Part shown: one piece after another, positions 1-64,000 of the stretch
Numbering within the stretch: the first letter of the stretch is position 1
How the letters are laid out: each line of letters starts with the position of its first letter
The notes under the pieces: model-generated
Seen by the model: the letters and a program-made list of their open reading frames with translations, nothing else
Told to the model about the DNA's origin: nothing
Database searches by the model: none
Program-made: the position numbers and the translations under genes
Assembly: GCF_013623775.1 (NCBI RefSeq)
Contig: NZ_JABFAM010000007.1
Span: 1-64,000 of the forward strand
Direction: 5' to 3'
DNA: 64,000 nucleotides
Source of the DNA: Rufibacter sp. XAAS-G3-1
Lineage (GTDB): Bacteria > Bacteroidota > Bacteroidia > Cytophagales > Hymenobacteraceae

Positions 1-123
1 CTCCCGAACCTGCCTGCTGCGGAGTTCCTACTCCGCCGTGAACCACGGGCAGGTGTTGCAGAAGAAGGGGAGTGGAACTCCCCGGCAGGTTGCTTCCGGA
101 GTAGGAACTCCGGAAGAGCAGGG
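1..123. repeat. GC-rich intergenic word palindromes (fragment of composite repeat T)
   Basis: Contains nested short palindromes such as GGAGTTCCTACTCC and GGAGTAGGAACTCC. The same words occur at about 27910-28000 inside composite repeat T, so this looks like an edge or fragment of that family. No coding potential is apparent. Confidence 0.6.
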
Positions 124-237
124 TTGTCAAATTAGACTTACAGAAAACACTTGATTTTATTAATAAGTATGACTTTAACATGCACTTAAGTTATTATAAA
201 CAACTACAACTTGCTAATAAACAATCGTAAGTTGAGA

Positions 238-273
238 AAGCCTAACTAAGAACCAATGTTCCTACTTAGGCTT
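238..273 (-). terminator. Hairpin downstream of dnaE
   Basis: Arms 238-253 and 258-273 pair at 14 of 16 positions around the loop CAAT. It lies about 30 bases past the dnaE stop codon. The neighbouring 124-237 is AT-rich without visible features. Confidence 0.55.
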
Positions 274-301
274 CCATAAAGTTTCTATTGGATATTACAA
301 A

Positions 302-3300
302 TTATATCAATTGACACGTCGCCACCTCCAACTCTTTCACATTCTGCAAAAACACCTTCGGATCAATCCTGTACTTCCTAGAAAACAACTCCACCGCCAA
401 GCGTTCTCCCGGTTCCGTCAAAACCAATTCCAGTTTCTTCTGACCCGGACTGGCGATGGCGGCTTCCTCCAGACGGTCAATCAACAGGGCGTTGATGTTT
501 CTAATATCAATGTCCAGGCGCACGCCCTTTGCCATTTTCTCAGCCACGTCACTTAGCAGCTGCATGGAGAGCGGCTTTAACTCCCACTGGTCTTCAGATT
601 TGTAACGGAGCGTCACTTTGGCTCTGATGAACAGGTACATGCCTTCTTTCACGTAAGGCGAGAACTTTACAAAGTCTTCTCCGAACAGGGCCAAGCCCAT
701 GGTATTTTCGTAATCCTCTAAAGAGAAGAGCAGGAATGGGTTGCCGTTTTTACCGGTGCGCATGACCACGTTGCTGATGATGCCGGCCACGTTCACGTCG
801 CGGCCTTTGAACTCCTCAATCCGGTCTAGACTACAGGTGCAGTAAGAGTCAATCTCCAGCTTGAACTGATCCAGCGGGTGGCCGGAGAGATAGAAACCAA
901 TCACTTCTTTCTCACGGCGAAGCATTTCGGTCAACGTCCAGGGCTGTACGTCCGGGACTTTGGGCAATGGCATGTCTACCGCCCCGCCACCACCGAACAA
1001 AGACTGCTGGGCGGCGTTTTTCTCGGCCTGAAACTGGTTCCCGAATCTTACTGCCTTTTCAATGAGGTTGATGCTTTCGCCTTCCGGTGTTTCCAGGTAC
1101 TGAGCGCGGTGGTAACGTTCAAACGAGTCAAAGGCTCCGGCCTGGGCCAGGCTTTCAAAGGTCTTTTTGTTCACGGCCCGCAGGTTCACGCGTTTGGCGA
1201 AGTCAAAGATGTCGGTGTAGTTGCCGTTCTTCTCGCGTTCCTCAATGATGGCCTCGACGGCGGCCTCACCGGTTCCTTTCACGGCCCCCATCCCGAAACG
1301 GATTTGCCCTTGCTGGTTCACGTTGAACTGGTGAATGGATTCATTCACGTCCGGGCCCAAAACCTGAATCTGCTGCTTGCGTGCTTCCTCAATAAAGAAC
1401 GTCACCTTCTTGATGTCGTTCATGTTGTGGGTTAACACGGCGGCCATGTACTCCCCAGGATAGTGGGCTTTAAGGTAACCGGTTTGGTAGGCCACCACGG
1501 AGTAGGCGGCGGAGTGCGAGCGGTTGAAGCCGTACTGCGCGAACTTCTCCATCACGTCAAACACCTCCGAAGCCTGTTTGGCGGGAATGTTATGAATCTC
1601 TTTGGCACCGGCCACGAACTTCTCGCGCTCCTGGGCCATTTTCTTCATGTCCTTCTTACCCATCGCGCGGCGCAGCAAGTCGGCACCGCCCAGGGAGTAG
1701 CCCGCCAGTACCTGCGCCGTCTGCATGATCTGCTCCTGGTACACCATGATGCCGTAGGTATTCTTCAAGAGCGGCTCCAACAAGATGTGCGGGTATTCCA
1801 CTTCTTCCTTGCCCTGCTTCCGGTTAATGAAGTTCGGGATGAACTGCATCGGGCCCGGTCGGTACAAGGCGTTCATGGCAATCAAGTCCTCAATATTGGT
1901 CGGTTTCAGGTCTTTGAGGTACATGCGCATTCCCTCGCTCTCAAACTGGAACGTCCCGATGGTATCGCCACGCTGGTAAAGGGCATAGGTTTTCTCATCG
2001 TCCAGCGGAATGTTGTCAATGTCAATCTCCACGCCGTGGTTTCGCTTAATGAGCGCCATGGCATCTTTCAGAATGGACAGGGTTTTCAGGCCCAGGAAGT
2101 CCATCTTCAGCATGCCCGCGCTCTCAATCACTTTCCCATCAAACTGCGTCACCAAGAGGTCAGAGTCCTTGGAGGTAGAAACCGGAATGTAGTTGGTGAT
2201 GTCATCTGGCGCGATGATTACCCCCGCCGCGTGGATACCGGTGTTCCGAACAGAGCCTTCCAGCTTTTCAGCTAGTTTCAGAACCTTTGCGCGTAGGTCA
2301 TTTCCGTCACGAATAGAGGAAAGCTCCGGCGATTCGGTGAAGGCTTTGGCAAGGGTAGTGCCGGGAACCTCGGGAACCATCTTGGCCAGTTCGTTGGCTT
2401 CAGACAACGGTAAATCCAAGGCGCGGGCCACGTCTTTGATGGAAGATTTAGCGGCCATGGTGCCGAAGGTGATAATCTGGGCCACCTGCGTTTTGCCGTA
2501 CTTGTCTACCACATAGTCAATCACGCGCTGGCGGTTCACGTCGTCAAAGTCAATATCAATATCGGGCATAGACACCCGCTCAGGGTTCAGGAAACGCTCA
2601 AACAGGAGCGAGTACTTGATAGGATCGATGTTGGTGATTCCCACGCAGTAGGCCACGGCAGAACCCGCCGCCGAACCCCGGCCCGGGCCCACGGCCACGC
2701 CCATGCTGCGGCCTTTGTTGATGAAGTCCTGGGTGATAAGGAAGTACCCGGCAAAGCCCATGGTCTCAATGATGCCCAACTCGTAGTTCAGGCGTTCCTC
2801 CACCTCTGGCGTAATCTCATGGTAGCGTTTCTTGGCGCCTTCAAAGGTTAAGTGACGCAGGAACAAATCAGCCGTAGGGTGCTCCGGAGGAAGCGGGAAG
2901 TTGGGCAGCAGGATATCGCGCTGCAGCTTGGGCGGCGTGATCTTGTCCACTATTTCATTGGTGTTGTCCACGGCAAACGGCACGTCCGCGAACAGCTTGT
3001 TCATCTCAGCCTGAGACTTGAAGTAGAACTGGTCGTTCGGGAACCCGAAGCGGTCTTGCGGCCTTGGTTTCTGCTGCTCTTCCTCAATGCGGTACAACAT
3101 GCGGCGCACGTTCTCGTCGTTGCCGTAGGTGTTTCTGATGTTGGTGAGCGTGTCATAGATTACCTCGCCGCTACCCGACATTAACCTAAAGTACTGCGTC
3201 TGGAAATCGCCCACGGGCACGCTTTCCTGCTCACCGGTGTTCACGCACAAAAGGATGTCGTGCGCGTTCCAATCGGTTTGCTCTACGTAGTGCGAGTCGT

Positions 3301-3937
3301 TGGTGCAGATGACTTTGACATTGTATTTGATGGCCCACTTGAGCAGCACCTGGTTTACGTCTTCCTGGCTCAGGCCGGTGCCGTCAATGTTCATGAGGCC
3401 GTGGCGCTGAATCTCGATGTAGAAATCCTCACCGAACAAGTCCAGCCACCACTGCAACAGTTTTTCGGCTTCTTCCTCGCCCTTCCAGAGAATGGCCTGC
3501 GGAAGTTCCGCCCCGATACAGCAGGAAGTGGCAATGAGGCCTTTGTGGTATTTGACCAGCAGTTCCTTGTCAATGCGCGGCCATTTGCTGTAGAGGCCGT
3601 CAATGTAAGAGTAGGAGCAGAGCTTGGCCAGGTTCTGGTAGCCTTCCTGGTCTTTGGCCAGCAGCAATTGGTGGTGGCGTACGTCTTTCGCCTCTTTACT
3701 GAAGGACTTTTGGTGCCGGTCTGCCACCAGGTAGAATTCGCAGCCCACAATGGGTTTCACGTTGTACTTGTTGGCCTCGGCCACGAAGTTGAACGCCCCA
3801 AACATGTTGCCGTGGTCGGTCATGGCCACGGCTTTCATGCCATCGGCCTGGGCCTTTTTCATGAGCCCGCTGATGCTGGCGGCCCCGTCTAAAAGCGAGT
3901 ATTGGGTGTGGGTGTGGAGGTGGGAAAAATCTGGCAC
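302..3937 (-). CDS. dnaE: DNA polymerase III alpha subunit (replicative polymerase)
   Basis: Catalytic subunit of the chromosomal replicase. The N-terminal PHP domain begins at once with FSHLHTHTQYSLLDG. The polymerase core carries the catalytic acidic cluster PDIDIDFDD, and YRPGPMQ and GIMVYQEQIMQ are typical DnaE blocks. An OB-fold region follows near the C-terminus (DVNVAGIISNVVMRTGKNG). At about 1210 residues it is full length for the DnaE1 type. An in-frame GTG also exists at 3973, but the nine residues it would add are encoded by a heptanucleotide repeat array, so I prefer the GTG at 3937, which starts VPDFSHLH. It stands alone, with a terminator-like hairpin downstream. Function is certain; the start is not. 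Confidence 0.95.
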   Translation of the reverse strand: MPDFSHLHTHTQYSLLDGAASISGLMKKAQADGMKAVAMTDHGNMFGAFNFVAEANKYNVKPIVGCEFYLVADRHQKSFSKEAKDVRHHQLLLAKDQEGYQNLAKLCSYSYIDGLYSKWPRIDKELLVKYHKGLIATSCCIGAELPQAILWKGEEEAEKLLQWWLDLFGEDFYIEIQRHGLMNIDGTGLSQEDVNQVLLKWAIKYNVKVICTNDSHYVEQTDWNAHDILLCVNTGEQESVPVGDFQTQYFRLMSGSGEVIYDTLTNIRNTYGNDENVRRMLYRIEEEQQKPRPQDRFGFPNDQFYFKSQAEMNKLFADVPFAVDNTNEIVDKITPPKLQRDILLPNFPLPPEHPTADLFLRHLTFEGAKKRYHEITPEVEERLNYELGIIETMGFAGYFLITQDFINKGRSMGVAVGPGRGSAAGSAVAYCVGITNIDPIKYSLLFERFLNPERVSMPDIDIDFDDVNRQRVIDYVVDKYGKTQVAQIITFGTMAAKSSIKDVARALDLPLSEANELAKMVPEVPGTTLAKAFTESPELSSIRDGNDLRAKVLKLAEKLEGSVRNTGIHAAGVIIAPDDITNYIPVSTSKDSDLLVTQFDGKVIESAGMLKMDFLGLKTLSILKDAMALIKRNHGVEIDIDNIPLDDEKTYALYQRGDTIGTFQFESEGMRMYLKDLKPTNIEDLIAMNALYRPGPMQFIPNFINRKQGKEEVEYPHILLEPLLKNTYGIMVYQEQIMQTAQVLAGYSLGGADLLRRAMGKKDMKKMAQEREKFVAGAKEIHNIPAKQASEVFDVMEKFAQYGFNRSHSAAYSVVAYQTGYLKAHYPGEYMAAVLTHNMNDIKKVTFFIEEARKQQIQVLGPDVNESIHQFNVNQQGQIRFGMGAVKGTGEAAVEAIIEEREKNGNYTDIFDFAKRVNLRAVNKKTFESLAQAGAFDSFERYHRAQYLETPEGESINLIEKAVRFGNQFQAEKNAAQQSLFGGGGAVDMPLPKVPDVQPWTLTEMLRREKEVIGFYLSGHPLDQFKLEIDSYCTCSLDRIEEFKGRDVNVAGIISNVVMRTGKNGNPFLLFSLEDYENTMGLALFGEDFVKFSPYVKEGMYLFIRAKVTLRYKSEDQWELKPLSMQLLSDVAEKMAKGVRLDIDIRNINALLIDRLEEAAIASPGQKKLELVLTEPGERLAVELFSRKYRIDPKVFLQNVKELEVATCQLI

Positions 3938-3945
3938 GGTGGTAA

Positions 3946-3980
3946 GAGTCTTGAGTTCTGAGTCTTGAGTCACGAGTCAA
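3946..3980. repeat. Heptanucleotide tandem array (5 x 7 bp)
   Basis: Five degenerate 7-mers: gagtctt, gagttct, gagtctt, gagtcac, gagtcaa. The array overlaps the upstream candidate GTG start of dnaE. Related arrays lie at 21371, 32961 and 37569. Confidence 0.8.
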
Positions 3981-4001
3981 AAATGAAGCGCGAAAGGACT
4001 A

Positions 4002-4009
4002 CGAAGATA
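4002..4009 (-). promoter_or_regulatory. Candidate -7 box for dnaE
   Basis: The minus strand reads TATCTTCG, one mismatch from the Bacteroidota -7 consensus TAnnTTTG, 65 bases before the preferred start. No convincing -33 TTG was found. Confidence 0.35.
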
Positions 4010-4056
4010 CGGAAAATAGCCCAGAAACAGATCGGGGATTTGGGGTTTGCCCCTGT

Positions 4057-4094
4057 GTTTTGGGCTTGTTTTCTGGAAATCAGGCGCTAAACTG
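4057..4094. repeat. PR40 palindrome copy
   Basis: Quasi-palindrome GTTTTGGGC...GCGCTAAAC around a T4/GAAA centre, between the divergent dnaE and DUF3817 genes. Confidence 0.6.
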
Positions 4095-4193
4095 AAAAGG
4101 GAAGAGCTGAGGCAAAATCAGGAGGGAGGCGCAATAATCTGGCAAGTGTGCCGTAAAATGTGAGAGGTTTAGGCGGTTGGGTGTACCTTTGCG

Positions 4194-4201
4194 CTATCTA
4201 A
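4194..4201 (+). promoter_or_regulatory. Candidate -7 box TACCTTTG
   Basis: Exact match to TAnnTTTG, 13 bases before the DUF3817 gene's ATG, implying a very short leader. No clear -33 element. Confidence 0.5.
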
Positions 4202-4213
4202 CTGTTTACGTAC

Positions 4214-4522
4214 ATGCACTTCTCTTTTAAGACAACCCTTGACAGGTTCCGGACTATCGCTGTTCTGGAAGGTATTTCTTATATTATTCTGTTGTTCATT
4301 GCCATGCCGTTGAAGCGTATGGCAGGCATTCCTGAAGTGCAGAAATACGTGGGCTGGGCGCACGGTCTGCTGTTTATCCTGTTTGTGGCGCTGCTGGTTC
4401 AGGTGTGGAGGGAGTACAGATGGTCTTTCGGGAAAGTGGTAATGGCCTTCGTGGCCTCACTGATTCCCTTCGGGACGTTTGTGCTTGATAGGAAGATAGC
4501 CAACGAAGAGCGGCAGAAGTAG
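4214..4522 (+). CDS. DUF3817 family small integral membrane protein
   Basis: A 102-residue protein with about three predicted membrane helices (residues about 14-32, 45-63 and 73-92). The motifs RTIAVLEGISYIILLF and YVGWAHGLLFILF are typical of DUF3817, a family of unknown function widespread in Bacteroidota and Actinobacteria. It is single, with its own -7 box. The last codons CAG AAG TAG form the outer part of one arm of a perfect hairpin that follows (4513-4570), so the stop codon lies inside a palindrome. Family assignment rests on motif recognition; the biochemical role is unknown. Confidence 0.85.
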   Translation: MHFSFKTTLDRFRTIAVLEGISYIILLFIAMPLKRMAGIPEVQKYVGWAHGLLFILFVALLVQVWREYRWSFGKVVMAFVASLIPFGTFVLDRKIANEERQK

Positions 4523-4570
4523 CGTTTTGGGGCTTTTTTCTAAAAAACAGCCCCAAAACGCTACTTCTGC
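4513..4570. repeat. PR40 palindrome with 22-bp perfect arms reaching into the preceding CDS
   Basis: Arms 4513-4534 and 4549-4570 are perfectly complementary. The inner part is the usual PR40 GCGTTTTGGGGCT/AGCCCCAAAACGC; the outer part contains CAGAAGTAG, the last two codons and stop of the upstream gene, repeated in inverted form on the far side. It could also act as that gene's terminator. Confidence 0.85.
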
Positions 4571-4572
4571 TA

Positions 4573-4727
4573 TGGCTTTTGCTGGCGAAAACGGCAAGAG
4601 TAGGAACCTGCCTTCGCACTTTTATCATCTTCGTAGCACTGCTACGGGGCTCAAAAACTATTTTGGCAGAACCTTGCTCTTGCCGTTTTCGCCAGCAAAC
4701 CCAAAGTTTAAACAGGCTCTAAACAGA
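4573..4727. mobile_element. MITE-like element, GAGCcTGTTTAAA family (copy B)
   Basis: The right end reads GTTTAAACAGGCTC followed by TAA, matching the ends of the copies at 13035 and 55093. Internal arms 4578-4600 and 4677-4699 are a 23-bp perfect inverted repeat. The core around CTTCGTAGCACTGCTACGG is shared with copies at 55093 and 63891. The left terminal GAGC... sequence is missing, so this copy is truncated. It abuts the 3' end of the cyanophycinase remnant. Confidence 0.7.
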
Positions 4728-4728
4728 A

Positions 4729-5050
4729 TGACTGGTTCCTGTAACTGAAATCTTTTGTAAGAGGGAACATCGTACTCGTCTTTGTCTCTCAGCAAGTGTA
4801 CTTTTAGGCTTTTGGCGGTGAAGGGTTCCCCGTTTCCTATGTCATAGATGTTGGTTTGGGTAATGCCCATTCCGTCTACCACCGTCACCAGGCCGCTGCC
4901 TACTACCTCTACGTGCCCGCCCTGGGTTACCAGAATGGCCGTGTCTTCTTCCAGGCCCATTCCAATGCATTCTGGGTTGGTGCAAATGGCCTGGGTCATG
5001 CGCACAATTCGCCCGCGGGTCAAAAAGTGGGTATCTGTCTGGAGGTGGCT
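4729..5050 (-). pseudogene. Cyanophycinase-like C-terminal remnant
   Basis: The minus-strand frame reads DTHFLTRGRI, then TQAICTNPECIGMGLEEDTA and VVGSGLVTVVDGMGI, matching the C-terminal third of cyanophycinase (peptidase S51 family, which cleaves cyanophycin to beta-Asp-Arg). The catalytic Ser region and about 170 N-terminal residues are absent. Homology ends near 5040, with an in-frame stop a few codons further upstream. At the other end the frame runs into the MITE at 4727 without a proper stop, adding about 20 repeat-encoded residues. It is flanked on both sides by repeats (4573-4727 and 5085-5300), consistent with repeat-driven loss. The fragment is too short to be active. Confidence 0.75.
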
Positions 5051-5084
5051 TCTTTGGGGAGATTAGCAGGTGCACGGAATATGC

Positions 5085-5300
5085 TGTTCCCTTGGCTTGT
5101 CCGTTTTCTCCGTGGGTGCAGGTGCGGCTCTTTGCATAGTGGCTGCTAAGCGCTCACGGCCGCGGGGCCCCGTCTTCCCCTCTCGCACTGCCCTTTCGGC
5201 CTGGGAGGTCTGTTCCTCTTAGCTGAGGTCTGTCCAGGGCCAAAAGCGAGGCGCGCTCGGGAAAGACTGGAACTGGGAAAGTACCCGTAGAGACCAGGCA
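5085..5300 (+). repeat. Composite repeat U, copy 1
   Basis: A very GC-rich, non-coding block containing CACGGCCGCGGGGCCCCGTC, CCCTTTCGGCCTGGGAGG and the flank TTCCCTTGGCTTGTC. An inverted copy with the same order of words lies at about 28085-28365. No protein or RNA family was recognised. Confidence 0.75.
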
Positions 5301-5383
5301 CTGCCTTGTCTCTCACGCATTCCTTTCTTCTGTAAAGACGCATTCCCCTCTTCTGCAAAGGCATATTCCCCTCCTTGGAGGCT

Positions 5384-5520
5384 CATCTTGTAGGAAAAGA
5401 ACAGTAGCCATATCAATGAAAGAGAAGGCGCTTTCTACCGTTCCCGCTCTTTCGGATTTAACAATCCCGAACAGCAACTTTTTAAAGTTTCCCTACAAGA
5501 TTAGCTCAGAGGTATTCCCC
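5384..5520 (-). repeat. Composite repeat T, copy 1
   Basis: Bounded by inverted ends GAGGCTCATCTTGTAGG and CCCTACAAGATTAGCTC. The interior holds GGATTGTTAAATCC-type palindromes and the word CGGGAACGGTAGAAAGCGCC. Related copies are at 9044-9277 and 27841-28066. It sits next to repeat U, as the 28-kb copy does. Confidence 0.7.
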
Positions 5521-5591
5521 TCCTCGGAGGGGTGGGTTCTGTCTGCCCGCCATCTCTTTCTGTGGCGCATCAATCATTTAAGATGGTAACC

Positions 5592-5788
5592 CTGTTTAGA
5601 GGTTTTCATTAATCGGCCTTTAAAGCAATTCCTCTGTTGCAATTTCTCTGGCAGGTGCCATGCATTTTTGGCCTGTTTTTATGAAAACAGGCCAAAAACA
5701 GGAGGTTTATCTGTACACTGCCGCAAGCATCCGTTTGTGACCCGTTTCTAGGCTACTTTTATGAAAACAGGCGTAAAACTCTAAACAG
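5592..5788 (+). mobile_element. MITE-like element R198, copy 1
   Basis: About 197 bp with terminal inverted repeats CTGTTTAGAG / CTCTAAACAG. Collinear with the element in the mazF gene at 13190-13387, sharing GGTTTATCTGTACACTGCCG. It holds two internal PR40-like hairpins (5664-5698 and 5743-5779). No target duplication is recognisable here, so it is probably an older copy. No coding capacity. Confidence 0.8.
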
Positions 5789-5844
5789 CTTAGTAGGGTA
5801 TGGCAAAACAGTAGAAGGCTTAACCGAGCCATAAACCAAAAAAG

Positions 5845-5887
5845 AAAGGGCATTTCCGGCTGAAGAAGCAGTCCGGAAATACCCTTT
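5845..5887 (-). terminator. Intrinsic terminator of the SDR gene
   Basis: Arms 5845-5859 and 5873-5887 pair at 14 of 15 positions. On the minus strand the stem is followed by CTTTTTT. It lies 46 bases past the stop codon. Confidence 0.8.
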
Positions 5888-5932
5888 CCTAAATAGAAGC
5901 ATTGTGTGAAAGGCTAACCTCTACCAATGATC

Positions 5933-7150
5933 TTATAAGGTGTCACTGCCAAGGTTTCTGCCGCCTGTTGGGTAGCGGTCATTGTCTGGGTAGGTGGTGC
6001 TTCCTGCGGGGAAGTCATCTCCTAAAGTAGACGCGCCTCCGGTATAGGTGTCATCCTCCAGATAGGTAGTGGTCACTATCAGAACCTCACCTTCCGGCTG
6101 GCTGTCGTTTTCAGACTCTCGGCCGTATTTGGGAAGGCTGATGTTTTTTAGGGCGTTTCTGTTCATCAGGGCATAAACGGCGGCACCAGCGGCTACGAAG
6201 ATGGCGCTGGTGGCTACGGGGTGCATGACAGCACGGGTGTAAAGGCTGGTTTTCATGACATGGCCTTTGTAGTTGCCGCGCACGTTGCCCGCCGTGGAGG
6301 GTTGGTGCAGGGAACCGGATCTGTTTACGGGCGGCGCATCTTCCACTTGCTCTTTGCTCATGATCTTGGAACTGATCCAATCCATGGCACCCGGGAATCT
6401 TTTGTTCAGGGCACTCATCGCTTTGCCGCCGCCGCCTACCATGATGTCGCGGTGCGGATGCACGGCCGCATGCAGAATAGCGGCGGCCACTTCCTCTGGC
6501 GCATACACCGGGGCCGGCAGGGTGAGGGCTTTGTGGGTGTAGTTTTTGGCGTGCTCTGGGTAAGGCGTGTCAATTCCGGCGGGCTTGATTAACGTGACAG
6601 AAACCGGGGCCTTGTCTTCCATCAACTCTATGCGCAGGGCATCTGTGAAGGCTTTTACGGCGTGCTTGCTGGCAGCATACATGCCTTGCAGCGGGATGGC
6701 AATGTCAGAGACTTCACTGCCCAGGTTGATGATGGCGCCTCCTTTGGTTCTTAGGTGTTGCGCCGCTACCAGAGAGCCATAGACAATGCCCCAAAAGTTG
6801 GTGTCAAACAGGCGGCGGTTGTCCTCGTCGCTCACTTCGTCCAGACGGCCGTAGATGGAGACCCCGGCATCGTTCACCCAGGTGTCAAAACCGCCGCATT
6901 CATGCAGGGCTACGTCCGCAATCCACTGCACCTCCTCTTTACGGCCCACATCGGCCACGCAATGGAAGGCTTTGCCGCCCTCATTTCTGATTTCCTGTTC
7001 AATGGCAATCAGGGCCTCGCGGTTGCGGGCTGCCAATACTACCGTAGCGCCTTTCTTGGCCGCAGCCCGGGCGGTCGCCAGCCCGATGCCGCTGGAAGCA
7101 CCCGTAATCACGATCACCTGCTCATGAAGCGGTTTCAATGGATATTTCAT
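5933..7150 (-). CDS. SDR-family oxidoreductase with membrane-anchor-like C-terminal extension
   Basis: NAD(P)-dependent short-chain dehydrogenase/reductase of the classical type. The Rossmann motif TGASSGIG is at about residues 16-23, NDAGVSIYG fits the NAG position, and the catalytic YAASK lies near residue 158. Classical SDRs end near residue 250-280; this one is 405 residues. The extra about 120 residues contain a hydrophobic segment (AVMHPVATSAIFVAAGAAVYALM, near 310-332) and a low-complexity Gly/Asp/Tyr-rich tail. Such SDRs are often annotated only as oxidoreductases, and the substrate cannot be read from sequence. It is single and ends at a strong terminator. Confidence 0.85.
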   Translation of the reverse strand: MKYPLKPLHEQVIVITGASSGIGLATARAAAKKGATVVLAARNREALIAIEQEIRNEGGKAFHCVADVGRKEEVQWIADVALHECGGFDTWVNDAGVSIYGRLDEVSDEDNRRLFDTNFWGIVYGSLVAAQHLRTKGGAIINLGSEVSDIAIPLQGMYAASKHAVKAFTDALRIELMEDKAPVSVTLIKPAGIDTPYPEHAKNYTHKALTLPAPVYAPEEVAAAILHAAVHPHRDIMVGGGGKAMSALNKRFPGAMDWISSKIMSKEQVEDAPPVNRSGSLHQPSTAGNVRGNYKGHVMKTSLYTRAVMHPVATSAIFVAAGAAVYALMNRNALKNISLPKYGRESENDSQPEGEVLIVTTTYLEDDTYTGGASTLGDDFPAGSTTYPDNDRYPTGGRNLGSDTL

Positions 7151-7447
7151 ACCTGTTGCTTGAAGATTTGTAAATTTATTTCTAAACCATCTAAGTGATT
7201 CCTTACGAGGCTAACTCCCATAAGATACAGTTAGGCAGAGAAAAGGAAATAGCTGATGCGATTGGGCGGTACCCTTGGCCGTAACGTAAAAACAAAATCG
7301 GCTTGGCCGAAGCAGATGGAAAGCAACAAAAGAAAGCGCCATGGCTTCTACCACGCCGCAGAAAAGAGTGTCCCAGGCACGGGTGAATGGGAACATAAAA
7401 GTAGGTTCTGCTCGTACACATTTTCGGCCTAAAAGGGCTTTGATCAA

Positions 7448-8791
7448 ATGGCAGATACTCTTTCCACAAATAAACCCTCTCGGCTGGGCGACATGTTCCG
7501 GGCCCTGAAGTACCGCAATTACCGCCTGTTTTTCATGGGACAGGGCATTTCCCTCATTGGTACCTGGATGCAGCAGGTTGCCATGAGTTGGCTTGTCTAT
7601 CGCCTCACCGATTCGGTGTTCCTGCTGGGCATGGTCAGTTTCGCGAACCAGATCCCGTCTTTTCTGCTGGCCCCGTTTGCCGGGGTTATCTCAGACCGGT
7701 TCAACCGGCACCGGGTGCTGCTGGTTACCCAGTTCCTGTTCTTGCTGGAAGCCAGCGTGTTGGCTGCGTTGGTGCTCACCGGAACCGTCACCATCACCTA
7801 CATTATGGCCCTGGGTGTCTTTGCCGGTATTGTGAACGCCTTTGACATGAGCGCGCGGCAGTCTTTTGTGGTGCAACTGGTAGAAAAGCGCGAAGACATG
7901 AGCAACGCCATCGCCCTGAATTCCTCTATGTTCAACATGGCGCGTCTGGTAGGCCCCTCGGTGGCGGGCGGGGTGATTGCCACGCTGGGCGAGGGCGTTT
8001 GTTTTCTGGTCAACGCCCTCAGTTACCTGGCCGTATTGGCTTCCCTGCTGCTGATGCGGGTGCCCCGAACTGAAATAAAAACGCAGGACACTAAGGTGCT
8101 GAAATCCCTGGGCGAAGGATTTAGGTACGCGTTCGGCTTTGCGCCCATCCGCGATATTCTCATTCTCATTGCCACGCTCAGCCTCTTCGGGATGCCGTTT
8201 ACCGTGCTCATGCCCGCCATTGCCCGGGACGTGCTGGGCGGAGATGCCAGCACCCTGGGCTTGCTGATGGGGGCTTCGGGGGTAGGGGCCTTGCTGGGCG
8301 CGCTCTACCTGGCCTCCCGGAAATCGGTGCTGGGGTTGGCCCGGGTCATTGTGTGGGCTTCCGTTCTGTTTGGCCTGGGGCTCATTGCATTTGCTATTTC
8401 TACCAATATGCTCCTAGCCATGCTGAGTATTTTTGTGGTGGGCCTGGGCATGATTCTGCGCATGGCCTCCAGCAACACGCTCCTCCAGACCATTGTAGAC
8501 GATGACAAACGCGGCCGCGTGATGAGCTTTTATTCCATGGCGTTTATGGGCATGGCCCCCATTGGCAGTCTTTTGGCCGGTTGGTTTGCCGAACGGATTG
8601 GCGTTGCCTATACGCTGCTGGGGTGCGGTATCATCTGTCTGCTGAGCATTGTGCCGTTTGTCATGAGCCTTCCCAAATCGCGCCAGTTAGTCCGGCCCAT
8701 TTACCAACGCTTAGGCATTCTGCCCGAAATAGCCCAAGGCCTGCAAGCCGCCTCCCGGTTGTCTTCTCCACCAGAGGGAGGCAAGATGTGA
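7448..8791 (+). CDS. MFS transporter (DHA3 / enterobactin-exporter-like family)
   Basis: A 447-residue inner-membrane protein with the 12-helix major facilitator layout. The N-terminal block FRALKYRNYRLFFMGQGISL and the loop GVISDRFNRHRVLL (motif A) are hallmarks of the EntS-like MFS_3 group of proton-driven exporters. A second motif-A-like loop, DDKRGRVMSFYSMAFMG, starts the C-terminal half. It is single, in a region without operon partners. The substrate cannot be predicted. No clear -7 box was found in the 240 bases upstream, which otherwise hold nothing recognised. Confidence 0.9.
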   Translation: MADTLSTNKPSRLGDMFRALKYRNYRLFFMGQGISLIGTWMQQVAMSWLVYRLTDSVFLLGMVSFANQIPSFLLAPFAGVISDRFNRHRVLLVTQFLFLLEASVLAALVLTGTVTITYIMALGVFAGIVNAFDMSARQSFVVQLVEKREDMSNAIALNSSMFNMARLVGPSVAGGVIATLGEGVCFLVNALSYLAVLASLLLMRVPRTEIKTQDTKVLKSLGEGFRYAFGFAPIRDILILIATLSLFGMPFTVLMPAIARDVLGGDASTLGLLMGASGVGALLGALYLASRKSVLGLARVIVWASVLFGLGLIAFAISTNMLLAMLSIFVVGLGMILRMASSNTLLQTIVDDDKRGRVMSFYSMAFMGMAPIGSLLAGWFAERIGVAYTLLGCGIICLLSIVPFVMSLPKSRQLVRPIYQRLGILPEIAQGLQAASRLSSPPEGGKM

Positions 8792-8867
8792 TTACAGGCT
8801 GATTTCCAAAAAGTAGGCTAAAAACAGGAACGCAGATTCCTGCAAGAAGTATCTTCCCTGCTTTTCT

Positions 8868-8927
8868 ATGGTGCGGATTTACTTCGTGACTTTTGCTCAT
8901 GAATTACGGAAGTAAACCCGCGCCATA
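8868..8927. repeat. Word hairpin (GGATTTACTTCCGTGAC class)
   Basis: Imperfect inverted repeat ATGGTGCGGATTTACTTCGT / ACGGAAGTAAACCCGCGCCAT. A better conserved copy is at 40432-40497 and a short one at 46814-46841. It lies in the 760-bp gene-free stretch after the MFS gene. Confidence 0.65.
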
Positions 8928-9043
8928 GAATAGAGAGGTAATTTAGAGGCCATTGGCACAGAAACTCGCAGGTCTTCCAGCCGCTACGAGGTCTTTTGAC
9001 CAAGCGGTATAGCGGTGACAAGCAGAAACTCCCCTCTTGATCA

Positions 9044-9277
9044 AGGCTCCTCTTGTAGGGAAACTTGTACCAACGTTGCTGTCCGGGATTTCTAATCCCG
9101 AACCACTCTGCCGGGGATTTACCAATCCCCTTCGCGCCAGTTGGGTAGATACGGAGATTGATAAATCCCCAACAGAGTCCTTTCGGATTGTTAAATCCGA
9201 AAGAGCGGGAACGGTAGAAAGCGCCTGCTCTTTCATTGATATGGCTACTGTCTTTTGCCTGCAAGATGAGCTAATTT
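9044..9277 (+). repeat. Composite repeat T, copy 2
   Basis: Starts GGCTCCTCTTGTAGGGAAAC and ends GCAAGATGAGC. The interior has a run of GGGATTnnnAATCCC palindromes, then the shared word GAAAGAGCGGGAACGGTAG. It is longer than copy 1 because it carries more palindrome units. The rest of 8792-9487 shows no gene. Confidence 0.7.
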
Positions 9278-9487
9278 AGGAGGGGTGCCCGAAGGGCGGG
9301 GTGGTTAAGTAGCAGGACAAATTAAACTATCTATTTTGTTTTCCTGAAAGGATCTTGGTCACGAACGGCAATTACTTTCAATAAGAGCTTTTCTAGTTCG
9401 CCACCGAGATCCTGTCAGGATGACAAAGAGAGAAGAAGATATAGTTATTTCTGTCCAGTTACTTAGATTTCATCCAGAATACAAAAA

Positions 9488-9546
9488 ACACCCTAAAAAC
9501 AGAGAGAGCCGGCTTTTACAGTTGGCTCTCTCTGTTTTTAGGGTGT
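9488..9546. terminator. Terminator with 23-bp perfect stem
   Basis: Arms 9488-9510 and 9524-9546 are perfectly complementary (ACACCCTAAAAACAGAGAG...). It is placed seven bases past the stop of the minus-strand lytic transglycosylase gene. Confidence 0.8.
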
Positions 9547-9552
9547 ACTGCC

Positions 9553-11736
9553 TTATTGTTTCGGTTTGATCACCAGGTTTTCACCAATGCTCACGTTGAA
9601 GTCTGGTTTGTTGTTCCATTCCATGATTTGCTGGATGGTAACGCCGTATTTGCGGGAGATGGCATACATAGACTCGCCGGCGGCAACTTTGTGGGTGATG
9701 GTCTCGCCAGTAGCGGGGGCAGATTCAGGCGCTTCGGCCTGGGCGGTGGCGGGTGCGGCTACAATCAGTTTCTGCCCGATGGAGATAGAGCCAGTGCCCA
9801 GTTCGTTCCAGGTCTGTATATCTTGCAAAGACACGCCGTACTTGCGGGAGATGGCGTACAAGGTCTCACCGGCTGCCACGGTGTGCTCAGTTACGCCAGC
9901 GTCAGAAGTTGCGACGGTAGGCGCTGTTTTCACCGGAGACGTAGTGGAAGCAGGCGCGGCAGTGTCAACCGTAAGGTTGGAGGTGGCAGAAGCTGAACCG
10001 GTTAAGGAAAGTTCTTTGCCCAAGGCCAAAGGCTCGCTGCCATCTAAGTGATTCCACGCCAGCAGGTCTTTTATGGGAATGGCGTAAGTTCTGGAGATGG
10101 AGTACAGCGTTTCGCCTTTCTCTACCACGTGCTTGCCAGAAGCCGGGATTGGCTGCGTGACCGGGGCATTTACAGCGGCAACCACTGGTTCATCTGGGGC
10201 TTTGCGCTCCAGAACGGCGGCTGGCTTTGCCGCTACGGCAGGGCTCTTGGCCGGATAGGCACCGGCGGGAGCCGCCTCTCCCTGGGGCGTCTTGCGCACG
10301 TACGAGGCCGCCGCGGTGTCTTCCACTTCCACGCTGATGGAACCTTGTCTAGGAGTAGCCGCAGTAGTAGAAGCCGGAGTAGCCGGCTCAAGTTTAAGAG
10401 CTATGACTTCTTTGGGGGTTTCCTCCTCCAGTGGTCTTATCTCTACCTCAATGCTGGTTGGTCTGGTTTCCTGCAGCCATACCACACGGCCGGGTTCCAG
10501 CCGCTCAGTTTTGGTCATGCGGTTTTTAGACAAGAGTTTGTTTAGTTTTACCGCGTACAGCTGCGAAATAGCGTGCATGGTTTCGCCGCGTTGCGCTACG
10601 TGGTACTCGGTGTCTTTGGCTTTGTTGAGCTTGCCTTGGAAGTAATAGGTTTGGCCGGGTACAATCTCATCAGAGGCTTGCATGTCGTTCACGCGTAAGA
10701 ATTTGCTGGTGGAGATGTTTCCCTTGAGGGCCAGCATGTCTTTGGTGTCACCGGCCTGCGCTACCACAGAGGTAGGAACGTACGTATTGTTCAGCTTCGC
10801 CTTGAGGGTCTGGAAGAAGCCTTTGATTCTGCCAATGCTGTCTTGGGATCTAACTGCGGTGGTTCTTGTCGTTGTGCTGCTGTTTTGCTTTCTAACGGGC
10901 CCGGCACTCGCCAGCACCGGGCGCGCAGCACCAGAAACGTACGGCACCATCACGGTGTATTCTTTGTCTGAGGGTACCCTGGAGGCCATCAGCCATTTGT
11001 TGTAACGCTCCACCTCGGCCGCATCAGCCTGGGCCGCCATGGCAATCTCCGTGAGGGTCTGTCCCGGAGTCGCTTTTACCGGCTGCAGGGTGATGGTAGG
11101 GGTAGGGTTCTTGCCGATGGCGTTTTCGTAGGCCACTTTGTGCGCCAGAAACGTGAGCAGGTATTTGTTTGTCTGGCTCGTGATCTCCATTTTCTTCGCC
11201 CCAATGTCTGCGGTTTTGGTCAGGGCTTTGGTGCCGTTCAGGCCTTGGTAATAGGAAAGCAGGGTGTTGAACCAGTTTTTGTAATAGGCGTTGCTGCGCA
11301 GCATGTATTTGGCCGCGCCGCGGCTTGACTCAATAATGTGCTTGCGCTCATCTACCTGCGAATTCACTTTTACGCCCAACTCTGTGGCAGACGCTTCTTT
11401 GAACTGCCAGAACCCGACGGCGTTAGAGGTAGACACGGCATCAGACACCAGGCCACTTTCCTGCAGAACCAGGTATTTGAAGTCTGTAGGTACGCCTTCC
11501 TGTTTAAGCGCCTGCTCCACAAACGGGAAATAGGCATCAGCTAATTCTACCTTTTTCTGGAAGTAGCCGGGGTGCTTGGTCAACGCATCTACCAGTTTCT
11601 GGATGTCGGCGCGGGCGTCTTCCCGTATCTGTAGGTGGAGATCGGCGAAGTAAATATTATTGGGAACTACCGGGCTTTGGGCTTGCGCTATGAAACACAA
11701 CAGACTGAGCAACAGGAGCGATAAAGATTTTTTCAT
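9553..11736 (-). CDS. Lytic transglycosylase (MltD type) with C-terminal LysM repeats
   Basis: Secreted cell-wall enzyme that cleaves peptidoglycan glycan strands. The signal peptide covers about residues 1-19 (MKKSLSLLLLSLLCFIAQAQ). The family 23 SLT domain follows at about 75-220, with the catalytic Glu in LQESGLVSDAVS and the motif GFWQF. Four clear LysM domains and one weak one bind glycan: a weak one near 230, then those starting YHVAQRGETMHAIS, HVVEKGETLYSIS, EHTVAAGETLYAIS and THKVAAGESMYAIS. Pro/Ala/Thr-rich linkers separate them. At 727 residues it is long for MltD (about 450 in Enterobacteria) because of linkers and extra LysM units. Monocistronic; the 205 bases upstream hold nothing else recognised. 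Confidence 0.9.
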   Translation of the reverse strand: MKKSLSLLLLSLLCFIAQAQSPVVPNNIYFADLHLQIREDARADIQKLVDALTKHPGYFQKKVELADAYFPFVEQALKQEGVPTDFKYLVLQESGLVSDAVSTSNAVGFWQFKEASATELGVKVNSQVDERKHIIESSRGAAKYMLRSNAYYKNWFNTLLSYYQGLNGTKALTKTADIGAKKMEITSQTNKYLLTFLAHKVAYENAIGKNPTPTITLQPVKATPGQTLTEIAMAAQADAAEVERYNKWLMASRVPSDKEYTVMVPYVSGAARPVLASAGPVRKQNSSTTTRTTAVRSQDSIGRIKGFFQTLKAKLNNTYVPTSVVAQAGDTKDMLALKGNISTSKFLRVNDMQASDEIVPGQTYYFQGKLNKAKDTEYHVAQRGETMHAISQLYAVKLNKLLSKNRMTKTERLEPGRVVWLQETRPTSIEVEIRPLEEETPKEVIALKLEPATPASTTAATPRQGSISVEVEDTAAASYVRKTPQGEAAPAGAYPAKSPAVAAKPAAVLERKAPDEPVVAAVNAPVTQPIPASGKHVVEKGETLYSISRTYAIPIKDLLAWNHLDGSEPLALGKELSLTGSASATSNLTVDTAAPASTTSPVKTAPTVATSDAGVTEHTVAAGETLYAISRKYGVSLQDIQTWNELGTGSISIGQKLIVAAPATAQAEAPESAPATGETITHKVAAGESMYAISRKYGVTIQQIMEWNNKPDFNVSIGENLVIKPKQ

Positions 11737-11941
11737 CTGATTATCGAGGGAATGGGTAAAAGAATAGAAAAAACGCTATGCTCTTGTAAAACTGGAATTA
11801 CTAGTAGCTAAGTTGCTATCAAGTAATAGGTTGTAGCAATAGGTTCTGTTGCAAAGTAGGCGATTTTGAGGGGGTAAAGGAAGAAGAGGGCAGGTAAAAT
11901 TTATCCACCGTCTTTTCCACGGGTTTGTCCACATTTGTGGA

Positions 11942-12586
11942 TTACTTCTTGCGGGCCACCAAAATGCCGTCTCTAATAGGCAGCAGGAGGTTTTCTAACC
12001 GCGGGTCTTCGTGTACCTTGCGGTTGAAATCCAGCACCAGCTCGGTGTCTTTGTCCAGCTTGGGCCTGAATTTCTCTACCACCTTGCCGCTCCAGAGCAC
12101 ATTGTCCGTCAAGATGAAGCCGCCCGGCCGCACATGATCCAGCACCATATCATAGTACAGGCCGTTGCTCTTTTTATCGGCGTCAATAAACACCAGATCC
12201 CACTGCTCATGGAGCGTTGGAATCACTTCAGCGGCCTGCCCAATGTGCAGTTGAATCTTCTGCTCCAGCCCTGCCTCCGCAATGTAGCCACGCACCATGT
12301 CTTCCAACTCGTCATTCACGTCAATGGTGTGCAGCACGCCATCATCCGTCAATCCTTCGGCCAAACAAAGCGCGGAGTAACCGGTATAGGTGCCAATCTC
12401 CAGAACCCGGCGCGGCCGAAGCATCTGCGAGAACATAGCCAACGTGCGCCCCTGCAAGTGCCCCGAGAGCATGCGCGGTTTCAGCACGTTCAGGTGCGTC
12501 TCACGGTTGAGGCGGTGCAGCAAAGGTGTCTCGGGAGTAGTATGCGCCTCGGCGTAGGCATTCAGGTCTGAGTCCAGGAAGTCCAT
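11942..12586 (-). CDS. Class I SAM-dependent O-methyltransferase (catechol/caffeoyl-CoA type)
   Basis: A 214-residue methyltransferase of the PF01596 family. The SAM-binding motif I is VLEIGTYTGYSALCLAEGL, followed by the acidic residue of motif II (HTIDVND). The metal-binding aspartates typical of the cation-dependent group are in FIDADK and LTDNVLWSG. The full family length is present. The physiological acceptor is unknown; bacterial members act on catechols or tRNA hydroxyuridines (TrmR), so either is possible. It has its own -7 box upstream (12639-12646). Confidence 0.9.
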   Translation of the reverse strand: MDFLDSDLNAYAEAHTTPETPLLHRLNRETHLNVLKPRMLSGHLQGRTLAMFSQMLRPRRVLEIGTYTGYSALCLAEGLTDDGVLHTIDVNDELEDMVRGYIAEAGLEQKIQLHIGQAAEVIPTLHEQWDLVFIDADKKSNGLYYDMVLDHVRPGGFILTDNVLWSGKVVEKFRPKLDKDTELVLDFNRKVHEDPRLENLLLPIRDGILVARKK

Positions 12587-12638
12587 TTTTTAGATTTGGA
12601 GATTTGGAGATAAGAAGATGTGAAAATGATTCCTGGGG

Positions 12639-12646
12639 CAAAGGTA
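12639..12646 (-). promoter_or_regulatory. -7 box TACCTTTG of the O-methyltransferase gene
   Basis: Minus-strand exact match to TAnnTTTG, 53 bases before the start. The leader between them contains an octanucleotide-like repeat (GATTTGGA units). Confidence 0.5.
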
Positions 12647-12669
12647 CAGCAGCGGAGGGTAGGAGAGTG

Positions 12670-12743
12670 ACGTTTTGGGGCTGATTTTAGAAAACACGCC
12701 CGAAAACGGAAAGACCTCACAGGTTTTCAAAACCTGTGAGGTC
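12670..12743. repeat. PR40 copy plus a perfect palindrome
   Basis: PR40 at 12670-12709 (CGTTTTGGGGCTG...CGCCCGAAAACG), followed directly by the palindrome ACCTCACAGG-TTTTCAAAA-CCTGTGAGGT. Confidence 0.75.
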
Positions 12744-13034
12744 TACGTTAATGACGCAAAACCTTGCGTCTGCCACGCAATGCAGTGCGACATAGAAGTA
12801 TCTTAAGGAAAGAATGGTTTAGCAATCAATAGTAAAGACTTTAGTTAAACCAGCCTTCACTTCTTCTTGCTGTTCTGCTGCTATTTGTCTTAGTTTCTTC
12901 ACAAAACGAAGTTCTGATAGAGAGCTTACTTGGAAGCAATCTGCTGCCGAAGGTTTTGAGAGGCTATTATTCTTTTCTGCTTCTATTTTTACCATCTATG
13001 GGGCTATCTCATAGTGGTCTTTCCAATCAGTTAA

Positions 13035-13139
13035 GAGCATGTTTACATTTGAGGTTTGCCAGCGGAAATGACCAGAGAAAGGTTCTGCAGAACCTTTCTC
13101 TGGGCGTTTGCAGCGCAAAGATGAAATTTAAACATGCTC
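13035..13139. mobile_element. MITE-like hairpin element, GAGCaTGTTTAAA family (copy A), inside mazF
   Basis: 105 bp, inverted along its whole length. Ends are GAGCATGTTTACATTT and AAATTTAAACATGCTC; the centre is the palindrome CCAGAGAAAGGTTC/GAACCTTTCTCTGG. It is flanked by the 3-bp direct repeat TAA (13032-13034 and 13140-13142), the TNA duplication known for some IS5-type elements. It splits the reconstructed toxin residues I-P-L and T-D-W. Confidence 0.88.
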
Positions 13140-13189
13140 TAAAGGTATAATCACCTTCAAAGGCAATTTCCCTAACGCATTATCATTGA

Positions 13190-13387
13190 AGTTGTTTAGA
13201 GTTTCCTGCCTGTTTCATAAAAACAGGCAGGAAACGGCGTCACAGGCAGCTGCTTGCGGCAGTGTACAGATAAACCACCTGTTTAAGGCCTGTTTTTATG
13301 AAAGTAGCCTAAAACCGGCAGCCCAGGCAGACGCTTGCACCAGGGTAATTGCTCTAAATGCCGGTTTATGAAAAACTCTAAACAGGT
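13190..13387 (-). mobile_element. MITE-like element R198, copy 2, inside mazF
   Basis: 198 bp with terminal inverted repeats AGTTGTTTAGAGTTT / ACCTGTTTAGAGTTT (second end read on the opposite strand), flanked by the 7-bp direct repeat TCATTGA at 13183-13189 and 13388-13394. Removing the element plus one repeat joins mazF codons as I-I-V-N-D-N-A-L-G. It carries two PR40-like hairpins (13201-13236 and 13280-13316) and no gene. Confidence 0.9.
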
Positions 13388-13463
13388 TCATTGACAATAA
13401 TGGCTGGTCTGGTCTTTTTTGATGTCAGAGCCAACCGTGGGGGCTAGATTAATCAGCCAAACT

Positions 13464-13691
13464 TCACCTTGCTTCATAAAAAACCTCGAAGTCCAGTTCA
13501 GAGAAAGCGGTGAGGTTTTTATCAGAAGAATAATCTGTATAAAGTGCCGCTGCCGCTCTCTCCAACTGATTCTTATTTTCTGCTTCCCTAATAGACTTAA
13601 GCGTTTGCTCCACTATTTTAAGTCGTTTGTCTATCGGCAGCCGTATGATTTCTCTTATGATCTCTGTCGTTCCTATATTGTGAATATGCAA
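13464..13691 (-). CDS. Antitoxin-like protein paired with the broken MazF-type toxin
   Basis: A 75-residue acidic protein: EIIREIIRLPIDKRLKIVEQ followed by a helical segment and the C-terminal SELDFEVFYEAR. This layout (N-terminal helical dimer or DNA-binding part, C-terminal acidic tail ending in FYEAR) is the Bacteroidota antitoxin that precedes MazF/PemK-like toxins. The downstream toxin frame overlaps its stop by 14 bases, which supports the pairing. The antitoxin frame looks intact although its toxin is dead, so it is either a leftover or retained against related toxins elsewhere. It starts at a TTG; no better ATG is available. Confidence 0.75.
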   Translation of the reverse strand: MHIHNIGTTEIIREIIRLPIDKRLKIVEQTLKSIREAENKNQLERAAAALYTDYSSDKNLTAFSELDFEVFYEAR

Positions 13692-13768
13692 TTTTTATGG
13701 GTAAAAGTTAGCGCACCGGAAATGTGTTCAAGCCATTTCAGAACAGTCCGTCATTGAGAAGCATTTTC

Positions 13769-13806
13769 GTTTTTAGCTTATTTTACAGAAAATAGCTCAA
13801 AAGCAG
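13769..13806. repeat. PR40 palindrome copy
   Basis: CGTTTTTAGCTTATTTT...AAAATAGCTCAAAAG, in the gap between the redoxin stop and the antitoxin promoter region. Confidence 0.6.
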
Positions 13807-13844
13807 ATTAAAATTCTGATTATTAGTAAGTTGCGAGCTAAGTC

Positions 13845-14438
13845 TTAAAACCGCTTAATCAAACAACCCGTGGCGCGTTGCTCCGCGTTGGCAACCGAAC
13901 GGCCCGCTAACAGGGCATCCAGGGCACTGGCTAAATACCGTTGCTTCACGTAGTTTTCGGCCTGCGGATTGTCGTCTATGGCACCTTTGTAGCGGAGGTA
14001 GAAGCCGTCGGCGGAGTTCTGGAGCACGAATACCTCGGGGGCTTTGGTGGCCCCAAACCGTTTGCTCAGTTGCTGCCCTTCGTCTACCAGGTACGGGAAT
14101 TTGGCTGGGCTGGGGCGGTCGGGTTGGGCTTTGTCGGTTTGGCTGCCTTCTTCCAGGCCAATGTTGGTGTTCACGTACACAAACCGCGCGCCTTTGCCAG
14201 CATAGGTTTGGGAGAGGTTCTGCAGGCGGTTTTCGTACAGTTTGGCATACGGACAACTCACGCTGGTGAAGACGACCACCAGTACCGGCGCGTCTTTGAA
14301 ACCAGACAGTTCAACCGACTGGTTCTGGGCATCTTTTAACGTGAAATTGTCTACTTTGGCCCCTAGGCGGTAACCGGTTTGGGCAAAGGCGGTGCTGGTG
14401 AAAGCCAGGGCCAGCAGTAAAGTAAAATATGTTCTCAT
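13845..14438 (-). CDS. Secreted redoxin (peroxiredoxin-like, AhpC/TSA fold)
   Basis: A 197-residue exported thioredoxin-fold protein. The signal peptide is MRTYFTLLLALAFTSTAFAQ. The redoxin domain starts YRLGAKVDNFTLKDAQNQSVEL, and the active-site segment VVVFTSVSCPYAKLYENRL has one peroxidatic-type Cys rather than CxxC. KFPYLVDEGQQLSKRFGA and APEVFVL are conserved blocks of the PRX-like group. The C-terminal GCLIKRF keeps the second Cys often seen in this family, which could serve as resolving residue. It likely acts in periplasmic thiol/peroxide chemistry. Monocistronic. Confidence 0.85.
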   Translation of the reverse strand: MRTYFTLLLALAFTSTAFAQTGYRLGAKVDNFTLKDAQNQSVELSGFKDAPVLVVVFTSVSCPYAKLYENRLQNLSQTYAGKGARFVYVNTNIGLEEGSQTDKAQPDRPSPAKFPYLVDEGQQLSKRFGATKAPEVFVLQNSADGFYLRYKGAIDDNPQAENYVKQRYLASALDALLAGRSVANAEQRATGCLIKRF

Positions 14439-14535
14439 ATAGTCAGGTGCTAAAATATAACGTTGGCCTCTCAGAGAGCACAGCCTCTCAGATGAATCAA
14501 AATGAAACAGCCGGTTCTCTGCAAGCTACTCTTTT

Positions 14536-15177
14536 CTACCGTGGGCCCAGCACGTACGTCAGAACAAAATCGGGGTGTACCTCATAGTGAACCGTATACG
14601 TCTGGTCAAAAGTATCTGTCACCACGCGCCCGGTAAACGCACCAGCCGGTTGCCCATGGAAATCTTCCAGAAGCAGATGCTCCTTGAAATCCAGCTTTTT
14701 GTTTTGGTACACTTTGTAAAGCGTTTCTTTGGCGCTCCAGTACAGGTGTATTTTCTCCGCATCAGCATGGGCAGCGGTTAGCTCCGCCTCGTTCAGAAAC
14801 CGCGGCGCTAGCCGAGGGGCCTTGTTTCCCAGTATTTCAATATCTATGCCAACTTGGTGTGAGCAGGAGGCAATGGCCCCCACCCAAGCGCCAGAGTGCG
14901 TAAGAGACACCTGCCACACGGCATCAGAGCAGACCGGCCCGCCCGTTTCCAGCCGTTGCAGGTAAATGGAAGGGGCCGAAAGCTTTTCCAGCAGAGTATA
15001 CGCCAGCACCCGGGCCGCCAGCCATTCGCGGGTGCGGGTCTCCGCCTTGAACACCGGAATTTCATGGCCGGGCCGCAGGGAAAGCAAACGTGCGCGAAGC
15101 GCCTCCGCAGATTCCTCTACCCGCCAAAGTCCTAAGAGCGAAGTGGCAGAAATGGGATGGAGTTGATGGAGCGGCAT
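14536..15177 (-). CDS. 4'-phosphopantetheinyl transferase superfamily protein
   Basis: Transfers phosphopantetheine from CoA to carrier-protein serines. The signature VGIDIEILGNKAPRL (Mg-binding Asp and Glu) near residue 110 and WSAKETLYKVYQNKKLDF near 155 match the Sfp/HetI family, and 213 residues is typical of Sfp-type members. No synthase genes are nearby, so it may serve fatty-acid ACP or distant pathways. It is divergent from the WD40 gene across 84 bases; its -7 box lies inside a PR40 repeat. Confidence 0.9.
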   Translation of the reverse strand: MPLHQLHPISATSLLGLWRVEESAEALRARLLSLRPGHEIPVFKAETRTREWLAARVLAYTLLEKLSAPSIYLQRLETGGPVCSDAVWQVSLTHSGAWVGAIASCSHQVGIDIEILGNKAPRLAPRFLNEAELTAAHADAEKIHLYWSAKETLYKVYQNKKLDFKEHLLLEDFHGQPAGAFTGRVVTDTFDQTYTVHYEVHPDFVLTYVLGPR

Positions 15178-15196
15178 AGAATGAGAAGTGCGGAAA

Positions 15197-15235
15197 CGGT
15201 TTTTAGGCTGATTTTGGTAAATTTAGGCAAAAATA
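15197..15235 (-). promoter_or_regulatory. PR40 palindrome carrying the -7 box of the PPTase gene
   Basis: PR40 copy CGGTTTTTAGGCTG...GGCAAAAATAG. Its right edge, read on the minus strand, gives TATTTTTG (15235-15228), an exact TAnnTTTG match 50 bases before the start. The repeat may supply or overlap the promoter. Confidence 0.5.
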
Positions 15236-15261
15236 GCTTCCATCCTTTTTTCCCGTAGATC

Positions 15262-16191
15262 ATGGCCAGCCCGTTTCAGGTACAGAAAATCACCACGCTC
15301 ACCGGTCACCGCGACTGCGTTTACACGTTGGAATGCGCGCCTGAGCCCCAGAAATTCTTTTCGGCCGGGGCCGATGGCCTGGTGGTGCAGTGGGACTTGA
15401 CCCAACCCGAAACCGGCGAACTGGTGGCCAAAGTCAGTTCCAGCGTGTACGCGCTCAAGTACGTGCCAGAACGCAATTGGCTTTTGATTGGGCACAACCA
15501 CAACAGCCTGGAAGTGCTGGATCTTTCGGCGAAAGCCATCGTGAAAACCATTCCCCTGCCGCCCGCCGCCATTTTTGACATCCAATACTCTTGGGAGGCG
15601 CAGCAGGCGTACCTCGCTTTAGGCGACGGCTCTCTGGTAATGGTAGACCTGGAAAAGCTGGAAGTGCAGAAAGCCGTGCGGTTTGCAGAGAAAAGCGTGC
15701 GCAGCGTGGCCCTGCATCCGCAGAGAACAGAGCTGGCGCTGGGTTTAAGCGATTACCGCATTTTAATTCTGGACAGGGAGACGCTGCACGTGAAGCAGAC
15801 GTTAGAAGGGCATACCGGCTCGGTGTTCACGGTGGCCTACACGCCAGACGGGAATTACCTGTTAAGCGGTAGCCGAGATGCCCATTTGCGCGTATGGAAC
15901 GCAGAAAACCAGTACCAGGAACACACCAGCATCATCGCACATTTGTTCACGCTCAACCACATCGCGTTCAGCCCCAACGGGCGGCTGTTTGCCACGTGCA
16001 GCATGGACAAATCTGTGAAGGTGTGGGATGCGCAGACGTTTAAATTATTGAAAGTGATAGACAAAGCCCGGCACGCGGGGCACGGCACCTCGGTCAACAA
16101 ATTGTTTTGGTCGGCTCACTGGAATCAGTTAGTTTCGTGTAGTGATGACCGCAGCATTGCGGTTTGGGCGTTAACCTTGAAGGAAATATGA
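15262..16191 (+). CDS. WD40 repeat protein
   Basis: A 309-residue cytoplasmic beta-propeller. Repeats are visible as GHRDCVYTLECAPE...FSAGADGLVVQWDL, GHTGSVFTVAYTPDGNYLLS...DAHLRVWN, then ITFSP-like HIAFSPNGRLFATCSMDKS with VKVWD, and VSCSDDRSIAVWAL at the end: about seven blades. It probably acts as a protein-interaction scaffold; no catalytic motif. Its stop overlaps the start of the DivIVA-domain gene (ATGA at 16188), so the two are translationally coupled and may share a process. Confidence 0.88.
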   Translation: MASPFQVQKITTLTGHRDCVYTLECAPEPQKFFSAGADGLVVQWDLTQPETGELVAKVSSSVYALKYVPERNWLLIGHNHNSLEVLDLSAKAIVKTIPLPPAAIFDIQYSWEAQQAYLALGDGSLVMVDLEKLEVQKAVRFAEKSVRSVALHPQRTELALGLSDYRILILDRETLHVKQTLEGHTGSVFTVAYTPDGNYLLSGSRDAHLRVWNAENQYQEHTSIIAHLFTLNHIAFSPNGRLFATCSMDKSVKVWDAQTFKLLKVIDKARHAGHGTSVNKLFWSAHWNQLVSCSDDRSIAVWALTLKEI

Positions 16192-17213
16192 AGATTACAC
16201 CGTTAGAAATCAGACAGAAAACGTTTGAGAAAGCGTTTAGGGGCTTGGACAAGGAGGAAGTTCAGGCGTTTCTGCTCACGCTTTCCCAGCAGTGGGAGCG
16301 ATTGCAGGACGAGAACAAAGACCTGAAAATGAAGTTGGAAGTGGCCGGCCGTGAAGTCCAGAAACTGCGCGAGGTGGAATCATCACTTTACAAAACCCTC
16401 AAGACCGCCGAGGACACCAGCACCAGCATTGTAGACCAAGCCACCAAATCTGCCGACCTGCAGATTCGCGAAGCCCAACTCAAAGCCGACCAGGTGTTGG
16501 AGGCCGCCCGCCAGAAAGCCCGCAGCGTGCTGGAAAGCGCGTACCTACAGGCAGACAAAACCGTAGCGGAAATGCATGCCGAGGTGAAGAACCTGGAGCA
16601 GGATTACCTGCGCCTGGAAGATTACCTGGAGAACATGGTGCGCGACCTGCAGAACCTGGCCTCAGACGCGCTGGACAAGGTGGAGAAAACCAAGTCAAAA
16701 CCTAAAGCCTCCCTTGCCAGTATCTTACAAAGAGCCGCCCAAATAAAAGCGCAGCGGCCCGATGACGAAAAAGATACCACTATGAACGCATTCACCTCAA
16801 CGCCCGCAGCCCCGGTAACATCGGCGCCCAAAGCGATAAATGTGCCCGCCTCGGCTTTCACAGACCAGCCGCAGGCCTATGAAATAGGCGGTGGCGGTAG
16901 CCGCGAGTCAATTCCGGCCACGCCGGGCACCATTCCGCCCACGCCCATGCACAACCCGGCCCCAGATGTGCACCCGCGTACCCCAGAGATAGTACCGCCG
17001 CATATTCCAACGCCGTCCATTGACCCTCCGCGCAGAGAAGAGCCCAAGCCAGACATTCCGCCCGCACCCAGCCCAACGCCGGTAGAGGAGCCAGCGCCAG
17101 AGCGGGAGAGTCCGGTGCCCACCACCCCAGAAGTACAGCCTCCCATGACTACCCAGGCCAAACCGGCCCCCGCGGTAGCCGCCGGTGGCGGTTCTTTCTT
17201 TGACGAAATCTAG
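16188..17213 (+). CDS. DivIVA-domain coiled-coil protein
   Basis: A 341-residue protein. Residues 1-60 form a DivIVA-type N-terminal domain (MKITPLEIRQKTFEKAFRGL, then DKEEVQAFLL), followed by a long coiled coil to about 190 and a Pro/Thr-rich disordered region of about 140 residues with P-E-P repeats, closing in GGGSFFDEI. DivIVA proteins sense curved membrane at poles and septa and recruit wall or division factors; the role in Bacteroidota is not established. An upstream in-frame TTG (16164) would lie inside the WD40 gene, so the overlapping ATG is preferred. folB follows 11 bases downstream. Confidence 0.88.
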   Translation: MKITPLEIRQKTFEKAFRGLDKEEVQAFLLTLSQQWERLQDENKDLKMKLEVAGREVQKLREVESSLYKTLKTAEDTSTSIVDQATKSADLQIREAQLKADQVLEAARQKARSVLESAYLQADKTVAEMHAEVKNLEQDYLRLEDYLENMVRDLQNLASDALDKVEKTKSKPKASLASILQRAAQIKAQRPDDEKDTTMNAFTSTPAAPVTSAPKAINVPASAFTDQPQAYEIGGGGSRESIPATPGTIPPTPMHNPAPDVHPRTPEIVPPHIPTPSIDPPRREEPKPDIPPAPSPTPVEEPAPERESPVPTTPEVQPPMTTQAKPAPAVAAGGGSFFDEI

Positions 17214-17224
17214 TTCCAGCGTTT

Positions 17225-17584
17225 ATGGGGCAGATTGCGCTGGAAGGCATGGAGTTCTTCGCCTTCCACGGGTTTTATGACGAGGAACAGAAAATAGGCA
17301 ATAAATACGGCGTAGACCTCTACATCCAAACCGATTTACACGCCGCCGCCGCCTCAGACAACCTGGACGAGACCGTGAACTACGAGCGACTCTACAAACT
17401 AGTCCTCCACGAGATGAGCCTTCCCGCCCGCCTTTTGGAGCACCTGGGGCATCGTATCATGGAAGCCGTCATGCAGGAATTCCCGTTTGTGCAGCAGGTG
17501 AAAGTGAGCGTCTCCAAGTTCAACCCACCGCTGGGCGGCATCTGCCACAAGGCCAAGGTCACGCTGGAGAAGCGCGTAGCTTGA
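17225..17584 (+). CDS. folB: Dihydroneopterin aldolase
   Basis: Folate biosynthesis: 7,8-dihydroneopterin to 6-hydroxymethyl-7,8-dihydropterin plus glycolaldehyde. The motif LEGMEFFAFHGFYDEEQKIG with the conserved Glu of the family, then NYERLYKLV and the C-terminal KFNPPLGGICHKAKV, are typical. 119 residues, full length, forming an octamer in known members. Last gene of the WD40-DivIVA-folB run; the downstream hairpin probably ends the transcript. Confidence 0.93.
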   Translation: MGQIALEGMEFFAFHGFYDEEQKIGNKYGVDLYIQTDLHAAAASDNLDETVNYERLYKLVLHEMSLPARLLEHLGHRIMEAVMQEFPFVQQVKVSVSKFNPPLGGICHKAKVTLEKRVA

Positions 17585-17597
17585 ATTAATTGAACCT

Positions 17598-17634
17598 TGT
17601 TTTAGGCTTGTTTTTGAAAAATCAGTGTAAAAAC
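17598..17634. repeat. PR40 palindrome copy
   Basis: TGTTTTAGGCTTGTTTTTGA...CAGTGTAAAAACA, 13 bases past the folB stop, before the terminator. Confidence 0.55.
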
Positions 17635-17643
17635 AGATAAGAT

Positions 17644-17680
17644 AAAAAGCCTCACCTGTGAAAAATAGGTGAGGCTTTTT
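17644..17680. terminator. Bidirectional terminator between folB and the PBP gene
   Basis: Arms 17644-17657 and 17667-17680 (AAAAAGCCTCACCT and complement), with U-runs in both directions, between converging genes. A word hairpin GGGGCAATCCC...GGTTGCCCC follows at 17694-17718. Confidence 0.9.
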
Positions 17681-17723
17681 TGTGCGGTTTGTAGGGGCAA
17701 TCCCTAGTGGTTGCCCCTGCAAC

Positions 17724-20180
17724 CTAATCTTCCCGTGCCCAGCGGCCTCTGCCTTTTCCTTTCTTTTCCAGTTCTTTCTCCAGGTCTTTCTGCCAGTCTT
17801 TTTCTTCCTTGTTTCTCCGTTTAAACAAGTCTTTCAGCTTTTTGCCACCTTTTTTGAATAAGCCTTCAATCCCTCGGTCTTCTTCTACCGGTGCCTCCAC
17901 ATACGGCGGCTGGTAGGGTGGGCAATTGAGGTAGCCTTGCAGGTAGGAAGGAAGCGGGGAGAACTGGCTGTAGCCATACCGGCGGTACGCGCGGTCATTG
18001 CTGAGGCGCTGGAAGAAGGTGCCCCAGATGGGAAGCGCCGTGTTGGCGCCCCCGCCCTGTTCCAAATTCCGGAAGCGGATGCGGCGGTCTTCGCCCCCCA
18101 CCCAGGCCCCGGCCACCAAATCTGGCGTGAACCCGATAAACCAACCATCGGCCTGGGATTGGGTGGTGCCGGTTTTGCCCGCAATGCCCATTTTCAGGCG
18201 ATAATCACTGCGCAGGCGGTGTCCGGTGCCCTCGCTGATCACGCTCTCCAACATAGGGCGCAGCAGGGCCGTGGTTTGGTTGGACAGCACCTGTTTGCCT
18301 TGGCCGTTCGGGTTGGATTGGTCAAAGAGGATGGTGCCTTGCCGGTCGGTGATGCGCAGGAGGTAACGGGGCTTTATCTGGTAACCGCCGTTCGCCAAAG
18401 AGGCGTAGGCAGCCACCATCTCCAGCAGGCTGGCATCGGCAGTGCCCAGCGCCAAGGAAGGGGTGGAGGGAAGTTCGCCCGTAATGCCTAGATTATGCGC
18501 GGTCTGGATGATATTCGAGATTCCCGCCTGCAAGGCCACGTTCACCGACACTGTGTTAATGGACTGCGAAAGCGCTCCCAGCATGGAATACGCGCCGCCG
18601 TATTGGTCATTGGCGTTGCGGGGCGACCAGTTCTCGTGTTCAGGGAAGACACGGCGCTCGTTCGGGAAATAGGAGCAAGGAGTAATTCCTCTTTCCAGGG
18701 CGGTGGCGTACACGATGGGCTTAAACGTGGAACCTACCTGACGGCGGGAGCGCACGTGGTCGTACTGGAAATAATTATGGCTGATGCCGCCTACCCAGGC
18801 CCGTACAAAACCGCTGTTAGGTTCCATGGCTATAAAACCGGCGTTCAGGTAGCGCAGGTAATGCCGCAAGGAATCCATGGGGGTGATGGTACGGCTCACT
18901 TCGCCCCGCCACCGGAATACCTGCATTTTGCGGGGCGTGTTGAAGATTTTATCAATCTCGTTTTCAGAAAGACCGGCGGCTTTGTGGCGTTTGTAGCGGA
19001 GCGAGCGTAGTTTGGCGGCTTGCACCACATCGGGTTTGCCCGCCCACGGCGATTTATTTCCCCAGTGTTTGTCAAAGTCCACCTGTAACGTTTTCATGCG
19101 CTGCCGAAGCGCCAGTTCGGCGTGCCGCTGCATTTTGCTGTCAATGGAGGTGTAAATCTTGAGGCCGTCGTTGTAAAGGTTGTAAGGGTCGCCCTCCCCG
19201 TTTTTCTGTAGGGCGGCCCACTGCCCCAGTTCTTCGCGCAGATGCTCCCTAAAATAAGGGGCCAAACCGCTGTGGTGGGAGTACGGGTTGTACCTGAGTG
19301 TAAGCGGACGTTTTTGCAGGGAATCTTTCTGCGCAGGCGTGAGGTAGCCGTATTTCGCCATTTGGGCCAAGACCACATTGCGGCGCAGCTTAGACCGTTC
19401 TGGGTAAAGCTTGGGGTGGTAAGAGGTGGTGCCTTTCAACAAACCAATGAGCACGGCGGCCTCCTCGGTCTTGAGCGAATCGGCGGAGGTGCTGAAGAAA
19501 CGCCGCGCCGCCGATTCTATGCCGTACACGTTTCCGCCCATGGGCACGGTGTTCAGGTACAGCGCCAATAGCTCTTCTTTGGTGTAAATGGCCTCAAAAC
19601 GGCGCGCCAGAATGGCCTCGCGCAGCTTGTTCACGGGCATAGACAGAAAGCCCACATCTTTACGCGGAAACAGGTTTTTAGCCAACTGCTGACTGAGTGT
19701 ACTGCCCCCGCCGGAGCTTTCATTCTGTAATAAGAGGCTTTTCACGAACACGCGGGCCAGGCTTCGGTAATCTACGCCATCGTGCTCATAGAAACGGACA
19801 TCTTCGGTAGCCACCAAGGCTTTGATGGCCGGTTCGGCAATCTGGTCATAGGCTACGTTGGTGCGGTCTTGGATGAAATAACGGCCAATCAAGACGCTGT
19901 CGGCGGTGTAGACCTCTGAGGGCATGTTGTTCTGCACCGACTTTAGCTGCCGTTTGGTGGGCAGCCAGCCAAACAACCCGAAGTACACCGCCAGATAGAA
20001 CACGAAAAGCACCAGCAACACCGTCGCTGCTGCCTTGCCCAGCACGCGGAACCAACCTTTTCGGTTCAATGATCGCCAGTAGCCCATGCTCAGTTTTTGC
20101 CCATGCCTGGACAGCCACCGTTTGCGCCGGGTATTCAGCCAATCAGAAAAACTGCCGAAGTATGAGTTAAAAAAGGGCAT
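17724..20180 (-). CDS. Class A penicillin-binding protein (PBP1A type, bifunctional)
   Basis: Peptidoglycan synthase with glycosyltransferase and transpeptidase activities. A membrane anchor lies at about residues 48-70. The GT51 domain has the catalytic EDVRFYEHDGVDYRS and GGGSTLSQQLAKNLF. The transpeptidase domain shows the three penicillin-binding motifs: STFK in QVGSTFKPIVY, SIN in LSQSINTVSV, and KTGT in IAGKTGTTQSQADGW. 818 residues is normal for this class. The C-terminal about 60 residues are highly charged (Lys/Glu-rich). Monocistronic and convergent with folB. Confidence 0.95.
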   Translation of the reverse strand: MPFFNSYFGSFSDWLNTRRKRWLSRHGQKLSMGYWRSLNRKGWFRVLGKAAATVLLVLFVFYLAVYFGLFGWLPTKRQLKSVQNNMPSEVYTADSVLIGRYFIQDRTNVAYDQIAEPAIKALVATEDVRFYEHDGVDYRSLARVFVKSLLLQNESSGGGSTLSQQLAKNLFPRKDVGFLSMPVNKLREAILARRFEAIYTKEELLALYLNTVPMGGNVYGIESAARRFFSTSADSLKTEEAAVLIGLLKGTTSYHPKLYPERSKLRRNVVLAQMAKYGYLTPAQKDSLQKRPLTLRYNPYSHHSGLAPYFREHLREELGQWAALQKNGEGDPYNLYNDGLKIYTSIDSKMQRHAELALRQRMKTLQVDFDKHWGNKSPWAGKPDVVQAAKLRSLRYKRHKAAGLSENEIDKIFNTPRKMQVFRWRGEVSRTITPMDSLRHYLRYLNAGFIAMEPNSGFVRAWVGGISHNYFQYDHVRSRRQVGSTFKPIVYATALERGITPCSYFPNERRVFPEHENWSPRNANDQYGGAYSMLGALSQSINTVSVNVALQAGISNIIQTAHNLGITGELPSTPSLALGTADASLLEMVAAYASLANGGYQIKPRYLLRITDRQGTILFDQSNPNGQGKQVLSNQTTALLRPMLESVISEGTGHRLRSDYRLKMGIAGKTGTTQSQADGWFIGFTPDLVAGAWVGGEDRRIRFRNLEQGGGANTALPIWGTFFQRLSNDRAYRRYGYSQFSPLPSYLQGYLNCPPYQPPYVEAPVEEDRGIEGLFKKGGKKLKDLFKRRNKEEKDWQKDLEKELEKKGKGRGRWARED

Positions 20181-20342
20181 GCGTTAGGAACGTCTAAACC
20201 GAGGCAAAAGCTATGATTACCCCAATGATACTACAAAGGTTGCGCCGTTTCTGGCACGTTTCCGCCAAATTAGCCGTAAAACAGAGGCAGCGGTTGTTTC
20301 CTGCACCCGCCGGACTCATGGAATTCTAACGAAAAGACGCAG

Positions 20343-21371
20343 ATGGCTGAAGCGAAAAAGATAAAGTTAAGTATTTTAGACCAATCGCCGGTACGGGAAG
20401 GCGGCACCGCCGAGCAGGCCTTGAAAGAAACGCTGCAATTGGCCAAGCTAGCCGATAAACTGGGTTACACCAGATTTTGGGTTTCTGAGCACCATAACTC
20501 ACTAGGGCTGGCGGGGCCTTCGCCCGAAGTCTTGATTCCGCATTTGGCGGCACACACCCAACACCTGCGCATTGGCTCGGGCGGCGTGATGCTGCCGCAT
20601 TACAGTGCGTTGAAGGTGGCCGAGAACTTTAGGATGTTGGAAGCTTTGTACCCTAACCGCATTGACCTGGGCATTGGCCGCGCCCCCGGCACCGACCGTA
20701 AAACCGCCGCCTTGCTCAACCCCTACAATCAGTTCAACGAGCAGGACTTTGTTGACCAGCTCATCAACCTAGACCGCTACCTGCAAGACGGCCTCAATGG
20801 TTCCGAGGCGGCCGAGGTGAAGGTAACGCCCCGTTCGGCCACTACCCCTGAGCGGTGGCTGTTGAGTTCCAGCGGACAAAGCGGTGTGTTTGCGGCTCAT
20901 TTTGGCATGGGGTTCTCCTTCGCGCATTTCATTAACCCCAACGGCGGGCCCGAGATGATGAAGTCCTACCAAAAGCGGTTCACTCCCTCGGCGGTATTGA
21001 AAGAACCCGCCGGGAACTTCGGCATCTTTGTCATTTGCGCTGATACCGAGGAACGCGCCAAAGAACTGCAACTCTCCATGGACATGCTCATGCTGCACAT
21101 CCGGCAGGGCAAGTCGGGCGGCGTGCCCTCCGTAGAGAAAGCCAAAGCCTTCTACAACGATTTGGAGCCCGATGAACTAGGGCAGGTACAGTACAACCGC
21201 CAGCGCATGGTGGTAGGCACGCCAACACAGGTGAAAACGAAACTGGATGCCTTAGCCGAAGCCTATCATGTGGATGAGATTGTGGTAGTCACCATCACCT
21301 ATGATTTTCAGGATAGATTGCGGAGCTATGAGTTGCTGGCGGAGGCGTATGGGTTGGAGGCGCGGGGGTAG
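20343..21371 (+). CDS. LLM-class flavin-dependent oxidoreductase
   Basis: A 342-residue luciferase-like monooxygenase fold. The N-terminal KLSILDQSPVREGGTAEQAL, RFWVSEHHNSLGLAGPSPEV and RIGSGGVMLPHYSALKVAENF are the standard blocks of the MsnO8/YhbW-like group (FMN-dependent, acting as a TIM barrel). The substrate is unknown. Monocistronic; the preceding 160 bases hold a degenerate half PR40 (near 20265-20285). A heptamer array begins at the stop codon. Confidence 0.9.
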   Translation: MAEAKKIKLSILDQSPVREGGTAEQALKETLQLAKLADKLGYTRFWVSEHHNSLGLAGPSPEVLIPHLAAHTQHLRIGSGGVMLPHYSALKVAENFRMLEALYPNRIDLGIGRAPGTDRKTAALLNPYNQFNEQDFVDQLINLDRYLQDGLNGSEAAEVKVTPRSATTPERWLLSSSGQSGVFAAHFGMGFSFAHFINPNGGPEMMKSYQKRFTPSAVLKEPAGNFGIFVICADTEERAKELQLSMDMLMLHIRQGKSGGVPSVEKAKAFYNDLEPDELGQVQYNRQRMVVGTPTQVKTKLDALAEAYHVDEIVVVTITYDFQDRLRSYELLAEAYGLEARG

Positions 21372-21405
21372 TTGATGGTTGTCAGTTGTCAGTTGTCGGT
21401 TGTAT
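21371..21405. repeat. Heptanucleotide tandem array (5 x 7 bp)
   Basis: gttgatg, gttgtca, gttgtca, gttgtcg, gttgtat, starting at the last base of the oxidoreductase stop codon. Confidence 0.8.
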
Positions 21406-21410
21406 TCTTC

Positions 21411-21540
21411 GTGGTTCCCGGTGAGTCTGGAGACTTACTTCATCCTTGTCACGAGACTGGAGTCTCGCGCCAGGTAAACTGGAAGAGTGAGAAAGATAAA
21501 CCTGTTTTTGGCCTCTTTTTACGAAAACACCTCTTAAACG
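21411..21540. repeat. Word hairpin plus PR40 copy
   Basis: 21411-21473 holds GAGTCTGGAGACTT...GAGACTGGAGTCTCGCGCCA, also found at 40509-40571. The PR40 at 21501-21540 (GTTTTTGGCCTC...CACCTCTTAAACG) follows. Confidence 0.65.
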
Positions 21541-21557
21541 CATTCTCCTTGAAGATG

Positions 21558-22295
21558 TCACTGAACCCGCACTAGTTCCTGCAAGCGGATGGCATTGTAT
21601 GGGGCGTAGCCATGCATGTCGTTGTCAAAGTACACGTACACGTCTTTCCCTGCTTGCGCCCAGGTGCGGCAATGGGTGGCCCATTCCTGCAAAGCGGTTT
21701 CTGAATAGCTGCCGTCGTATTTCCCCTCGGGGCCGTGGAGACGCACGTACACAAAATCGGCGGTGATCTCCAGCGGTGACAGGTGCCCGGCCAGGTCATA
21801 GATGCAGAAGGCATGGTTGTGTTGCCGCAATAAAGCATACACGTGGGGCGAGTACCAACTCTGGTCTCGGAACTCAAAGGTGTAACGGTAGTAGGGGGGC
21901 AGGGCTTTCAGGAAATCTCGGAAGCGTTCCAGGTTCAGGCGCCAGGCGGGGGGCAGTTGGAACAAGATTGGCCCCAGTTTTTCTTCCAGGTGTTGCGCAT
22001 TGCCCAATAGCTGCGCCAAACCCTGCTGCGGGTCTTTCAGCTTTTTCATGTGCGTAAGGTAGCGGCTGGCTTTCACGGCAAACAGAAAATCATCGGGCAC
22101 GCTGGCGCGCCAGGCGGCAAAGGTCTCGGCGGTAGGGAGGCGGTAAAAGGAATTGTTGATCTCTACCGTCCTGAAGAAGCGCAGATAATGCTGGGTGAAC
22201 TGCTTGGACGTAACCCCCGGCGGGTAGAAGTTTCCCTTCCAATGGTTGTAGTGCCACCCCGAGGTGCCGATGTAGATGGTTCCTTTTTCCTGCAT
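21558..22295 (-). CDS. DUF72 domain protein (TIM-barrel, YecE-like)
   Basis: A 245-residue DUF72 protein. Hallmarks are IYIGTSGWHYNHWKGNFYP at the N-terminus, VEINNSFYRLPTAETF, the block ILFQLPPAWRLNLERF, and VYFDNDMHGYAPYNAIRLQ near the end. The family folds as a TIM barrel; its reaction is unknown, with a proposed link to nucleic-acid or Fe-S metabolism unproven. Monocistronic; convergent with the oxidoreductase. Confidence 0.9.
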   Translation of the reverse strand: MQEKGTIYIGTSGWHYNHWKGNFYPPGVTSKQFTQHYLRFFRTVEINNSFYRLPTAETFAAWRASVPDDFLFAVKASRYLTHMKKLKDPQQGLAQLLGNAQHLEEKLGPILFQLPPAWRLNLERFRDFLKALPPYYRYTFEFRDQSWYSPHVYALLRQHNHAFCIYDLAGHLSPLEITADFVYVRLHGPEGKYDGSYSETALQEWATHCRTWAQAGKDVYVYFDNDMHGYAPYNAIRLQELVRVQ

Positions 22296-22340
22296 AGCCC
22301 GCTTATACGCAACCGCAGTCGCCGGTTGGAACGGAAGCTC

Positions 22341-22379
22341 CGTTTTAACCGTGTTTTTAGAAATTCGGCCTTAAAACGG
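22341..22379. repeat. PR40 palindrome copy
   Basis: CGTTTTAACCGTGTTTTTAG...TTCGGCCTTAAAACG, ten bases before the stop codon of the next minus-strand gene. Confidence 0.6.
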
Positions 22380-22388
22380 AAGCAAGCC

Positions 22389-22760
22389 TTAGACGTTCAG
22401 AAACCGGTAGAAAACCCATCCGCCAACGGCGTACAACCCCACGTCGCACCAATCACCGGTGTAGCGCGGCAGGAACAGAGGGAAGAGCAGCTCAAAGGCC
22501 AGGGAGACATACACCGCCACAAACCCAACATGGTACACCGAGAAGCGAACGGTGGGGCCGTAAAGAAGCCGCATCAGAAAGAGCGTGACCGTAAGGATAA
22601 GCGGCAAGCAGAGCAGATCGTCTAAATAGAACTTCAGCCAGTCTGGGCGGGGTAGGGCTAACCAGGCCAGACAGCGGTGCCCCAGGTACAGGGCGGCCAA
22701 AAGCCAGAACAAGGGCGAAAAGGTGCGCCAATTTACCCGGCCAGCAGTGCGATGAGCCAT
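22389..22760 (-). CDS. Small polytopic membrane protein (Mg-citrate-transporter-like Bacteroidota family)
   Basis: 123 residues with about four hydrophobic helices (near 14-33, 46-64, 71-92 and 104-120). DDLLCLPLILT and FELLFPLFLPRYTGDWCDV resemble a small Bacteroidota family often annotated as magnesium citrate secondary transporter; the name is not experimentally founded, and a VanZ-like fold is equally possible. Its start lies 28 bases inside the preceding zinc-ribbon gene, so the two form an operon. Confidence 0.65.
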   Translation of the reverse strand: MAHRTAGRVNWRTFSPLFWLLAALYLGHRCLAWLALPRPDWLKFYLDDLLCLPLILTVTLFLMRLLYGPTVRFSVYHVGFVAVYVSLAFELLFPLFLPRYTGDWCDVGLYAVGGWVFYRFLNV

Positions 22761-23029
22761 AAAATGAAAGAGACAATGCCTACAAAGGCCAACTGAAAGC
22801 CCAACCCTATGCTTTTCCAGAATTTGGCGAAGGCAGAATCTGTAGGGTGAATCTGGATGAGATTAACGGTGAAGCGCTTTTTTTCCTCCTCCTTGCGTTC
22901 TTCCTGGGCTTGCTGGCGTTCAAACGCGGCGGGGTCTAACAGCCCCTGGCAGTGTTTGCAACGGTCAGAAGTGTCTTGGTTCCAGGTAGACCAGTGGCCG
23001 CAGTGAGGACATTTTTTACTGGCTTTCAT
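22733..23029 (-). CDS. Zinc-ribbon protein with C-terminal membrane helix
   Basis: 98 residues. The N-terminal rubredoxin/zinc-ribbon knuckles CPHCGHW and CKHCQG (four Cys) probably bind zinc. A charged helix rich in Glu/Lys/Gln (ERQQAQEERKEEEKKRF) follows, then one membrane helix at about 75-97. The topology suggests a tail-anchored cytoplasmic ribbon. Overlaps the following membrane-protein gene by 28 bases. Function unknown. Confidence 0.75.
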   Translation of the reverse strand: MKASKKCPHCGHWSTWNQDTSDRCKHCQGLLDPAAFERQQAQEERKEEEKKRFTVNLIQIHPTDSAFAKFWKSIGLGFQLAFVGIVSFILWLIALLAG

Positions 23030-23054
23030 GGGCTTGTGAAAAGATAAACACCGG

Positions 23055-23062
23055 CAAAGGTA
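23055..23062 (-). promoter_or_regulatory. -7 box TACCTTTG of the zinc-ribbon operon
   Basis: Exact TAnnTTTG match on the minus strand, 25 bases before the start. A possible TTG lies 16 bases further upstream, closer than the usual 19-21 spacing. Confidence 0.5.
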
Positions 23063-23083
23063 GTACAGGAAAACAACGCAATT

Positions 23084-23121
23084 CTGTTTTTAGGGGATTT
23101 TTGGCGGTTTAAAGTAAAAAC
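23084..23121. repeat. PR40 palindrome copy
   Basis: CTGTTTTTAGGGGATTTTTG...TTTAAAGTAAAAACG, sitting between two divergent promoters (zinc-ribbon and pyrD). Confidence 0.5.
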
Positions 23122-23149
23122 GAGTGGCTCTTTGGCGGGTGATTCTTTT

Positions 23150-23157
23150 TATCTTTG
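23150..23157 (+). promoter_or_regulatory. -7 box TATCTTTG of pyrD
   Basis: Exact TAnnTTTG match, 17 bases before the GTG start of pyrD. TTTG at 23131 is only 15 bases upstream, too close for a standard -33 element. Confidence 0.5.
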
Positions 23158-23174
23158 CCTAAACCTGTTTTGCC

Positions 23175-24203
23175 GTGTATAAAAATCTCATCCGTCCGTT
23201 ACTTTTCCAGTTAGACCCCGAAAAGGTGCACCATCTTACCACTGCCGCGTTGAAAAACGCGTACCAGTTGCCGTTGGCCAAATCCCTTAGCCGGGGCATG
23301 TTTCAGGTCACCGACAAACGGCTGGAGCGGAAGGTTTTTGGCCTCACGTTTCCTAATCCGGTGGGTTTGGCGGCTGGGTTTGACAAAGATGCCCGCATGA
23401 TTGATGAGTTTGCCGAGCTGGGTTTCGGGTTTATTGAGATTGGTACGCTCACGCCTAAACCACAGGCGGGTAATCCCAAGCCGCGCCTGTTCCGCCTTCC
23501 GCAGGACGGAGCCATCATCAACCGCATGGGCTTTAACAATGAGGGCGTAGAAAAAGCGGTGGAGCGGCTCCGGAGCCGGAAGAGCAGCGTGATTGTGGGC
23601 GGCAACATCGGCAAAAACAAGGTCACGCCCAATGAGCAGGCCCTGCAAGATTACCTCTACTGCTTTGACGCCCTGTATGACGTGGTAGATTATTTTGTGG
23701 TGAACGTGAGTTCGCCCAATACGCCAGACCTGCGCGCGTTACAGGAAAAGGAACCGCTGCGTGATCTGCTGAGCAACCTGCAAAACCGGAACCAGGGAAA
23801 AGCCAAACCCAAGCCCCTGCTGCTAAAGATAGCCCCAGACCTGAACCATGCCCAGTTAGACGACATTGTGGAGATTGCCGCGCAAACGCAGCTCTCCGGT
23901 GTCATTGGCACCAACACCACCATCAGCCGGGCCGGTTTGCAGACATCGGGAACCAGAATCACTGAGATTGGGATGGGGGGCTTAAGCGGCAAACCCCTCA
24001 CCAGCGCCTCTACTGAGGTGTTGCGCTACCTGAGAAAGCAACTGCCTGAAGAGGTAAGGTTGGTGGGCGTGGGCGGCATCATGACCCCGGAAGACGCGCT
24101 GGAGAAACTTTCGGCCGGGGCCGATTTAGTCCAATTGTACACGGGCTTTATTTACGAGGGCCCCGGACTGGTCAAACAGATTAATCAGCGGTTGCTTAGA
24201 TAA
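23175..24203 (+). CDS. pyrD: Dihydroorotate dehydrogenase (quinone), class 2
   Basis: Pyrimidine synthesis: dihydroorotate to orotate with quinone as acceptor at the inner membrane. The N-terminal amphipathic extension [20 protein letters not shown] is the class-2 membrane-binding part. FMN and active-site blocks are [37 protein letters not shown], the catalytic Ser in [11 protein letters not shown], and [19 protein letters not shown]. 342 residues, full length. It starts with GTG. pyrF, another pyrimidine gene, lies 4.4 kb downstream but in its own unit. Confidence 0.95.
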
Positions 24204-24264
24204 ATACTATATTCTGAAAACCATATACAGGTAAATTGTTCAAGGCTTATTGAACGGAATAGTG

Positions 24265-24272
24265 TAGATTTG
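24265..24272 (+). promoter_or_regulatory. Candidate -7 box TAGATTTG before ftsK
   Basis: Exact TAnnTTTG match 15 bases before the ATG at 24288. It overlaps an in-frame TTG (24270), which argues against that TTG as the start codon. Confidence 0.35.
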
Positions 24273-24287
24273 AAGTTTGGAGACAGC

Positions 24288-26966
24288 ATGGCAACGAACA
24301 CATACAAACGGGAAGTAGGGACTGCTCCGCGGCCTAAGAATGCCCCCAGGGTTCAGCAGAATGAACCAAGGGGGAAGGCAGAATCGCGCGCTGTGAAAGA
24401 GCCGAAAGAGGCTAAGCCCAAAAGGACACTTCCCAAACCGCAGATATCTTTTAACTTCCTCAAAGACCGGCGGCTGCAGCTGTTCATTGGGTTTTTCTTC
24501 CTATTGTCCTCGCTGTACCTGACCATTGCGTTTGTGTCTTTCCTGTTCACGGGCACCGCCGACCAAAGCATTGTGGAGTCTGTGACCACCGATGACGTGA
24601 AGGCGGCCGGGTTGGAATCTGAGAACTGGCTGGGCCTGTTTGGTGCCTGGATCTCAGATTACTTCATTAACCGCTGGTTTGGCATAGCCTCGTTTTTCTT
24701 TATCCCGGTGGTCTTCTACGTGGGGTATAAAATTGTTTTCCGGCGCACGTCTATCACGCTTTCCTCGGTGGTGACCCTTTGCCTGTTCGGGCTGCTGTGG
24801 GGGTGCGTGACCGCCGGTTACCTGGTGCTACTGAATAAATCTGCTGATACGTACGGCTTTATGAGCGGTGGCATTGGGTATGAGACCGCGCTGTGGCTGC
24901 AAAGTCTGTTGGGCTGGGGTACCGGCCTGTTGATGGGCTTTGCGTTAATCGCGTTTGTCATGTTCTTCTTCAATATTACCACGCTGGGCCGGCCAAGGTT
25001 CCCTAAACTGGCGATCCCTGCCTCTGGAGCAGAAAAGACAGCAGCAGTAGAACAACCTGAATCCGGGGTATACGCCTCGCCATCGGCGGGTATGAACCAC
25101 CTCACCAATCCGTCGGGTTCTTTAGAGCCAGAGGAGGAACCCGCTTTCCCGGCTCCTTTCTTAGTACATCAGCAGGAAGAAGAGGAAGTGGAAGACGAGT
25201 TTGAGGACGAAGACCTGCCGGAAGAGGAATTCTATGAGGAGGACTACGACGAGGAAGACGAAGTAGAAGAACCGCAGGAGGAAGTGTTCCCCGTGGCGGA
25301 ACTGCCCATCACGCCTAGAGCTACCGTTCCTGTTCCATCCGTTCCCTTGGCCCTGGAAGTAGAGGAGGAGGTGCTGTTAGAAGAGCCGGAAGAAGAGGTA
25401 GAACTGGATATTGCCAACCTGGCTACGGAAGATGAAGCAGACATTGCCGTAAGCGAGAACTACGACCCTACCTTAGACCTTCCGCGTTACCAGTACCCAT
25501 CCATTGAGTTACTCACCGACTACGGCGTGGCGAAAGTGCAGGTAACCAAAGAAGAATTGGAAGCCAATAAAGACCGCATTGTAGAAACGCTCGGGAACTA
25601 CAACATCGGCATCGCCAGCATCAAAGCCACCATTGGGCCTACGGTTACCTTATATGAAATCGTGCCCGAGGCGGGGGTGCGTATCTCCAAAATCAAGAGC
25701 CTGGAAGATGACATCGCGCTAAGTTTGGCCGCCTTGGGTATCCGGATTATCGCTCCTATTCCGGGCAAAGGAACCATCGGGATTGAGGTGCCGAACAAGA
25801 AAAAGGAGATGGTCTCCATCAAGTCCATCCTGAGCACCGAGAAGTTCATGAAGAGCGAGATGGAACTGCCTATCGCCTTCGGGAAAACCATCACCAATGA
25901 GGTGTTTATCACAGATTTGGCCAAAATGCCGCACTTACTCATGGCGGGTGCCACCGGTCAGGGTAAATCGGTTGGTTTGAACGCGATCTTGACCTCGTTG
26001 CTGTACAAGCGCCATCCTTCGCAACTCAAGTTTGTGTTGGTTGACCCTAAAAAGGTGGAATTGTCTTTGTTCAACAAGATTGAGCGCCACTTCCTGGCCA
26101 AGTTGCCAGACACGGACGAAGCCATCATCACCGATACCAAAAAGGTAGTAAACACGCTGAACTCGCTCTGTATGGAGATGGATCAGCGCTATGACCTCCT
26201 CAAAGACGCGGGCTGCCGGAACCTCAAAGAATACAACCTCAAGTTTGTGGAGCGCCGGTTGAACCCGAAGAAAGGCCACAAATTCATGCCGTACATTGTA
26301 CTGGTGATTGACGAATTGGCCGACTTGATGATGACCGCCGGCAAAGAGGTGGAAACGCCTATCGCGCGTCTGGCACAGCTGGCCCGCGCCATCGGGATTC
26401 ACCTGGTGGTGGCTACGCAGCGGCCAAGTGTGAACGTCATTACAGGTATCATCAAAGCCAACTTTCCGGCGCGTATCTCTTTCAAGGTAACGTCTAAGAT
26501 TGACTCCCGTACCATTCTGGACACCGGCGGGGCCGATCAGTTGATTGGCCAGGGCGATATGCTGTTCTCGCTGGGCTCAGACCTGATTAGGGTGCAATGC
26601 GCGTTTGTGGACACGCCCGAAGTAGACCGAATCTGTGATTTCATTGGCGAGCAGCAAGGCTATTCAGACGCGTATCTGTTACCGGAGTTCTTGGGCGATG
26701 AAAGCGGAAACGACAAAGCCGAGTTCGACCCGAGCAACAAAGACGCCATGTTTGAGGAGGCCGCCCGTATTGTGGTCACGCACCAACAGGGAAGTACCTC
26801 TTTGCTGCAACGTCGTCTGAAACTGGGGTATAACCGCGCCGGTCGTCTGATTGACCAATTGGAGGCTGCCGGAGTTGTGGGGCCGTTTGAGGGCAGCAAA
26901 GCCCGCGAAGTTTTAATTCCGGATGAATACAGTTTGGAACAGTTATTGAATAGTATGCAACCGTAA
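24288..26966 (+). CDS. ftsK: DNA translocase FtsK/SpoIIIE family
   Basis: Membrane-anchored double-stranded DNA pump that clears the chromosome from the septum. Four predicted N-terminal helices lie within residues about 60-235. A strongly acidic linker (Glu/Asp runs, about 280-390) follows. The motor domain carries Walker A GATGQGKSVGLNA and Walker B IVLVIDELADLMM, with ATQRPSVNVITGIIKANFPA as a typical FtsK block. The gamma winged helix near the end (TSLLQRRLKLGYNRAGRLID) would read KOPS sites. 893 residues from the ATG at 24288; an upstream in-frame TTG adds six residues but overlaps a -7 box. lolA follows 38 bases later, probably cotranscribed. Confidence 0.95.
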   Translation: MATNTYKREVGTAPRPKNAPRVQQNEPRGKAESRAVKEPKEAKPKRTLPKPQISFNFLKDRRLQLFIGFFFLLSSLYLTIAFVSFLFTGTADQSIVESVTTDDVKAAGLESENWLGLFGAWISDYFINRWFGIASFFFIPVVFYVGYKIVFRRTSITLSSVVTLCLFGLLWGCVTAGYLVLLNKSADTYGFMSGGIGYETALWLQSLLGWGTGLLMGFALIAFVMFFFNITTLGRPRFPKLAIPASGAEKTAAVEQPESGVYASPSAGMNHLTNPSGSLEPEEEPAFPAPFLVHQQEEEEVEDEFEDEDLPEEEFYEEDYDEEDEVEEPQEEVFPVAELPITPRATVPVPSVPLALEVEEEVLLEEPEEEVELDIANLATEDEADIAVSENYDPTLDLPRYQYPSIELLTDYGVAKVQVTKEELEANKDRIVETLGNYNIGIASIKATIGPTVTLYEIVPEAGVRISKIKSLEDDIALSLAALGIRIIAPIPGKGTIGIEVPNKKKEMVSIKSILSTEKFMKSEMELPIAFGKTITNEVFITDLAKMPHLLMAGATGQGKSVGLNAILTSLLYKRHPSQLKFVLVDPKKVELSLFNKIERHFLAKLPDTDEAIITDTKKVVNTLNSLCMEMDQRYDLLKDAGCRNLKEYNLKFVERRLNPKKGHKFMPYIVLVIDELADLMMTAGKEVETPIARLAQLARAIGIHLVVATQRPSVNVITGIIKANFPARISFKVTSKIDSRTILDTGGADQLIGQGDMLFSLGSDLIRVQCAFVDTPEVDRICDFIGEQQGYSDAYLLPEFLGDESGNDKAEFDPSNKDAMFEEAARIVVTHQQGSTSLLQRRLKLGYNRAGRLIDQLEAAGVVGPFEGSKAREVLIPDEYSLEQLLNSMQP

Positions 26967-27004
26967 GCATTTACGGTGCATTCATTTCAACTTAGATAAA
27001 AAAC

Positions 27005-27658
27005 ATGAAACGATATTTTTCACTTCTGCTCGTACTGTTCACCGTGGTTCAACTGACCCACGCCCAGAACGTGCAGAAAGACCCGCAGGCCGAAAAGATT
27101 CTGGATGCCATGAGCAAGAAATACCAAGCCATGAACGCCTTCAAGGTAGGCTTTACCCAAACCGTTGAAAGCCCATCGGCGAAGGCGAAAGAATCCATCA
27201 GCGGTGACATCACGGTGTCTGGCAATAAATTCCGTTTGGCCGTGGCAGGGCAGGAAATCATCAACAACGGTGCCACCATCTGGACGATCATGAAGAAAGA
27301 GAACGAGGTCACCATCTCTGACAACGACCCCGATGAGCAGGAAATGACGCCCAACCAGATTTATACCCTCTACAAAAAAGGCTACCGCTACGTGCATGCC
27401 GGCGAGGAGAAAGAAGGTGGCGAGGCCGTGCACGTGATTGACCTGACCCCCAATGACCGTGATAACCAGGTGTTCAAGGTACGGTTACATATCAGCAAGA
27501 AAGACAACTCCCTTAAGTCATGGAAGATGTTCCGGAAGAACGGCAACCGCTACACCTATAAAATCAACAAGTTCACGCCAAATCCGCCGGTAACAGCCGC
27601 CACGTTTGCCTTTGACAAGAGCAAATACAAAGGCATCAACGTGGTTGATTTGCGGTAA
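27005..27658 (+). CDS. lolA: Outer-membrane lipoprotein carrier protein LolA
   Basis: Periplasmic chaperone that carries lipoproteins from the inner-membrane LolCDE complex to the outer membrane. Signal peptide MKRYFSLLLVLFTVVQLTHA, then the family pattern AEKILDAMSKKYQAMNAFKVGFTQ, ISGDITVSGNKFRL and IWTIMKKENEVTISD. 217 residues, as expected. The ftsK-lolA order is common in bacteria and supports both calls. Followed by a good terminator. Confidence 0.93.
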   Translation: MKRYFSLLLVLFTVVQLTHAQNVQKDPQAEKILDAMSKKYQAMNAFKVGFTQTVESPSAKAKESISGDITVSGNKFRLAVAGQEIINNGATIWTIMKKENEVTISDNDPDEQEMTPNQIYTLYKKGYRYVHAGEEKEGGEAVHVIDLTPNDRDNQVFKVRLHISKKDNSLKSWKMFRKNGNRYTYKINKFTPNPPVTAATFAFDKSKYKGINVVDLR

Positions 27659-27693
27659 TGGGCGCGTAGGGCTTTTCACAAATCAAGTTTATC

Positions 27694-27725
27694 AAAGGCT
27701 TCCGCTGTAAAGCGGAAGCCTTTTT
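27694..27725 (+). terminator. Terminator of the ftsK-lolA unit
   Basis: AAAGGCTTCCGCT, loop GTAA, perfect complement, then a T5 run. A PR40 copy follows at 27726-27761. Confidence 0.9.
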
Positions 27726-27840
27726 GTTTTTGGGCTCTTTTTCGGAAAACAGCCGCAAAATGGAGAGACGCCCGTAGGTCTAAAGACGCTACAAGGTCTT
27801 GAAAGCAGGCGGCATTGGGTGAGGAGACAGAACTACTTAC

Positions 27841-28066
27841 CCCTGCCCCTCCGAGGCTCATCTTGTAGGGGGAAAATTTGTAGGGAAAAAATTCTTTTTT
27901 TAGCTGTTCGGGAGTTCTACCCCCGAACCTGCCTGCTGCGGAGTTCCACTCCGCCGGAAGCCACGGGCAAAAGGAGGGGAGTGGAACTCCAGAAGAGCAG
28001 CTTAGTTTTATGGAAGTTCCAGAAACTAAATAGCCGCTCATTTTTCCCTACAAGCTTAGCTCCGAG
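27841..28066 (-). repeat. Composite repeat T, copy 3
   Basis: Bounded by GAGGCTCATCTTGTAGGG and CCCTACAAGCTTAGCTCC as inverted ends. The interior carries GGAGTTCCACTCC-type word palindromes shared with positions 1-123. Confidence 0.75.
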
Positions 28067-28084
28067 GAGGGGGATTAGCCTTTG

Positions 28085-28365
28085 CACGAGATGGGAACCC
28101 GTAGGGACCAGGCACTGCCTGGTCTCTACGGGTTCCCATCATCACCGCTTCTGCTACTTTCCCCAGTTCCAGTCTTCCCCGAGCGCGCCTCGCTTTTGGC
28201 CCTGGACGGGCATGAGCTAAGAGAGACAGACTTCCCAGGCCGAAAGGGCAGTGCGCGAGGGGAAGACGGGGCCCCGCGGCCGTGAGCGCATACCGCCAAA
28301 GATGGAACAATGCACCACTTGCACCCACGTATTAAACAGACAAGCCAAGGGAACAGCAAACTGCA
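28085..28365 (-). repeat. Composite repeat U, copy 2 (inverted relative to 5085-5300)
   Basis: Shares with copy 1, on the opposite strand, CCCTGGACGGGC-type words, GGCCGAAAGGGCAGTGCG, GACGGGGCCCCGCGGCCGTG and GACAAGCCAAGGGAACAG. With the adjoining repeat T it mirrors 5085-5520. CAAGCCAAGGGAACAGCAAA occurs twice here (near 28342 and 28398). No gene was found in 27730-28530. Confidence 0.75.
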
Positions 28366-28530
28366 GGCACAAACTAAGTAGCCCACGCACTAATTGGTCA
28401 AGCCAAGGGAACAGCAAACCGCAGGCAGAAAGCCACTTCCCAGCAGCAGAGAAAGACCATTACGTCAGCACTGGCATACACCACATCATCCGCAGAAAAC
28501 ATCCCTCCCAATCCTTCCACCATCATCTAT

Positions 28531-28576
28531 TTTCGCGCTGTTTTCCCGAAAACAATGCGAAAACGGGTTAGCTTTG
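28531..28576 (+). promoter_or_regulatory. PR40 copy and -7 box TAGCTTTG of pyrF
   Basis: PR40 at 28531-28566 (TTTCGCGCTGTTTT...AAAACAATGCGAAAA) directly abuts TAGCTTTG at 28569-28576, 26 bases before the pyrF ATG. The palindrome occupies the place of the -33 region. Confidence 0.55.
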
Positions 28577-28601
28577 TACCAACCTATTGTACCGCCTTAT
28601 C

Positions 28602-29435
28602 ATGACCAGACAAGAACTTTTTGAACAGATCCAGCGCAAACGTTCCTTCCTCTGCATTGGGTTAGACACGGACATAAAGAGAATTCCGCCGCATTTGCTT
28701 CAATTGGAAGACCCCCTTTTTGAGTTCAACCGGCAGATCATTGAAGCTACCTCAGATTTGTGCGTAGCCTACAAACCCAACATCGCCTTTTATGAGGCGC
28801 ACGGCCCTAAAGGCTGGGTAAGCCTGGAGCGTACCCTAAGCGTGATTCCGAAGGATATTTTCACCATTGCCGATGCCAAGCGCGGCGATATTGGAAATAC
28901 CTCAGAGCTCTACGCCCGGGCCTTTTTTGAGCAAATGAACTTTGATTCTCTCACCGTGGCCCCGTACATGGGCATAGACTCGGTGACCCCTTTTCTGCAG
29001 TTCCCCAACAAGTGGGTGATTCTGTTGGCGCTCACCTCTAATCCCGGGCATGATGATTTTCAGATGTTGAGCGTGGTGTCTGAGGGTAAATCGTACTTCA
29101 TGTTTGAGAAGGTCATGCAGAACAGCCAGGCCTGGGGCACCGCTGACAACATGATGTACGTAATTGGTGCCACCCGCCACGATTATATTGAACGCGTGAG
29201 GGAACTGGCGCCCGACCATTTTCTGCTGGTGCCCGGCGTGGGCGCGCAAGGCGGTAGCCTGCAGGAAGTCTCCAGATATGGCATGAACAAGCAGTGCGGT
29301 CTGCTGGTGAATTCGGCCCGCAAGATTATCTATGCTTCTCAGGGCGAGGATTTCGCGGAGAAAGCCCGCGCCGCCGCTTTGGCGGTGCAACGGGAAATGG
29401 ATAGGCACCTGAATGAGTATCTGCCGCAGCAATAG
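28602..29435 (+). CDS. pyrF: Orotidine 5'-phosphate decarboxylase (long, type 2)
   Basis: Last step of UMP synthesis: decarboxylates OMP to UMP. The catalytic Lys-Asp tetrad motif is [19 protein letters not shown]. The opening [16 protein letters not shown] and [17 protein letters not shown] belong to the long PyrF subfamily of about 275 residues (here 277). An in-frame TTG at 28587 would add five residues but sits about ten bases after the -7 box, so the ATG at 28602 is preferred. DUF2851 follows on the same strand with a long leader. Confidence 0.95.
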
Positions 29436-29473
29436 GTGAATCTCCAGCCATCTGGCGAGGCTAGCATGGTGTT

Positions 29474-29512
29474 ACGTTTTAGGCCTGTTTTTGTGAAACC
29501 GGCTTTGAAACG
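29474..29512. repeat. PR40 palindrome copy
   Basis: CGTTTTAGGCCTGTTTTTG...CCGGCTTTGAAACGG between pyrF and the DUF2851 gene. It would be translated if the longest DUF2851 frame were used, which argues for the later ATG. Confidence 0.7.
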
Positions 29513-29588
29513 GCAGCCTAGCCAGAACAGCCTTTCGTGTCTTCCTGCGTATGTTCATAGGAGACTTGAAAGGCTGTTCCGGTTTTAT

Positions 29589-30890
29589 ATGAAAGAGGAT
29601 TTCCTGCACTACATCTGGCGCTATCAATACTTCGGGAAGGAACAGTTGCTGACTACGGTGGGCGACGAGATAGTGATCCTGCATCCGGGTTTCTACAACC
29701 GCTTGGATGCCGGGCCGGATTTCTCCGGTGCCCGCATTAGAATAGGAGAAACGGAATGGGTGGGCAGCGTGGAGTTGCATCTGAAAGCCTCTGACTGGCG
29801 CCGGCACCAACACCAGCATGACGCCAAATACAACCAGGTGGTGCTCCACGTGGTGTGGGAAAATGATGGACCCGTACTGCGGGAAGAAGGCACGCCTATG
29901 CCCACCCTGGAACTACAGGGACGAGTAGTGGTGCCCTTGCAGGCGAAGTACCAGGAGTTAACCTGGAGCCAAGAGGTGATTCCCTGTGCGGGGCAGGCTG
30001 GGCAGGTGGAAAGCATCTTCAAATCTGCCATGATGGACAGGACGCTGCTGGAGCGCCTGGAGTTGAAAGCAAGCCTGGTACTGGAACGCCTGGAACAGAA
30101 CCGGCAAGACTGGGAAAGCACCGTTTACCAGACTTTAGCCGCGGGGTTCGGGTTCAAGATCAACCAGGAGGGCTTTCTGCAACTCACGCGCGCGCTACCG
30201 CTGAGTCTGGTGAACAGGTACAGATCATCTGCCCCGCAACTGGAGGCACTGGTGTTTGGGCAAGCGGGCATGCTAACCAGGCAAGAAGGAGAAGGGCAGA
30301 AGGAGCATCTTGTTCGTTTAGCCAATGAGCACAGGTACCTGTCTCAAAAACATTCTTTGCCAGAACCATTGCCTAAAAGCGCCTGGAACTTCCTCCGGCT
30401 CAGGCCCGCTAATTTTCCGGCAATCAGGGTAGGGCAGTGGTTTGCCGTGCTGCAATCCCATCCCCATCTGTGGTCTGGCATGGCGGCCTGTGAAACCAAG
30501 GAAGCGTATGTCAGCTTCTTCCGCCAGGCACCTCCTGCCTATTGGCAGAAACCAGATAGCCCCGGTAAAGCATCGGCGCAGCCTTTTCCCATGATTGGGG
30601 AGGAAAGCATTCAAGGACTGTTGATCAATGTGGTGGCTCCGTTGCTGGTGGCGTATAGTAGGCGCATGGACAATGCTGCCTATCAGGACAAAGCCGTGGA
30701 GTTGCTGGAGAGCCTGGCCAAAGAACAGAATAAAGTGACCCGCTTGTATACTGGCCTTGGGTTTCCCCATTCCAGCGCGGCAGATTCCCAGGCCTTGATT
30801 GGCCTGTACCAAATGTACTGCGCGCCCCGTAAATGCGTACATTGCGTCCTCGGGCACCGCCTGATGAAACAGAACCTTTCCCTTGCATGA
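29589..30890 (+). CDS. DUF2851 family protein
   Basis: 433 residues from the ATG at 29589, starting MKEDFLHYIWRYQYFG, which matches the usual family N-terminus. Conserved blocks are ILHPGFYNRLDAGPDFSGAR, WVGSVELHLKASDWRRHQHQ and YNQVVLHVVWEND. The pattern of DAGPDF, an ExH pair and HxxD resembles a metal- or nuclease-like core, but no activity is established. The frame is open 51 codons further upstream, yet that part is a PR40 repeat. Its stop overlaps the next gene's start (ATGA), so the two are cotranslated. Confidence 0.85.
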   Translation: MKEDFLHYIWRYQYFGKEQLLTTVGDEIVILHPGFYNRLDAGPDFSGARIRIGETEWVGSVELHLKASDWRRHQHQHDAKYNQVVLHVVWENDGPVLREEGTPMPTLELQGRVVVPLQAKYQELTWSQEVIPCAGQAGQVESIFKSAMMDRTLLERLELKASLVLERLEQNRQDWESTVYQTLAAGFGFKINQEGFLQLTRALPLSLVNRYRSSAPQLEALVFGQAGMLTRQEGEGQKEHLVRLANEHRYLSQKHSLPEPLPKSAWNFLRLRPANFPAIRVGQWFAVLQSHPHLWSGMAACETKEAYVSFFRQAPPAYWQKPDSPGKASAQPFPMIGEESIQGLLINVVAPLLVAYSRRMDNAAYQDKAVELLESLAKEQNKVTRLYTGLGFPHSSAADSQALIGLYQMYCAPRKCVHCVLGHRLMKQNLSLA

Positions 30891-32179
30891 ACCTGCTGAA
30901 CTGGCTGCACTTCCCGGTTTTCTTCTTTTTGGTCTATCTGCTCTGGCGGTCAGCAAGAAATGAGACAATGCGCAGATTTTTCTGGCCAGCTTTGATCTTG
31001 AAGTTGACGGGAGGAGTGTTGTTGGGTTTGGTGTATCAAAGGTATTTAGGTGGCCGAGATACCTGGGGCTTTCATGACCAGGCAATGGGAGTGGTAGAAG
31101 CGGCCAGCCATCATCCTGAACAGTATTTCCGATTGCTGTTTTTTAATGAGCCAGGAGAGATCCCAATCGGTTTTGCCCGGTGGCCAGAGTATTCTAATTC
31201 TTTTTTCTTTATTAAACTGCTGAGCCTGTTATACTTTATGACAGGCCATTCTTACTGGTTCAGTGGCTTGTATCTTTCCGTGTTCAGTTTCTGGGGATGT
31301 TGGTTTTTAGTTGAAAAGCTGAATACCCATTTCCCTGCTTATGGGACTGCTTCGGCTATAGCGTTCTTGTTTTTCCCCTCTGTCGTTTTCTGGACGAGCG
31401 GGGTCTCGAAAGACAGTGTGTTTATGGGCAGCCTTTGCCTCACCGCCGGACTCTTCCTGCAGGTTTCTCCGGTTAGGCATACTGGTAACGTTTTAGGGAA
31501 GATGCTTCTTTTAGGTGGCAGCACGTACCTGCTCTGGAAAATAAAATTTTTCCTGGCGGCGGTTTTACTTGTACTGCTGTTCGCCTGGCTGCTGATGGAA
31601 TGGCTCACGCCGAAAGCCAAATGGTGGCAGACTAGAAGAAACCAATTCTTAGCGTGGGGAACGCTGCTGCTTTTAGGTTCAGTAATCGCCTCTTTTGCCC
31701 ACCCAACCTTCAATCTGGATTTCTTTGCCCGGCACATTGTTTGGAATTATAAAAGCCTGATAGCGGTCTCTGATCCGGCTAACCCATTGTTGTCCTTCCC
31801 CAATCTGCAACCTACTCTTACTTCTGTGTTCTTGCATGCTCCGTCAGCTATCCTGCAGATGCTTTTCAGGCCTTTTCTATGGGAGCCGTCTCCGGTGGTT
31901 TATAAGGGAATGGCCTTTGAAAACTTACTGTTGTTGGGGCTCGTTGGCTTAACTTTTGTCCATCTGCTGCGCAGACGGGAAGTCCCGGCGCTGCCATCTT
32001 TCTTGGCGGTGCTGTTGGTGTTTTTCTGTATCTCGGCGGTGCTGGTGACGCTGCCTACGCCTAATTTGGGTTCTCTGCACCGGTACCGGGCACCGTTGCT
32101 GCCGTTTTTTCTTCTTGTCGTTTTGGCTTGGGGGCCTGTTCCGGCTTGGCTCAAGGGCCGGGCAAAGCGGTTGCGTTAA
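30887..32179 (+). CDS. Polytopic membrane protein (glycosyltransferase/polymerase-like)
   Basis: 430 residues with about ten hydrophobic helices. The large loop after helix 2 has GGRDTWGFHDQAMGVVE and FARWPEYSNSFFFIKLLS, reminiscent of GT-C glycosyltransferase or EpsG-type loops with acidic residues at the membrane face. I do not recognise a named family with certainty, and a mannosyltransferase-like role is only inference. The start overlaps the DUF2851 stop by four bases. A further upstream start at 30833 would lie inside that gene. Confidence 0.7.
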   Translation: MNLLNWLHFPVFFFLVYLLWRSARNETMRRFFWPALILKLTGGVLLGLVYQRYLGGRDTWGFHDQAMGVVEAASHHPEQYFRLLFFNEPGEIPIGFARWPEYSNSFFFIKLLSLLYFMTGHSYWFSGLYLSVFSFWGCWFLVEKLNTHFPAYGTASAIAFLFFPSVVFWTSGVSKDSVFMGSLCLTAGLFLQVSPVRHTGNVLGKMLLLGGSTYLLWKIKFFLAAVLLVLLFAWLLMEWLTPKAKWWQTRRNQFLAWGTLLLLGSVIASFAHPTFNLDFFARHIVWNYKSLIAVSDPANPLLSFPNLQPTLTSVFLHAPSAILQMLFRPFLWEPSPVVYKGMAFENLLLLGLVGLTFVHLLRRREVPALPSFLAVLLVFFCISAVLVTLPTPNLGSLHRYRAPLLPFFLLVVLAWGPVPAWLKGRAKRLR

Positions 32180-32199
32180 GCTATTCCGTTTTCTTTCCC

Positions 32200-32254
32200 T
32201 ATTTTTGCACCAAAATCGTTTTTGACCTTGTTTTTAGAAAAGGGGACGAAAACG
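32200..32254 (+). promoter_or_regulatory. -7 box TATTTTTG followed by a PR40 copy
   Basis: TATTTTTG at 32200-32207, then PR40 at 32217-32254 (CGTTTTTGACCTTG...GGGGACGAAAACG) in the leader of the acetyltransferase gene. If the promoter is real, the hairpin would lie in the 5' untranslated region. Confidence 0.45.
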
Positions 32255-32320
32255 CAGGGTAGTTCTGTTTTCGTAAGCTATACCAAACCAGGCTGTTCTT
32301 ACACACAAGTCAAGAGAGAT

Positions 32321-32953
32321 ATGCAAAATCCGGTAATCATATTAGGAGCCCAGGAACTGGGAGTGTTGGCGTTAGATGCTTTCCAGAGCAACGACGTAGT
32401 GGTGTATTGCTTCCTGGATGACCAGGTAGCCCTGCAGCAGAAGGAAGTGAACGAAATCACCGTCATGGGCAATACGGAGGACGAAAGTATCCTGAAACTC
32501 CTGGGCAAGAAATGCGACGTGTTTGTGGCCGCTGAGGACACCGCTGCCCGCAAAAGCATGACCAACATGCTGAAAGAAGACTACAAAGTGGTTCCGGTGA
32601 ATGCCATCCACAAGTTCAGCTATGTTTCAGAACATGCCTGGCTGGGTCACGGAAACTTTATCCAGGCCGGTGCCATCGTGAATTCCAACGCGAAGTTGGG
32701 GGATAACTGCATCATTGGGGCCCGGGCCGTGGTAGATACCAACGCCGTATTAGCAGATCATGTGCAGTTAGGCGTTGGTGCCATGGTCAACGCCGGCGTA
32801 ACCATTGCCGAGGGAGCCTTCATTGGCACCGGAGCCGTGCTTGTATCTGGCGTGAAGATCGGGAAAAACGCCCGCGTGGGTGCCGGAGCGGTGGTAGTGG
32901 CCGATGTGGCCGCCAAGCAAACGGTTTTCGGGAATCCGGCTAAGCCTGTGTAA
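32321..32953 (+). CDS. Hexapeptide-repeat sugar acetyltransferase (NeuD/PglD-like)
   Basis: 210 residues from the ATG at 32321 (MQNPVIILGAQELGVLALDA). The N-terminal Rossmann-like domain to about 85 is followed by a left-handed beta-helix: the run IVNSNAKLGDNCIIGARAVV, then QLGVGAMVNAGVTIAEGAFI and VLVSGVKIGKNARVGAGAVV. The layout matches acetyltransferases that N- or O-acetylate nucleotide sugars (PglD, NeuD, PerB). No sugar-pathway gene is adjacent. An open upstream frame (from 32222) reads through a PR40 repeat and is unlikely to be used. Confidence 0.85.
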   Translation: MQNPVIILGAQELGVLALDAFQSNDVVVYCFLDDQVALQQKEVNEITVMGNTEDESILKLLGKKCDVFVAAEDTAARKSMTNMLKEDYKVVPVNAIHKFSYVSEHAWLGHGNFIQAGAIVNSNAKLGDNCIIGARAVVDTNAVLADHVQLGVGAMVNAGVTIAEGAFIGTGAVLVSGVKIGKNARVGAGAVVVADVAAKQTVFGNPAKPV

Positions 32954-32960
32954 TTCTTTA

Positions 32961-33090
32961 GACACAGGACGTAAGACATAAGATTCAAGATTTGGAGTTA
33001 TAGATTGACTCAGAACTCAAGACTCAGGACTGTTTTTTGTCATTTTCTGTTTTCGGGCTGTTTTCCTTAAATTCGCACCAAAATGCGAAC
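32961..33090. repeat. Degenerate heptanucleotide array (10 units) and PR40 copy
   Basis: 32961-33031 is 7-periodic: gacacag, gacgtaa, gacataa, gattcaa, gatttgg, agttata, gattgac, tcagaac, tcaagac, tcaggac. PR40 at 33048-33090 follows (TTTTCGGGCTGTTTTCC...CGCACCAAAATGCG). Both lie upstream of trhO. Confidence 0.75.
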
Positions 33091-33168
33091 GCCGTTGTTG
33101 CCAAAAGTAGCACATCAGCCCATCATTCAATTAACACCTTAACGACACTTAGTCTGAAACTAAGCCGT

Positions 33169-34137
33169 ATGAAAACCTACAGTATCCTACTCTATTACCA
33201 TTACACCAAGATTGAAGACCCGGAGCTGTTCCGCGAGGAGCACCACCTGTTGTGTCTTAAACTGAATCTGTTAGGCCGCATCATCGTCGCCCCGGAGGGG
33301 TTGAACGGAACGGTGTCTGGCCTGGTGGAGGACTGCGAAGCCTACATGGCCGCCGTGCAAGCTGATCCCCGGTTTACCGGCATCGACTTTAAAGTTGACT
33401 ACGCCGAGGAGCACGCCTTCACCAAACTGCACGTGCGCCACAAACCCGAGATTGTACATGCCGGTCTGCGGAACATCGACCCAACCGAACGCACCGGCGT
33501 GCATTTGTCGCCGCAGGAGTTCAAGGAGTTGAAAGACCAGGAAGACGTGGTGGTGCTGGACGTGCGCTCTGACTATGAGCACAGCATGGGCAAGTTCAAA
33601 AACGCCGTGACCCTGGACATTGAGAACTTCCGGGAGTTTCCGGAGCAGATTGATGCGCTAAAGGAGAAGTACGAGGGCAAGAAAATCCTGACGTACTGCA
33701 CCGGCGGCATCAAGTGCGAGAAAGCGAGCGCGTTTCTGCTGGAGAAAGGCTTTGAGAACGTGTACCAACTGCACGGCGGCATCATCAAGTACGGCATGGA
33801 AGCCGGTGGCGAGGACTTCGAAGGCAAGTGCTACGTGTTCGATAACCGCGTGGCCGTAGATGTGAATACGGTGAACCCGGTGGTCATTTCCCGTTGCCAC
33901 GTGTGTGATACGCCCTCGGCGAGGATGGTGAACTGCGCCAATCCGCACTGCAACCTGCACGTGCCCATCTGCGAAAGCTGCGGCACCCAAATGGACGGCG
34001 CCTGCTCCACCACCTGCCAGGAACACCCCGACAAGCGCCCGTACGACGGCACCGGGTATTATCAAAAGAACACCAACGGCTACAACCCGTACAAAGGTCT
34101 GACCCGCCGCAAGACGGAGCAACCAAAGGCCGTGTAA
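33169..34137 (+). CDS. trhO: tRNA uridine(34) hydroxylase, rhodanese-fold
   Basis: Oxygen-dependent hydroxylation of U34 in tRNA to 5-hydroxyuridine. N-terminal UPF0176 domain: SILLYYHYTKIEDPE, LLGRIIVAPEGLNGTVSG. The rhodanese domain has LDVRSDYEHSMGKFKNA and the active-site loop LTYCTGGIKCEKASAF with the catalytic Cys. The C-terminal Cys-rich zinc-binding-like segment (CHVCDTPS..., CESCGTQMDGACSTTC) is also typical. 322 residues from the ATG at 33169; the frame upstream of it is repeat DNA. Confidence 0.93.
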   Translation: MKTYSILLYYHYTKIEDPELFREEHHLLCLKLNLLGRIIVAPEGLNGTVSGLVEDCEAYMAAVQADPRFTGIDFKVDYAEEHAFTKLHVRHKPEIVHAGLRNIDPTERTGVHLSPQEFKELKDQEDVVVLDVRSDYEHSMGKFKNAVTLDIENFREFPEQIDALKEKYEGKKILTYCTGGIKCEKASAFLLEKGFENVYQLHGGIIKYGMEAGGEDFEGKCYVFDNRVAVDVNTVNPVVISRCHVCDTPSARMVNCANPHCNLHVPICESCGTQMDGACSTTCQEHPDKRPYDGTGYYQKNTNGYNPYKGLTRRKTEQPKAV

Positions 34138-34156
34138 ACGATACTACTTTCATAGG

Positions 34157-34200
34157 AAAGCGCCGCTTGTTGCTGCAAAGCAAGAAGTTGGCGCTTTTTT
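34157..34200 (+). terminator. Terminator of trhO
   Basis: AAAGCGCC at 34157-34164 pairs with GGCGCTTT at 34190-34197, followed by more T residues; an inner GCTTG/CAAG pair extends the stem. Confidence 0.75.
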
Positions 34201-34283
34201 ACATTTACCCACAGCATCCGTCCTCAAAAACGGTATGTTGTTAGAGCCCAACTTTCTTTTGTCTCACCTTAAACCATGAAACT

Positions 34284-35147
34284 ATGTCCCGTATCCCGGA
34301 ATCTGAATTGATCCTGAACGCCGACGGCAGCATTTACCACCTGAACCTGTTGCCCGAGCAGATCTCTGATACCATCATCACCGTGGGCGACCAAGACCGC
34401 GTAGCACGGGTGAGCCGCCATTTTGATTCCATTGAGGTGCAGGTAGCTAAGCGCGAGTTTGTGACGCACACGGGCTACTACAAAGGCAAACGCATTTCGG
34501 TGGTGTCTACCGGCATAGGAACGGATAACATTGACATTGTCATGAACGAGCTGGATGCGCTGGTGAACATAGACTTTGTGAGCCGTGAGGCGCTGGAGCC
34601 GGAAAACCGTATATCCCTCAAGATTGTCCGCATTGGGACTTCTGGCGCGTTGCAGGAAGACGTACCGCTGGGTAGCCACCTGGCCACCGAGTACGCTTTA
34701 GGGCTGGATACCCTCATGCAGTTCTATCCGCTCATGGAGACCGGCTACGAGACCGAGATTGCCGTGAACCTGCAACTGGCGTTAGGCATAGGCTTTCTGC
34801 CGTACTGCGCCAAAGGGTCAGACATCCTTCGGGAGCAGATAGGCTTTGACATGATCCATGGCAATACGTTCACTTGCCCCGGTTTTTACGCTCCGCAGGG
34901 TAGGTTGCTGCGTTTACAGCCTAAAATTGAAAATATGATTCAAAAGCTGAGTGCCTTCCGCTTCGAGGAGGTGCAGTTTACGAACTTCGAGATGGAGACC
35001 GCCGGTATCTACAGCCTGGGCCGTCTATTGGGGCACGAGGTGCTTTCCCTGAACGCCATTGTGGCCAACCGCATCACCCACCAATTTGCCCAGAACGCAG
35101 ACCAGGTGATTGATGATTTGATCTTGAAAGTTTTGGATCGGATTTAG
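34284..35147 (+). CDS. Nucleoside phosphorylase (uridine phosphorylase-like)
   Basis: 287-residue PNP_UDP_1 family enzyme: phosphorolysis of a nucleoside to base and ribose-1-phosphate. Family blocks are TVGDQDRVARVSRHFD, VSTGIGTDNIDIVMNEL, the phosphate-binding IVRIGTSGALQEDV and the base-site FTNFEMETAGIYSLGRLLG. The EMETAGIY pattern is shared by uridine phosphorylases; purine specificity is less likely but not excluded. Monocistronic with a strong terminator. Confidence 0.9.
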   Translation: MSRIPESELILNADGSIYHLNLLPEQISDTIITVGDQDRVARVSRHFDSIEVQVAKREFVTHTGYYKGKRISVVSTGIGTDNIDIVMNELDALVNIDFVSREALEPENRISLKIVRIGTSGALQEDVPLGSHLATEYALGLDTLMQFYPLMETGYETEIAVNLQLALGIGFLPYCAKGSDILREQIGFDMIHGNTFTCPGFYAPQGRLLRLQPKIENMIQKLSAFRFEEVQFTNFEMETAGIYSLGRLLGHEVLSLNAIVANRITHQFAQNADQVIDDLILKVLDRI

Positions 35148-35155
35148 TAGAAATA

Positions 35156-35206
35156 GCCTATAAATGAAAAAGCCTTTGATCTACAAAGGCTTTTTCATTT
35201 ATAGGC
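35156..35206 (+). terminator. Terminator with 23-bp perfect stem
   Basis: Arms 35156-35178 and 35184-35206 are perfectly complementary, including the AT-rich outer part (GCCTATAAATGAAAAAGCC). It begins nine bases after the phosphorylase stop. Confidence 0.9.
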
Positions 35207-35280
35207 AAAATACGTCATCGCTTTAAATGGCAGAATAGTGATGAGCGATTACTTCTGAGCACCTGGTTCAGGCAAATCTT

Positions 35281-35580
35281 CTAAAAGAACTCTACTCCTA
35301 AAATAGAGTGGGTAGGCAGCGTCACGCCCGCTTTGATGGTGGTGAATTCCTTGTCGGCTTGCCAGATGGTGGTCTGTACCCGAAGTACGTCACCGGTAGC
35401 TACCTGGAAAGAAAGTTCTACCTTGCCCTGGTAACCGTTGCCCAATCGGCTGGCCCGCTCCAAGGCATGTTGACGTTTCACTTTCAACTCTTTTTCCTCA
35501 AGCACATCATCTGGGCCGAACTGTAACTGCGGAATGATCTCCTTGTCAATTAGTTGGTAGTGGGGCGCATTGTTTTCCAT
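35281..35580 (-). CDS. Conserved-looking hypothetical protein, 99 residues
   Basis: A small soluble protein, MENNAPHYQLIDKEIIPQLQ..., with a charged helix (EEKELKVKRQHALERASRLG) followed by beta-strand-like segments (GKVELSFQVATGDVLRVQTT) and SILGVEFF at the end. No signal peptide or membrane helix. It resembles small Bacteroidota proteins of unknown function near housekeeping genes; I do not recognise a named domain. Codon use looks like its neighbours'. Confidence 0.7.
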   Translation of the reverse strand: MENNAPHYQLIDKEIIPQLQFGPDDVLEEKELKVKRQHALERASRLGNGYQGKVELSFQVATGDVLRVQTTIWQADKEFTTIKAGVTLPTHSILGVEFF

Positions 35581-35696
35581 GGTAAGCGTGGTTAAGTGTT
35601 AGTCTGTAAGCCAATGAATAAAGAATTTATTACATTCACAAACGTCATTTCACACAATAAGGCTACGAAAAATGTGTTGGCAGAGGTTTAAAAATC

Positions 35697-35733
35697 GTTT
35701 TAGGGCTGTTTTGTTAAAAACAGCCCTAAAACA
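35697..35733. repeat. PR40 palindrome copy, nearly perfect
   Basis: CGTTTTAGGGCTGTTTT, loop GTT, AAAAACAGCCCTAAAAC: a 16-bp perfect stem, three bases from the acyl-CoA reductase stop, where it may also terminate transcription. Confidence 0.85.
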
Positions 35734-35736
35734 GGA

Positions 35737-36756
35737 TTATAGTTTTAAAAGGAAGGCCATGGTGTCCACGCCATCGGCGTAATCGCTTACGGCCGGGCAT
35801 TGCGCCTGCCCGAAGGCGTAACTGTTAGGCCAGATGGCTTCCTGCGAAACCACGCACTGCAACTTCTCCTTGACGGCCTCCAGCTTCTGTTCCAGTTCTT
35901 GGTCATGGGCGTAGGTTTCGTAAAACAGCACCGAAATAGGGGAGACCAGTTGCGGGCTTTCGGTGACCATCAGAAAACCGTTGTCCAGGTGCGGAACGGC
36001 GTTCACCAGGTAAATGGACTTGTTGTAGTCGTAGTTGTTCCGGTATTTGTGGAAGTCCACAATGTTTTTCTTGTATTCAACGGCCTCAAAGAACGGTGTG
36101 AAGTCATACCCGGCCGGCACGAACGCCTTGGCTACGTTGCGGCAGCCCAGGCCATAGTAGCGCAGAATGTCATCGCCCAGGGCGGTCAGTTCTTCCTTGG
36201 TTTCCTTTCCGGTGAGCACGGCCACGCTGGTGCGGTTCTTTCTGATGATGTGCGGCCGCTTCGCGAAATAGTATTCAAAGTAGCGGGCCGTATTGTCTGA
36301 ACCGGTGGCAATGATGGCATCAGAGGTTTTCAGCATTTGCACCAGCTGAATCTGCTCCTGAAACCCAGGTTCCATCTCCACCAATTTGCTCAGCAGGTGC
36401 GGAAGCAGGAAAGGATCATCTGAACTGGGTTTGGCCTGCAAAATATGCCCGGCCAGCAGAATGCAAAGCGCATCATGAAAACCAACCGCCGGGATATTGC
36501 CCGCCATCACTACGCCTACCTTTTTAGGCGCTTCATTCACCTGAGGGAAGTTGTAGCTTGCCAACCAGGCTGTCAATTGGTTTTTCTCCAGCATACCGGC
36601 AATTCCATCCAGCGCGGCGGAAACATTGGGCAGGTCAAAGAAGTTATTGTGCTGTCCGGCTCTTCGGGCCAGGTATTCGCGCTCCTCCTGCGGAAGATTC
36701 CGGAGGTAATCGCCTAGTTTTATGAATGCGGAAAGTCTGTGTTCTAAAGTTAGCAT
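35737..36756 (-). CDS. Acyl-CoA reductase (LuxC-like)
   Basis: 339 residues from the ATG at 36756 (MLTLEHRLSAFIKLGDYLRN). It is an aldehyde-dehydrogenase-fold protein of the LuxC/acyl-CoA reductase family, which reduces acyl-CoA to the aldehyde with NADPH. Visible blocks: GVVMAGNIPAVGFHDALCIL, IIATGSDNTARYFEYYF, and the cysteine-containing GLGCRNVAKAFVPAGYDF. The longer open frame to 37113 runs across the promoter and into the divergent ferredoxin gene and is spurious. Its divergent pairing with the ferredoxin is a recurring Bacteroidota arrangement as far as I recall. Confidence 0.85.
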   Translation of the reverse strand: MLTLEHRLSAFIKLGDYLRNLPQEEREYLARRAGQHNNFFDLPNVSAALDGIAGMLEKNQLTAWLASYNFPQVNEAPKKVGVVMAGNIPAVGFHDALCILLAGHILQAKPSSDDPFLLPHLLSKLVEMEPGFQEQIQLVQMLKTSDAIIATGSDNTARYFEYYFAKRPHIIRKNRTSVAVLTGKETKEELTALGDDILRYYGLGCRNVAKAFVPAGYDFTPFFEAVEYKKNIVDFHKYRNNYDYNKSIYLVNAVPHLDNGFLMVTESPQLVSPISVLFYETYAHDQELEQKLEAVKEKLQCVVSQEAIWPNSYAFGQAQCPAVSDYADGVDTMAFLLKL

Positions 36757-36787
36757 GAAGGGGTAACAGTCAATGCGTGAGAAACGT

Positions 36788-36818
36788 TTGATACAATGCG
36801 CGCTACGTATTACTTTTG
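36788..36818 (+). promoter_or_regulatory. Bacteroidota promoter of the ferredoxin gene
   Basis: TTG at 36788-36790 and TACTTTTG at 36811-36818 are separated by 20 bases, matching the -33/-7 consensus with standard spacing. This is the best complete promoter in the window. Confidence 0.65.
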
Positions 36819-36858
36819 CGCACAGAATGGCGTACCTATAGTGGTGCAAAATTACTAA

Positions 36859-37227
<369 letters not shown>

Positions 37228-37250
37228 TCTTTAGATAAAAGCTACTCAGG

Positions 37251-37274
37251 AAACCCGCCCCGTGCGGGTTTTTT
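37251..37274 (+). terminator. Terminator of the ferredoxin gene
   Basis: AAACCCGC, loop CCCGT, GCGGGTTTTTT: compact GC stem with a T-run. Confidence 0.9.
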
Positions 37275-37282
37275 GTTGTTTC

Positions 37283-37457
37283 GTGTTTTGGAGCCGTTTT
37301 CTGTGAAATAGCCCCAAAACGAGAATCGGTTCTGATCGCTGGCGCGAGCTGCAAGCTCGCGCCAGCGGAAGAAAGACCTCGTAGTGTCCGAAGGTTCTAC
37401 GAGTGTCTTTGCCAACTGCGTTTCTTCCCTGTTTTCCAAAAAACAGCCCCGAAACGG
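37283..37457. repeat. Two PR40 copies flanking a word palindrome
   Basis: PR40 at 37283-37321 (GTTTTGGAGCCG...TAGCCCCAAAAC) and 37420-37457 (CCTGTTTTCC...AACAGCCCCGAAACGG). Between them lies the perfect palindrome CTGGCGCGAGCTGCAAGCTCGCGCCAG (37340-37366), described by its halves CTGGCGCGAGC and GCTCGCGCCAG. Confidence 0.75.
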
Positions 37458-37519
37458 AAATCCCTTTTCAAGTCTGAGGTCTAATCGGTAACATCTACAG
37501 GCTTCTAATTACAATTTGC

Positions 37520-37527
37520 TATTTTTG
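37520..37527 (+). promoter_or_regulatory. -7 box TATTTTTG of valS
   Basis: Exact TAnnTTTG match, 77 bases before the valS ATG; the leader carries the heptamer array. Confidence 0.5.
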
Positions 37528-37568
37528 CCTTTCAATTGTGGCACTGCATCAGATAGTAAACATTTTCT

Positions 37569-37596
37569 TGCTACCTGCTACCTGCTACCTGATACC
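37569..37596. repeat. Heptanucleotide array (4 x 7 bp) in the valS leader
   Basis: tgctacc three times and tgatacc once, ending eight bases before the valS start codon, where a ribosome-binding region would lie. Confidence 0.85.
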
Positions 37597-37604
37597 AAAC
37601 CAAA

Positions 37605-40241
37605 ATGTCCATTCCAAAGACCTATAATCCCAAAGAAGTAGAAGACAAGTGGTACGCCACCTGGCTGGAGCGCGGCTTTTTCAAGTCCCAACCGAACCCC
37701 AAGAAGCAGCCCTATACCGTGGTGATTCCGCCACCCAACGTAACGGGCGTGCTGCACATGGGCCACATGCTCAACAACACCATCCAGGACGTGCTGGTGC
37801 GCCGCGCCCGCATGCAAGGCAAAGAAGCCTGCTGGGTACCGGGAACGGACCACGCGTCCATCGCCACCGAAGCCCGCGTGGTAGCCATGCTCAAGGAAAA
37901 AGGCATCAGCAAAAGCGACCTTACCCGCGAGGAATTCCTGCAACACGCCTTTGAGTGGAAAGAGAAATACGGCGGCATCATTCTGGATCAATTGAAAAAG
38001 CTGGGTGCTTCCTGCGACTGGGATCGTACCCGTTTCACCATGGAACCGTCCTTGACCGATGCCGTGATTCAGGTATTCGTGGATCTGTACCGCAAAGGCC
38101 AGATTTACCGCGGCGTGCGCATGGTCAACTGGGATCCGCAGGGCATGACCGCGCTGTCTGACGAGGAAGTAAACTTCAAGCAGGTAAACGGCAAACTGTA
38201 CTACCTGCGCTACGCCATTGAAGGCTCTGACGAGGTGCTCACCGTAGCCACCAAACGCCCCGAGACCATCATGGGTGACGTAGCTATCTGTGTACACCCC
38301 GAAGACGAGCGCTATAAGCATCTGGCCGGCCAGAAAGCCATCATCCCATTGGTGAACCGCGCCATTCCCATCATCTTTGATGCCTACGTAGACCGCGAGT
38401 TCGGGACGGGCGTGCTGAAAGTGACTCCGGCCCACGACATCAATGACTACGAACTGGGCGTGAAACACAACCTGCCCAGCATTGACGTGCTCAACGACAA
38501 CGGAACCATACATGAACGCGCCGGCCTGTACGTAGGGGAAGACCGCTTCGTGGTGCGGAAGAAAATCACGAAGGATTTGGATGCCCAAGGCCTGCTGGAG
38601 AAAGTGGAAGACTCCGTTTCAAACGTAGGTTTCTCTGAGCGCACCGATGCCGTAATTGAGCCGAAGCTCTCCATGCAGTGGTGGTGCAAAATGGACGAGA
38701 TGGCCAAGCCCGCGTTGGAGAACGTGATGAACGATACCATCAAGCTGCACCCGGCCAAGTTCAAGAACATGTACCGTTCCTGGATGGAAAACGTGCACGA
38801 TTGGTGTATCTCGCGCCAATTGTGGTGGGGCCAGCAGATTCCGGCCTATTACCTGCCAGACGGCACGTTTGTGGTAGCCCGCACGGCGGAGGAAGCCCTG
38901 GAAGAAGCCCGCACCAAGACTGGTAACCCAGATCTGCAATTAACTGACCTGCGCCAGGACGAAGACGTGCTGGACACCTGGTTCTCGTCGTGGCTGTGGC
39001 CGATCTCGGTGTTTGACGGGTTCAAAGACCCGGACAATGAGGATATTCTGTACTACTACCCCACCAATGACCTGGTGACTGCCCCGGAGATTCTGTTCTT
39101 CTGGGTGGCGCGCATGATCATGGCCGGCTACGAGTTCCGCAAAGAACTGCCGTTCCAAAACGTGTACCTCACCGGTATCGTGCGTGATGCGCAGGGCCGC
39201 AAAATGTCCAAATCCTTGGGCAACTCCCCAGACCCGCTGCTGCTGATTGAGCAGTACGGCGCCGACGGCGTGCGCGCGGGCATGCTCTTCAGTTCACCCG
39301 CCGGGAACGACTTGCTGTTTGACGAGAAACTCTGCGAGCAGGGCCGGAACTTCAGCAACAAAATCTGGAATGCCTTCCGCCTAATAAATGGCTGGGAAGT
39401 AGACGAGACCCTGCCCAACCCGAACGAGAAAGCCATCAAGTGGTTCGATTCTAAGTTCAACGAAGCGCTAAACGTGCTGGAAGACCACTTTGACAAGTTC
39501 CGGATTTCAGATGCTTTGCTCACGGTCTACAAACTGGTATGGGATGATTTCTGCTCCAATTACCTGGAGATGATCAAACCCGCCTTCGGGTCACCCATTG
39601 ATGCGGCTACCTTGCAGGCCACCAATGACTTCCTGGAGAAACTGATGAAAGTGCTGCACCCGTTCATGCCGTTCATCACCGAGGAAATCTGGAACTCCAT
39701 GAAGGCCCGCGCGCCTAAAAACTGCCTGGTCGTAGCTGCCTGGCCAGAAAAGGGCCGCGTAGATGCCGATCTGCTCAAGCAAACCGACTATGTGCTGACC
39801 GTCGTAGGCCAAATCCGGAACCAGCGGAACAGCAAGAACATCTCTCCGGCTAAAAAGCTGGCACTGTACGTACGTCTGGCAGAAGGCAAAAACGCCATCG
39901 CCGGTTATGAGACATTGGTAAGCAAACTGGCGAACCTTTCTGAGATTCAGGAAACCGAGCAGCAGCTAGACAATGCTCTTTCCTTTGTGGCAGAAGACAG
40001 TACCGAGTTCTTCATCCCGATGGAAGGCAACATTGACGCCGCCGCGGAGCGCGAACGCATCTTGAAGGAACTGGAATACACCAAAGGTTTCCTGGCCAGT
40101 GTGGCTAAGAAGCTGAGTAATGAGCGTTTCGTAAGCGGAGCCCCAGATGCTGTCATCAACGCAGAGCGCAAAAAGCAATCAGATGCCGAAGCTAAGATTG
40201 CTGCCCTGGAGCAAAGCTTGTCTGCCTTGCCAGCGGGATAG
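37605..40241 (+). CDS. valS: Valyl-tRNA synthetase
   Basis: Charges tRNA-Val and edits Thr mischarging. Class I signatures: the HIGH variant HMGH in [14 protein letters not shown] and KMSKS in [14 protein letters not shown]. Editing-domain blocks include [13 protein letters not shown] and [17 protein letters not shown]. The C-terminal coiled-coil arm that contacts tRNA is visible as an Ala/Glu/Lys-rich helix ([16 protein letters not shown]). 878 residues, as usual. Single gene with its own -7 box and terminator. Confidence 0.96.
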
Positions 40242-40259
40242 TGAGAAAATAATTAAGTG

Positions 40260-40302
40260 AAACCGAAAACGGCTGCTCCAAATGAGCAGCCGCTTTTGGT
40301 TT
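40260..40302 (+). terminator. Terminator of valS
   Basis: Arms 40260-40278 and 40284-40302 (AAACCGAAAACGGCTGCTC and complement with one mismatch). Confidence 0.85.
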
Positions 40303-40329
40303 ACAATACTTTTGGGTAATCTATGTCCC

Positions 40330-40634
40330 AATGCTGGCGCGAGTTTACAACTCGTGCCTACGGATCTTGGGTAGTCTGGAGACTACCCTCGCTGCTTCAG
40401 CAGCAACAGGAAGCATTGCTGTACACCATATGGCGCGGATTTACTTCCGTGACTTGCAGTAACCTGAGTAAAAGTCACGGAAGTAAATCCGCGCCATAAT
40501 CTGGTTCGTGGTTCCCGGCGAGTCTGGAGACTCGCTTCATCCTACGTCACGAGACTGGAGTCTCGCGCCAGTTGGTTTCTAAACCTGTAAGGTTTTACGT
40601 TTTGGGGCTAATTTTCCGAAAACAGGCTCAAAAC
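40330..40634. repeat. Cluster of word hairpins and a PR40 copy
   Basis: In order: CTGGCGCGAG...CTCGTGCC at 40333, TAGTCTGGAGACTA at 40370, the long hairpin GGCGCGGATTTACTTCCGTG with its complement at 40432-40497, GAGTCTGGAGACTC...GAGACTGGAGTCTCGCGCCA at 40509-40571, and PR40 at 40598-40634. No gene lies in this 390-bp gap. Confidence 0.75.
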
Positions 40635-40635
40635 A

Positions 40636-41178
40636 CTACAGCGTGGAAGTATCTAGCTTTGTCCAGGTGATAGCGCCATTGTTAACGGCATAGCGGAGGA
40701 GCAGGTAACCACCATTGTGTCCATCCTCAAAATAGGCAAGAGCGTGTCGGTCGTTCAAAATGCGGACATCTTGAATAGCCATGGTGCCACCCATGGTACC
40801 AGACGTGGTGAGCAACGTCTTCTGTTTGCGCATGAGGTCATTCATCAAATCTGCTTCGGGGTTTTTGAGGCCTTTCCGTTTCAGGCGCTGAATATCGGAT
40901 TCGGTAAGCGTACCAATCTCTTCTTCAAAGGTGGCAGACTCAGGAGGCGTTACTTTCTCAACGGTTTCCGGAGTTTCTTGAACAGGTTGCTGAGGTTGGG
41001 TCGGCTGGAGCGTGTCCATTGGGGCTGGACGCGAATACCGAGCCACTTGCTGCTCTAAGCTGTTGATCTTCTCGTTGGCTAGGGCTAATTGGCTCTCGGC
41101 CTGACTTTGTTTCCAATAGAAGAAAATGGCCAGAAACAATAAAAAGGCGATCAGAAGCAGAAGAAGGGCGTTTTTCAT
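40636..41178 (-). CDS. Hypothetical membrane-anchored coiled-coil protein
   Basis: 180 residues. An N-terminal membrane helix (LLLLLIAFLLFLAIFFYW) is followed by a short coiled coil (ESQLALANEKINSLEQQVAR), a Pro/Gln/Glu-rich linker, and a small folded C-terminal region (IQDVRILNDRHALAYFEDGH, then GGYLLLRYAVNNGAITWTKL). Probably anchored in the inner membrane with the C-terminal domain in the periplasm. I recognise no named family. Codon use and composition resemble neighbouring genes. Confidence 0.75.
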   Translation of the reverse strand: MKNALLLLLIAFLLFLAIFFYWKQSQAESQLALANEKINSLEQQVARYSRPAPMDTLQPTQPQQPVQETPETVEKVTPPESATFEEEIGTLTESDIQRLKRKGLKNPEADLMNDLMRKQKTLLTTSGTMGGTMAIQDVRILNDRHALAYFEDGHNGGYLLLRYAVNNGAITWTKLDTSTL

Positions 41179-41295
41179 AGGTCAGTAAGTAGCTGGTCTA
41201 TACAAGATAAGACTTTTACTATATTCTGCCGGGGCGGGTTGTCTCTTTCTGTTTTATGCCTGTTTTAGGGAAAACTTGACCAAAGTAGCTAATAA

Positions 41296-41325
41296 AAAAG
41301 CCCCTCCGGCAAGGGAGAGGCTTTC
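41296..41325 (-). terminator. Terminator of the E2 acyltransferase gene
   Basis: AAAGCCCCTCC, loop GGCAA, GGGAGAGGCTTT; on the minus strand followed by a T-run. Confidence 0.75.
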
Positions 41326-41373
41326 TGCTAATAAGAGATCATTTTCAAATCTCCTTATTTCCAAATCTTCAAA

Positions 41374-42753
41374 TTAAATGCTGGTGTTCGGGTCGAAGGC
41401 TTCCAGGTAATCCGCCACGCGGCGCACGAACATGCCACCCAAAGAACCATCCACCACACGGTGGTCATAGGAGTGCGACAAGAACATGAACTGACGGATC
41501 CCGATCAAGTCGCCTTCCGGGGTTTCAATCACGGCTGGTTTCTTCTTGATCGCGCCCACGGCCATAATGGCTACCTGCGGTTGCATGATGATAGGCGTCC
41601 CCATCACGTTCCCGAAAGAACCTACGTTGGAAATGGTGTAGGTTGAGTCAGCTAAATCAGCAGGCGTTAGTTTGTTGATACGGGCACGGTTGGCCAGATC
41701 GTTCAGGCGCTTGGAGATGCCGTTCAGGTTCATCTGGTCAGCGTTATGGATCACGGGCACAATCAGGTTGCCGGATGGAAGGGCCACGGCCACGCCGATG
41801 TTGATATCGCGTTTTTTGATGATCTTATCACCGTCTACGCTCACATTGATCATCGGGAAGTCTTTGATGGCTTTCACGATGGCCTCAATGAAGATAGGCG
41901 TAAAGGTGAGGTTTTCGCCTTCGCGCTTTTTGTAGGCGTCTTTGGTTTTGTTCCGCCAGTTCACAATGTTGGTCACATCGGCCTCTACAAACGAGGTCAC
42001 GTGCGGCGAGATGCGCTTGCTGTCTACCATACGCTGCGAAATCATCTTGCGCATGCGATCCATCTCAATAATCTCCACATTGCCGCTGTACGACTGCGCC
42101 GGGGCAGTTGAAGCTTGCGAAGCCGCTGCAACAGGAGCCGCTTGTGGCTGTGGCGCTGGTTGCGGAGCAGAAACCTGGGGCGCGGCAGGAACTGCTGCTG
42201 GCTGAGCGTTGACAGCGGGGGAACCATCGTTCTGGCGGTTGGCTACATAGTCCAGAATATCTTTCTTAGACACGCGGCCCTCTTTTCCGGTACCCGGAAT
42301 ATATTCTAACTCCTGCATGGCGATTCCTTCCTCGCGGGCAATGTTCAAGACCAGCGGTGAGTAGAAACGACCAGACGCAGGTTGCTCTAACCGCTGGGAA
42401 GTTTGCGCCGGTGCCTGAGTGGCTTCAGCAGGCTGAGCGGTCTCTTGCGCAGTAGGTTGCGTAACGGGCGTTTCTTCCTGGGCTGGTGCCGAAGGAATTG
42501 GTTGTTCATCACCGCCGGTGTTAAGGATGGCAATAGGAGCCCCTACGGCAACTACCTGGCCTTCCTGTACCAGAATCTCTTGCAGTACGCCGCCTTGAAT
42601 GGCAGGTACCTCGGTGTCCACTTTATCGGTGGCTACTTCCAGCACAGACTCGTCTTGCTCAATGGTGTCGCCCACTTGCTTTAACCATTTAAGCACGGTG
42701 CCTTCCATGATACTTTCGCCCATTTTGGGCATCACCATTTCTACAAGAGCCAT
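41374..42753 (-). CDS. Dihydrolipoyl acyltransferase (E2 of a 2-oxoacid dehydrogenase complex)
   Basis: Transfers the acyl group from lipoamide to CoA. 459 residues from the ATG at 42753 (MALVEMVMPKMGESIMEGTV). Lipoyl domain with the modified Lys in ATDKVDTEVPA; an Ala/Pro/Gln-rich linker; the peripheral subunit-binding domain SPLVLNIAREEGIAM...VSKKDILDYV; a second Ala/Pro linker; and the catalytic core ending in SHSYDHRVVDGSLGG with the active-site His. Whether it serves pyruvate, branched-chain or 2-oxoglutarate dehydrogenase cannot be told; no E1 or E3 gene is adjacent. The longer frame to 42822 is not needed. Confidence 0.92.
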   Translation of the reverse strand: MALVEMVMPKMGESIMEGTVLKWLKQVGDTIEQDESVLEVATDKVDTEVPAIQGGVLQEILVQEGQVVAVGAPIAILNTGGDEQPIPSAPAQEETPVTQPTAQETAQPAEATQAPAQTSQRLEQPASGRFYSPLVLNIAREEGIAMQELEYIPGTGKEGRVSKKDILDYVANRQNDGSPAVNAQPAAVPAAPQVSAPQPAPQPQAAPVAAASQASTAPAQSYSGNVEIIEMDRMRKMISQRMVDSKRISPHVTSFVEADVTNIVNWRNKTKDAYKKREGENLTFTPIFIEAIVKAIKDFPMINVSVDGDKIIKKRDINIGVAVALPSGNLIVPVIHNADQMNLNGISKRLNDLANRARINKLTPADLADSTYTISNVGSFGNVMGTPIIMQPQVAIMAVGAIKKKPAVIETPEGDLIGIRQFMFLSHSYDHRVVDGSLGGMFVRRVADYLEAFDPNTSI

Positions 42754-42914
42754 ATGTATAAGTAAGTCAGTTTTTGGTTGAAGTGAACAGAATACCGCAG
42801 TCAGGAAAGGAGACGGGTTCATGCAATGTTACTGAAAAACAGCGAATGAACACTGCTAAGCCGTAAAGTTTCTAGGGAACCTAACTGTTGTTAGGCAAAT
42901 TTAGGCTTTTTTGC

Positions 42915-44177
42915 TTATTCCTCAACCCGTACCCGCAAACTTTGCCTGATTAGCTCCATGACTTGCAGAGCGGTGTACTCCATATTGAGCAGGCGGGTTT
43001 TGTTGTAATTGATCTGGCGGGCTATGGTTTGGCGGGCATCGGCGTAAGCAATCCAGATGGTGCCCACGGGTTTCTCGGGCGAGCCGCCGTCTGGCCCGGC
43101 AATGCCGCTGGTAGAAACCCCGATATCGGTTTTCAGGAGTTGGCGTACGCCCTGGGCCATTGCTTTCACCGTTTCCTCGCTCACCGCACCATGCTGTTCC
43201 AGAATTTCTGGTGGTACGCCTAACTGCGCTTTCTTCACTTCGTTGCTATAGGCCACCACACTGCCCATAAAGTACGCCGAACTGCCCGGTACGCTGGTTA
43301 GTTTATGCGCCACCAAGCCGCCGGTACAGCTTTCAGCCATGGAAATGGTGAGGTTACGTTCTTTCAACAATTGTCCAATAGCTTCCTCCAGCGTCACTTC
43401 GCCGTAGGCGAAAATGTTATGGGGGATAAGCGCCGTTAACTGGTCTACCTGCTCCTGTAGCTGCGATTCTAAATCAAGACCCTCTTGCGAGATTCCGGTC
43501 AGGCGCAGACGTACGCCGGCTAAGTAGGGAAGGTAGGCTAGTTTCAGGTTGGCAGGCAAATTGTCTTCCCACTCGGCAATTCGCTCGGCCAGGAAGGACT
43601 CGCCAATGCCAATGGTTTGCACCACTTTGTGGATGATTTGCGGCAGTTGAAAGCGCTGTTGCAGGTACGGCAGCACCGTGGCGGTAACCATCTGCTTCAT
43701 CTCAAACGGAACGCCCGGCATGGACACAATCACGGTGTCTTGCTCCTGAAACAACATGCCCGGCGCGGTGCCCAAGGTATTCCTAACGGGCGTGCAGGAA
43801 GCCGGTAAAAAGGCTTGCTGCCGGTTCACCTCCAACATGGGCCGGTTAAATCGTTTAAAGATGGCTTCCACATCGTCTAAAGACGGCTGGTGCAGTTGCA
43901 ATTCCGTGTTGAAGTAGCGGGTAAGGGTGTGTTTGGTAAGGTCATCTTTGGTGGGGCCCAGGCCGCCGGTGATTAGCACCACATCGGCCCGGGAGATGGC
44001 TTGGGTAAGGGCTTCGCAGATGGCGTCTGGGTTGTCTGAGATGCTGGTGATTTGCTTTACCCTGATGCCGGTTTTCCCTAGTTCCTGCCCTAGCCAGGCC
44101 GAGTTCGTGTCCACCACCTGGCCGTACAGCAACTCATCGCCTATGGTCATGATCTCTGCCGATATTTCTCTTTTCAT
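42915..44177 (-). CDS. cinA: CinA family nicotinamide-nucleotide amidohydrolase
   Basis: 420 residues. N-terminal MoaB/MoCF-like domain: EIMTIGDELLYGQVVDTNSA and LITGGLGPTKDDLTKHTL. C-terminal PncC amidase domain: MAESCTGGLVAHKLTSVPGS, VVAYSNEVKKAQLGVP and SGIAGPDGGSPEKPVGTIWIA. In characterised members it recycles NMN and hydrolyses ADP-ribose; the competence role applies only to some bacteria. Full length. Divergent from the DUF4197 gene across 61 bases. Confidence 0.94.
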   Translation of the reverse strand: MKREISAEIMTIGDELLYGQVVDTNSAWLGQELGKTGIRVKQITSISDNPDAICEALTQAISRADVVLITGGLGPTKDDLTKHTLTRYFNTELQLHQPSLDDVEAIFKRFNRPMLEVNRQQAFLPASCTPVRNTLGTAPGMLFQEQDTVIVSMPGVPFEMKQMVTATVLPYLQQRFQLPQIIHKVVQTIGIGESFLAERIAEWEDNLPANLKLAYLPYLAGVRLRLTGISQEGLDLESQLQEQVDQLTALIPHNIFAYGEVTLEEAIGQLLKERNLTISMAESCTGGLVAHKLTSVPGSSAYFMGSVVAYSNEVKKAQLGVPPEILEQHGAVSEETVKAMAQGVRQLLKTDIGVSTSGIAGPDGGSPEKPVGTIWIAYADARQTIARQINYNKTRLLNMEYTALQVMELIRQSLRVRVEE

Positions 44178-44238
44178 TTATTTGGCTTGATTTATGCGTA
44201 TGTGCTCTTAGAGCATTCTCGGATTAAAAGTAATACAC

Positions 44239-44997
44239 ATGTACGCACGTAGGAAGAAACTAGTCTCGCAGGTATTTGTTTTAGGCAGCTTCATTTTATT
44301 CGGCCTCACGTCCTGCACTACCGCCCAGGTGCAGCAGGCCATTGGAGGCGTAATGCAGCAAACCGGACAACCGGGGCAAACCGGGGCCTTAACTCAGTCT
44401 GAGGTGGCTTCTGGTCTGAAACAAGCACTTTCTCAGGGCATCAACAAAGGCACGGCGCAGGCTTCGCAAACTGATGGGTTTTATAAAAACAGCTTAATCA
44501 GGATTCCTTTTCCGCCAGATGTGCAGCGCGTGGAAAATACCCTTCGTACGCTTGGGCTAGGTTCTGAAGTAGATAAATTCATCCTCACCCTGAACCGCGG
44601 AGCCGAAGATGCCGCCAAAAGTGCCGCTCCCATCTTCCTGAACGCCATCAAGCAATTAACGTTTAGCGATGTCTGGAACATTCTGCGCGGTGAGCGCGAT
44701 GCCGCTACGCAGTTTCTGAAACGGACTACTACCAGCCAATTGACCAGCGCGTTCAGCCCGATCATGAAGCAGTCGCTGGACAAAGTAAGTGCCACCAAAT
44801 ATTATTCAGACCTGGTGAACCGCTACAACAAGATTCCGCTGGTGAAGAAAGCCGACCCAAATCTGGAGTCCTATGCGACCCAAAAAGCCATTGACGGTCT
44901 CTTTACCTTGGTCGCCCAGGAAGAAGCCAACATCAGGGAAAACCCAATTGCCCGTACCACCGAGCTGCTGAAGCGCGTGTTTGGTTCCCGGCAATAA
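44239..44997 (+). CDS. DUF4197 lipoprotein
   Basis: 252 residues. The signal ends in a lipobox, FGLTSCTTAQ, so the mature protein is probably lipid-anchored. The DUF4197 domain follows, largely helical: SEVASGLKQALSQGINKGT, IRIPFPPDVQRVENTLRTLG and the conserved NRGAEDAAKSAAPIFLNAIK, then KKADPNLESYATQKAIDGLF. The family is widespread in Proteobacteria and Bacteroidota, of unknown function. Own terminator downstream. The 280 bases after it hold no recognised feature. Confidence 0.88.
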   Translation: MYARRKKLVSQVFVLGSFILFGLTSCTTAQVQQAIGGVMQQTGQPGQTGALTQSEVASGLKQALSQGINKGTAQASQTDGFYKNSLIRIPFPPDVQRVENTLRTLGLGSEVDKFILTLNRGAEDAAKSAAPIFLNAIKQLTFSDVWNILRGERDAATQFLKRTTTSQLTSAFSPIMKQSLDKVSATKYYSDLVNRYNKIPLVKKADPNLESYATQKAIDGLFTLVAQEEANIRENPIARTTELLKRVFGSRQ

Positions 44998-45017
44998 CTT
45001 GTACTTAAGCATTAAGG

Positions 45018-45052
45018 AAAGGGCAGCCGTACTTGGTGCGGCTGCCCTTTTT
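45018..45052 (+). terminator. Terminator of the DUF4197 gene
   Basis: AAAGGGCAGCCG at 45018-45029, loop TACTTGGTG, then the perfect complement and a T-run. Confidence 0.9.
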
Positions 45053-45381
45053 GTTGTCCTTTATCTAAAGAAGGTCAAATACGGCTATACGCTTTTTACC
45101 AGGGTTCTTCCTGTGCAAACACCAGGTCTGGGTTCTGGTTGGGTGCCGTACCGTTCTGATTTAGAAAGGAATGTAGAAGAATCCTTGCGGCTCAGTGTCA
45201 GAAAAAATGCCAGTTGACCAACAAGGTGCCTTTAAGAAACTCTTGAATTTGGTTATTCTAAGAAGTAAGGTTTGGCATAAAATGGTTTTTAACCTTATTC
45301 TGAAAAAATAGGGCAAAATCAAGCAAACTTTTAAAAGCAATGCGGGGTAAAAGGCAGGAGTTCATATTTCCCTCAAATTCC

Positions 45382-46662
45382 ATGACTTATTCAAAACTGC
45401 CGTACCACCGGCTAGAGAACAAAGCTGATTTAGACGTTCTGCTGGAGGATATTGGAGATGCCCGTATCGTGATGTTAGGGGAAGCCTCGCACGGAACCTC
45501 AGAATACTATTCCTGGCGAACCGCCATTTCCAAGCGCCTCATAGAAGAGAAAGGTTTTACCTTCATCGCGGTAGAAGGCGACTGGCCAGACTGCTACCAA
45601 ATCAATAAATTTATACGGGGCTACTGCAAACCAGGCACCAAGGTGTCTGACGTCCTGAAACACTTCAACCGCTGGCCTACCTGGATGTGGGGCAACTGGG
45701 AAGTGGCGGCCCTGGTAGAGTGGCTCAAAGAAAACAATGACCGGCCCAACACAAACAAAATCGGCTTCTATGGTTTAGACGTGTACAGTCTCTGGGATTC
45801 ATTGCAGCAGATCATGAAGTATCTGGAGAAGAAGGACGGCCAAGCGGTGAAAGCCGCCAAAGAAGCCTTCAAATGCTTTGAGCCCTACAGTTCTGACCCG
45901 CAGGAATACGCCCGCGCCGTGGCGTACGTCTCTGAAGACTGCGAAGGCGAAGTGATCTCCATGCTAAAGGAACTGGGTAAACGGGAAAGAGAAGAGCCCG
46001 GTAACTCCGAAGCCGTTTTTGACGCGGAGCAAAACGCCTTGGTGGCCGTGAACGCCGAACGATACTACAAAGCCATGGTGCGCGGCGGCGGAAACTCCTG
46101 GAACGTGCGTGACGGGCACATGATGGAAACCCTGAACCGCCTGCTGGATTTCCACGGCCCCAATTCCAAAGCCATCATCTGGGAACACAACACCCACGTG
46201 GGCGACGCCCGCTTCACCGACATGGCCCGCGCCGGAATGGTCAACATTGGGCAATTGGCCCGTGAGCAATACGGAAGAGAAAACGTGTATTTGGCCGGTT
46301 TCGGGTCTTATGAAGGCTCTGTGATTGCCGGTGACTCGTGGGGTTCTCCCATGAAGAAGATGGAAGTGCCGCCCGCCCGCAAAGGTTCCTGGGAAGACTG
46401 GCTCCATAATCTTGGCGCAACGGATAAGCTCTTACTTTCCCGCGAACTCCGCGAAATCAATGAAGCCCGGCAGCAGCTAGACCACCGGGCCATTGGCGTG
46501 GTGTATGACCCCAACCGCGAAAAGTACGGCAATTACGTGCCCACCATCATCCCGGAACGCTATGACGCCTTCCTGTACCTGGATGAAACTGAGGCGCTCC
46601 GGCCGTTCATTGTGAAGACCAAAGAAAAAGAACCGCCAGAAATGTATCCGGCCAACGAGTAA
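45382..46662 (+). CDS. Erythromycin-esterase-family protein
   Basis: 426 residues from the ATG at 45382 (MTYSKLPYHRLENKADLDVL). The family blocks are VMLGEASHGTSEYYSWRTAI with the conserved Glu and His, FIAVEGDWPDCYQINKFIRG, IWEHNTHVGDARFTDMARAG and YDAFLYLDET. Related enzymes hydrolyse the macrolide lactone (EreA/EreB), but this chromosomal subgroup is widespread in environmental Bacteroidota without shown macrolide activity; one should not call it a resistance gene from sequence. Monocistronic. Confidence 0.9.
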   Translation: MTYSKLPYHRLENKADLDVLLEDIGDARIVMLGEASHGTSEYYSWRTAISKRLIEEKGFTFIAVEGDWPDCYQINKFIRGYCKPGTKVSDVLKHFNRWPTWMWGNWEVAALVEWLKENNDRPNTNKIGFYGLDVYSLWDSLQQIMKYLEKKDGQAVKAAKEAFKCFEPYSSDPQEYARAVAYVSEDCEGEVISMLKELGKREREEPGNSEAVFDAEQNALVAVNAERYYKAMVRGGGNSWNVRDGHMMETLNRLLDFHGPNSKAIIWEHNTHVGDARFTDMARAGMVNIGQLAREQYGRENVYLAGFGSYEGSVIAGDSWGSPMKKMEVPPARKGSWEDWLHNLGATDKLLLSRELREINEARQQLDHRAIGVVYDPNREKYGNYVPTIIPERYDAFLYLDETEALRPFIVKTKEKEPPEMYPANE

Positions 46663-46723
46663 ACAAATCGGCTGTAAAGCTGTTTCTAGAGAAGTACTTG
46701 CGCCATCTTACTACATATATGGG

Positions 46724-46749
46724 AAAGCCACCTTTTAGGTGGCTTTTTT
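46724..46749 (+). terminator. Terminator of the esterase-family gene
   Basis: AAAGCCACC, loop TTTTA, GGTGGCTTTTTT. Confidence 0.92.
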
Positions 46750-46991
46750 CGTTTTCCGGCTGATTTTGAGAAAACGGGCATGAAACGGATTCCCTGTAGG
46801 CACCTATGGCCCTATGGCGCGGAAGTTACTTCCGCGCCATAGGGCGAGCGTTTTGGGGCTGATTTTTGAAATGTAGGGGCAATCCCGTGTGGTTGCCCTA
46901 TTCGGTTCTGTCGGCAACCACGAGGGATTGCCCCTACACCTACCTAGAACACCCGTTTTTAGGCTATTTTTCTCAGAATAGGCCCTAAACG
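46750..46991. repeat. Two full and one half PR40 copies with two word hairpins
   Basis: PR40 at 46750-46787 and 46953-46991 and a half copy at 46849-46868. GGCGCGGAAG/CTTCCGCGCC at 46814-46841. The hairpin GTAGGGGCAATCCC...GGGATTGCCCCTAC at 46873-46937. Confidence 0.75.
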
Positions 46992-47001
46992 CAAGCTGAA
47001 A

Positions 47002-47643
47002 TTACCCTTTCTTCCGCTCAGGGGCTTTGTAGTGAAATTCATTGATGGGCAATCGCTCATCACAGAAACTGTACTCGTGGGGCACGTTGGAACCGATGAT
47101 GACCAAACGGTTTTGCCGGTTCCGTTCCAGGTGCTCCAGGTACCACGCCACACCGGCTTGGTCTAGGTTTGTGGTAGGTTCGTCCAGTAGTAGAAGGGGA
47201 GAATCAGAATAAATGGCCAAGCCCAATTTCAGGCGTTGGCGCATGCCCGAGGAAAAGTCCCGCACCAGTTTGTGTCTGGCCGCCTGTAGCTGAAGCAGAT
47301 CAGGAAGTTGTGGGGCGGCGATGCCGCGCAAAGGCTTGAAGCGGGTATGGAACTGAATCATCTCCTCCAGCGTGAACTCCTCCAGTAAATCCTGGTACGG
47401 GGCCGCCATAGAGAGCGAACGGTACAGTTCCTCTACCGGAATCTCTTTTCCGGCCAGGGAGTAGGAGACAGCACCTTCTGAGGGAAGTTGGAACCCGCTG
47501 AGAATGGAAAGCAAAGTGGATTTCCCAGATCCGTTGTGCCCCAGCACCGCGTAGGCCTTGCCTGAGACAAACTCATAGGACAGATTCCGGAAAATCCACT
47601 CGTAATTGAAACGCTTGCCTAACGAGGAAAGCTTAATCTGCAT
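47002..47643 (-). CDS. Orphan ABC transporter ATP-binding protein
   Basis: 213-residue ATPase. Walker A GHNGSGKSTLL, signature FSSGMRQRLKLGL, Walker B LLLLDEPTTNLD and the switch IIGSNVPHEYSFCD (the usual switch His may be replaced or displaced; alignment would tell). No permease gene is adjacent. It starts 11 bases inside lpxA and is the last gene of the lipid A operon, so a role in envelope or lipid export with an unlinked permease is plausible but inferred. Confidence 0.88.
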   Translation of the reverse strand: MQIKLSSLGKRFNYEWIFRNLSYEFVSGKAYAVLGHNGSGKSTLLSILSGFQLPSEGAVSYSLAGKEIPVEELYRSLSMAAPYQDLLEEFTLEEMIQFHTRFKPLRGIAAPQLPDLLQLQAARHKLVRDFSSGMRQRLKLGLAIYSDSPLLLLDEPTTNLDQAGVAWYLEHLERNRQNRLVIIGSNVPHEYSFCDERLPINEFHYKAPERKKG

Positions 47644-48424
47644 CGCGTTGATAGCCTTTGATAATGCCGCGGCCAGAATTGCGCACGAAATTCACAATCT
47701 CGTCGCGTTCTGAGCTAGGCGCTAAGTCAATCTCAATTTTCTCTACCGCCGAGGCCGTGTTCAGGCCGCTCATGAACAGAATGCGGTAAATCTGCTGAAT
47801 GTCGGTGATTTGCTCGTTGGTGAACCCTCTTCGGCGCAAGCCGATGGAGTTGACGCCCGCGTAGGACAATGGCTCCCGGGCGGCTTTGATGAACGGCGGC
47901 ACGTCTTTGCGCACCAGTGACCCGCCAGAAACCATGGCGTGCGCCCCTATGCTCACAAACTGGTGCACCGCCGAGGTGCCGCCAATGAACACGTGGTCAT
48001 GAATCACAATATGGCCGGCCAATTGCACGCCGTTGGCCACAATCACATTGTTGCCAATGATACAGTCATGGGCCACGTGTACGTAGGCCATAATGAGGCA
48101 GTTGTTACCAATAGCGGTGGTGTTTTTATCCAAAGCCGTGCCCCGGTTTAAAGTCACACACTCTCTAATGATGGTGTTGTCCCCAATAGAAACCGTAGAC
48201 GGCTCGCCTTTGTATTTCAAATCCTGCGGCGGGGCTGAGATTACGGCGCCCGGAAAAATCTGGCAGTTCTTGCCAATGCGGGCGCCTTCCATGATGGTCA
48301 CGTTGGGGCCAACCCAGGTGCCTTCGCCAATCTCCACGTTTTTAGAGATGGTGGTGAACGGCTCTACCACCACGTTGGTGGCGATTTTGGCTTCGGGGTG
48401 GATGTACGCTAGTGGCTGGTTCAT
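47633..48424 (-). CDS. lpxA: UDP-N-acetylglucosamine acyltransferase
   Basis: First step of lipid A synthesis: 3-O-acylation of UDP-GlcNAc with acyl-ACP. A left-handed beta-helix of hexapeptide repeats fills residues 1-190 (YIHPEAKIATNVVVEPFTTI). The family block MAYVHVAHDCIIGNNVIVAN contains the catalytic His, and HQFVSIGAHAMVSGGSLV is typical. 263 residues. Start overlaps the lpxC/fabZ stop by four bases; its end overlaps the ABC gene. Confidence 0.95.
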   Translation of the reverse strand: MNQPLAYIHPEAKIATNVVVEPFTTISKNVEIGEGTWVGPNVTIMEGARIGKNCQIFPGAVISAPPQDLKYKGEPSTVSIGDNTIIRECVTLNRGTALDKNTTAIGNNCLIMAYVHVAHDCIIGNNVIVANGVQLAGHIVIHDHVFIGGTSAVHQFVSIGAHAMVSGGSLVRKDVPPFIKAAREPLSYAGVNSIGLRRRGFTNEQITDIQQIYRILFMSGLNTASAVEKIEIDLAPSSERDEIVNFVRNSGRGIIKGYQRDAD

Positions 48425-49815
48425 GCGTCTTTTCTTACGATACTTGCTAACATCTCGGCCTCCATCACTAATTGCCCGGCCACAAACGCCTGGCCCTGCA
48501 TTCTAGCTATCCCTCGTTTAATAGGCGCCAACAGTTCGCATTTAAAAATAATGGTGTCACCGGGCACTACTTTCCGGCGGAAACGGCATTTGTCTACGCC
48601 CATGAAATACGTCCAGTAGTTTTCTGGGTCTGGCACGGTGCTCAGCACGTAAATACCGCCGGTCTGGGCCATGGCCTCAATCAGGATCACGCCCGGCATC
48701 ACGGGGTTCCCCGGAAAGTGCCCCTGGAAGAACGACTCGTTCATAGTTACGTTTTTCACGCCCGTAACGGTTGTAGCATCCAGGTGAATGATCTTGTCAA
48801 TGAGCACGAAAGGGTACTGGTGCGGCAACGTCTGCATGATGCGGTTGATGTCCATCACCGGCGTTTTCTTGGGGTCATACACCGGCACGTTCTTCACAGA
48901 CGTTTCCTTGATGTACTTCTTGATCTTCTTGGCAAACGCCACGTTGGATGCGTGCCCTGGTCTTGCCGCCAGAATCTGGCCTTTCAACGGACGGCCTACC
49001 AACGCTAAGTCCCCAATGAGATCCAGGAGTTTATGGCGGGCCGGTTCGTTTTTGTAGCGCAGGTCTACGTTATTCAGAATTCCTTCCTTCTTTACGGCCA
49101 CTTTCGGCTTCTTCAAAAGGTCAGACAGATAATCTAGTTCATTGTCTTCCACCACGCGGTCTACCACCACAATGGCGTTGCTCAAGTCGCCTCCTTTGAT
49201 CAGGTTCTGCTTGTAGAGCATTTCAATCTCGTGCAGGAAGCAGAAGGTGCGGCAAGAGGCGATCTCGTCTTTAAACTGACGCAAATCAGTTAAAGAGGCG
49301 TGCTGCGAGCCCAAAACCGGCGAATGGTAGTCTACCATCACGGTCACGCGGTAATCATCCAGCGGGAGAATGGCGATTTCGGTTTCGCGGGAACCGTCCC
49401 GGAACATGATTTCCTCGGGCACCTCAAAGAAGTTACGCAAAGCGTTCTGTTCTTCCAGGCCTACTTCCAACAATGGTTGCACGAACAGGATAGAAGAACC
49501 GTCCATGATGGGCGGCTCTGGGCCGTCAATCTGGATGAGGACGTTGTCAATCTCTAACCCCACCAAAGCGGCCAGTACGTGCTCCACGGTGTTCACGCGG
49601 GCGCCGTTCTGCTCAATGGTCGTGCCGCGGGAGAGGTCTACCACATTGTCTACGTCGGCGTCTACAATGGGCTGCTCCGGCAAATCAATGCGCTGGAATT
49701 TATACCCGTGGTTGATGGGAGCGGGCAGAAACGTCATGTTTGACACCACGCCAGTATGCAATCCAATACCAGAAACCGTCACCGGTGCCTTTATGGTATG
49801 CTGTTTATCGTTCAT
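48421..49815 (-). CDS. lpxC-fabZ: Bifunctional LpxC deacetylase / FabZ dehydratase
   Basis: A 464-residue fusion typical of Bacteroidota. The N-terminal LpxC part (about 1-305) removes the acetyl group from UDP-3-O-acyl-GlcNAc: zinc ligands in NTVEHVLAALVGLEIDN and RHKLLDLIGDLAL, and the block GPEPPIMDGSS. The C-terminal FabZ part (about 320-464) dehydrates 3-hydroxyacyl-ACP: LPHQYPFVLIDKI with the catalytic His and HFPGNPVMPGVILIEAMAQT with the Glu. The fusion ties lipid A commitment to acyl-chain supply. 33 bases after lpxD. Confidence 0.96.
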   Translation of the reverse strand: MNDKQHTIKAPVTVSGIGLHTGVVSNMTFLPAPINHGYKFQRIDLPEQPIVDADVDNVVDLSRGTTIEQNGARVNTVEHVLAALVGLEIDNVLIQIDGPEPPIMDGSSILFVQPLLEVGLEEQNALRNFFEVPEEIMFRDGSRETEIAILPLDDYRVTVMVDYHSPVLGSQHASLTDLRQFKDEIASCRTFCFLHEIEMLYKQNLIKGGDLSNAIVVVDRVVEDNELDYLSDLLKKPKVAVKKEGILNNVDLRYKNEPARHKLLDLIGDLALVGRPLKGQILAARPGHASNVAFAKKIKKYIKETSVKNVPVYDPKKTPVMDINRIMQTLPHQYPFVLIDKIIHLDATTVTGVKNVTMNESFFQGHFPGNPVMPGVILIEAMAQTGGIYVLSTVPDPENYWTYFMGVDKCRFRRKVVPGDTIIFKCELLAPIKRGIARMQGQAFVAGQLVMEAEMLASIVRKDA

Positions 49816-49848
49816 GAAGCACTAAATAGGGGTAAAGAGGGGCTAAAG

Positions 49849-50871
49849 TTAAAGCTTTTCTCTGAGTTCGTCTACCTGTTTCTGCAACTCGGGTAGTTTC
49901 CGGAAAACCGCCATGGCCCTCAGATTCTGTTTATAGTCAAAAGCCGGTGCTCCTTGCACGAAAGTCCCTTCTTCTTTGATGTTCTTGGAAATGCCTGATT
50001 TAGCGCCTACTATGGTTTTGTCAGCGATGCTCACGTGGCCCACCACGCCCACTTGACCGGCAATGGTGCAGTAGTTGCCCACCTTGGAAGAACCCGCAAA
50101 AGCCGTCTGCGCCGCCACCACCGTATGCCGCCCGATTTCTACGTTATGCGCCACTTGCACCAAATTGTCAATCTTGGTGCCGGTTCTGATGATGGTAGAG
50201 CCCATGGTGGCGCAGTCAACGGTGGTATTGGCCCCAATGCGCACGTTATCTTCCAGCACCACGTTGCCTAGCTGCGGAATAGCTTTGTAGGAGCCGTCTT
50301 TCTGCGGCGCAAACCCGAACCCGTCACTGCCAATCACAGCCCCGGCATGGATGGTGCAGGAAGCTCCAATCACGCAGTCGGCGTACACTTTGGCGCCCGC
50401 GAACAGCACCGTATGGTCGCCAATGGTCACGTTATCGCCAATGTACACCTGCGGATAGATGTGCACGCCGCGGCCAATTTGGCAGTTCTTGCCTATGTAA
50501 GAGAAAGCGCCTCTGTAATGCTGCTCGCCAATGGTGGAGTTCTCTCCTATGAAGCAAGGTTCTTCCACGCCTTGTTTAGAAGCAGCTACGGCTTGCTGGT
50601 AGACTTCCAGCAACGTAGAAAAGGACGAATACGGGTCTTCCACCAGAATGAGGTTGGCCGTTACCGGCTGCTTTAGTTCCAAGGTTTTGGAAACGATCAC
50701 CGCCGTGGCACCCGTGGTATAGAGATAGTGCTCGTACTTGGCATTGGACAGGAAAGAAAGGGCGCCGGGGGTGCCTTCTTCAATCTTCGCCAGTTTGTTT
50801 ACCTGGGCGTTACCGTCTCCCTGCACCTGGCCCTGGAGTAAATCAGCAATCTGTTGTACCGTGAATTCCAT
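49849..50871 (-). CDS. lpxD: UDP-3-O-acylglucosamine N-acyltransferase
   Basis: Third step of lipid A synthesis: N-acylation with 3-hydroxyacyl-ACP. 340 residues: N-terminal uridine-binding domain (FTVQQIADLLQGQVQGDGNA), then beta-helix with hexapeptide repeats and the active-site region AVIGSDGFGFAPQKDGSYKA, and DNLVQVAHNVEIGRHTVVAA, and a C-terminal helix. First gene of the lpxD-lpxC/fabZ-lpxA-ABC operon. Confidence 0.95.
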   Translation of the reverse strand: MEFTVQQIADLLQGQVQGDGNAQVNKLAKIEEGTPGALSFLSNAKYEHYLYTTGATAVIVSKTLELKQPVTANLILVEDPYSSFSTLLEVYQQAVAASKQGVEEPCFIGENSTIGEQHYRGAFSYIGKNCQIGRGVHIYPQVYIGDNVTIGDHTVLFAGAKVYADCVIGASCTIHAGAVIGSDGFGFAPQKDGSYKAIPQLGNVVLEDNVRIGANTTVDCATMGSTIIRTGTKIDNLVQVAHNVEIGRHTVVAAQTAFAGSSKVGNYCTIAGQVGVVGHVSIADKTIVGAKSGISKNIKEEGTFVQGAPAFDYKQNLRAMAVFRKLPELQKQVDELREKL

Positions 50872-50875
50872 AGGG

Positions 50876-50883
50876 CAAAGTTA
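50876..50883 (-). promoter_or_regulatory. -7 box TAACTTTG of the lipid A operon
   Basis: Exact TAnnTTTG match on the minus strand, four bases before the lpxD ATG; if used, the transcript would be essentially leaderless. No -33 element was found. Confidence 0.4.
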
Positions 50884-50998
50884 AGGAAACAATTTTTAAC
50901 CGATGATACATTCAGCCAGCAGGACTTGCCCAAACAGATCCAACCCTTTCAGAAGTAATAACATAACCATTCCTGGTGTCAATGGTTGGGCCATGTAT

Positions 50999-51222
50999 GG
51001 TTTTAAGGCTGTTTTCTGAAAAACACCCCTGAAACAGAGTTGTCGCGTGGGGCTGATTGCTTTTTAAAGAGATAACGAACGAAGCGCATTTTTGGCGTTT
51101 TTGCCCTTATTTTTTATAAACGAAAGTAAAACAGGTGGGGCTGAAATATGGAAATCTACATTCAGAGCAAAGATAGCTACTTTCAGTTTTATTGCTGTTT
51201 TGATAAAAACAGGCTTAAAATA
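50999..51222. repeat. Two PR40 copies in the lpxD-GH74 gap
   Basis: 50999-51036 (TTTTAAGGCTGTTTTCTGAA, then ACACCCCTGAAAC) and 51185-51222 (GTTTTATTGCTGTTTTG...AAACAGGCTTAAAA). The rest of the 500-bp gap shows no gene. Confidence 0.65.
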
Positions 51223-52200
51223 GAAGCCAGTCTCAAGGGTTCTAAAGAATGCATCCAGAATTTTTGCTAAAAACGCCTATCTTGCCTAGGCTTTGAAGCG
51301 TCAGCGGGAAGCCCAATTCCTGTGAGGCAAAGCTAGGTCTAAAGGCTAAAAGATGTTTTGGGGGAAGATGGAGTGTTGAATGGTTTGCATCCTGGTCATG
51401 CCTACCTTAAACCGCTGGTGGCCCAACGATGAAATTTGCCGCAGCACCAACGGGGGCTCTACCTGTAAACCTGTTTTAGGAAACGCGACCCGTGACCATT
51501 CCTTGGCTCCGTACGCGGCAGTTTCTAGTCCGCACTGGTTGGGAGATATTGAGATTGACCCTTTTGATGCGAACACAGCCTGGTTTGTGACGGGCTACGG
51601 CGTTTACCAGACCACGAACCTGCGGGAAGCCGACCAAAACCGCCCCGTCGCCTGGACGTTTCAGAACAAAGGCCTGGAAGAAACGGTACCCCTGAAACTG
51701 GTCAGTCCACCGGCCGGAGCCCCCTTGGTGAGTGCCATTGGTGACCTAGACGGTTTCCGGCATGATAATTTAGATGTCTCGCCAACTGCCGGCAGGTTGA
51801 ACCCACGTTACGGCACCAATACCTGGATTGACTACGCAGCCCATCAGCCTGCTTTCATGGTGCGGGTGTTCAACAATACCGATGGGAAATATGGGGCTTA
51901 CTCTATAGGCGGCGGTACTGCCTGGACTTCTTTTCCTTCGGCTCCTGCTGGGGCAAACGGGGGCGGAACCATCGCGGTTTCCGCGGATGGGAATACGTTG
52001 GTGTGGGCTCCATCTGGAGTAACGTCGGTTTATTATTCCACCAACCGGGGCACCAGTTGGAGGGCCGCCACTGGCATTTCCAAAGCGAATCTGAAGCCCA
52101 TGGCCGACCGGGTGAACGCCCGTAAGTTCTATCGGTATGTTATGCCCAATGCTAAAAATCAAAAACGTCGATATTCAAGGATTCTTCGTAAATTAGATAT

Positions 52201-52730
52201 GTGAAAAGTAAGAAAGAGACTGGGCTTGACTTTATCATCGATAAGCTTACCAACAGCATAGAGAACGTTGTAACGGGCGACAGCTTCGCCACGGAAATAT
52301 CTGTACTTACCCATGCGGACTTAAAAACCGTAACAAAAAAGAACGGTTGGCTCTTCAATTGGCGGGCGGAATTCAAGGAACCTGTAAAGGATATTTACAA
52401 ACTTACCATCGTCAACAATCCGACAATCATTCAAGGATCATAAGCCTTGAGGTAAAAGAAGACCACGTCTATATGCATTTGGTTGAGAGTGCCCCTTTCA
52501 ATAAGGGCAGCGGCAAGATGTATTCCGGAGTTCCCGGCAACTTGGTTGCGTTTGCCTGCAAACTCTCTTTTCAGCGTGGACACGAAGGCAACGTTTCCTT
52601 CATCTCCAAAACCCAGTTGATAGAGCATTATGAGAAAACTCTCGGTGCAATGCACTTCGGCGGGCGCGTAATGGTAATTGAGACGACTTCAGCCCTGAAA
52701 CTCATTAACCGATATTTTAAAAACCAATAG
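52201..52730 (+). pseudogene. GNAT-like protein gene of the cassette, single frameshift
   Basis: Starts GTG at 52201: KSKKETGLDFIIDKLTNSIE...TKKNGWLFNWRAEFKEPVKD...NNPTIIQG, then one base appears missing near 52438 and the protein continues in the next frame as IISLEVKEDHVYMHLVESAP...YSGVPGNLVAFACKLSFQRG...ISKTQLIEHYEKTLGAMHFG to the stop at 52730 (about 176 residues). The C-terminal half (GNLVAFACKLSF, HYEKTLGA) is reminiscent of the GNAT acetyltransferase fold. I recall similar Bacteroidota proteins paired with a small downstream partner, but cannot verify this. A toxin role is speculation. Confidence 0.65.
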
Positions 52731-52731
52731 G

Positions 52732-52914
52732 ATGAAAGCAAAGAAAATAGAGTTGGACGTTGATTATATCGGCGGACAGGAGCCTTTGACCGCAGAAGAG
52801 GAAAAAGCGCTTAGCGAATTCTTTAAAAAGCGCAAAACAGAATCTAAAAGAGTTGCCGCTGTCAGAAAAGCAAAGCCAGCAAATAGCAACTTAAGACAAT
52901 CTCCTCGCCAGTAA
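52732..52914 (+). CDS. Small basic-tailed partner protein of the cassette
   Basis: 60 residues, one base after the previous stop. MKAKKIELDVDYIGGQEPLT then AEEEKALSEFFKKRKTESKR and a Lys/Arg/Ala-rich C-terminus (RKAKPANSNLRQSPRQ). The size, acidic-then-basic layout and tight spacing suggest a cognate partner such as an antitoxin or adaptor; no known domain is recognised. The frame is intact although its partner is frameshifted. Confidence 0.6.
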   Translation: MKAKKIELDVDYIGGQEPLTAEEEKALSEFFKKRKTESKRVAAVRKAKPANSNLRQSPRQ

Positions 52915-52925
52915 AAAGAGCATAG

Positions 52926-52995
52926 GGCATCGGTCTCGTATAAACATCATGCTACGGCCGACGGCCTAGCACGTTGTTTATATGAGACCGATGCC
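52926..52995. repeat. 70-nt imperfect hairpin spanning the cassette/GH74 junction
   Basis: Arms 52926-52959 and 52963-52995, with one bulged C (52955), mismatches 52947/52974 and 52949/52972, and one G-T pair. The outer 12 bp, GGCATCGGTCTC, pair with GAGACCGATGCC at 52984-52995, which encodes the resumed GH74 residues ETDA. So the cassette carries the inverse complement of its own target. Confidence 0.88.
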
Positions 52996-53750
52996 GGACG
53001 TGTCTTGGTGAGTACCAACGGAGGCACCTCTTTTACGGCGGCTGCTACCGGCTTGCCTACCGTGGCCAGTTGGCAGCTATGGGCTTCCAATATTCATCCC
53101 ACCTACGGAGTGGAGGGTGACGTGTGGCTGACAAACCAGAACGGAGGACTGTACCGCTCCACCAATTCGGCAGGTTCTTTCACTAAGATTACCAACGTGC
53201 AGGAAGCCACCAAAGTAGGGTTCGGGAAAGCGAAAGACGGTAACACGTATCCAGCGGTGTACCTAGTAGGAAAGGTGAATAATCAAATGGGCTTTTTCCG
53301 CTCAGATGATGCAGGTGCCACCTGGGGGAGAATTACGGATGACCAGCACCCGTTTGGCGGCATCAATGACATCACCGGTGATACCTGGCCACGGCCGGGC
53401 GGGGCATCCTCTACGGCAATATTCCCGGTGTTATCAATGGCATAGCCGATGAACGAGAGGTAGAGCTTAAGTACGGGCCCAATCCCTTCGCCAAGGAGCT
53501 GCGCGTTCAGGCGCCTCATGGGTTCACCTATGAAATCAGGACGTTGACCGGAGCCTTGGTGGAAGCGGGAAGCAGTTCGGGCAAGCTACGGTAGGAGAGG
53601 CCCTGGCACCGGGGTTGTATGTCCTCAAAGCCAGGTACAGAGCCCGCGTGAGCACCATTAAGATTGTCAAGAGATAAGCAGCAGAGGAAACCATCACTCA
53701 CCCATCGGCCCCGGCCGGTACCATTCTGTTTTACACCCAATTTTCAAAAA

Positions 53751-54779
53751 ATGACTTACAAACTATCCCGTCTCAGACGATTTTCCAGTTTGGTTTTGTG
53801 GTAATGGCAATGGCTTGTTCCACTTCAGAAAAGGTGCAGCAGAATTCTAACTCTAATGCCAGTTCCTCCGCAGGCCAGGAGGGCAGCGGCATCAACATGA
53901 CCCATGAAACCCAAATAAATGAGTTGATTGGGAAAATGACCCAGGAGGCGAAAGTGAACATGATTCACGGGGTGTCTTCCTTTTCCTCGGGCGGAGTTCC
54001 GCGCTTGGGTGTTCCTGAGATGGTGATGTCAGATGGCCCGCAGGCGGTACGGCCGCGACTGGTCGCTGGACAATGCAGGCAATGACTCCTCCGCTTATCT
54101 TCCCACCGGCGTTGCTTTGGCCGCTACCTGGAATCCCGAGCTGGGATACGCCTTCGGGGAGGTATTGGGCAGCGAGGCGAAGACGTGATTCTGGGGGCCG
54201 GCGTCAATATCATGCGCACGCCTTTGAACGAACGTAATTTTGAGTATTTGAGCGAAGACCCGTATCTGACCGCGCGCATGGCCGTTGGTTATATAAAAGG
54301 AGTGCAAGACCAAGGGGTTGCCGCCAGTGTGAAGCACTACGCCGGCAATAACCAGGAAATTAAACGCGCCAAAGTAAACGTAGAAATGAGCGAGCGGGCC
54401 CTACGCGAGATTTACCTACCTGCTTTCAAAGCCGCCATCACCCAAGGCGGTGCCTTAACCATTGTGGGCGCTTCTAACAAATTCAGAGGTCAGTACAGCA
54501 CCCATAACCAGTACCTCATCAATGACATCCTGAAAGGAAAGTGGGTCTTAAAGGTTTGGTGATCAGCGACTGGGGAGCCGTTCTGAATACTAGGAAGCCA
54601 TCAACAACGGCACCGATATTGAAATGGGCACCGATTTGTTGCAGATGGCTAATATCAACTACAACAAGTTTCTGCTGGGCGGCACGGTGATTCCCTTGGT
54701 GAAAAGTGGCCAAGTGAAAGAAGCGCTTATTGATGAAAAAGTACGTCGCATCTTGCCGGTCATGTACCACGTAGCTTAA
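53751..54779 (+). pseudogene. GH3 beta-glucosidase, truncated with several frameshifts
   Basis: Corrected reading: lipoprotein-type start MTYKLSRLRRFSSLVL, frameshift, MAMACSTSEKVQQ; then INELIGKMTQEAKVNMIHGV, VPRLGVPEMVMSDGP, frameshift, GRDWSLDNAGNDSSAYLPTG, frameshift, ILGAGVNIMRTPLNERNFEY, YLSEDPYLTARMAVGYIKGV, SVKHYAGNNQE, frameshift, GLVISDWGAV with the nucleophile Asp, frameshift, then INNGTDIEMGTDL, closing RRILPVMYHVA. At least five frame breaks. Only the (alpha/beta)8 domain is present (about 340 codons versus 700-800 in intact enzymes). GH3 enzymes finish xyloglucan or beta-glucan oligosaccharides, matching the GH74 remnant next to it. Confidence 0.9.
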
Positions 54780-54792
54780 GCTAAGCTTGTTA

Positions 54793-54867
54793 CGAAAGAG
54801 CCGTAGTCCTGTAGGCTGCGGCTCTTTCCGTTTTAGGGGTGTTTTTAAGAAAATAGCCCTGAAACGA
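54793..54867. terminator. Hairpin after the GH3 remnant, followed by a PR40 copy
   Basis: Stem CGAAAGAGCCG (54793-54803) with CGGCTCTTTC (54819-54828). PR40 at 54829-54867 (CGTTTTAGGGGTG...TAGCCCTGAAACG). A half PR40 lies at 55061-55087. Confidence 0.65.
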
Positions 54868-55092
54868 GATTGCTTGAAATAGGGGTTCTGCTGCATCAGG
54901 TAACTTCGGGCTAAAGTTCCTACCCCTTCCTTATTCACAGGTTGCCCGCCTTTCTCGTACCTGTCATCTTGGAAAGTTCTTGAGAGCAAGCTGTAAAAGC
55001 TGTATAGGATATTGCTCTTCGGTCACAAAATCCTTTCAGAATGACAGAGAATGTAAGCGGTTTTTAGCCTGTTTTCCCGAAAAGTGATTGAG

Positions 55093-55254
55093 AGCTTGTT
55101 TGAAATTTGTCTTTCGTGCTGCAAATGTCCATAGCAAGAACCTGCGTTCGCGCTTTGATCGCCTTCGTAGCGCGGCTACTAGGCTCAAAAACAGGCTTCC
55201 ATAGAACCTTTCTCTTGCCAGTTGAGCTTACGAATCCAATGTTTAAACAAGCTC
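55093..55254. mobile_element. MITE-like element, GAGCtTGTTTAAA family (copy C)
   Basis: Ends GAGCTTGTTTGAAATTTG and AATGTTTAAACAAGCTC, flanked by TGA and TAA (a possible diverged TNA duplication). The core CGCTTTGATCGCCTTCGTAG and AGAACCTTTCTCTTGCCAG match copies B and D. Confidence 0.75.
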
Positions 55255-55259
55255 TAAAA

Positions 55260-56092
55260 ACACGAGGGGATGGAAAGCGCTTCCATCACTGATGTGCTTT
55301 AAAAGGGAAGATTCCCCTCGTTTATCTCTAGCGAGGGTGCGCTACCTGCGGTGTCCCGCCGCTTTGTATTAAAAAATGCCCAGAAGCGGACAAAGGCTGC
55401 AGGTAGCTTCCGCTGGTCAGCCTTTCGGTACCACCTGCCCTCTTCTGAAAATCTTTTATTCAAATGCTAGTTTGGGAGATTGCCTCAAAATTCGTTAAAA
55501 AAATACCACTATGAATTGCCCCTTTAGTATGACTTTAAGTTTAAAAAATTAGTTTATTTAGGAATTTTGTATTCTCTGCGCCCGTTGCTGCCCCAACTCA
55601 TTAGGAAATTATCATTATGTAAATCTGATAAAAGGCATGAAATATTGTAAATTCTTTAAAATAGTCTATATTGTTGCTTCGTGTGCTTGTATTTTATTAA
55701 AACAAGAAATTTTCACCTGTTTATGCCAACGATGGCACATAGATAAACGAAAAAGGTGTTATCAATCTAATAATTGATAAATGAGTATTATATGGGTGCA
55801 TAAAACCTTGTTAGTTTTGTATAGCTGCTAACCCTCTTCAAAAGGATCTTCCTTCAAAAGGATCTTCTATAAGATAAGAAAGTGAAGGGAAGTGTGAAAA
55901 AGAAGATTCTTCTCCTCATATAAGACAAAGGCACAAAGTGGCTCCCTTTTCTGACCCCAGATCAGGATTGGTGCCAGGTGCCTAAGGTAAATCTGGGCTC
56001 ATTGCAGAATACTTAAATAGCCCTGTGGCTTGTTTCTCCTGGCCATGCTCTTTTTCAACCATATTATGTTTACTACCTAATCTACTTACCCT
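55260..56092 (+). promoter_or_regulatory. Long gene-free upstream region of the susC operon
   Basis: 830 bp without an ORF. From about 55470 it becomes strongly AT-rich. TAGTTTTG at 55812-55819 matches TAnnTTTG but lacks a -33 TTG; if used, it gives a 270-base leader. A perfect 16-bp tandem duplication CTTCAAAAGGATCTTC occupies 55836-55867 in that leader. 55330-55412 has the distant inverted pair GCTACCTGC/GCAGGTAGC. No regulator gene is visible in the window. Confidence 0.4.
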
Positions 56093-59000
56093 ATGATTAA
56101 AAACTTGTACTCAGACAAAGATTACCAACAAAGTGAGTGTGTCTTAAAGCCTAAGACAGTCTGGGTGATGATAGTCCTCATAATGGCTATTTTCACTCAG
56201 GCCTTTGATGGTCTGGCACAGGGTGCCAGACGAACCGTTACCGGTAGGGTAACCTCGGCCACTGACAATACGGGGATGCCAGGTGTGAGCGTGGTAGTGA
56301 AGGGCACCACAAATGGGGCTTCTACTGATGCAAACGGAAACTTCTCCTTAGAAGCCGCCAACACAGATGTTCTGGTGGTTACGTTCATTGGTTACATAGC
56401 CCAGGAAGTGCCGGTAGGCACCAATACCGCCCTTAATGTGGCTCTACGGGAAGATGCCCAGACGCTGAACGAGGTAGTAGTGACCGGGTATGGCGAGTTA
56501 CGGAGAAATGACATTACCGGCGCTCAGACCAACATTAGTGCCGTAGAAATAGAAAGAACAGTAAACACTACCATTGAGCAGGCACTCCAGGGTAGGGCAC
56601 CCGGGGTGTATGTTACCCAGAATACGGGTGCTCCGGGGGGAGGTATCTCTGTAAACATTAGGGGGGTAAACACTATTGGCGGTACTAATGAGCCACTTTA
56701 TGTAATAGATGGTGTGCAGATTATGCCTACTAACTCCGCTAGTGGAACAAACCCCTTAGCCGCCATAAATCCATCTGATATTGAAAGCATGGAAATCCTG
56801 CAAGGGCCTTCCGCCACAGCCGTTTACGGCTCAAGAGCCACTAACGGCGTTGTGCTTATTACAACCAAACGTGGAAAGGCTGGTGAAGTACGGGTAAATT
56901 ATGGTTACCTGTATAGTATCCAGACTGCACCAAAAAGGTTAGACGTGATGGATCTGCGGCAGTATGCCCAAATGGAAGTTGAATACAAAGCCATTGCGGG
57001 CGGTACGGTTAGGGAGGAGTTCAGAGACCCTTCCTTGTTAGGGGGAGGAACAGACTGGCAGAAAGAGTTATTCCAAAGCGCGCCTATGCAAAAGCACCAG
57101 GTGAGCTTAAGCGGAGGTGGTGAAAAAACAACCTACTATCTGTCTGGGGAATACATGAACCAGGAAGGTATAGCCTTAGGTTCAGGCTTCAACCGGTATT
57201 CTGTTCGTTTGAATTTAGATAACAAAGCAAAAGACTGGCTTACAATTGCGGGTAATTTTAATTATGCCCAGACAGATGAGCAATTAGCGTCTACGCAATC
57301 CAACCTGATCTCAAGAGCCATTCGGTTGCCCCCGCATATACCGGTACGGAACATAGATGGTACCTTTGGTGGGGGTACCGTTGTGGTTGGAGGGAATACT
57401 TCTGAACAGTTTACCCCGGCTAACCCTATCGGGTTGGCGAGCATCACTACCAATGAAATAACCAGAAGGCAAGCCTTAGGTGGTTTAACAGTTGGTCTTA
57501 GAATCATGGAAGGGCTAGAATTCCGTACCTCGTTGAATGGGAACGTGAACTTCTCTAACTCAACTTATTTCCTTCCCACCTACCGCTTTGGGTATCAAAC
57601 CAACCCCACTGCCGAACTGGAGAACAGACACAATCTGAATACTTACTGGAACTGGAACCAAATGCTGCAATACCAGAAGCAGTTAGGCCGGCATAGCATC
57701 AATGCGATGGTTACCCACGAATCTCAGGAATCTACCTGGAGAAACCTTTTCGGGGAAAGGCGTGGGTTCCAAACCAATGATATACTTGACCTCAATGCCG
57801 GAGACATCCTTACCAGCGTAGCCGAAGGAGGACACGGTGACTGGGCTATGGAATCTTTCCTGGGCCGTATCAACTACAACTTTGCAGACCGTTACATTGT
57901 TCAGGCTGCCTTCCGGGCAGATGGTTCCGTGTTCTTCGGGCCAGAGAATAAGTGGGGGTACTTCCCCTCTGTTTCAGCTGCCTGGAGAGTTTCCAACGAA
58001 GAGTTTTTCCAGGTTCCTTTCATCAGTGATCTAAGATTGCGGTATGAAATTGGCCTTACGGGTAGCAATGCACAAGGGGGTGGCGCCATTTACGGGACGC
58101 TTGCTCCCGGCCCTACGCCTTGGGGAACAGGTTTTCTTCCAAACAGATATCCTAACCCTGGTTTCCAATGGGAAGAAACCAAAACCAATAACTTTGGCAT
58201 TAACCTAGGTCTGTTCCAAAACAAGATTCAGCTAGAAGCAGATTACTACATCAAAAACACAGATAACCTGATTCTGCCTGCTACCCTGCCATGGTACATG
58301 GGCACTAACGGAAACGGTGCTGTTGGAGCGCCAACAGTGAATATCGGCTCTCTTCAGAATAAAGGCTGGACTGTCAATTTGAACACCATCAACATGGACA
58401 AAGGTGGTTTCACATGGGAAACAAACTTTAACGTATCTCACTTCAAAACTGAGGTGAAGAGCCTTTCTACTGAAAACAGTATCCTGACCCGTACCACTAG
58501 AGAGTGGTTAGAATGGGCGCAACGTACGGTGGTGGGGCAAGCGCCCTGGTTGTTCTACGGATATGTTGAAGATGGTATTTTCCAGAATATGGACGACCTG
58601 AGGAATAGCCCACGTCCTGGTGACGCAAATGGCCAACCTTTGCCAATTGCAGAGAACAGTGTTTGGGTGGGTGATGTAAAGTTCAAAGACCTTAGTGGCC
58701 CGGAAGGCACCCCAGACGGAATCATTGACGGATATGACCAAACCTATATCGGTAATCCCTGGCCTAAATACTACGGAGGTTTAACCAACAGCTTCTCCTA
58801 TAAGGGTTTTAACCTGAGTGTGCTGATCACCAGCACCATTGGTAATGATATCTACAACTGGTTACGTAATGAGAACAGCAATCCAAACAATATCAACCTT
58901 GGCCAAAACCTATTTGTGGGTACATTCAATTACGCTAAAGTAGGAATGGATGAAGCAGGCAATCCTTATCTGCTAAACCCTGGTACAACGGTGGCCAGAA

Positions 59001-59323
59001 TGAATTCAAACAACAAAAACAACAACTTTGAGCGCCATACAGATAAGTATGTAGAAGATGGCTCCTTTGTGAGACTTAAAAACGTGACGCTTACGTACAA
59101 CTTGCCTTCTTCTTTGTTTGGTCGTCAGAAGTACATCAAAGCGGTGAGAATTGGGGCTAGTGCACAGAACATTTGGACAATAACTGGTTATTCAGGTTTT
59201 GACCCAGAGGTAGGTTCGCACGTGGGGGGCTTGGAAAACGCTAACAATGCTGCGATTGGAGTTGACTATGGTCGTTATCCATTAACCCCGGTTTACTCAG
59301 TAAACTTCGGTATTGACTTTTAA
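56093..59323 (+). CDS. SusC/RagA-family TonB-linked outer-membrane transporter
   Basis: A 1076-residue outer-membrane importer of oligosaccharides. Long N-terminal signal region (hydrophobic VWVMIVLIMAIFTQAFDGLA). The carboxypeptidase-D-regulatory-like domain follows (VTGRVTSATDNTGMPGVSVV, FSLEAANTDVLVVTFIGY), then the plug with LNEVVVTGYGELRRNDITGA, the SusC signature LQGRAPGVYV and EPLYVIDGVQI, and a 22-strand barrel to the C-terminus. It pairs with the SusD-like lipoprotein 18 bases downstream. With the GH74/GH3 remnants upstream and glycan-binding proteins downstream, the substrate is probably xyloglucan or another beta-glucan (inference). Confidence 0.94.
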   Translation: MIKNLYSDKDYQQSECVLKPKTVWVMIVLIMAIFTQAFDGLAQGARRTVTGRVTSATDNTGMPGVSVVVKGTTNGASTDANGNFSLEAANTDVLVVTFIGYIAQEVPVGTNTALNVALREDAQTLNEVVVTGYGELRRNDITGAQTNISAVEIERTVNTTIEQALQGRAPGVYVTQNTGAPGGGISVNIRGVNTIGGTNEPLYVIDGVQIMPTNSASGTNPLAAINPSDIESMEILQGPSATAVYGSRATNGVVLITTKRGKAGEVRVNYGYLYSIQTAPKRLDVMDLRQYAQMEVEYKAIAGGTVREEFRDPSLLGGGTDWQKELFQSAPMQKHQVSLSGGGEKTTYYLSGEYMNQEGIALGSGFNRYSVRLNLDNKAKDWLTIAGNFNYAQTDEQLASTQSNLISRAIRLPPHIPVRNIDGTFGGGTVVVGGNTSEQFTPANPIGLASITTNEITRRQALGGLTVGLRIMEGLEFRTSLNGNVNFSNSTYFLPTYRFGYQTNPTAELENRHNLNTYWNWNQMLQYQKQLGRHSINAMVTHESQESTWRNLFGERRGFQTNDILDLNAGDILTSVAEGGHGDWAMESFLGRINYNFADRYIVQAAFRADGSVFFGPENKWGYFPSVSAAWRVSNEEFFQVPFISDLRLRYEIGLTGSNAQGGGAIYGTLAPGPTPWGTGFLPNRYPNPGFQWEETKTNNFGINLGLFQNKIQLEADYYIKNTDNLILPATLPWYMGTNGNGAVGAPTVNIGSLQNKGWTVNLNTINMDKGGFTWETNFNVSHFKTEVKSLSTENSILTRTTREWLEWAQRTVVGQAPWLFYGYVEDGIFQNMDDLRNSPRPGDANGQPLPIAENSVWVGDVKFKDLSGPEGTPDGIIDGYDQTYIGNPWPKYYGGLTNSFSYKGFNLSVLITSTIGNDIYNWLRNENSNPNNINLGQNLFVGTFNYAKVGMDEAGNPYLLNPGTTVARMNSNNKNNNFERHTDKYVEDGSFVRLKNVTLTYNLPSSLFGRQKYIKAVRIGASAQNIWTITGYSGFDPEVGSHVGGLENANNAAIGVDYGRYPLTPVYSVNFGIDF

Positions 59324-59341
59324 TTTAACGGATTAAGTAAA

Positions 59342-61027
59342 ATGAAAAATAATTATTTATACATAGGGGCACTCACGGTCTTGTCTATATTCTCAAGCTG
59401 TGAGGAGGAGTTTCTAGATAGACCCCCGCAAGATACGTTGGTTGACGCCAATTTCTTTAAGAATAATGAACAGGTATTAGCAGCCTCAGCTCCCCTTTAC
59501 AGTGTGGTGTGGAAGGATTATGTTGATAAAGCGTCATGGGCGCTGGGAGATTTAAGGGGAGGGACAACTTTCCGGGCCTGGGGGTTTAGAGATGACGTGT
59601 TGTTCAATACCACAGAAGTCTCTACTTCAAATAATGAAGCGTACCGTGCTTTTTTCATTGTAATTGGTCAATCTAATACGCTCATCCAGAATTTGAACAG
59701 TTATGCTGGCGCAGAGGTGACCCAGGACGTTAAAAACCACGCTATTGCAGAGGCAAGATTCATGCGGGCCACTGCATATTCTTACCTGGTTTCTAATTAT
59801 GGCCCTGTTCCAATTATTGAAAACAACATTGCATTGCTGAACAACTCTGCCGTAACCCGCAATACAGTAGAAAGTGTTTGGGAGTTTATTACCAGAGATT
59901 ACCTTTTTGCGGCAGCAAATCTGCCGGCCACTGCCCTGCAGCCAGGACGGCTAACCAAGTGGTCTGCTGAGGGCATGCTTGCCAGAACCTATTTAACCCG
60001 TGCAGGGGTGGAGTCTACTGGCGGTACTAGAAAGCAGGAGTTCTTAGATAAGGCCAAGGAGTATGCTGAACGGGTCATCACCATGAGCGGCAAGGCTCTT
60101 CTACCTAACTATGCAGATTTGTTCAGGTACCCTTATGACAACAACAATGAATCTTTGTTTGAGCAACAATGGGTATTTACTACAAGCTATGGCTATGCCA
60201 ATACCATGGTGTCGCAGATCACATTTGATAATTCCATCGCGAACGGAGATGGCTGGGGAGGTGACCTGGGAGCCTCTTGGTGGATGCTGAGCCTTTATGA
60301 TGGGCTTATCCAACAAGACGGTGCCAAGCCTGGTTTCACGCTTGATCAGCGGTTAAAAGCTACGTACATGTTGCCCGGTGCTAGTTACCCTGAAATTTCC
60401 AGAACGGTTAGGATGGAAGGTACAACCGAAATCACTGAGCCACTGGTTTTCCCGGCACCAGCCTCCAATGCAGACCAAAGCTTTGCCAGCATTAAGAAAT
60501 ATGTGGTTGGGAAAGCAAAAGATTTGGGAGGAAATGCTACCACGCAAAGATACCCTAACAACACGTATATGTTGCGGCTTGCAGAGATGTATCTGATTTA
60601 TGCAGAAGCTGCTTTAGGAAACAACACATCTACCTCAGACGGCAAGGCACTTGGCTATTTCAATGCGGTGCACATGCGTGCCGGGTTGCCCGTCTTTGAA
60701 GGCCCGCTCACATGGAATGATATCTTTGAAGAGCGTACAAAAGAGTTTGCCATGGAAGGCTTAGCTTGGTATGACCTTGTAAGATTACATTATTATGATC
60801 CACAGGAGGCATACACAATCATTAACAGTCAAGATCGGGGTGGATTGTACTTGATCACGCCAGATCGTATGCCAAACCCTACTGCCTGGACCTTTACTAA
60901 AAGAGGGGAATTGCAAAGAATGGCTACTGCTAACTCCGGAAACTTCTTTCTCCCAATTCCTGCCGCAGAATCAAGCCAGGCACCAAGTTTAAGGAATCCT
61001 CCGGTGCCTTATGAATTCAAAGATTAA
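59342..61027 (+). CDS. SusD/RagB-family nutrient-binding lipoprotein
   Basis: 561 residues, exported lipoprotein with the lipobox-like FSSC at residue 20 and the typical opening EEEFLDRPPQDTLVDANFFK. TPR-rich SusD fold: ARFMRATAYSYLVSNYGPVP, RLTKWSAEGMLARTYL, LRLAEMYLIYAEAAL and EERTKEFAMEGLAWYDLVRL are standard blocks. It caps the SusC barrel as a lid and binds glycan at the surface. Its end overlaps the longest frame of the next gene, whose likely start is 34 bases after this stop. Confidence 0.94.
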   Translation: MKNNYLYIGALTVLSIFSSCEEEFLDRPPQDTLVDANFFKNNEQVLAASAPLYSVVWKDYVDKASWALGDLRGGTTFRAWGFRDDVLFNTTEVSTSNNEAYRAFFIVIGQSNTLIQNLNSYAGAEVTQDVKNHAIAEARFMRATAYSYLVSNYGPVPIIENNIALLNNSAVTRNTVESVWEFITRDYLFAAANLPATALQPGRLTKWSAEGMLARTYLTRAGVESTGGTRKQEFLDKAKEYAERVITMSGKALLPNYADLFRYPYDNNNESLFEQQWVFTTSYGYANTMVSQITFDNSIANGDGWGGDLGASWWMLSLYDGLIQQDGAKPGFTLDQRLKATYMLPGASYPEISRTVRMEGTTEITEPLVFPAPASNADQSFASIKKYVVGKAKDLGGNATTQRYPNNTYMLRLAEMYLIYAEAALGNNTSTSDGKALGYFNAVHMRAGLPVFEGPLTWNDIFEERTKEFAMEGLAWYDLVRLHYYDPQEAYTIINSQDRGGLYLITPDRMPNPTAWTFTKRGELQRMATANSGNFFLPIPAAESSQAPSLRNPPVPYEFKD

Positions 61028-61061
61028 GTGTCTGCTGATCACAAATAGAAATATCTATCAT

Positions 61062-62246
61062 ATGAAAATACATTTAAAAACATTGCTGTTCCTGTTCATT
61101 GCTGTTGCAATGGCTGGAGTATTTACAGGCTGTTCAGAAGATGATGATCTTCCGAACGGTGGTAAACCCATGGTTAGCTATATTAGGGTTACCCGGCCTT
61201 CCTCTTCAGATTCCCTTATCACAAAAGCTGGGCAAGGTAGCATGATTGCCATTGTGGGGCAGAATCTGCAGAATACCCGTGAGATCTGGTTTAATGATCA
61301 GGAAGCATTTCTTTCACCTACCTTGATCACGAATACTACGGTCATCACGCGTGTCCCCAGTAATATCCCGTTGGAGATCAGCAATAAAATGAGAATCATT
61401 TTCACCAACGGAGAAGAGTTGATCCACGACTTTACGGTAGACATTAGTGAGCCAAGAATTGACCGGATGCAGAGCGAGTACGTCAACACAGGAGATGTGG
61501 CTACCATTGTGGGTGATTTCTTCTACGAACCGCTCACGGTTACTTTCACGGGCGGCGCTCAAGGCGAAATCGTGTCTATCAGTAGAGACTATAAAACCTT
61601 AGAAGTAACCGTGCCAGCGGGTGCGCAACCGGGCCCTATCACAATCTCTTCTAATTTTGGAGCAACTGAGTCAGACTTCTGGTTCCGTGACAACAGGAAT
61701 GTCATTGCCAGTTTTGATGAACCTGGTTTACTTGCAACTACCAGTGGGTTATGGCATGGGCCAAATTACATCAGAGACAATGATGCGGCAATCAAGCCGG
61801 TCAATGGTAAATACCTTCGCATAAACCAGAACTTGGCGGCTTGGGCATGGTATGAAACGTATGTAGGGCCAAACAACAGTGCCGCGGCTTTGGAAACTAA
61901 GAATATACCGGCAGATGCGTTCGCAAATCCAGGTAAATACAGCCTGAAGTTTGAGATTAATACATTAGCAGATTTAACGGGCGCACATTACCGGATGCAT
62001 ATGGGCCCTGGTGATATCGCAAGTTTAAGGGGTAATGTTTTTTACAACTGGCAGGTAAACAATATCAATACCGACGGTACTTGGCGGACTGTCACTCTTC
62101 CGTGGGAGGATTTCTGGAAAGCGAATGGAAGCTTTGCTTATACCCCTTCCGGTTATGGTGTTTCTTTCCACTTCAGTGGCCCCAACCCAGTAAATGCAAA
62201 CTTTGCCCTGGACAACATGCGGGTAGTGCCAACTATGAATCCATAA
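61062..62246 (+). CDS. IPT/TIG-domain surface glycan-binding lipoprotein (SGBP-like) 1
   Basis: 394 residues from the ATG at 61062 (MKIHLKTLLFLFIAVAMAGV), with lipobox VFTGCSEDDD. Two IPT/TIG-like Ig domains follow (GQGSMIAIVGQNLQNTREIW, NTGDVATIVGDFFYEPLTVT). The C-terminal about 180 residues (LWHGPNYIRDNDAAIKPVNG, then NTDGTWRTVTLPWEDFWK, and ANFALDNMRVV) resemble the xyloglucan-binding domain of SGBP-B-type proteins. It likely sits beside SusCD on the cell surface to capture polysaccharide. An earlier in-frame ATG at 61011 lies inside susD. Confidence 0.85.
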   Translation: MKIHLKTLLFLFIAVAMAGVFTGCSEDDDLPNGGKPMVSYIRVTRPSSSDSLITKAGQGSMIAIVGQNLQNTREIWFNDQEAFLSPTLITNTTVITRVPSNIPLEISNKMRIIFTNGEELIHDFTVDISEPRIDRMQSEYVNTGDVATIVGDFFYEPLTVTFTGGAQGEIVSISRDYKTLEVTVPAGAQPGPITISSNFGATESDFWFRDNRNVIASFDEPGLLATTSGLWHGPNYIRDNDAAIKPVNGKYLRINQNLAAWAWYETYVGPNNSAAALETKNIPADAFANPGKYSLKFEINTLADLTGAHYRMHMGPGDIASLRGNVFYNWQVNNINTDGTWRTVTLPWEDFWKANGSFAYTPSGYGVSFHFSGPNPVNANFALDNMRVVPTMNP

Positions 62247-62266
62247 AATTTTAGAGAGCTCTGAAT

Positions 62267-63820
62267 ATGAAAAACCTTTATAAAGTGAGATTATTACTGG
62301 TGGCGTTTCTAATGGTTTCCATTGGATTCCTCTCTTCTTGTGATGACGATGATGACGCAATGAATTCAGGTCAGGTGGAGTTGCTGAGCTTTGGGCCTAC
62401 CGGGGCCAAGCATGGCGACAAAATCAAATTCATTGGCCGCAACCTAGATCAAGTGGAGTCCATCCAACTTCGGGGAGCGCTGGTTGCCAAAGCCCAATTT
62501 ACTTCACAGTCTTCTGACTTGATTGAGTTAGTGGTACCAACTGCCGCCGAAGAAGGAAAAGTAACTCTGAAGTTGGCCAATGGTACCGAAATTGCTTCTA
62601 AAACAGATCTGAGCTTTGAGGTTCCTGTTACGGTCACCGGTATCACGGCATCAGCAAAGCCAGGAACCAACATCACCATCACGGGTAATTACCTGAACTG
62701 GGTAGACAGTCTGCAGTTTGGCGCGTTGCCTACCCGGGTAACAACCTTTGTCAGCAAATCCATGACAGAATTGGTGGTGACCGTGCCCATGGAGGCTAAA
62801 TCTGGCAGCCTCATCCTATATACCGGTGGTACTGAGCCTTTGGTAGTAGAGACGGAGCAAGAGGTTGCCATTACCTTGCCCGCGGTGACAGGATTGGCTC
62901 CTGCCGCTTTGAAGCATGGCGACAACCTGACCATTACCGGTACCAATCTTGATTTGGTAAGCCGCGTAAAGTTTACCGGGGTAGGAGAAGCAGTGGTTTC
63001 TGCCTTTGTGAGCAGATCAGAAGCGCAGTTGGTGGTGAAAGTGCCCGATAATGCCTCTAGCGGGAAAATCACTTTGGTGGCCCTGTCTATGGAAGAGGTA
63101 CCTAGTACCCAAACCATCGCCATTATTTTGCCGGCCATTACGGGCTTCAACCCAACTCCGGTAGAACCAGGTGCCAACCTTACAATCAACGGTACCAACC
63201 TAGACATGGTGAAAAGTATCAGTTTTACCGGTGGCGCTTCTGTGGCAACGTTCGTAAGCCAATCTCCTACCCAACTGGTGGTGAAGGTGCCAAGTGATGC
63301 TTTGAAAGGAGTGCTCACCTTTGTAACCACTAAAGACTATACCGTGAAAACGGATATGGTGTTGGATGTGAAGATAGATCGTCCGGCCTATTTCATTTAC
63401 AACGATGCCTTGAACGCTGATTGGCAGCTATGGGGTGGTTGGGGCAAAAGCTTGGAAGACATGGGCAATGCCGAGCATGTTTCCCGCGGTGCCAAAGCCA
63501 TCAAACTTAGTTACAATGACGTGTATGGCGCCATGCAGTTGCACCCCAACAAAGCCAACGTATTGGCGGGTTATACCAAGATCAAGTTCTACATTTACGG
63601 TGGAACGGGCGCTACTACCCGTTATTCAGTGTCGGCGAAGAACTTGGCCGGTGTCACGGGTGATGATTATGCGTTTGACGTGAGATCTGGAGAGTACACC
63701 GTCATTGAAGTTCCTATTAGTGCCCTAGGCGATTTGTCTGGCGGACTTGCAGAGCTTTATTTCAAAAACTACGGAACCAATCCTAATACCGTCTTCATTG
63801 ATGATATAGAATTGATCTAA
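62267..63820 (+). CDS. IPT/TIG-domain surface glycan-binding lipoprotein (SGBP-like) 2
   Basis: 517 residues; lipobox LSSCDDDDD after a short signal peptide. Four tandem IPT/TIG domains are visible from the repeating KxGDxLTIxGxNLxxVxxxxF pattern: GAKHGDKIKFIGRNLDQVES, AKPGTNITITGNYLNWVDSL, ALKHGDNLTITGTNLDLVSR and VEPGANLTINGTNLDMVKSI. The C-terminal domain (YFIYNDALNADWQLWGGWG, KIKFYIYGGTG, VFIDDIELI) has the jelly-roll look of a carbohydrate-binding module. Last gene of the four-gene susCD operon in this window; a terminator follows directly, so any hydrolase must be in another unit. Confidence 0.85.
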   Translation: MKNLYKVRLLLVAFLMVSIGFLSSCDDDDDAMNSGQVELLSFGPTGAKHGDKIKFIGRNLDQVESIQLRGALVAKAQFTSQSSDLIELVVPTAAEEGKVTLKLANGTEIASKTDLSFEVPVTVTGITASAKPGTNITITGNYLNWVDSLQFGALPTRVTTFVSKSMTELVVTVPMEAKSGSLILYTGGTEPLVVETEQEVAITLPAVTGLAPAALKHGDNLTITGTNLDLVSRVKFTGVGEAVVSAFVSRSEAQLVVKVPDNASSGKITLVALSMEEVPSTQTIAIILPAITGFNPTPVEPGANLTINGTNLDMVKSISFTGGASVATFVSQSPTQLVVKVPSDALKGVLTFVTTKDYTVKTDMVLDVKIDRPAYFIYNDALNADWQLWGGWGKSLEDMGNAEHVSRGAKAIKLSYNDVYGAMQLHPNKANVLAGYTKIKFYIYGGTGATTRYSVSAKNLAGVTGDDYAFDVRSGEYTVIEVPISALGDLSGGLAELYFKNYGTNPNTVFIDDIELI

Positions 63821-63838
63821 AAACTCCGTTAACCAAAC

Positions 63839-63874
63839 AAAAAAGGGAAGAGCAGAAATGTTCTTCCCTTTTTT
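63839..63874 (+). terminator. Terminator of the susCD operon
   Basis: AAAAAAGGGAAG at 63839-63850 and its complement at 63863-63874, starting 19 bases after the stop codon. Confidence 0.9.
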
Positions 63875-63890
63875 GTGCATCAAAGTCTTA

Positions 63891-64000
63891 GGCCATGTTC
63901 AACTTTTGGGTTTGCTGGCTCAGTCCGCAAGAATAAGGTTCTGCCAAAGCAATTTTTGCGCCTCGTGGCAGCGCTACGAAGGCGATAAAAGTTCTCTTTC
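63891..64000. mobile_element. MITE-like element (copy D), cut by the window edge
   Basis: Begins GGCCATGTTCAACTTTTGGG after TTA. It contains GTTTGCTGGC and, in inverse orientation, the same core as copy B (GGTTCTGCC, CGCTACGAAGGCGATAAAAG). The other end lies outside the window. Confidence 0.65.

Follow-up and report, generated by a model that had tools for sequence, protein, structure and literature searches.

A cassette of an integron-like platform in Rufibacter and the probable rewriting of its attC site from one arm to the other

The DNA analyzed here, a stretch of 64,000 nucleotides referred to below as the window, holds a gene remnant interrupted by an integron-type gene cassette of 851 bp (52140..52990, plus strand, as are the parts of the remnant, the cassette genes and the hairpin elements given below). 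The edges were set by comparison with relatives. Specifically, a search for homologues of the host gene in 60 genomes of the family matched nine, one of which was the window's own; in the others the gene is uninterrupted (8/8, 65-83% identity), placing the insertion at TATG|ATGCC. These relatives read KFYxY-DAEAGRV or close to it at the insertion point (Y-D-A-E-A-G), not E-T-D-A. Since a single crossover at TATG|ATGCC fits their sequence, the insert comprises 52140-52990, the bases GAGACCG (52984-52990) belong to the element, and only ATGCC (52991-52995) belongs to the host. Comparison with the relatives places the left crossover between the host G and the cassette TT (52139..52140), and both the cassette start, GTTATGCCCAATGC, and the right crossover, CCG|, agree with the attC family pattern described below. 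The initial annotation of this DNA had proposed that removal of 52139-52983 rejoins the host codons in frame and that all 12 bases at 52984-52995, read as E-T-D-A, are host sequence. The interruption of the gene was confirmed, but with edges at 52140-52990; of the 12 bases ATGCC is indeed host, while the other seven (GAGACCG) are attC, as the eight relatives indicate. In-frame rejoining carries little weight, since the host gene is a remnant with a frame break of its own: about 335 of its 822 codons are gone from the start of the 5' side (51392..52138), and the frame of the 3' side (52991..53585) is broken near 53376-53394. An intact homologue matched Sortilin-Vps10/BNR in Pfam, the gene having first been named GH74. 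The window copy also lacks two codons (6 bp) present in all eight relatives, a difference that adjoins the insertion and is not accounted for by a clean crossover; a deletion between short repeats could be its cause. Relative to the homologues the insertion was precise, lay at a non-attI site and caused no duplication, as for secondary (attG) insertion by IntI. Downstream of the remnant, a gene at 53798-54562 that is GH3-like by eye is apparently split over several frames, and the region looks decayed.

The cassette carries two genes. The larger one, whose homologues have about 176 aa, lies in two pieces (52201..52443 and 52449..52730), its frame being broken between 52438 and 52448. Intact homologues occur in other Bacteroidia, and the second piece was matched in 77 of 395 genomes, the window's own included. 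A 60-residue partner gene (52732..52914) is conserved beside the larger gene, with which it recurs side by side in other Bacteroidia; a partner match was present in 17 of the 19 loci examined. The cassette gene was found in none of the other listed genomes of the window's genus. Searches against NCBIfam and PADLOC at E 0.01 returned nothing and Pfam returned sub-threshold matches only, so that no family model names either gene and the description of the larger protein as 'GNAT-like' is not supported. The expectation that the cassette has no recombinase of its own and must move in trans was borne out. Several of the 19 homologous cassette loci in other Bacteroidia begin with GTT motifs mirrored downstream, and the attC covariance model introduced below gave one weak match across them (58 kb, E 0.18). 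A distant cassette homologue in another family of the class (L098) begins with GTTATGCCTAATGC, almost the start of the window's cassette; the model found no attC there.

At the right end of the cassette lies the 70-nt hairpin (52926-52995) that had been noted at the outset. It proved to be real: folded as DNA it reaches -29.1 kcal/mol with a z-score of -8.06, a value equaled by none of 200 shuffles, and its inverted repeat (52926-52954/52967-52995) has 29-nt arms that are 90% complementary. The left side begins with the R'' box region, GCATAGGGCAT (52920..52930), which lacks AAC and differs by one base from the reverse complement of the start of the cassette itself (GCATTGGGCATAAC). This is followed by the tract CGGTCTC (52931..52937), which complements the right arm and occupies the place of AAC and a 3-nt spacer in sister sites, and by the L'' box, GTATAAAC (52938..52945), assigned from the fold, the sister alignment and covariation. 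The fold and the sister alignment also define the apical stem, CGGCCGACGGCC (52955..52966). On the right side stand the L' box, GTTTATAT (52976..52983), with one mismatch to L'', and the right spacer GAGACC with the crossover G of attC (52984..52990). The host bases ATGCC (52991..52995), identified from the relatives, pair with GGCAT of R'' and complete the right arm. The left arm as a whole reads GGCATCGGTCTC. Among all loci fetched, the 12-mer at 52984-52995 and its complement occurred only in those covering the window site itself. A search of 51500-53500 against Rfam gave three matches, all far below gathering scores.

A search of the window's own genome with 52100-53040 returned 35 matches, all of which, except the query itself, covered the hairpin region. 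On contig C18 they form clusters, at roughly 0.4-1.7 kb, and several are close to the end of a contig. When the 34 further copies were aligned, most followed the pattern YYYAAC-3 nt-GTATAAAC-core-GTTTATAC-5 to 6 nt-GTTRR, and judged by their sequence these copies are integron attC sites. The hairpin had initially been described as lacking integron core boxes. This is true of the window copy, which has lost the AAC kept by all 26 aligned sister sites, but the sisters do have RYYYAAC ... GTTRRRY. GAGACC recurs as the right spacer in 8/26 of them, while ATGCC follows in 0/34 further copies. The copies elsewhere bear out in part the refuting alternative named at the outset, by which the matched bases derive from the element. 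Over the 26 aligned sites, 83.0% of cells were paired and covariation was 0.212 as against 0.101 when shuffled (0/500 shuffles as high). The stem contains opposed mismatches (T.T in 16/26, C.C in 6/26, A.C in 26/26 and C.C in 24/26, from alignment and predicted fold), and neither the alignment of the 26 sites nor the predicted fold has a one-sided extrahelical base. Shorter variants have gaps near the apex. A covariance model built from the 26 sites scored the window site at 65.5 bits and, at E<1e-5, detected 49 distinct attC-like sites in the window's genome, many of them in cassette arrays; at E 0.01 it also had matches in 7 of the 38 further genomes from the order. Moreover, in 138 array cassettes (10 were skipped) R'' mirrors the cassette's own start at 87% of positions 4-9, compared with a permuted mean of 36% and maximum of 42%.

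Small attC arrays and single sites distant from the integrase (for example G013:C1:1200430-1203718) were common in the four genus genomes searched. At one locus (L018) a gene for an IS110-family transposase (37-912; PF02371, PF01548) lies directly past the attC right arm (attC 936-1005). Ends like CGAAATCTATGA stand at attC in four more loci (L020, L024, L009 and L017), gene content having been checked in L018 only, and these like ends suggest insertion of an IS into attC. Insertion sequences known to enter attC include the IS1111-attC elements. At the left ends of L012, L013, L019 and L024, attC left arms are preceded by the same sequence, GTTGTGCAACAAGCACA, which is probably another insertion-sequence end.

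Read from sequence, the arrays in Rufibacter, Pontibacter and kin directly follow the gene of a tyrosine recombinase that points the same way and is accompanied by a conserved attI. In 16/16 genus genomes this enzyme matched TIGR02249 in two pieces, split near 180/241, with the IntI-specific stretch missing; the cut-off was passed in 0/16. Similarly, the alignment of IntI4 breaks at 178|248 against 385|412 of the query, and the IntI1 matches cover 927 nt, or 309 codons, against 271 residues of the query. A structure predicted from 29 sequences (mean pLDDT 80.8) matched XerA, XerH and IntI4 over residues 204-482, and in this model a helix at 378-391 is followed by one at 408-422, with no extra helix predicted between them. 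At its N-terminus the enzyme is extended by about 200 aa, modeled as two similar strand-strand-helix-strand-strand-helix-strand units (9-75 and 112-179), which may resemble a HARP domain. The extension gave no Pfam match over cut-off, and none of the solved structures matched it convincingly in sequence; the structure comparison covered 204-482 and thus barely included it.

Relatives of the recombinase at E 1e-40 were present in 34 of the 60 family genomes: 14/14 in the window's genus, 2/2, 12/14 and 6/8 in three others, and 0/8 and 0/14 in the last two. Sites matching the attC covariance model were found in 39/39 sampled genomes of the first four genera and in 0/21 of the last two, a co-occurrence that, with so few genera, does not amount to 60 independent events. 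Three genomes (G023, G039 and G050) have attC sites, and the recombinase was not found in them. At 61 named recombinase loci all attC matches (E 0.05) lay downstream of the enzyme and on its strand, the minus-strand ones overlapping plus-strand ones, and no match occurred in about 281 kb upstream. Where at least 1.5 kb of downstream sequence was available (37 loci), attC was present in 28 and absent in 9. A candidate attI motif ending in GTT lies 132-155 nt past the last codon of the integrase in 38 of the 42 loci examined among the 61 named; of the remaining four, two have it at 40 and 180 nt and two do not match the pattern. In the own genome its GTT is at 4677 of L014. An inverted repeat in the motif covaries (0.268 versus 0.115, 0/500; 33 aligned). 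Plasmid pls1 of Pontibacter kalidii (L255, NZ_CP111080.1) likewise carries the enzyme together with attI, as well as attC sites, three in number (E 8e-9, 7e-7 and 1e-4). This plasmid is mobilizable and has an IS110 transposase gene within its array. A second, frame-broken integrase precedes an attC array in the own genome (L021; G000:C20:24234-24952), and two genus genomes (G005 and G007; loci L076 and L078) hold a divergent integrase (39% and 53% identical where it aligns) whose N-terminal part is different. A search for direct repeats downstream of distant integrases (Formosa, Fulvivirga, Maribacter, Crocinitomix and one Pontibacter) revealed no attC-like family, although a divergent attC would escape it; a two-copy Fulvivirga repeat was rejected as attC since it folds no better than shuffles.

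Against this family the left arm of the window site stands out. From the cassette start, GTTATGCCCAATGC, an R'' of about GCATTGGGCATAAC is expected, and what is found is GCATAGGGCAT followed by CGGTCTC. Because R'' mirrors the cassette's own start in array cassettes, the GGCAT of the window R'' would have been there before insertion, whereas AAC and the spacer appear to have been replaced by the exact complement of GAGACCG. Sites were scored by the longest near-perfect run starting in the R''/spacer region, with one mismatch allowed, over 243 distinct sites, of which 150 came from the window's genome and four others of the genus and 93 from the attC matches at recombinase loci. The run was at most 13 nt in 239/243 and 14-21 nt in the remaining four. 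Three of these pair through R, spacer and L (the window, 21 nt; L253:15391, 21 nt; L253:14797, 19 nt); the fourth, L232:2007, has a run of 14 nt through spacer and L only, and its R' reads ATT. Since the two L253 sites are neighbors in one array, the four may not be fully independent. In a fifth site, L212:4004, pairing extends through the spacer, but different DNA stands in place of the R'' region. In an arm-swap control on the 238 remaining sites, runs of at least 14 nt arose in 2 of 23,701 pairs and runs of at least 19 nt in none; with the odd arms included, the counts were 27 and 6 of 14,515 pairs. In all four long-run sites it is the left spacer that is odd, most other sites having a left spacer of 3 nt, and in all four the left arm is the exact complement of the right over the rewritten tract, as quasipalindrome correction predicts. 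In E. coli, quasipalindromes grow more perfect through template switching (PMC7202029).

We therefore consider it likely that an integron-like cassette entered at a secondary site and that its left attC arm was later rewritten from the right arm by template-switch (quasipalindrome) correction. The cassette would belong to the platform of the Rufibacter/Pontibacter group, in which a tyrosine recombinase whose gene lies elsewhere, on contig C17, would normally join attC to the attI just downstream of its own gene. In the window the secondary site G|ATGCC in the gene remnant would have been used, presumably by this enzyme. The inserted attC would have been an imperfect palindrome, with GGGCAT-AAC-ATT-GTATAAAC on the left and GTTTATAC-GAGACC-G|ATGCC on the right; its left side is reconstructed from sister sites and the cassette start. 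During copying of the top strand by a polymerase, the nascent strand, which would be the bottom strand since it is the left arm that was rewritten, may have folded back after the L box and copied its own GAGACCG complement. It could then have regained the template via the 5-nt microhomology ATGCC, by chance common to the host and the R'' box. Such a return through ATGCC would account for the point at which the perfect arm stops and for the loss of AAC, although an order in which the spacer changed first and AA was lost later fits equally well. The outcome would be the conversion of AAC-ATT to CGGTCTC and one 21-nt stem with a single mismatch, and, with its left arm now matching the right, the hairpin would have come to resemble an inverted copy of the target. 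In VCR sites a paired spacer lowers recombination (PMC2727003). By analogy, a paired central spacer should make a poor recombination substrate, and the window cassette is probably locked in place.

It had been suggested that the inverted copy is made on entry; this could happen if the left arm were copied from the hairpin as replication resolves the integrated single strand. Integron junctions are resolved by a replicative pathway and not by a second strand exchange (PMC7790495, PMC4792948), and the left arm was indeed rewritten from the right. By strand reasoning, however, bottom-strand copying would rewrite the right arm, whereas the left spacer is the odd one in 4/4 sites, and in three of the four the rewritten part is element only. 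Since these three show the same rewriting, the process seems to belong to the palindrome and not to entry, and copying during insertion appears unlikely. It is quite unlikely that the window cassette is a member of a distinct, working attC subtype with a fully paired spacer: the feature occurs in 4/243 sites, two of them neighboring in one array, but the four left spacers differ in sequence or length, each complements its own right spacer, and the window site lacks the AAC present in all 26 aligned sisters.

The other half of the initial suggestion, that the integrase picks targets complementary to the R'' arm of the cassette and that the 12-bp match is a signature of this choice, fared no better. 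R'' GGCAT does pair with host ATGCC in the window, but in the remaining 7 of the 12 pairs both partners belong to the element. Solo sites were defined as those alone in a fetched locus; 40 solo loci hold 52 sites, 30 are single-site and 24 of these 30 were parsed, their empty sites being unmapped. Comparison of each site's own R'' with its right flank gave 1.63 of 6 positions matching as against 1.84 when permuted (p 0.88), and with no excess we regard complementary target choice as very unlikely. The targets themselves read GTT in 21/24, which makes the G|AT of the window unusual; of the three non-GTT sites, L245 is probably misparsed. Hairpins are prone to chimeric-read artefacts and several attC matches of the own genome lie near contig ends, but it is equally improbable that chimeric reads gave a false perfect palindrome, the feature being present also in G009 (3 contigs) and G006 (1 contig) and the window site lying inside a 462-kb contig.

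Rewriting by template switching after entry thus remains our preferred reading. Quasipalindrome template switching, as studied with lacZ reporters in E. coli (PMC7202029), shares the perfecting of an imperfect inverted repeat by arm-to-arm copying; here, in contrast, it is a recombination site that is palindromic, and the event has been deduced from genomes and not from a measurement. In the open-access literature searched, a scope with preprints and most subscription papers outside it, we found no report of attC arm correction or of these arrays. With integrons the platform shares arrays in which every short cassette closes with a folded attC that carries R'' (RYYYAAC), L'', L' and R' (GTTRRRY), an asymmetric unpaired attC spacer, an R'' that mirrors the cassette start, solo cassettes elsewhere, and an attI that ends in GTT and adjoins the integrase gene. 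As in CALINs (attC clusters without a nearby integrase) and attG insertions, attC cassettes occur away from the integrase; use of attG sites in genomes by IntI1 has been reported (PMC12901181). Unlike integrons, the Rufibacter group has an integrase without the IntI-specific insertion (the additional I2 domain) and with the N-terminal extension, co-oriented with the array, whereas a divergent gene is usual, if not universal, in integrons; its attC stem has opposed mismatches in place of one-sided extrahelical bases, and a covarying inverted repeat lies within its attI. Extrahelical bases are docked by the I2 helix, which PMC7790495 describes as the acquisition that moved integron integrases from double- to single-strand recombination. 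The enzyme also differs from the XerA/XerD-type simple tyrosine recombinases and the 'integron-like subgroup' of PMC8138268 in adjoining attI/attC arrays.

We give an even chance to the broader reading that Rufibacter, Pontibacter, Adhaeribacter, Botryobacter and Sabulibacter carry an integron class without IntI, in which the recombinase has no I2 helix and attC has no one-sided extrahelical bases. Such a class would either have survived from a pre-I2 (duplex) stage of integron evolution or have invented hairpin recombination independently, perhaps via the N-terminal extension, and its attC sites would also be worn out by template-switch correction. A natural platform of attI, attC and arrays without I2 would allow a direct test of the step from double- to single-strand recombination. 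The only complete Bacteroidetes integron in IntegronFinder 2.0 is that of Salinibacter ruber M1 (PMC9024848), and the platform brings a further bacterial family into integron maps, which show hardly any for Bacteroidetes, with one plasmid-borne example, on pls1. The rewritten arms suggest, finally, that attC palindromes may be self-correcting, and cassettes would become fixed in position as a result.
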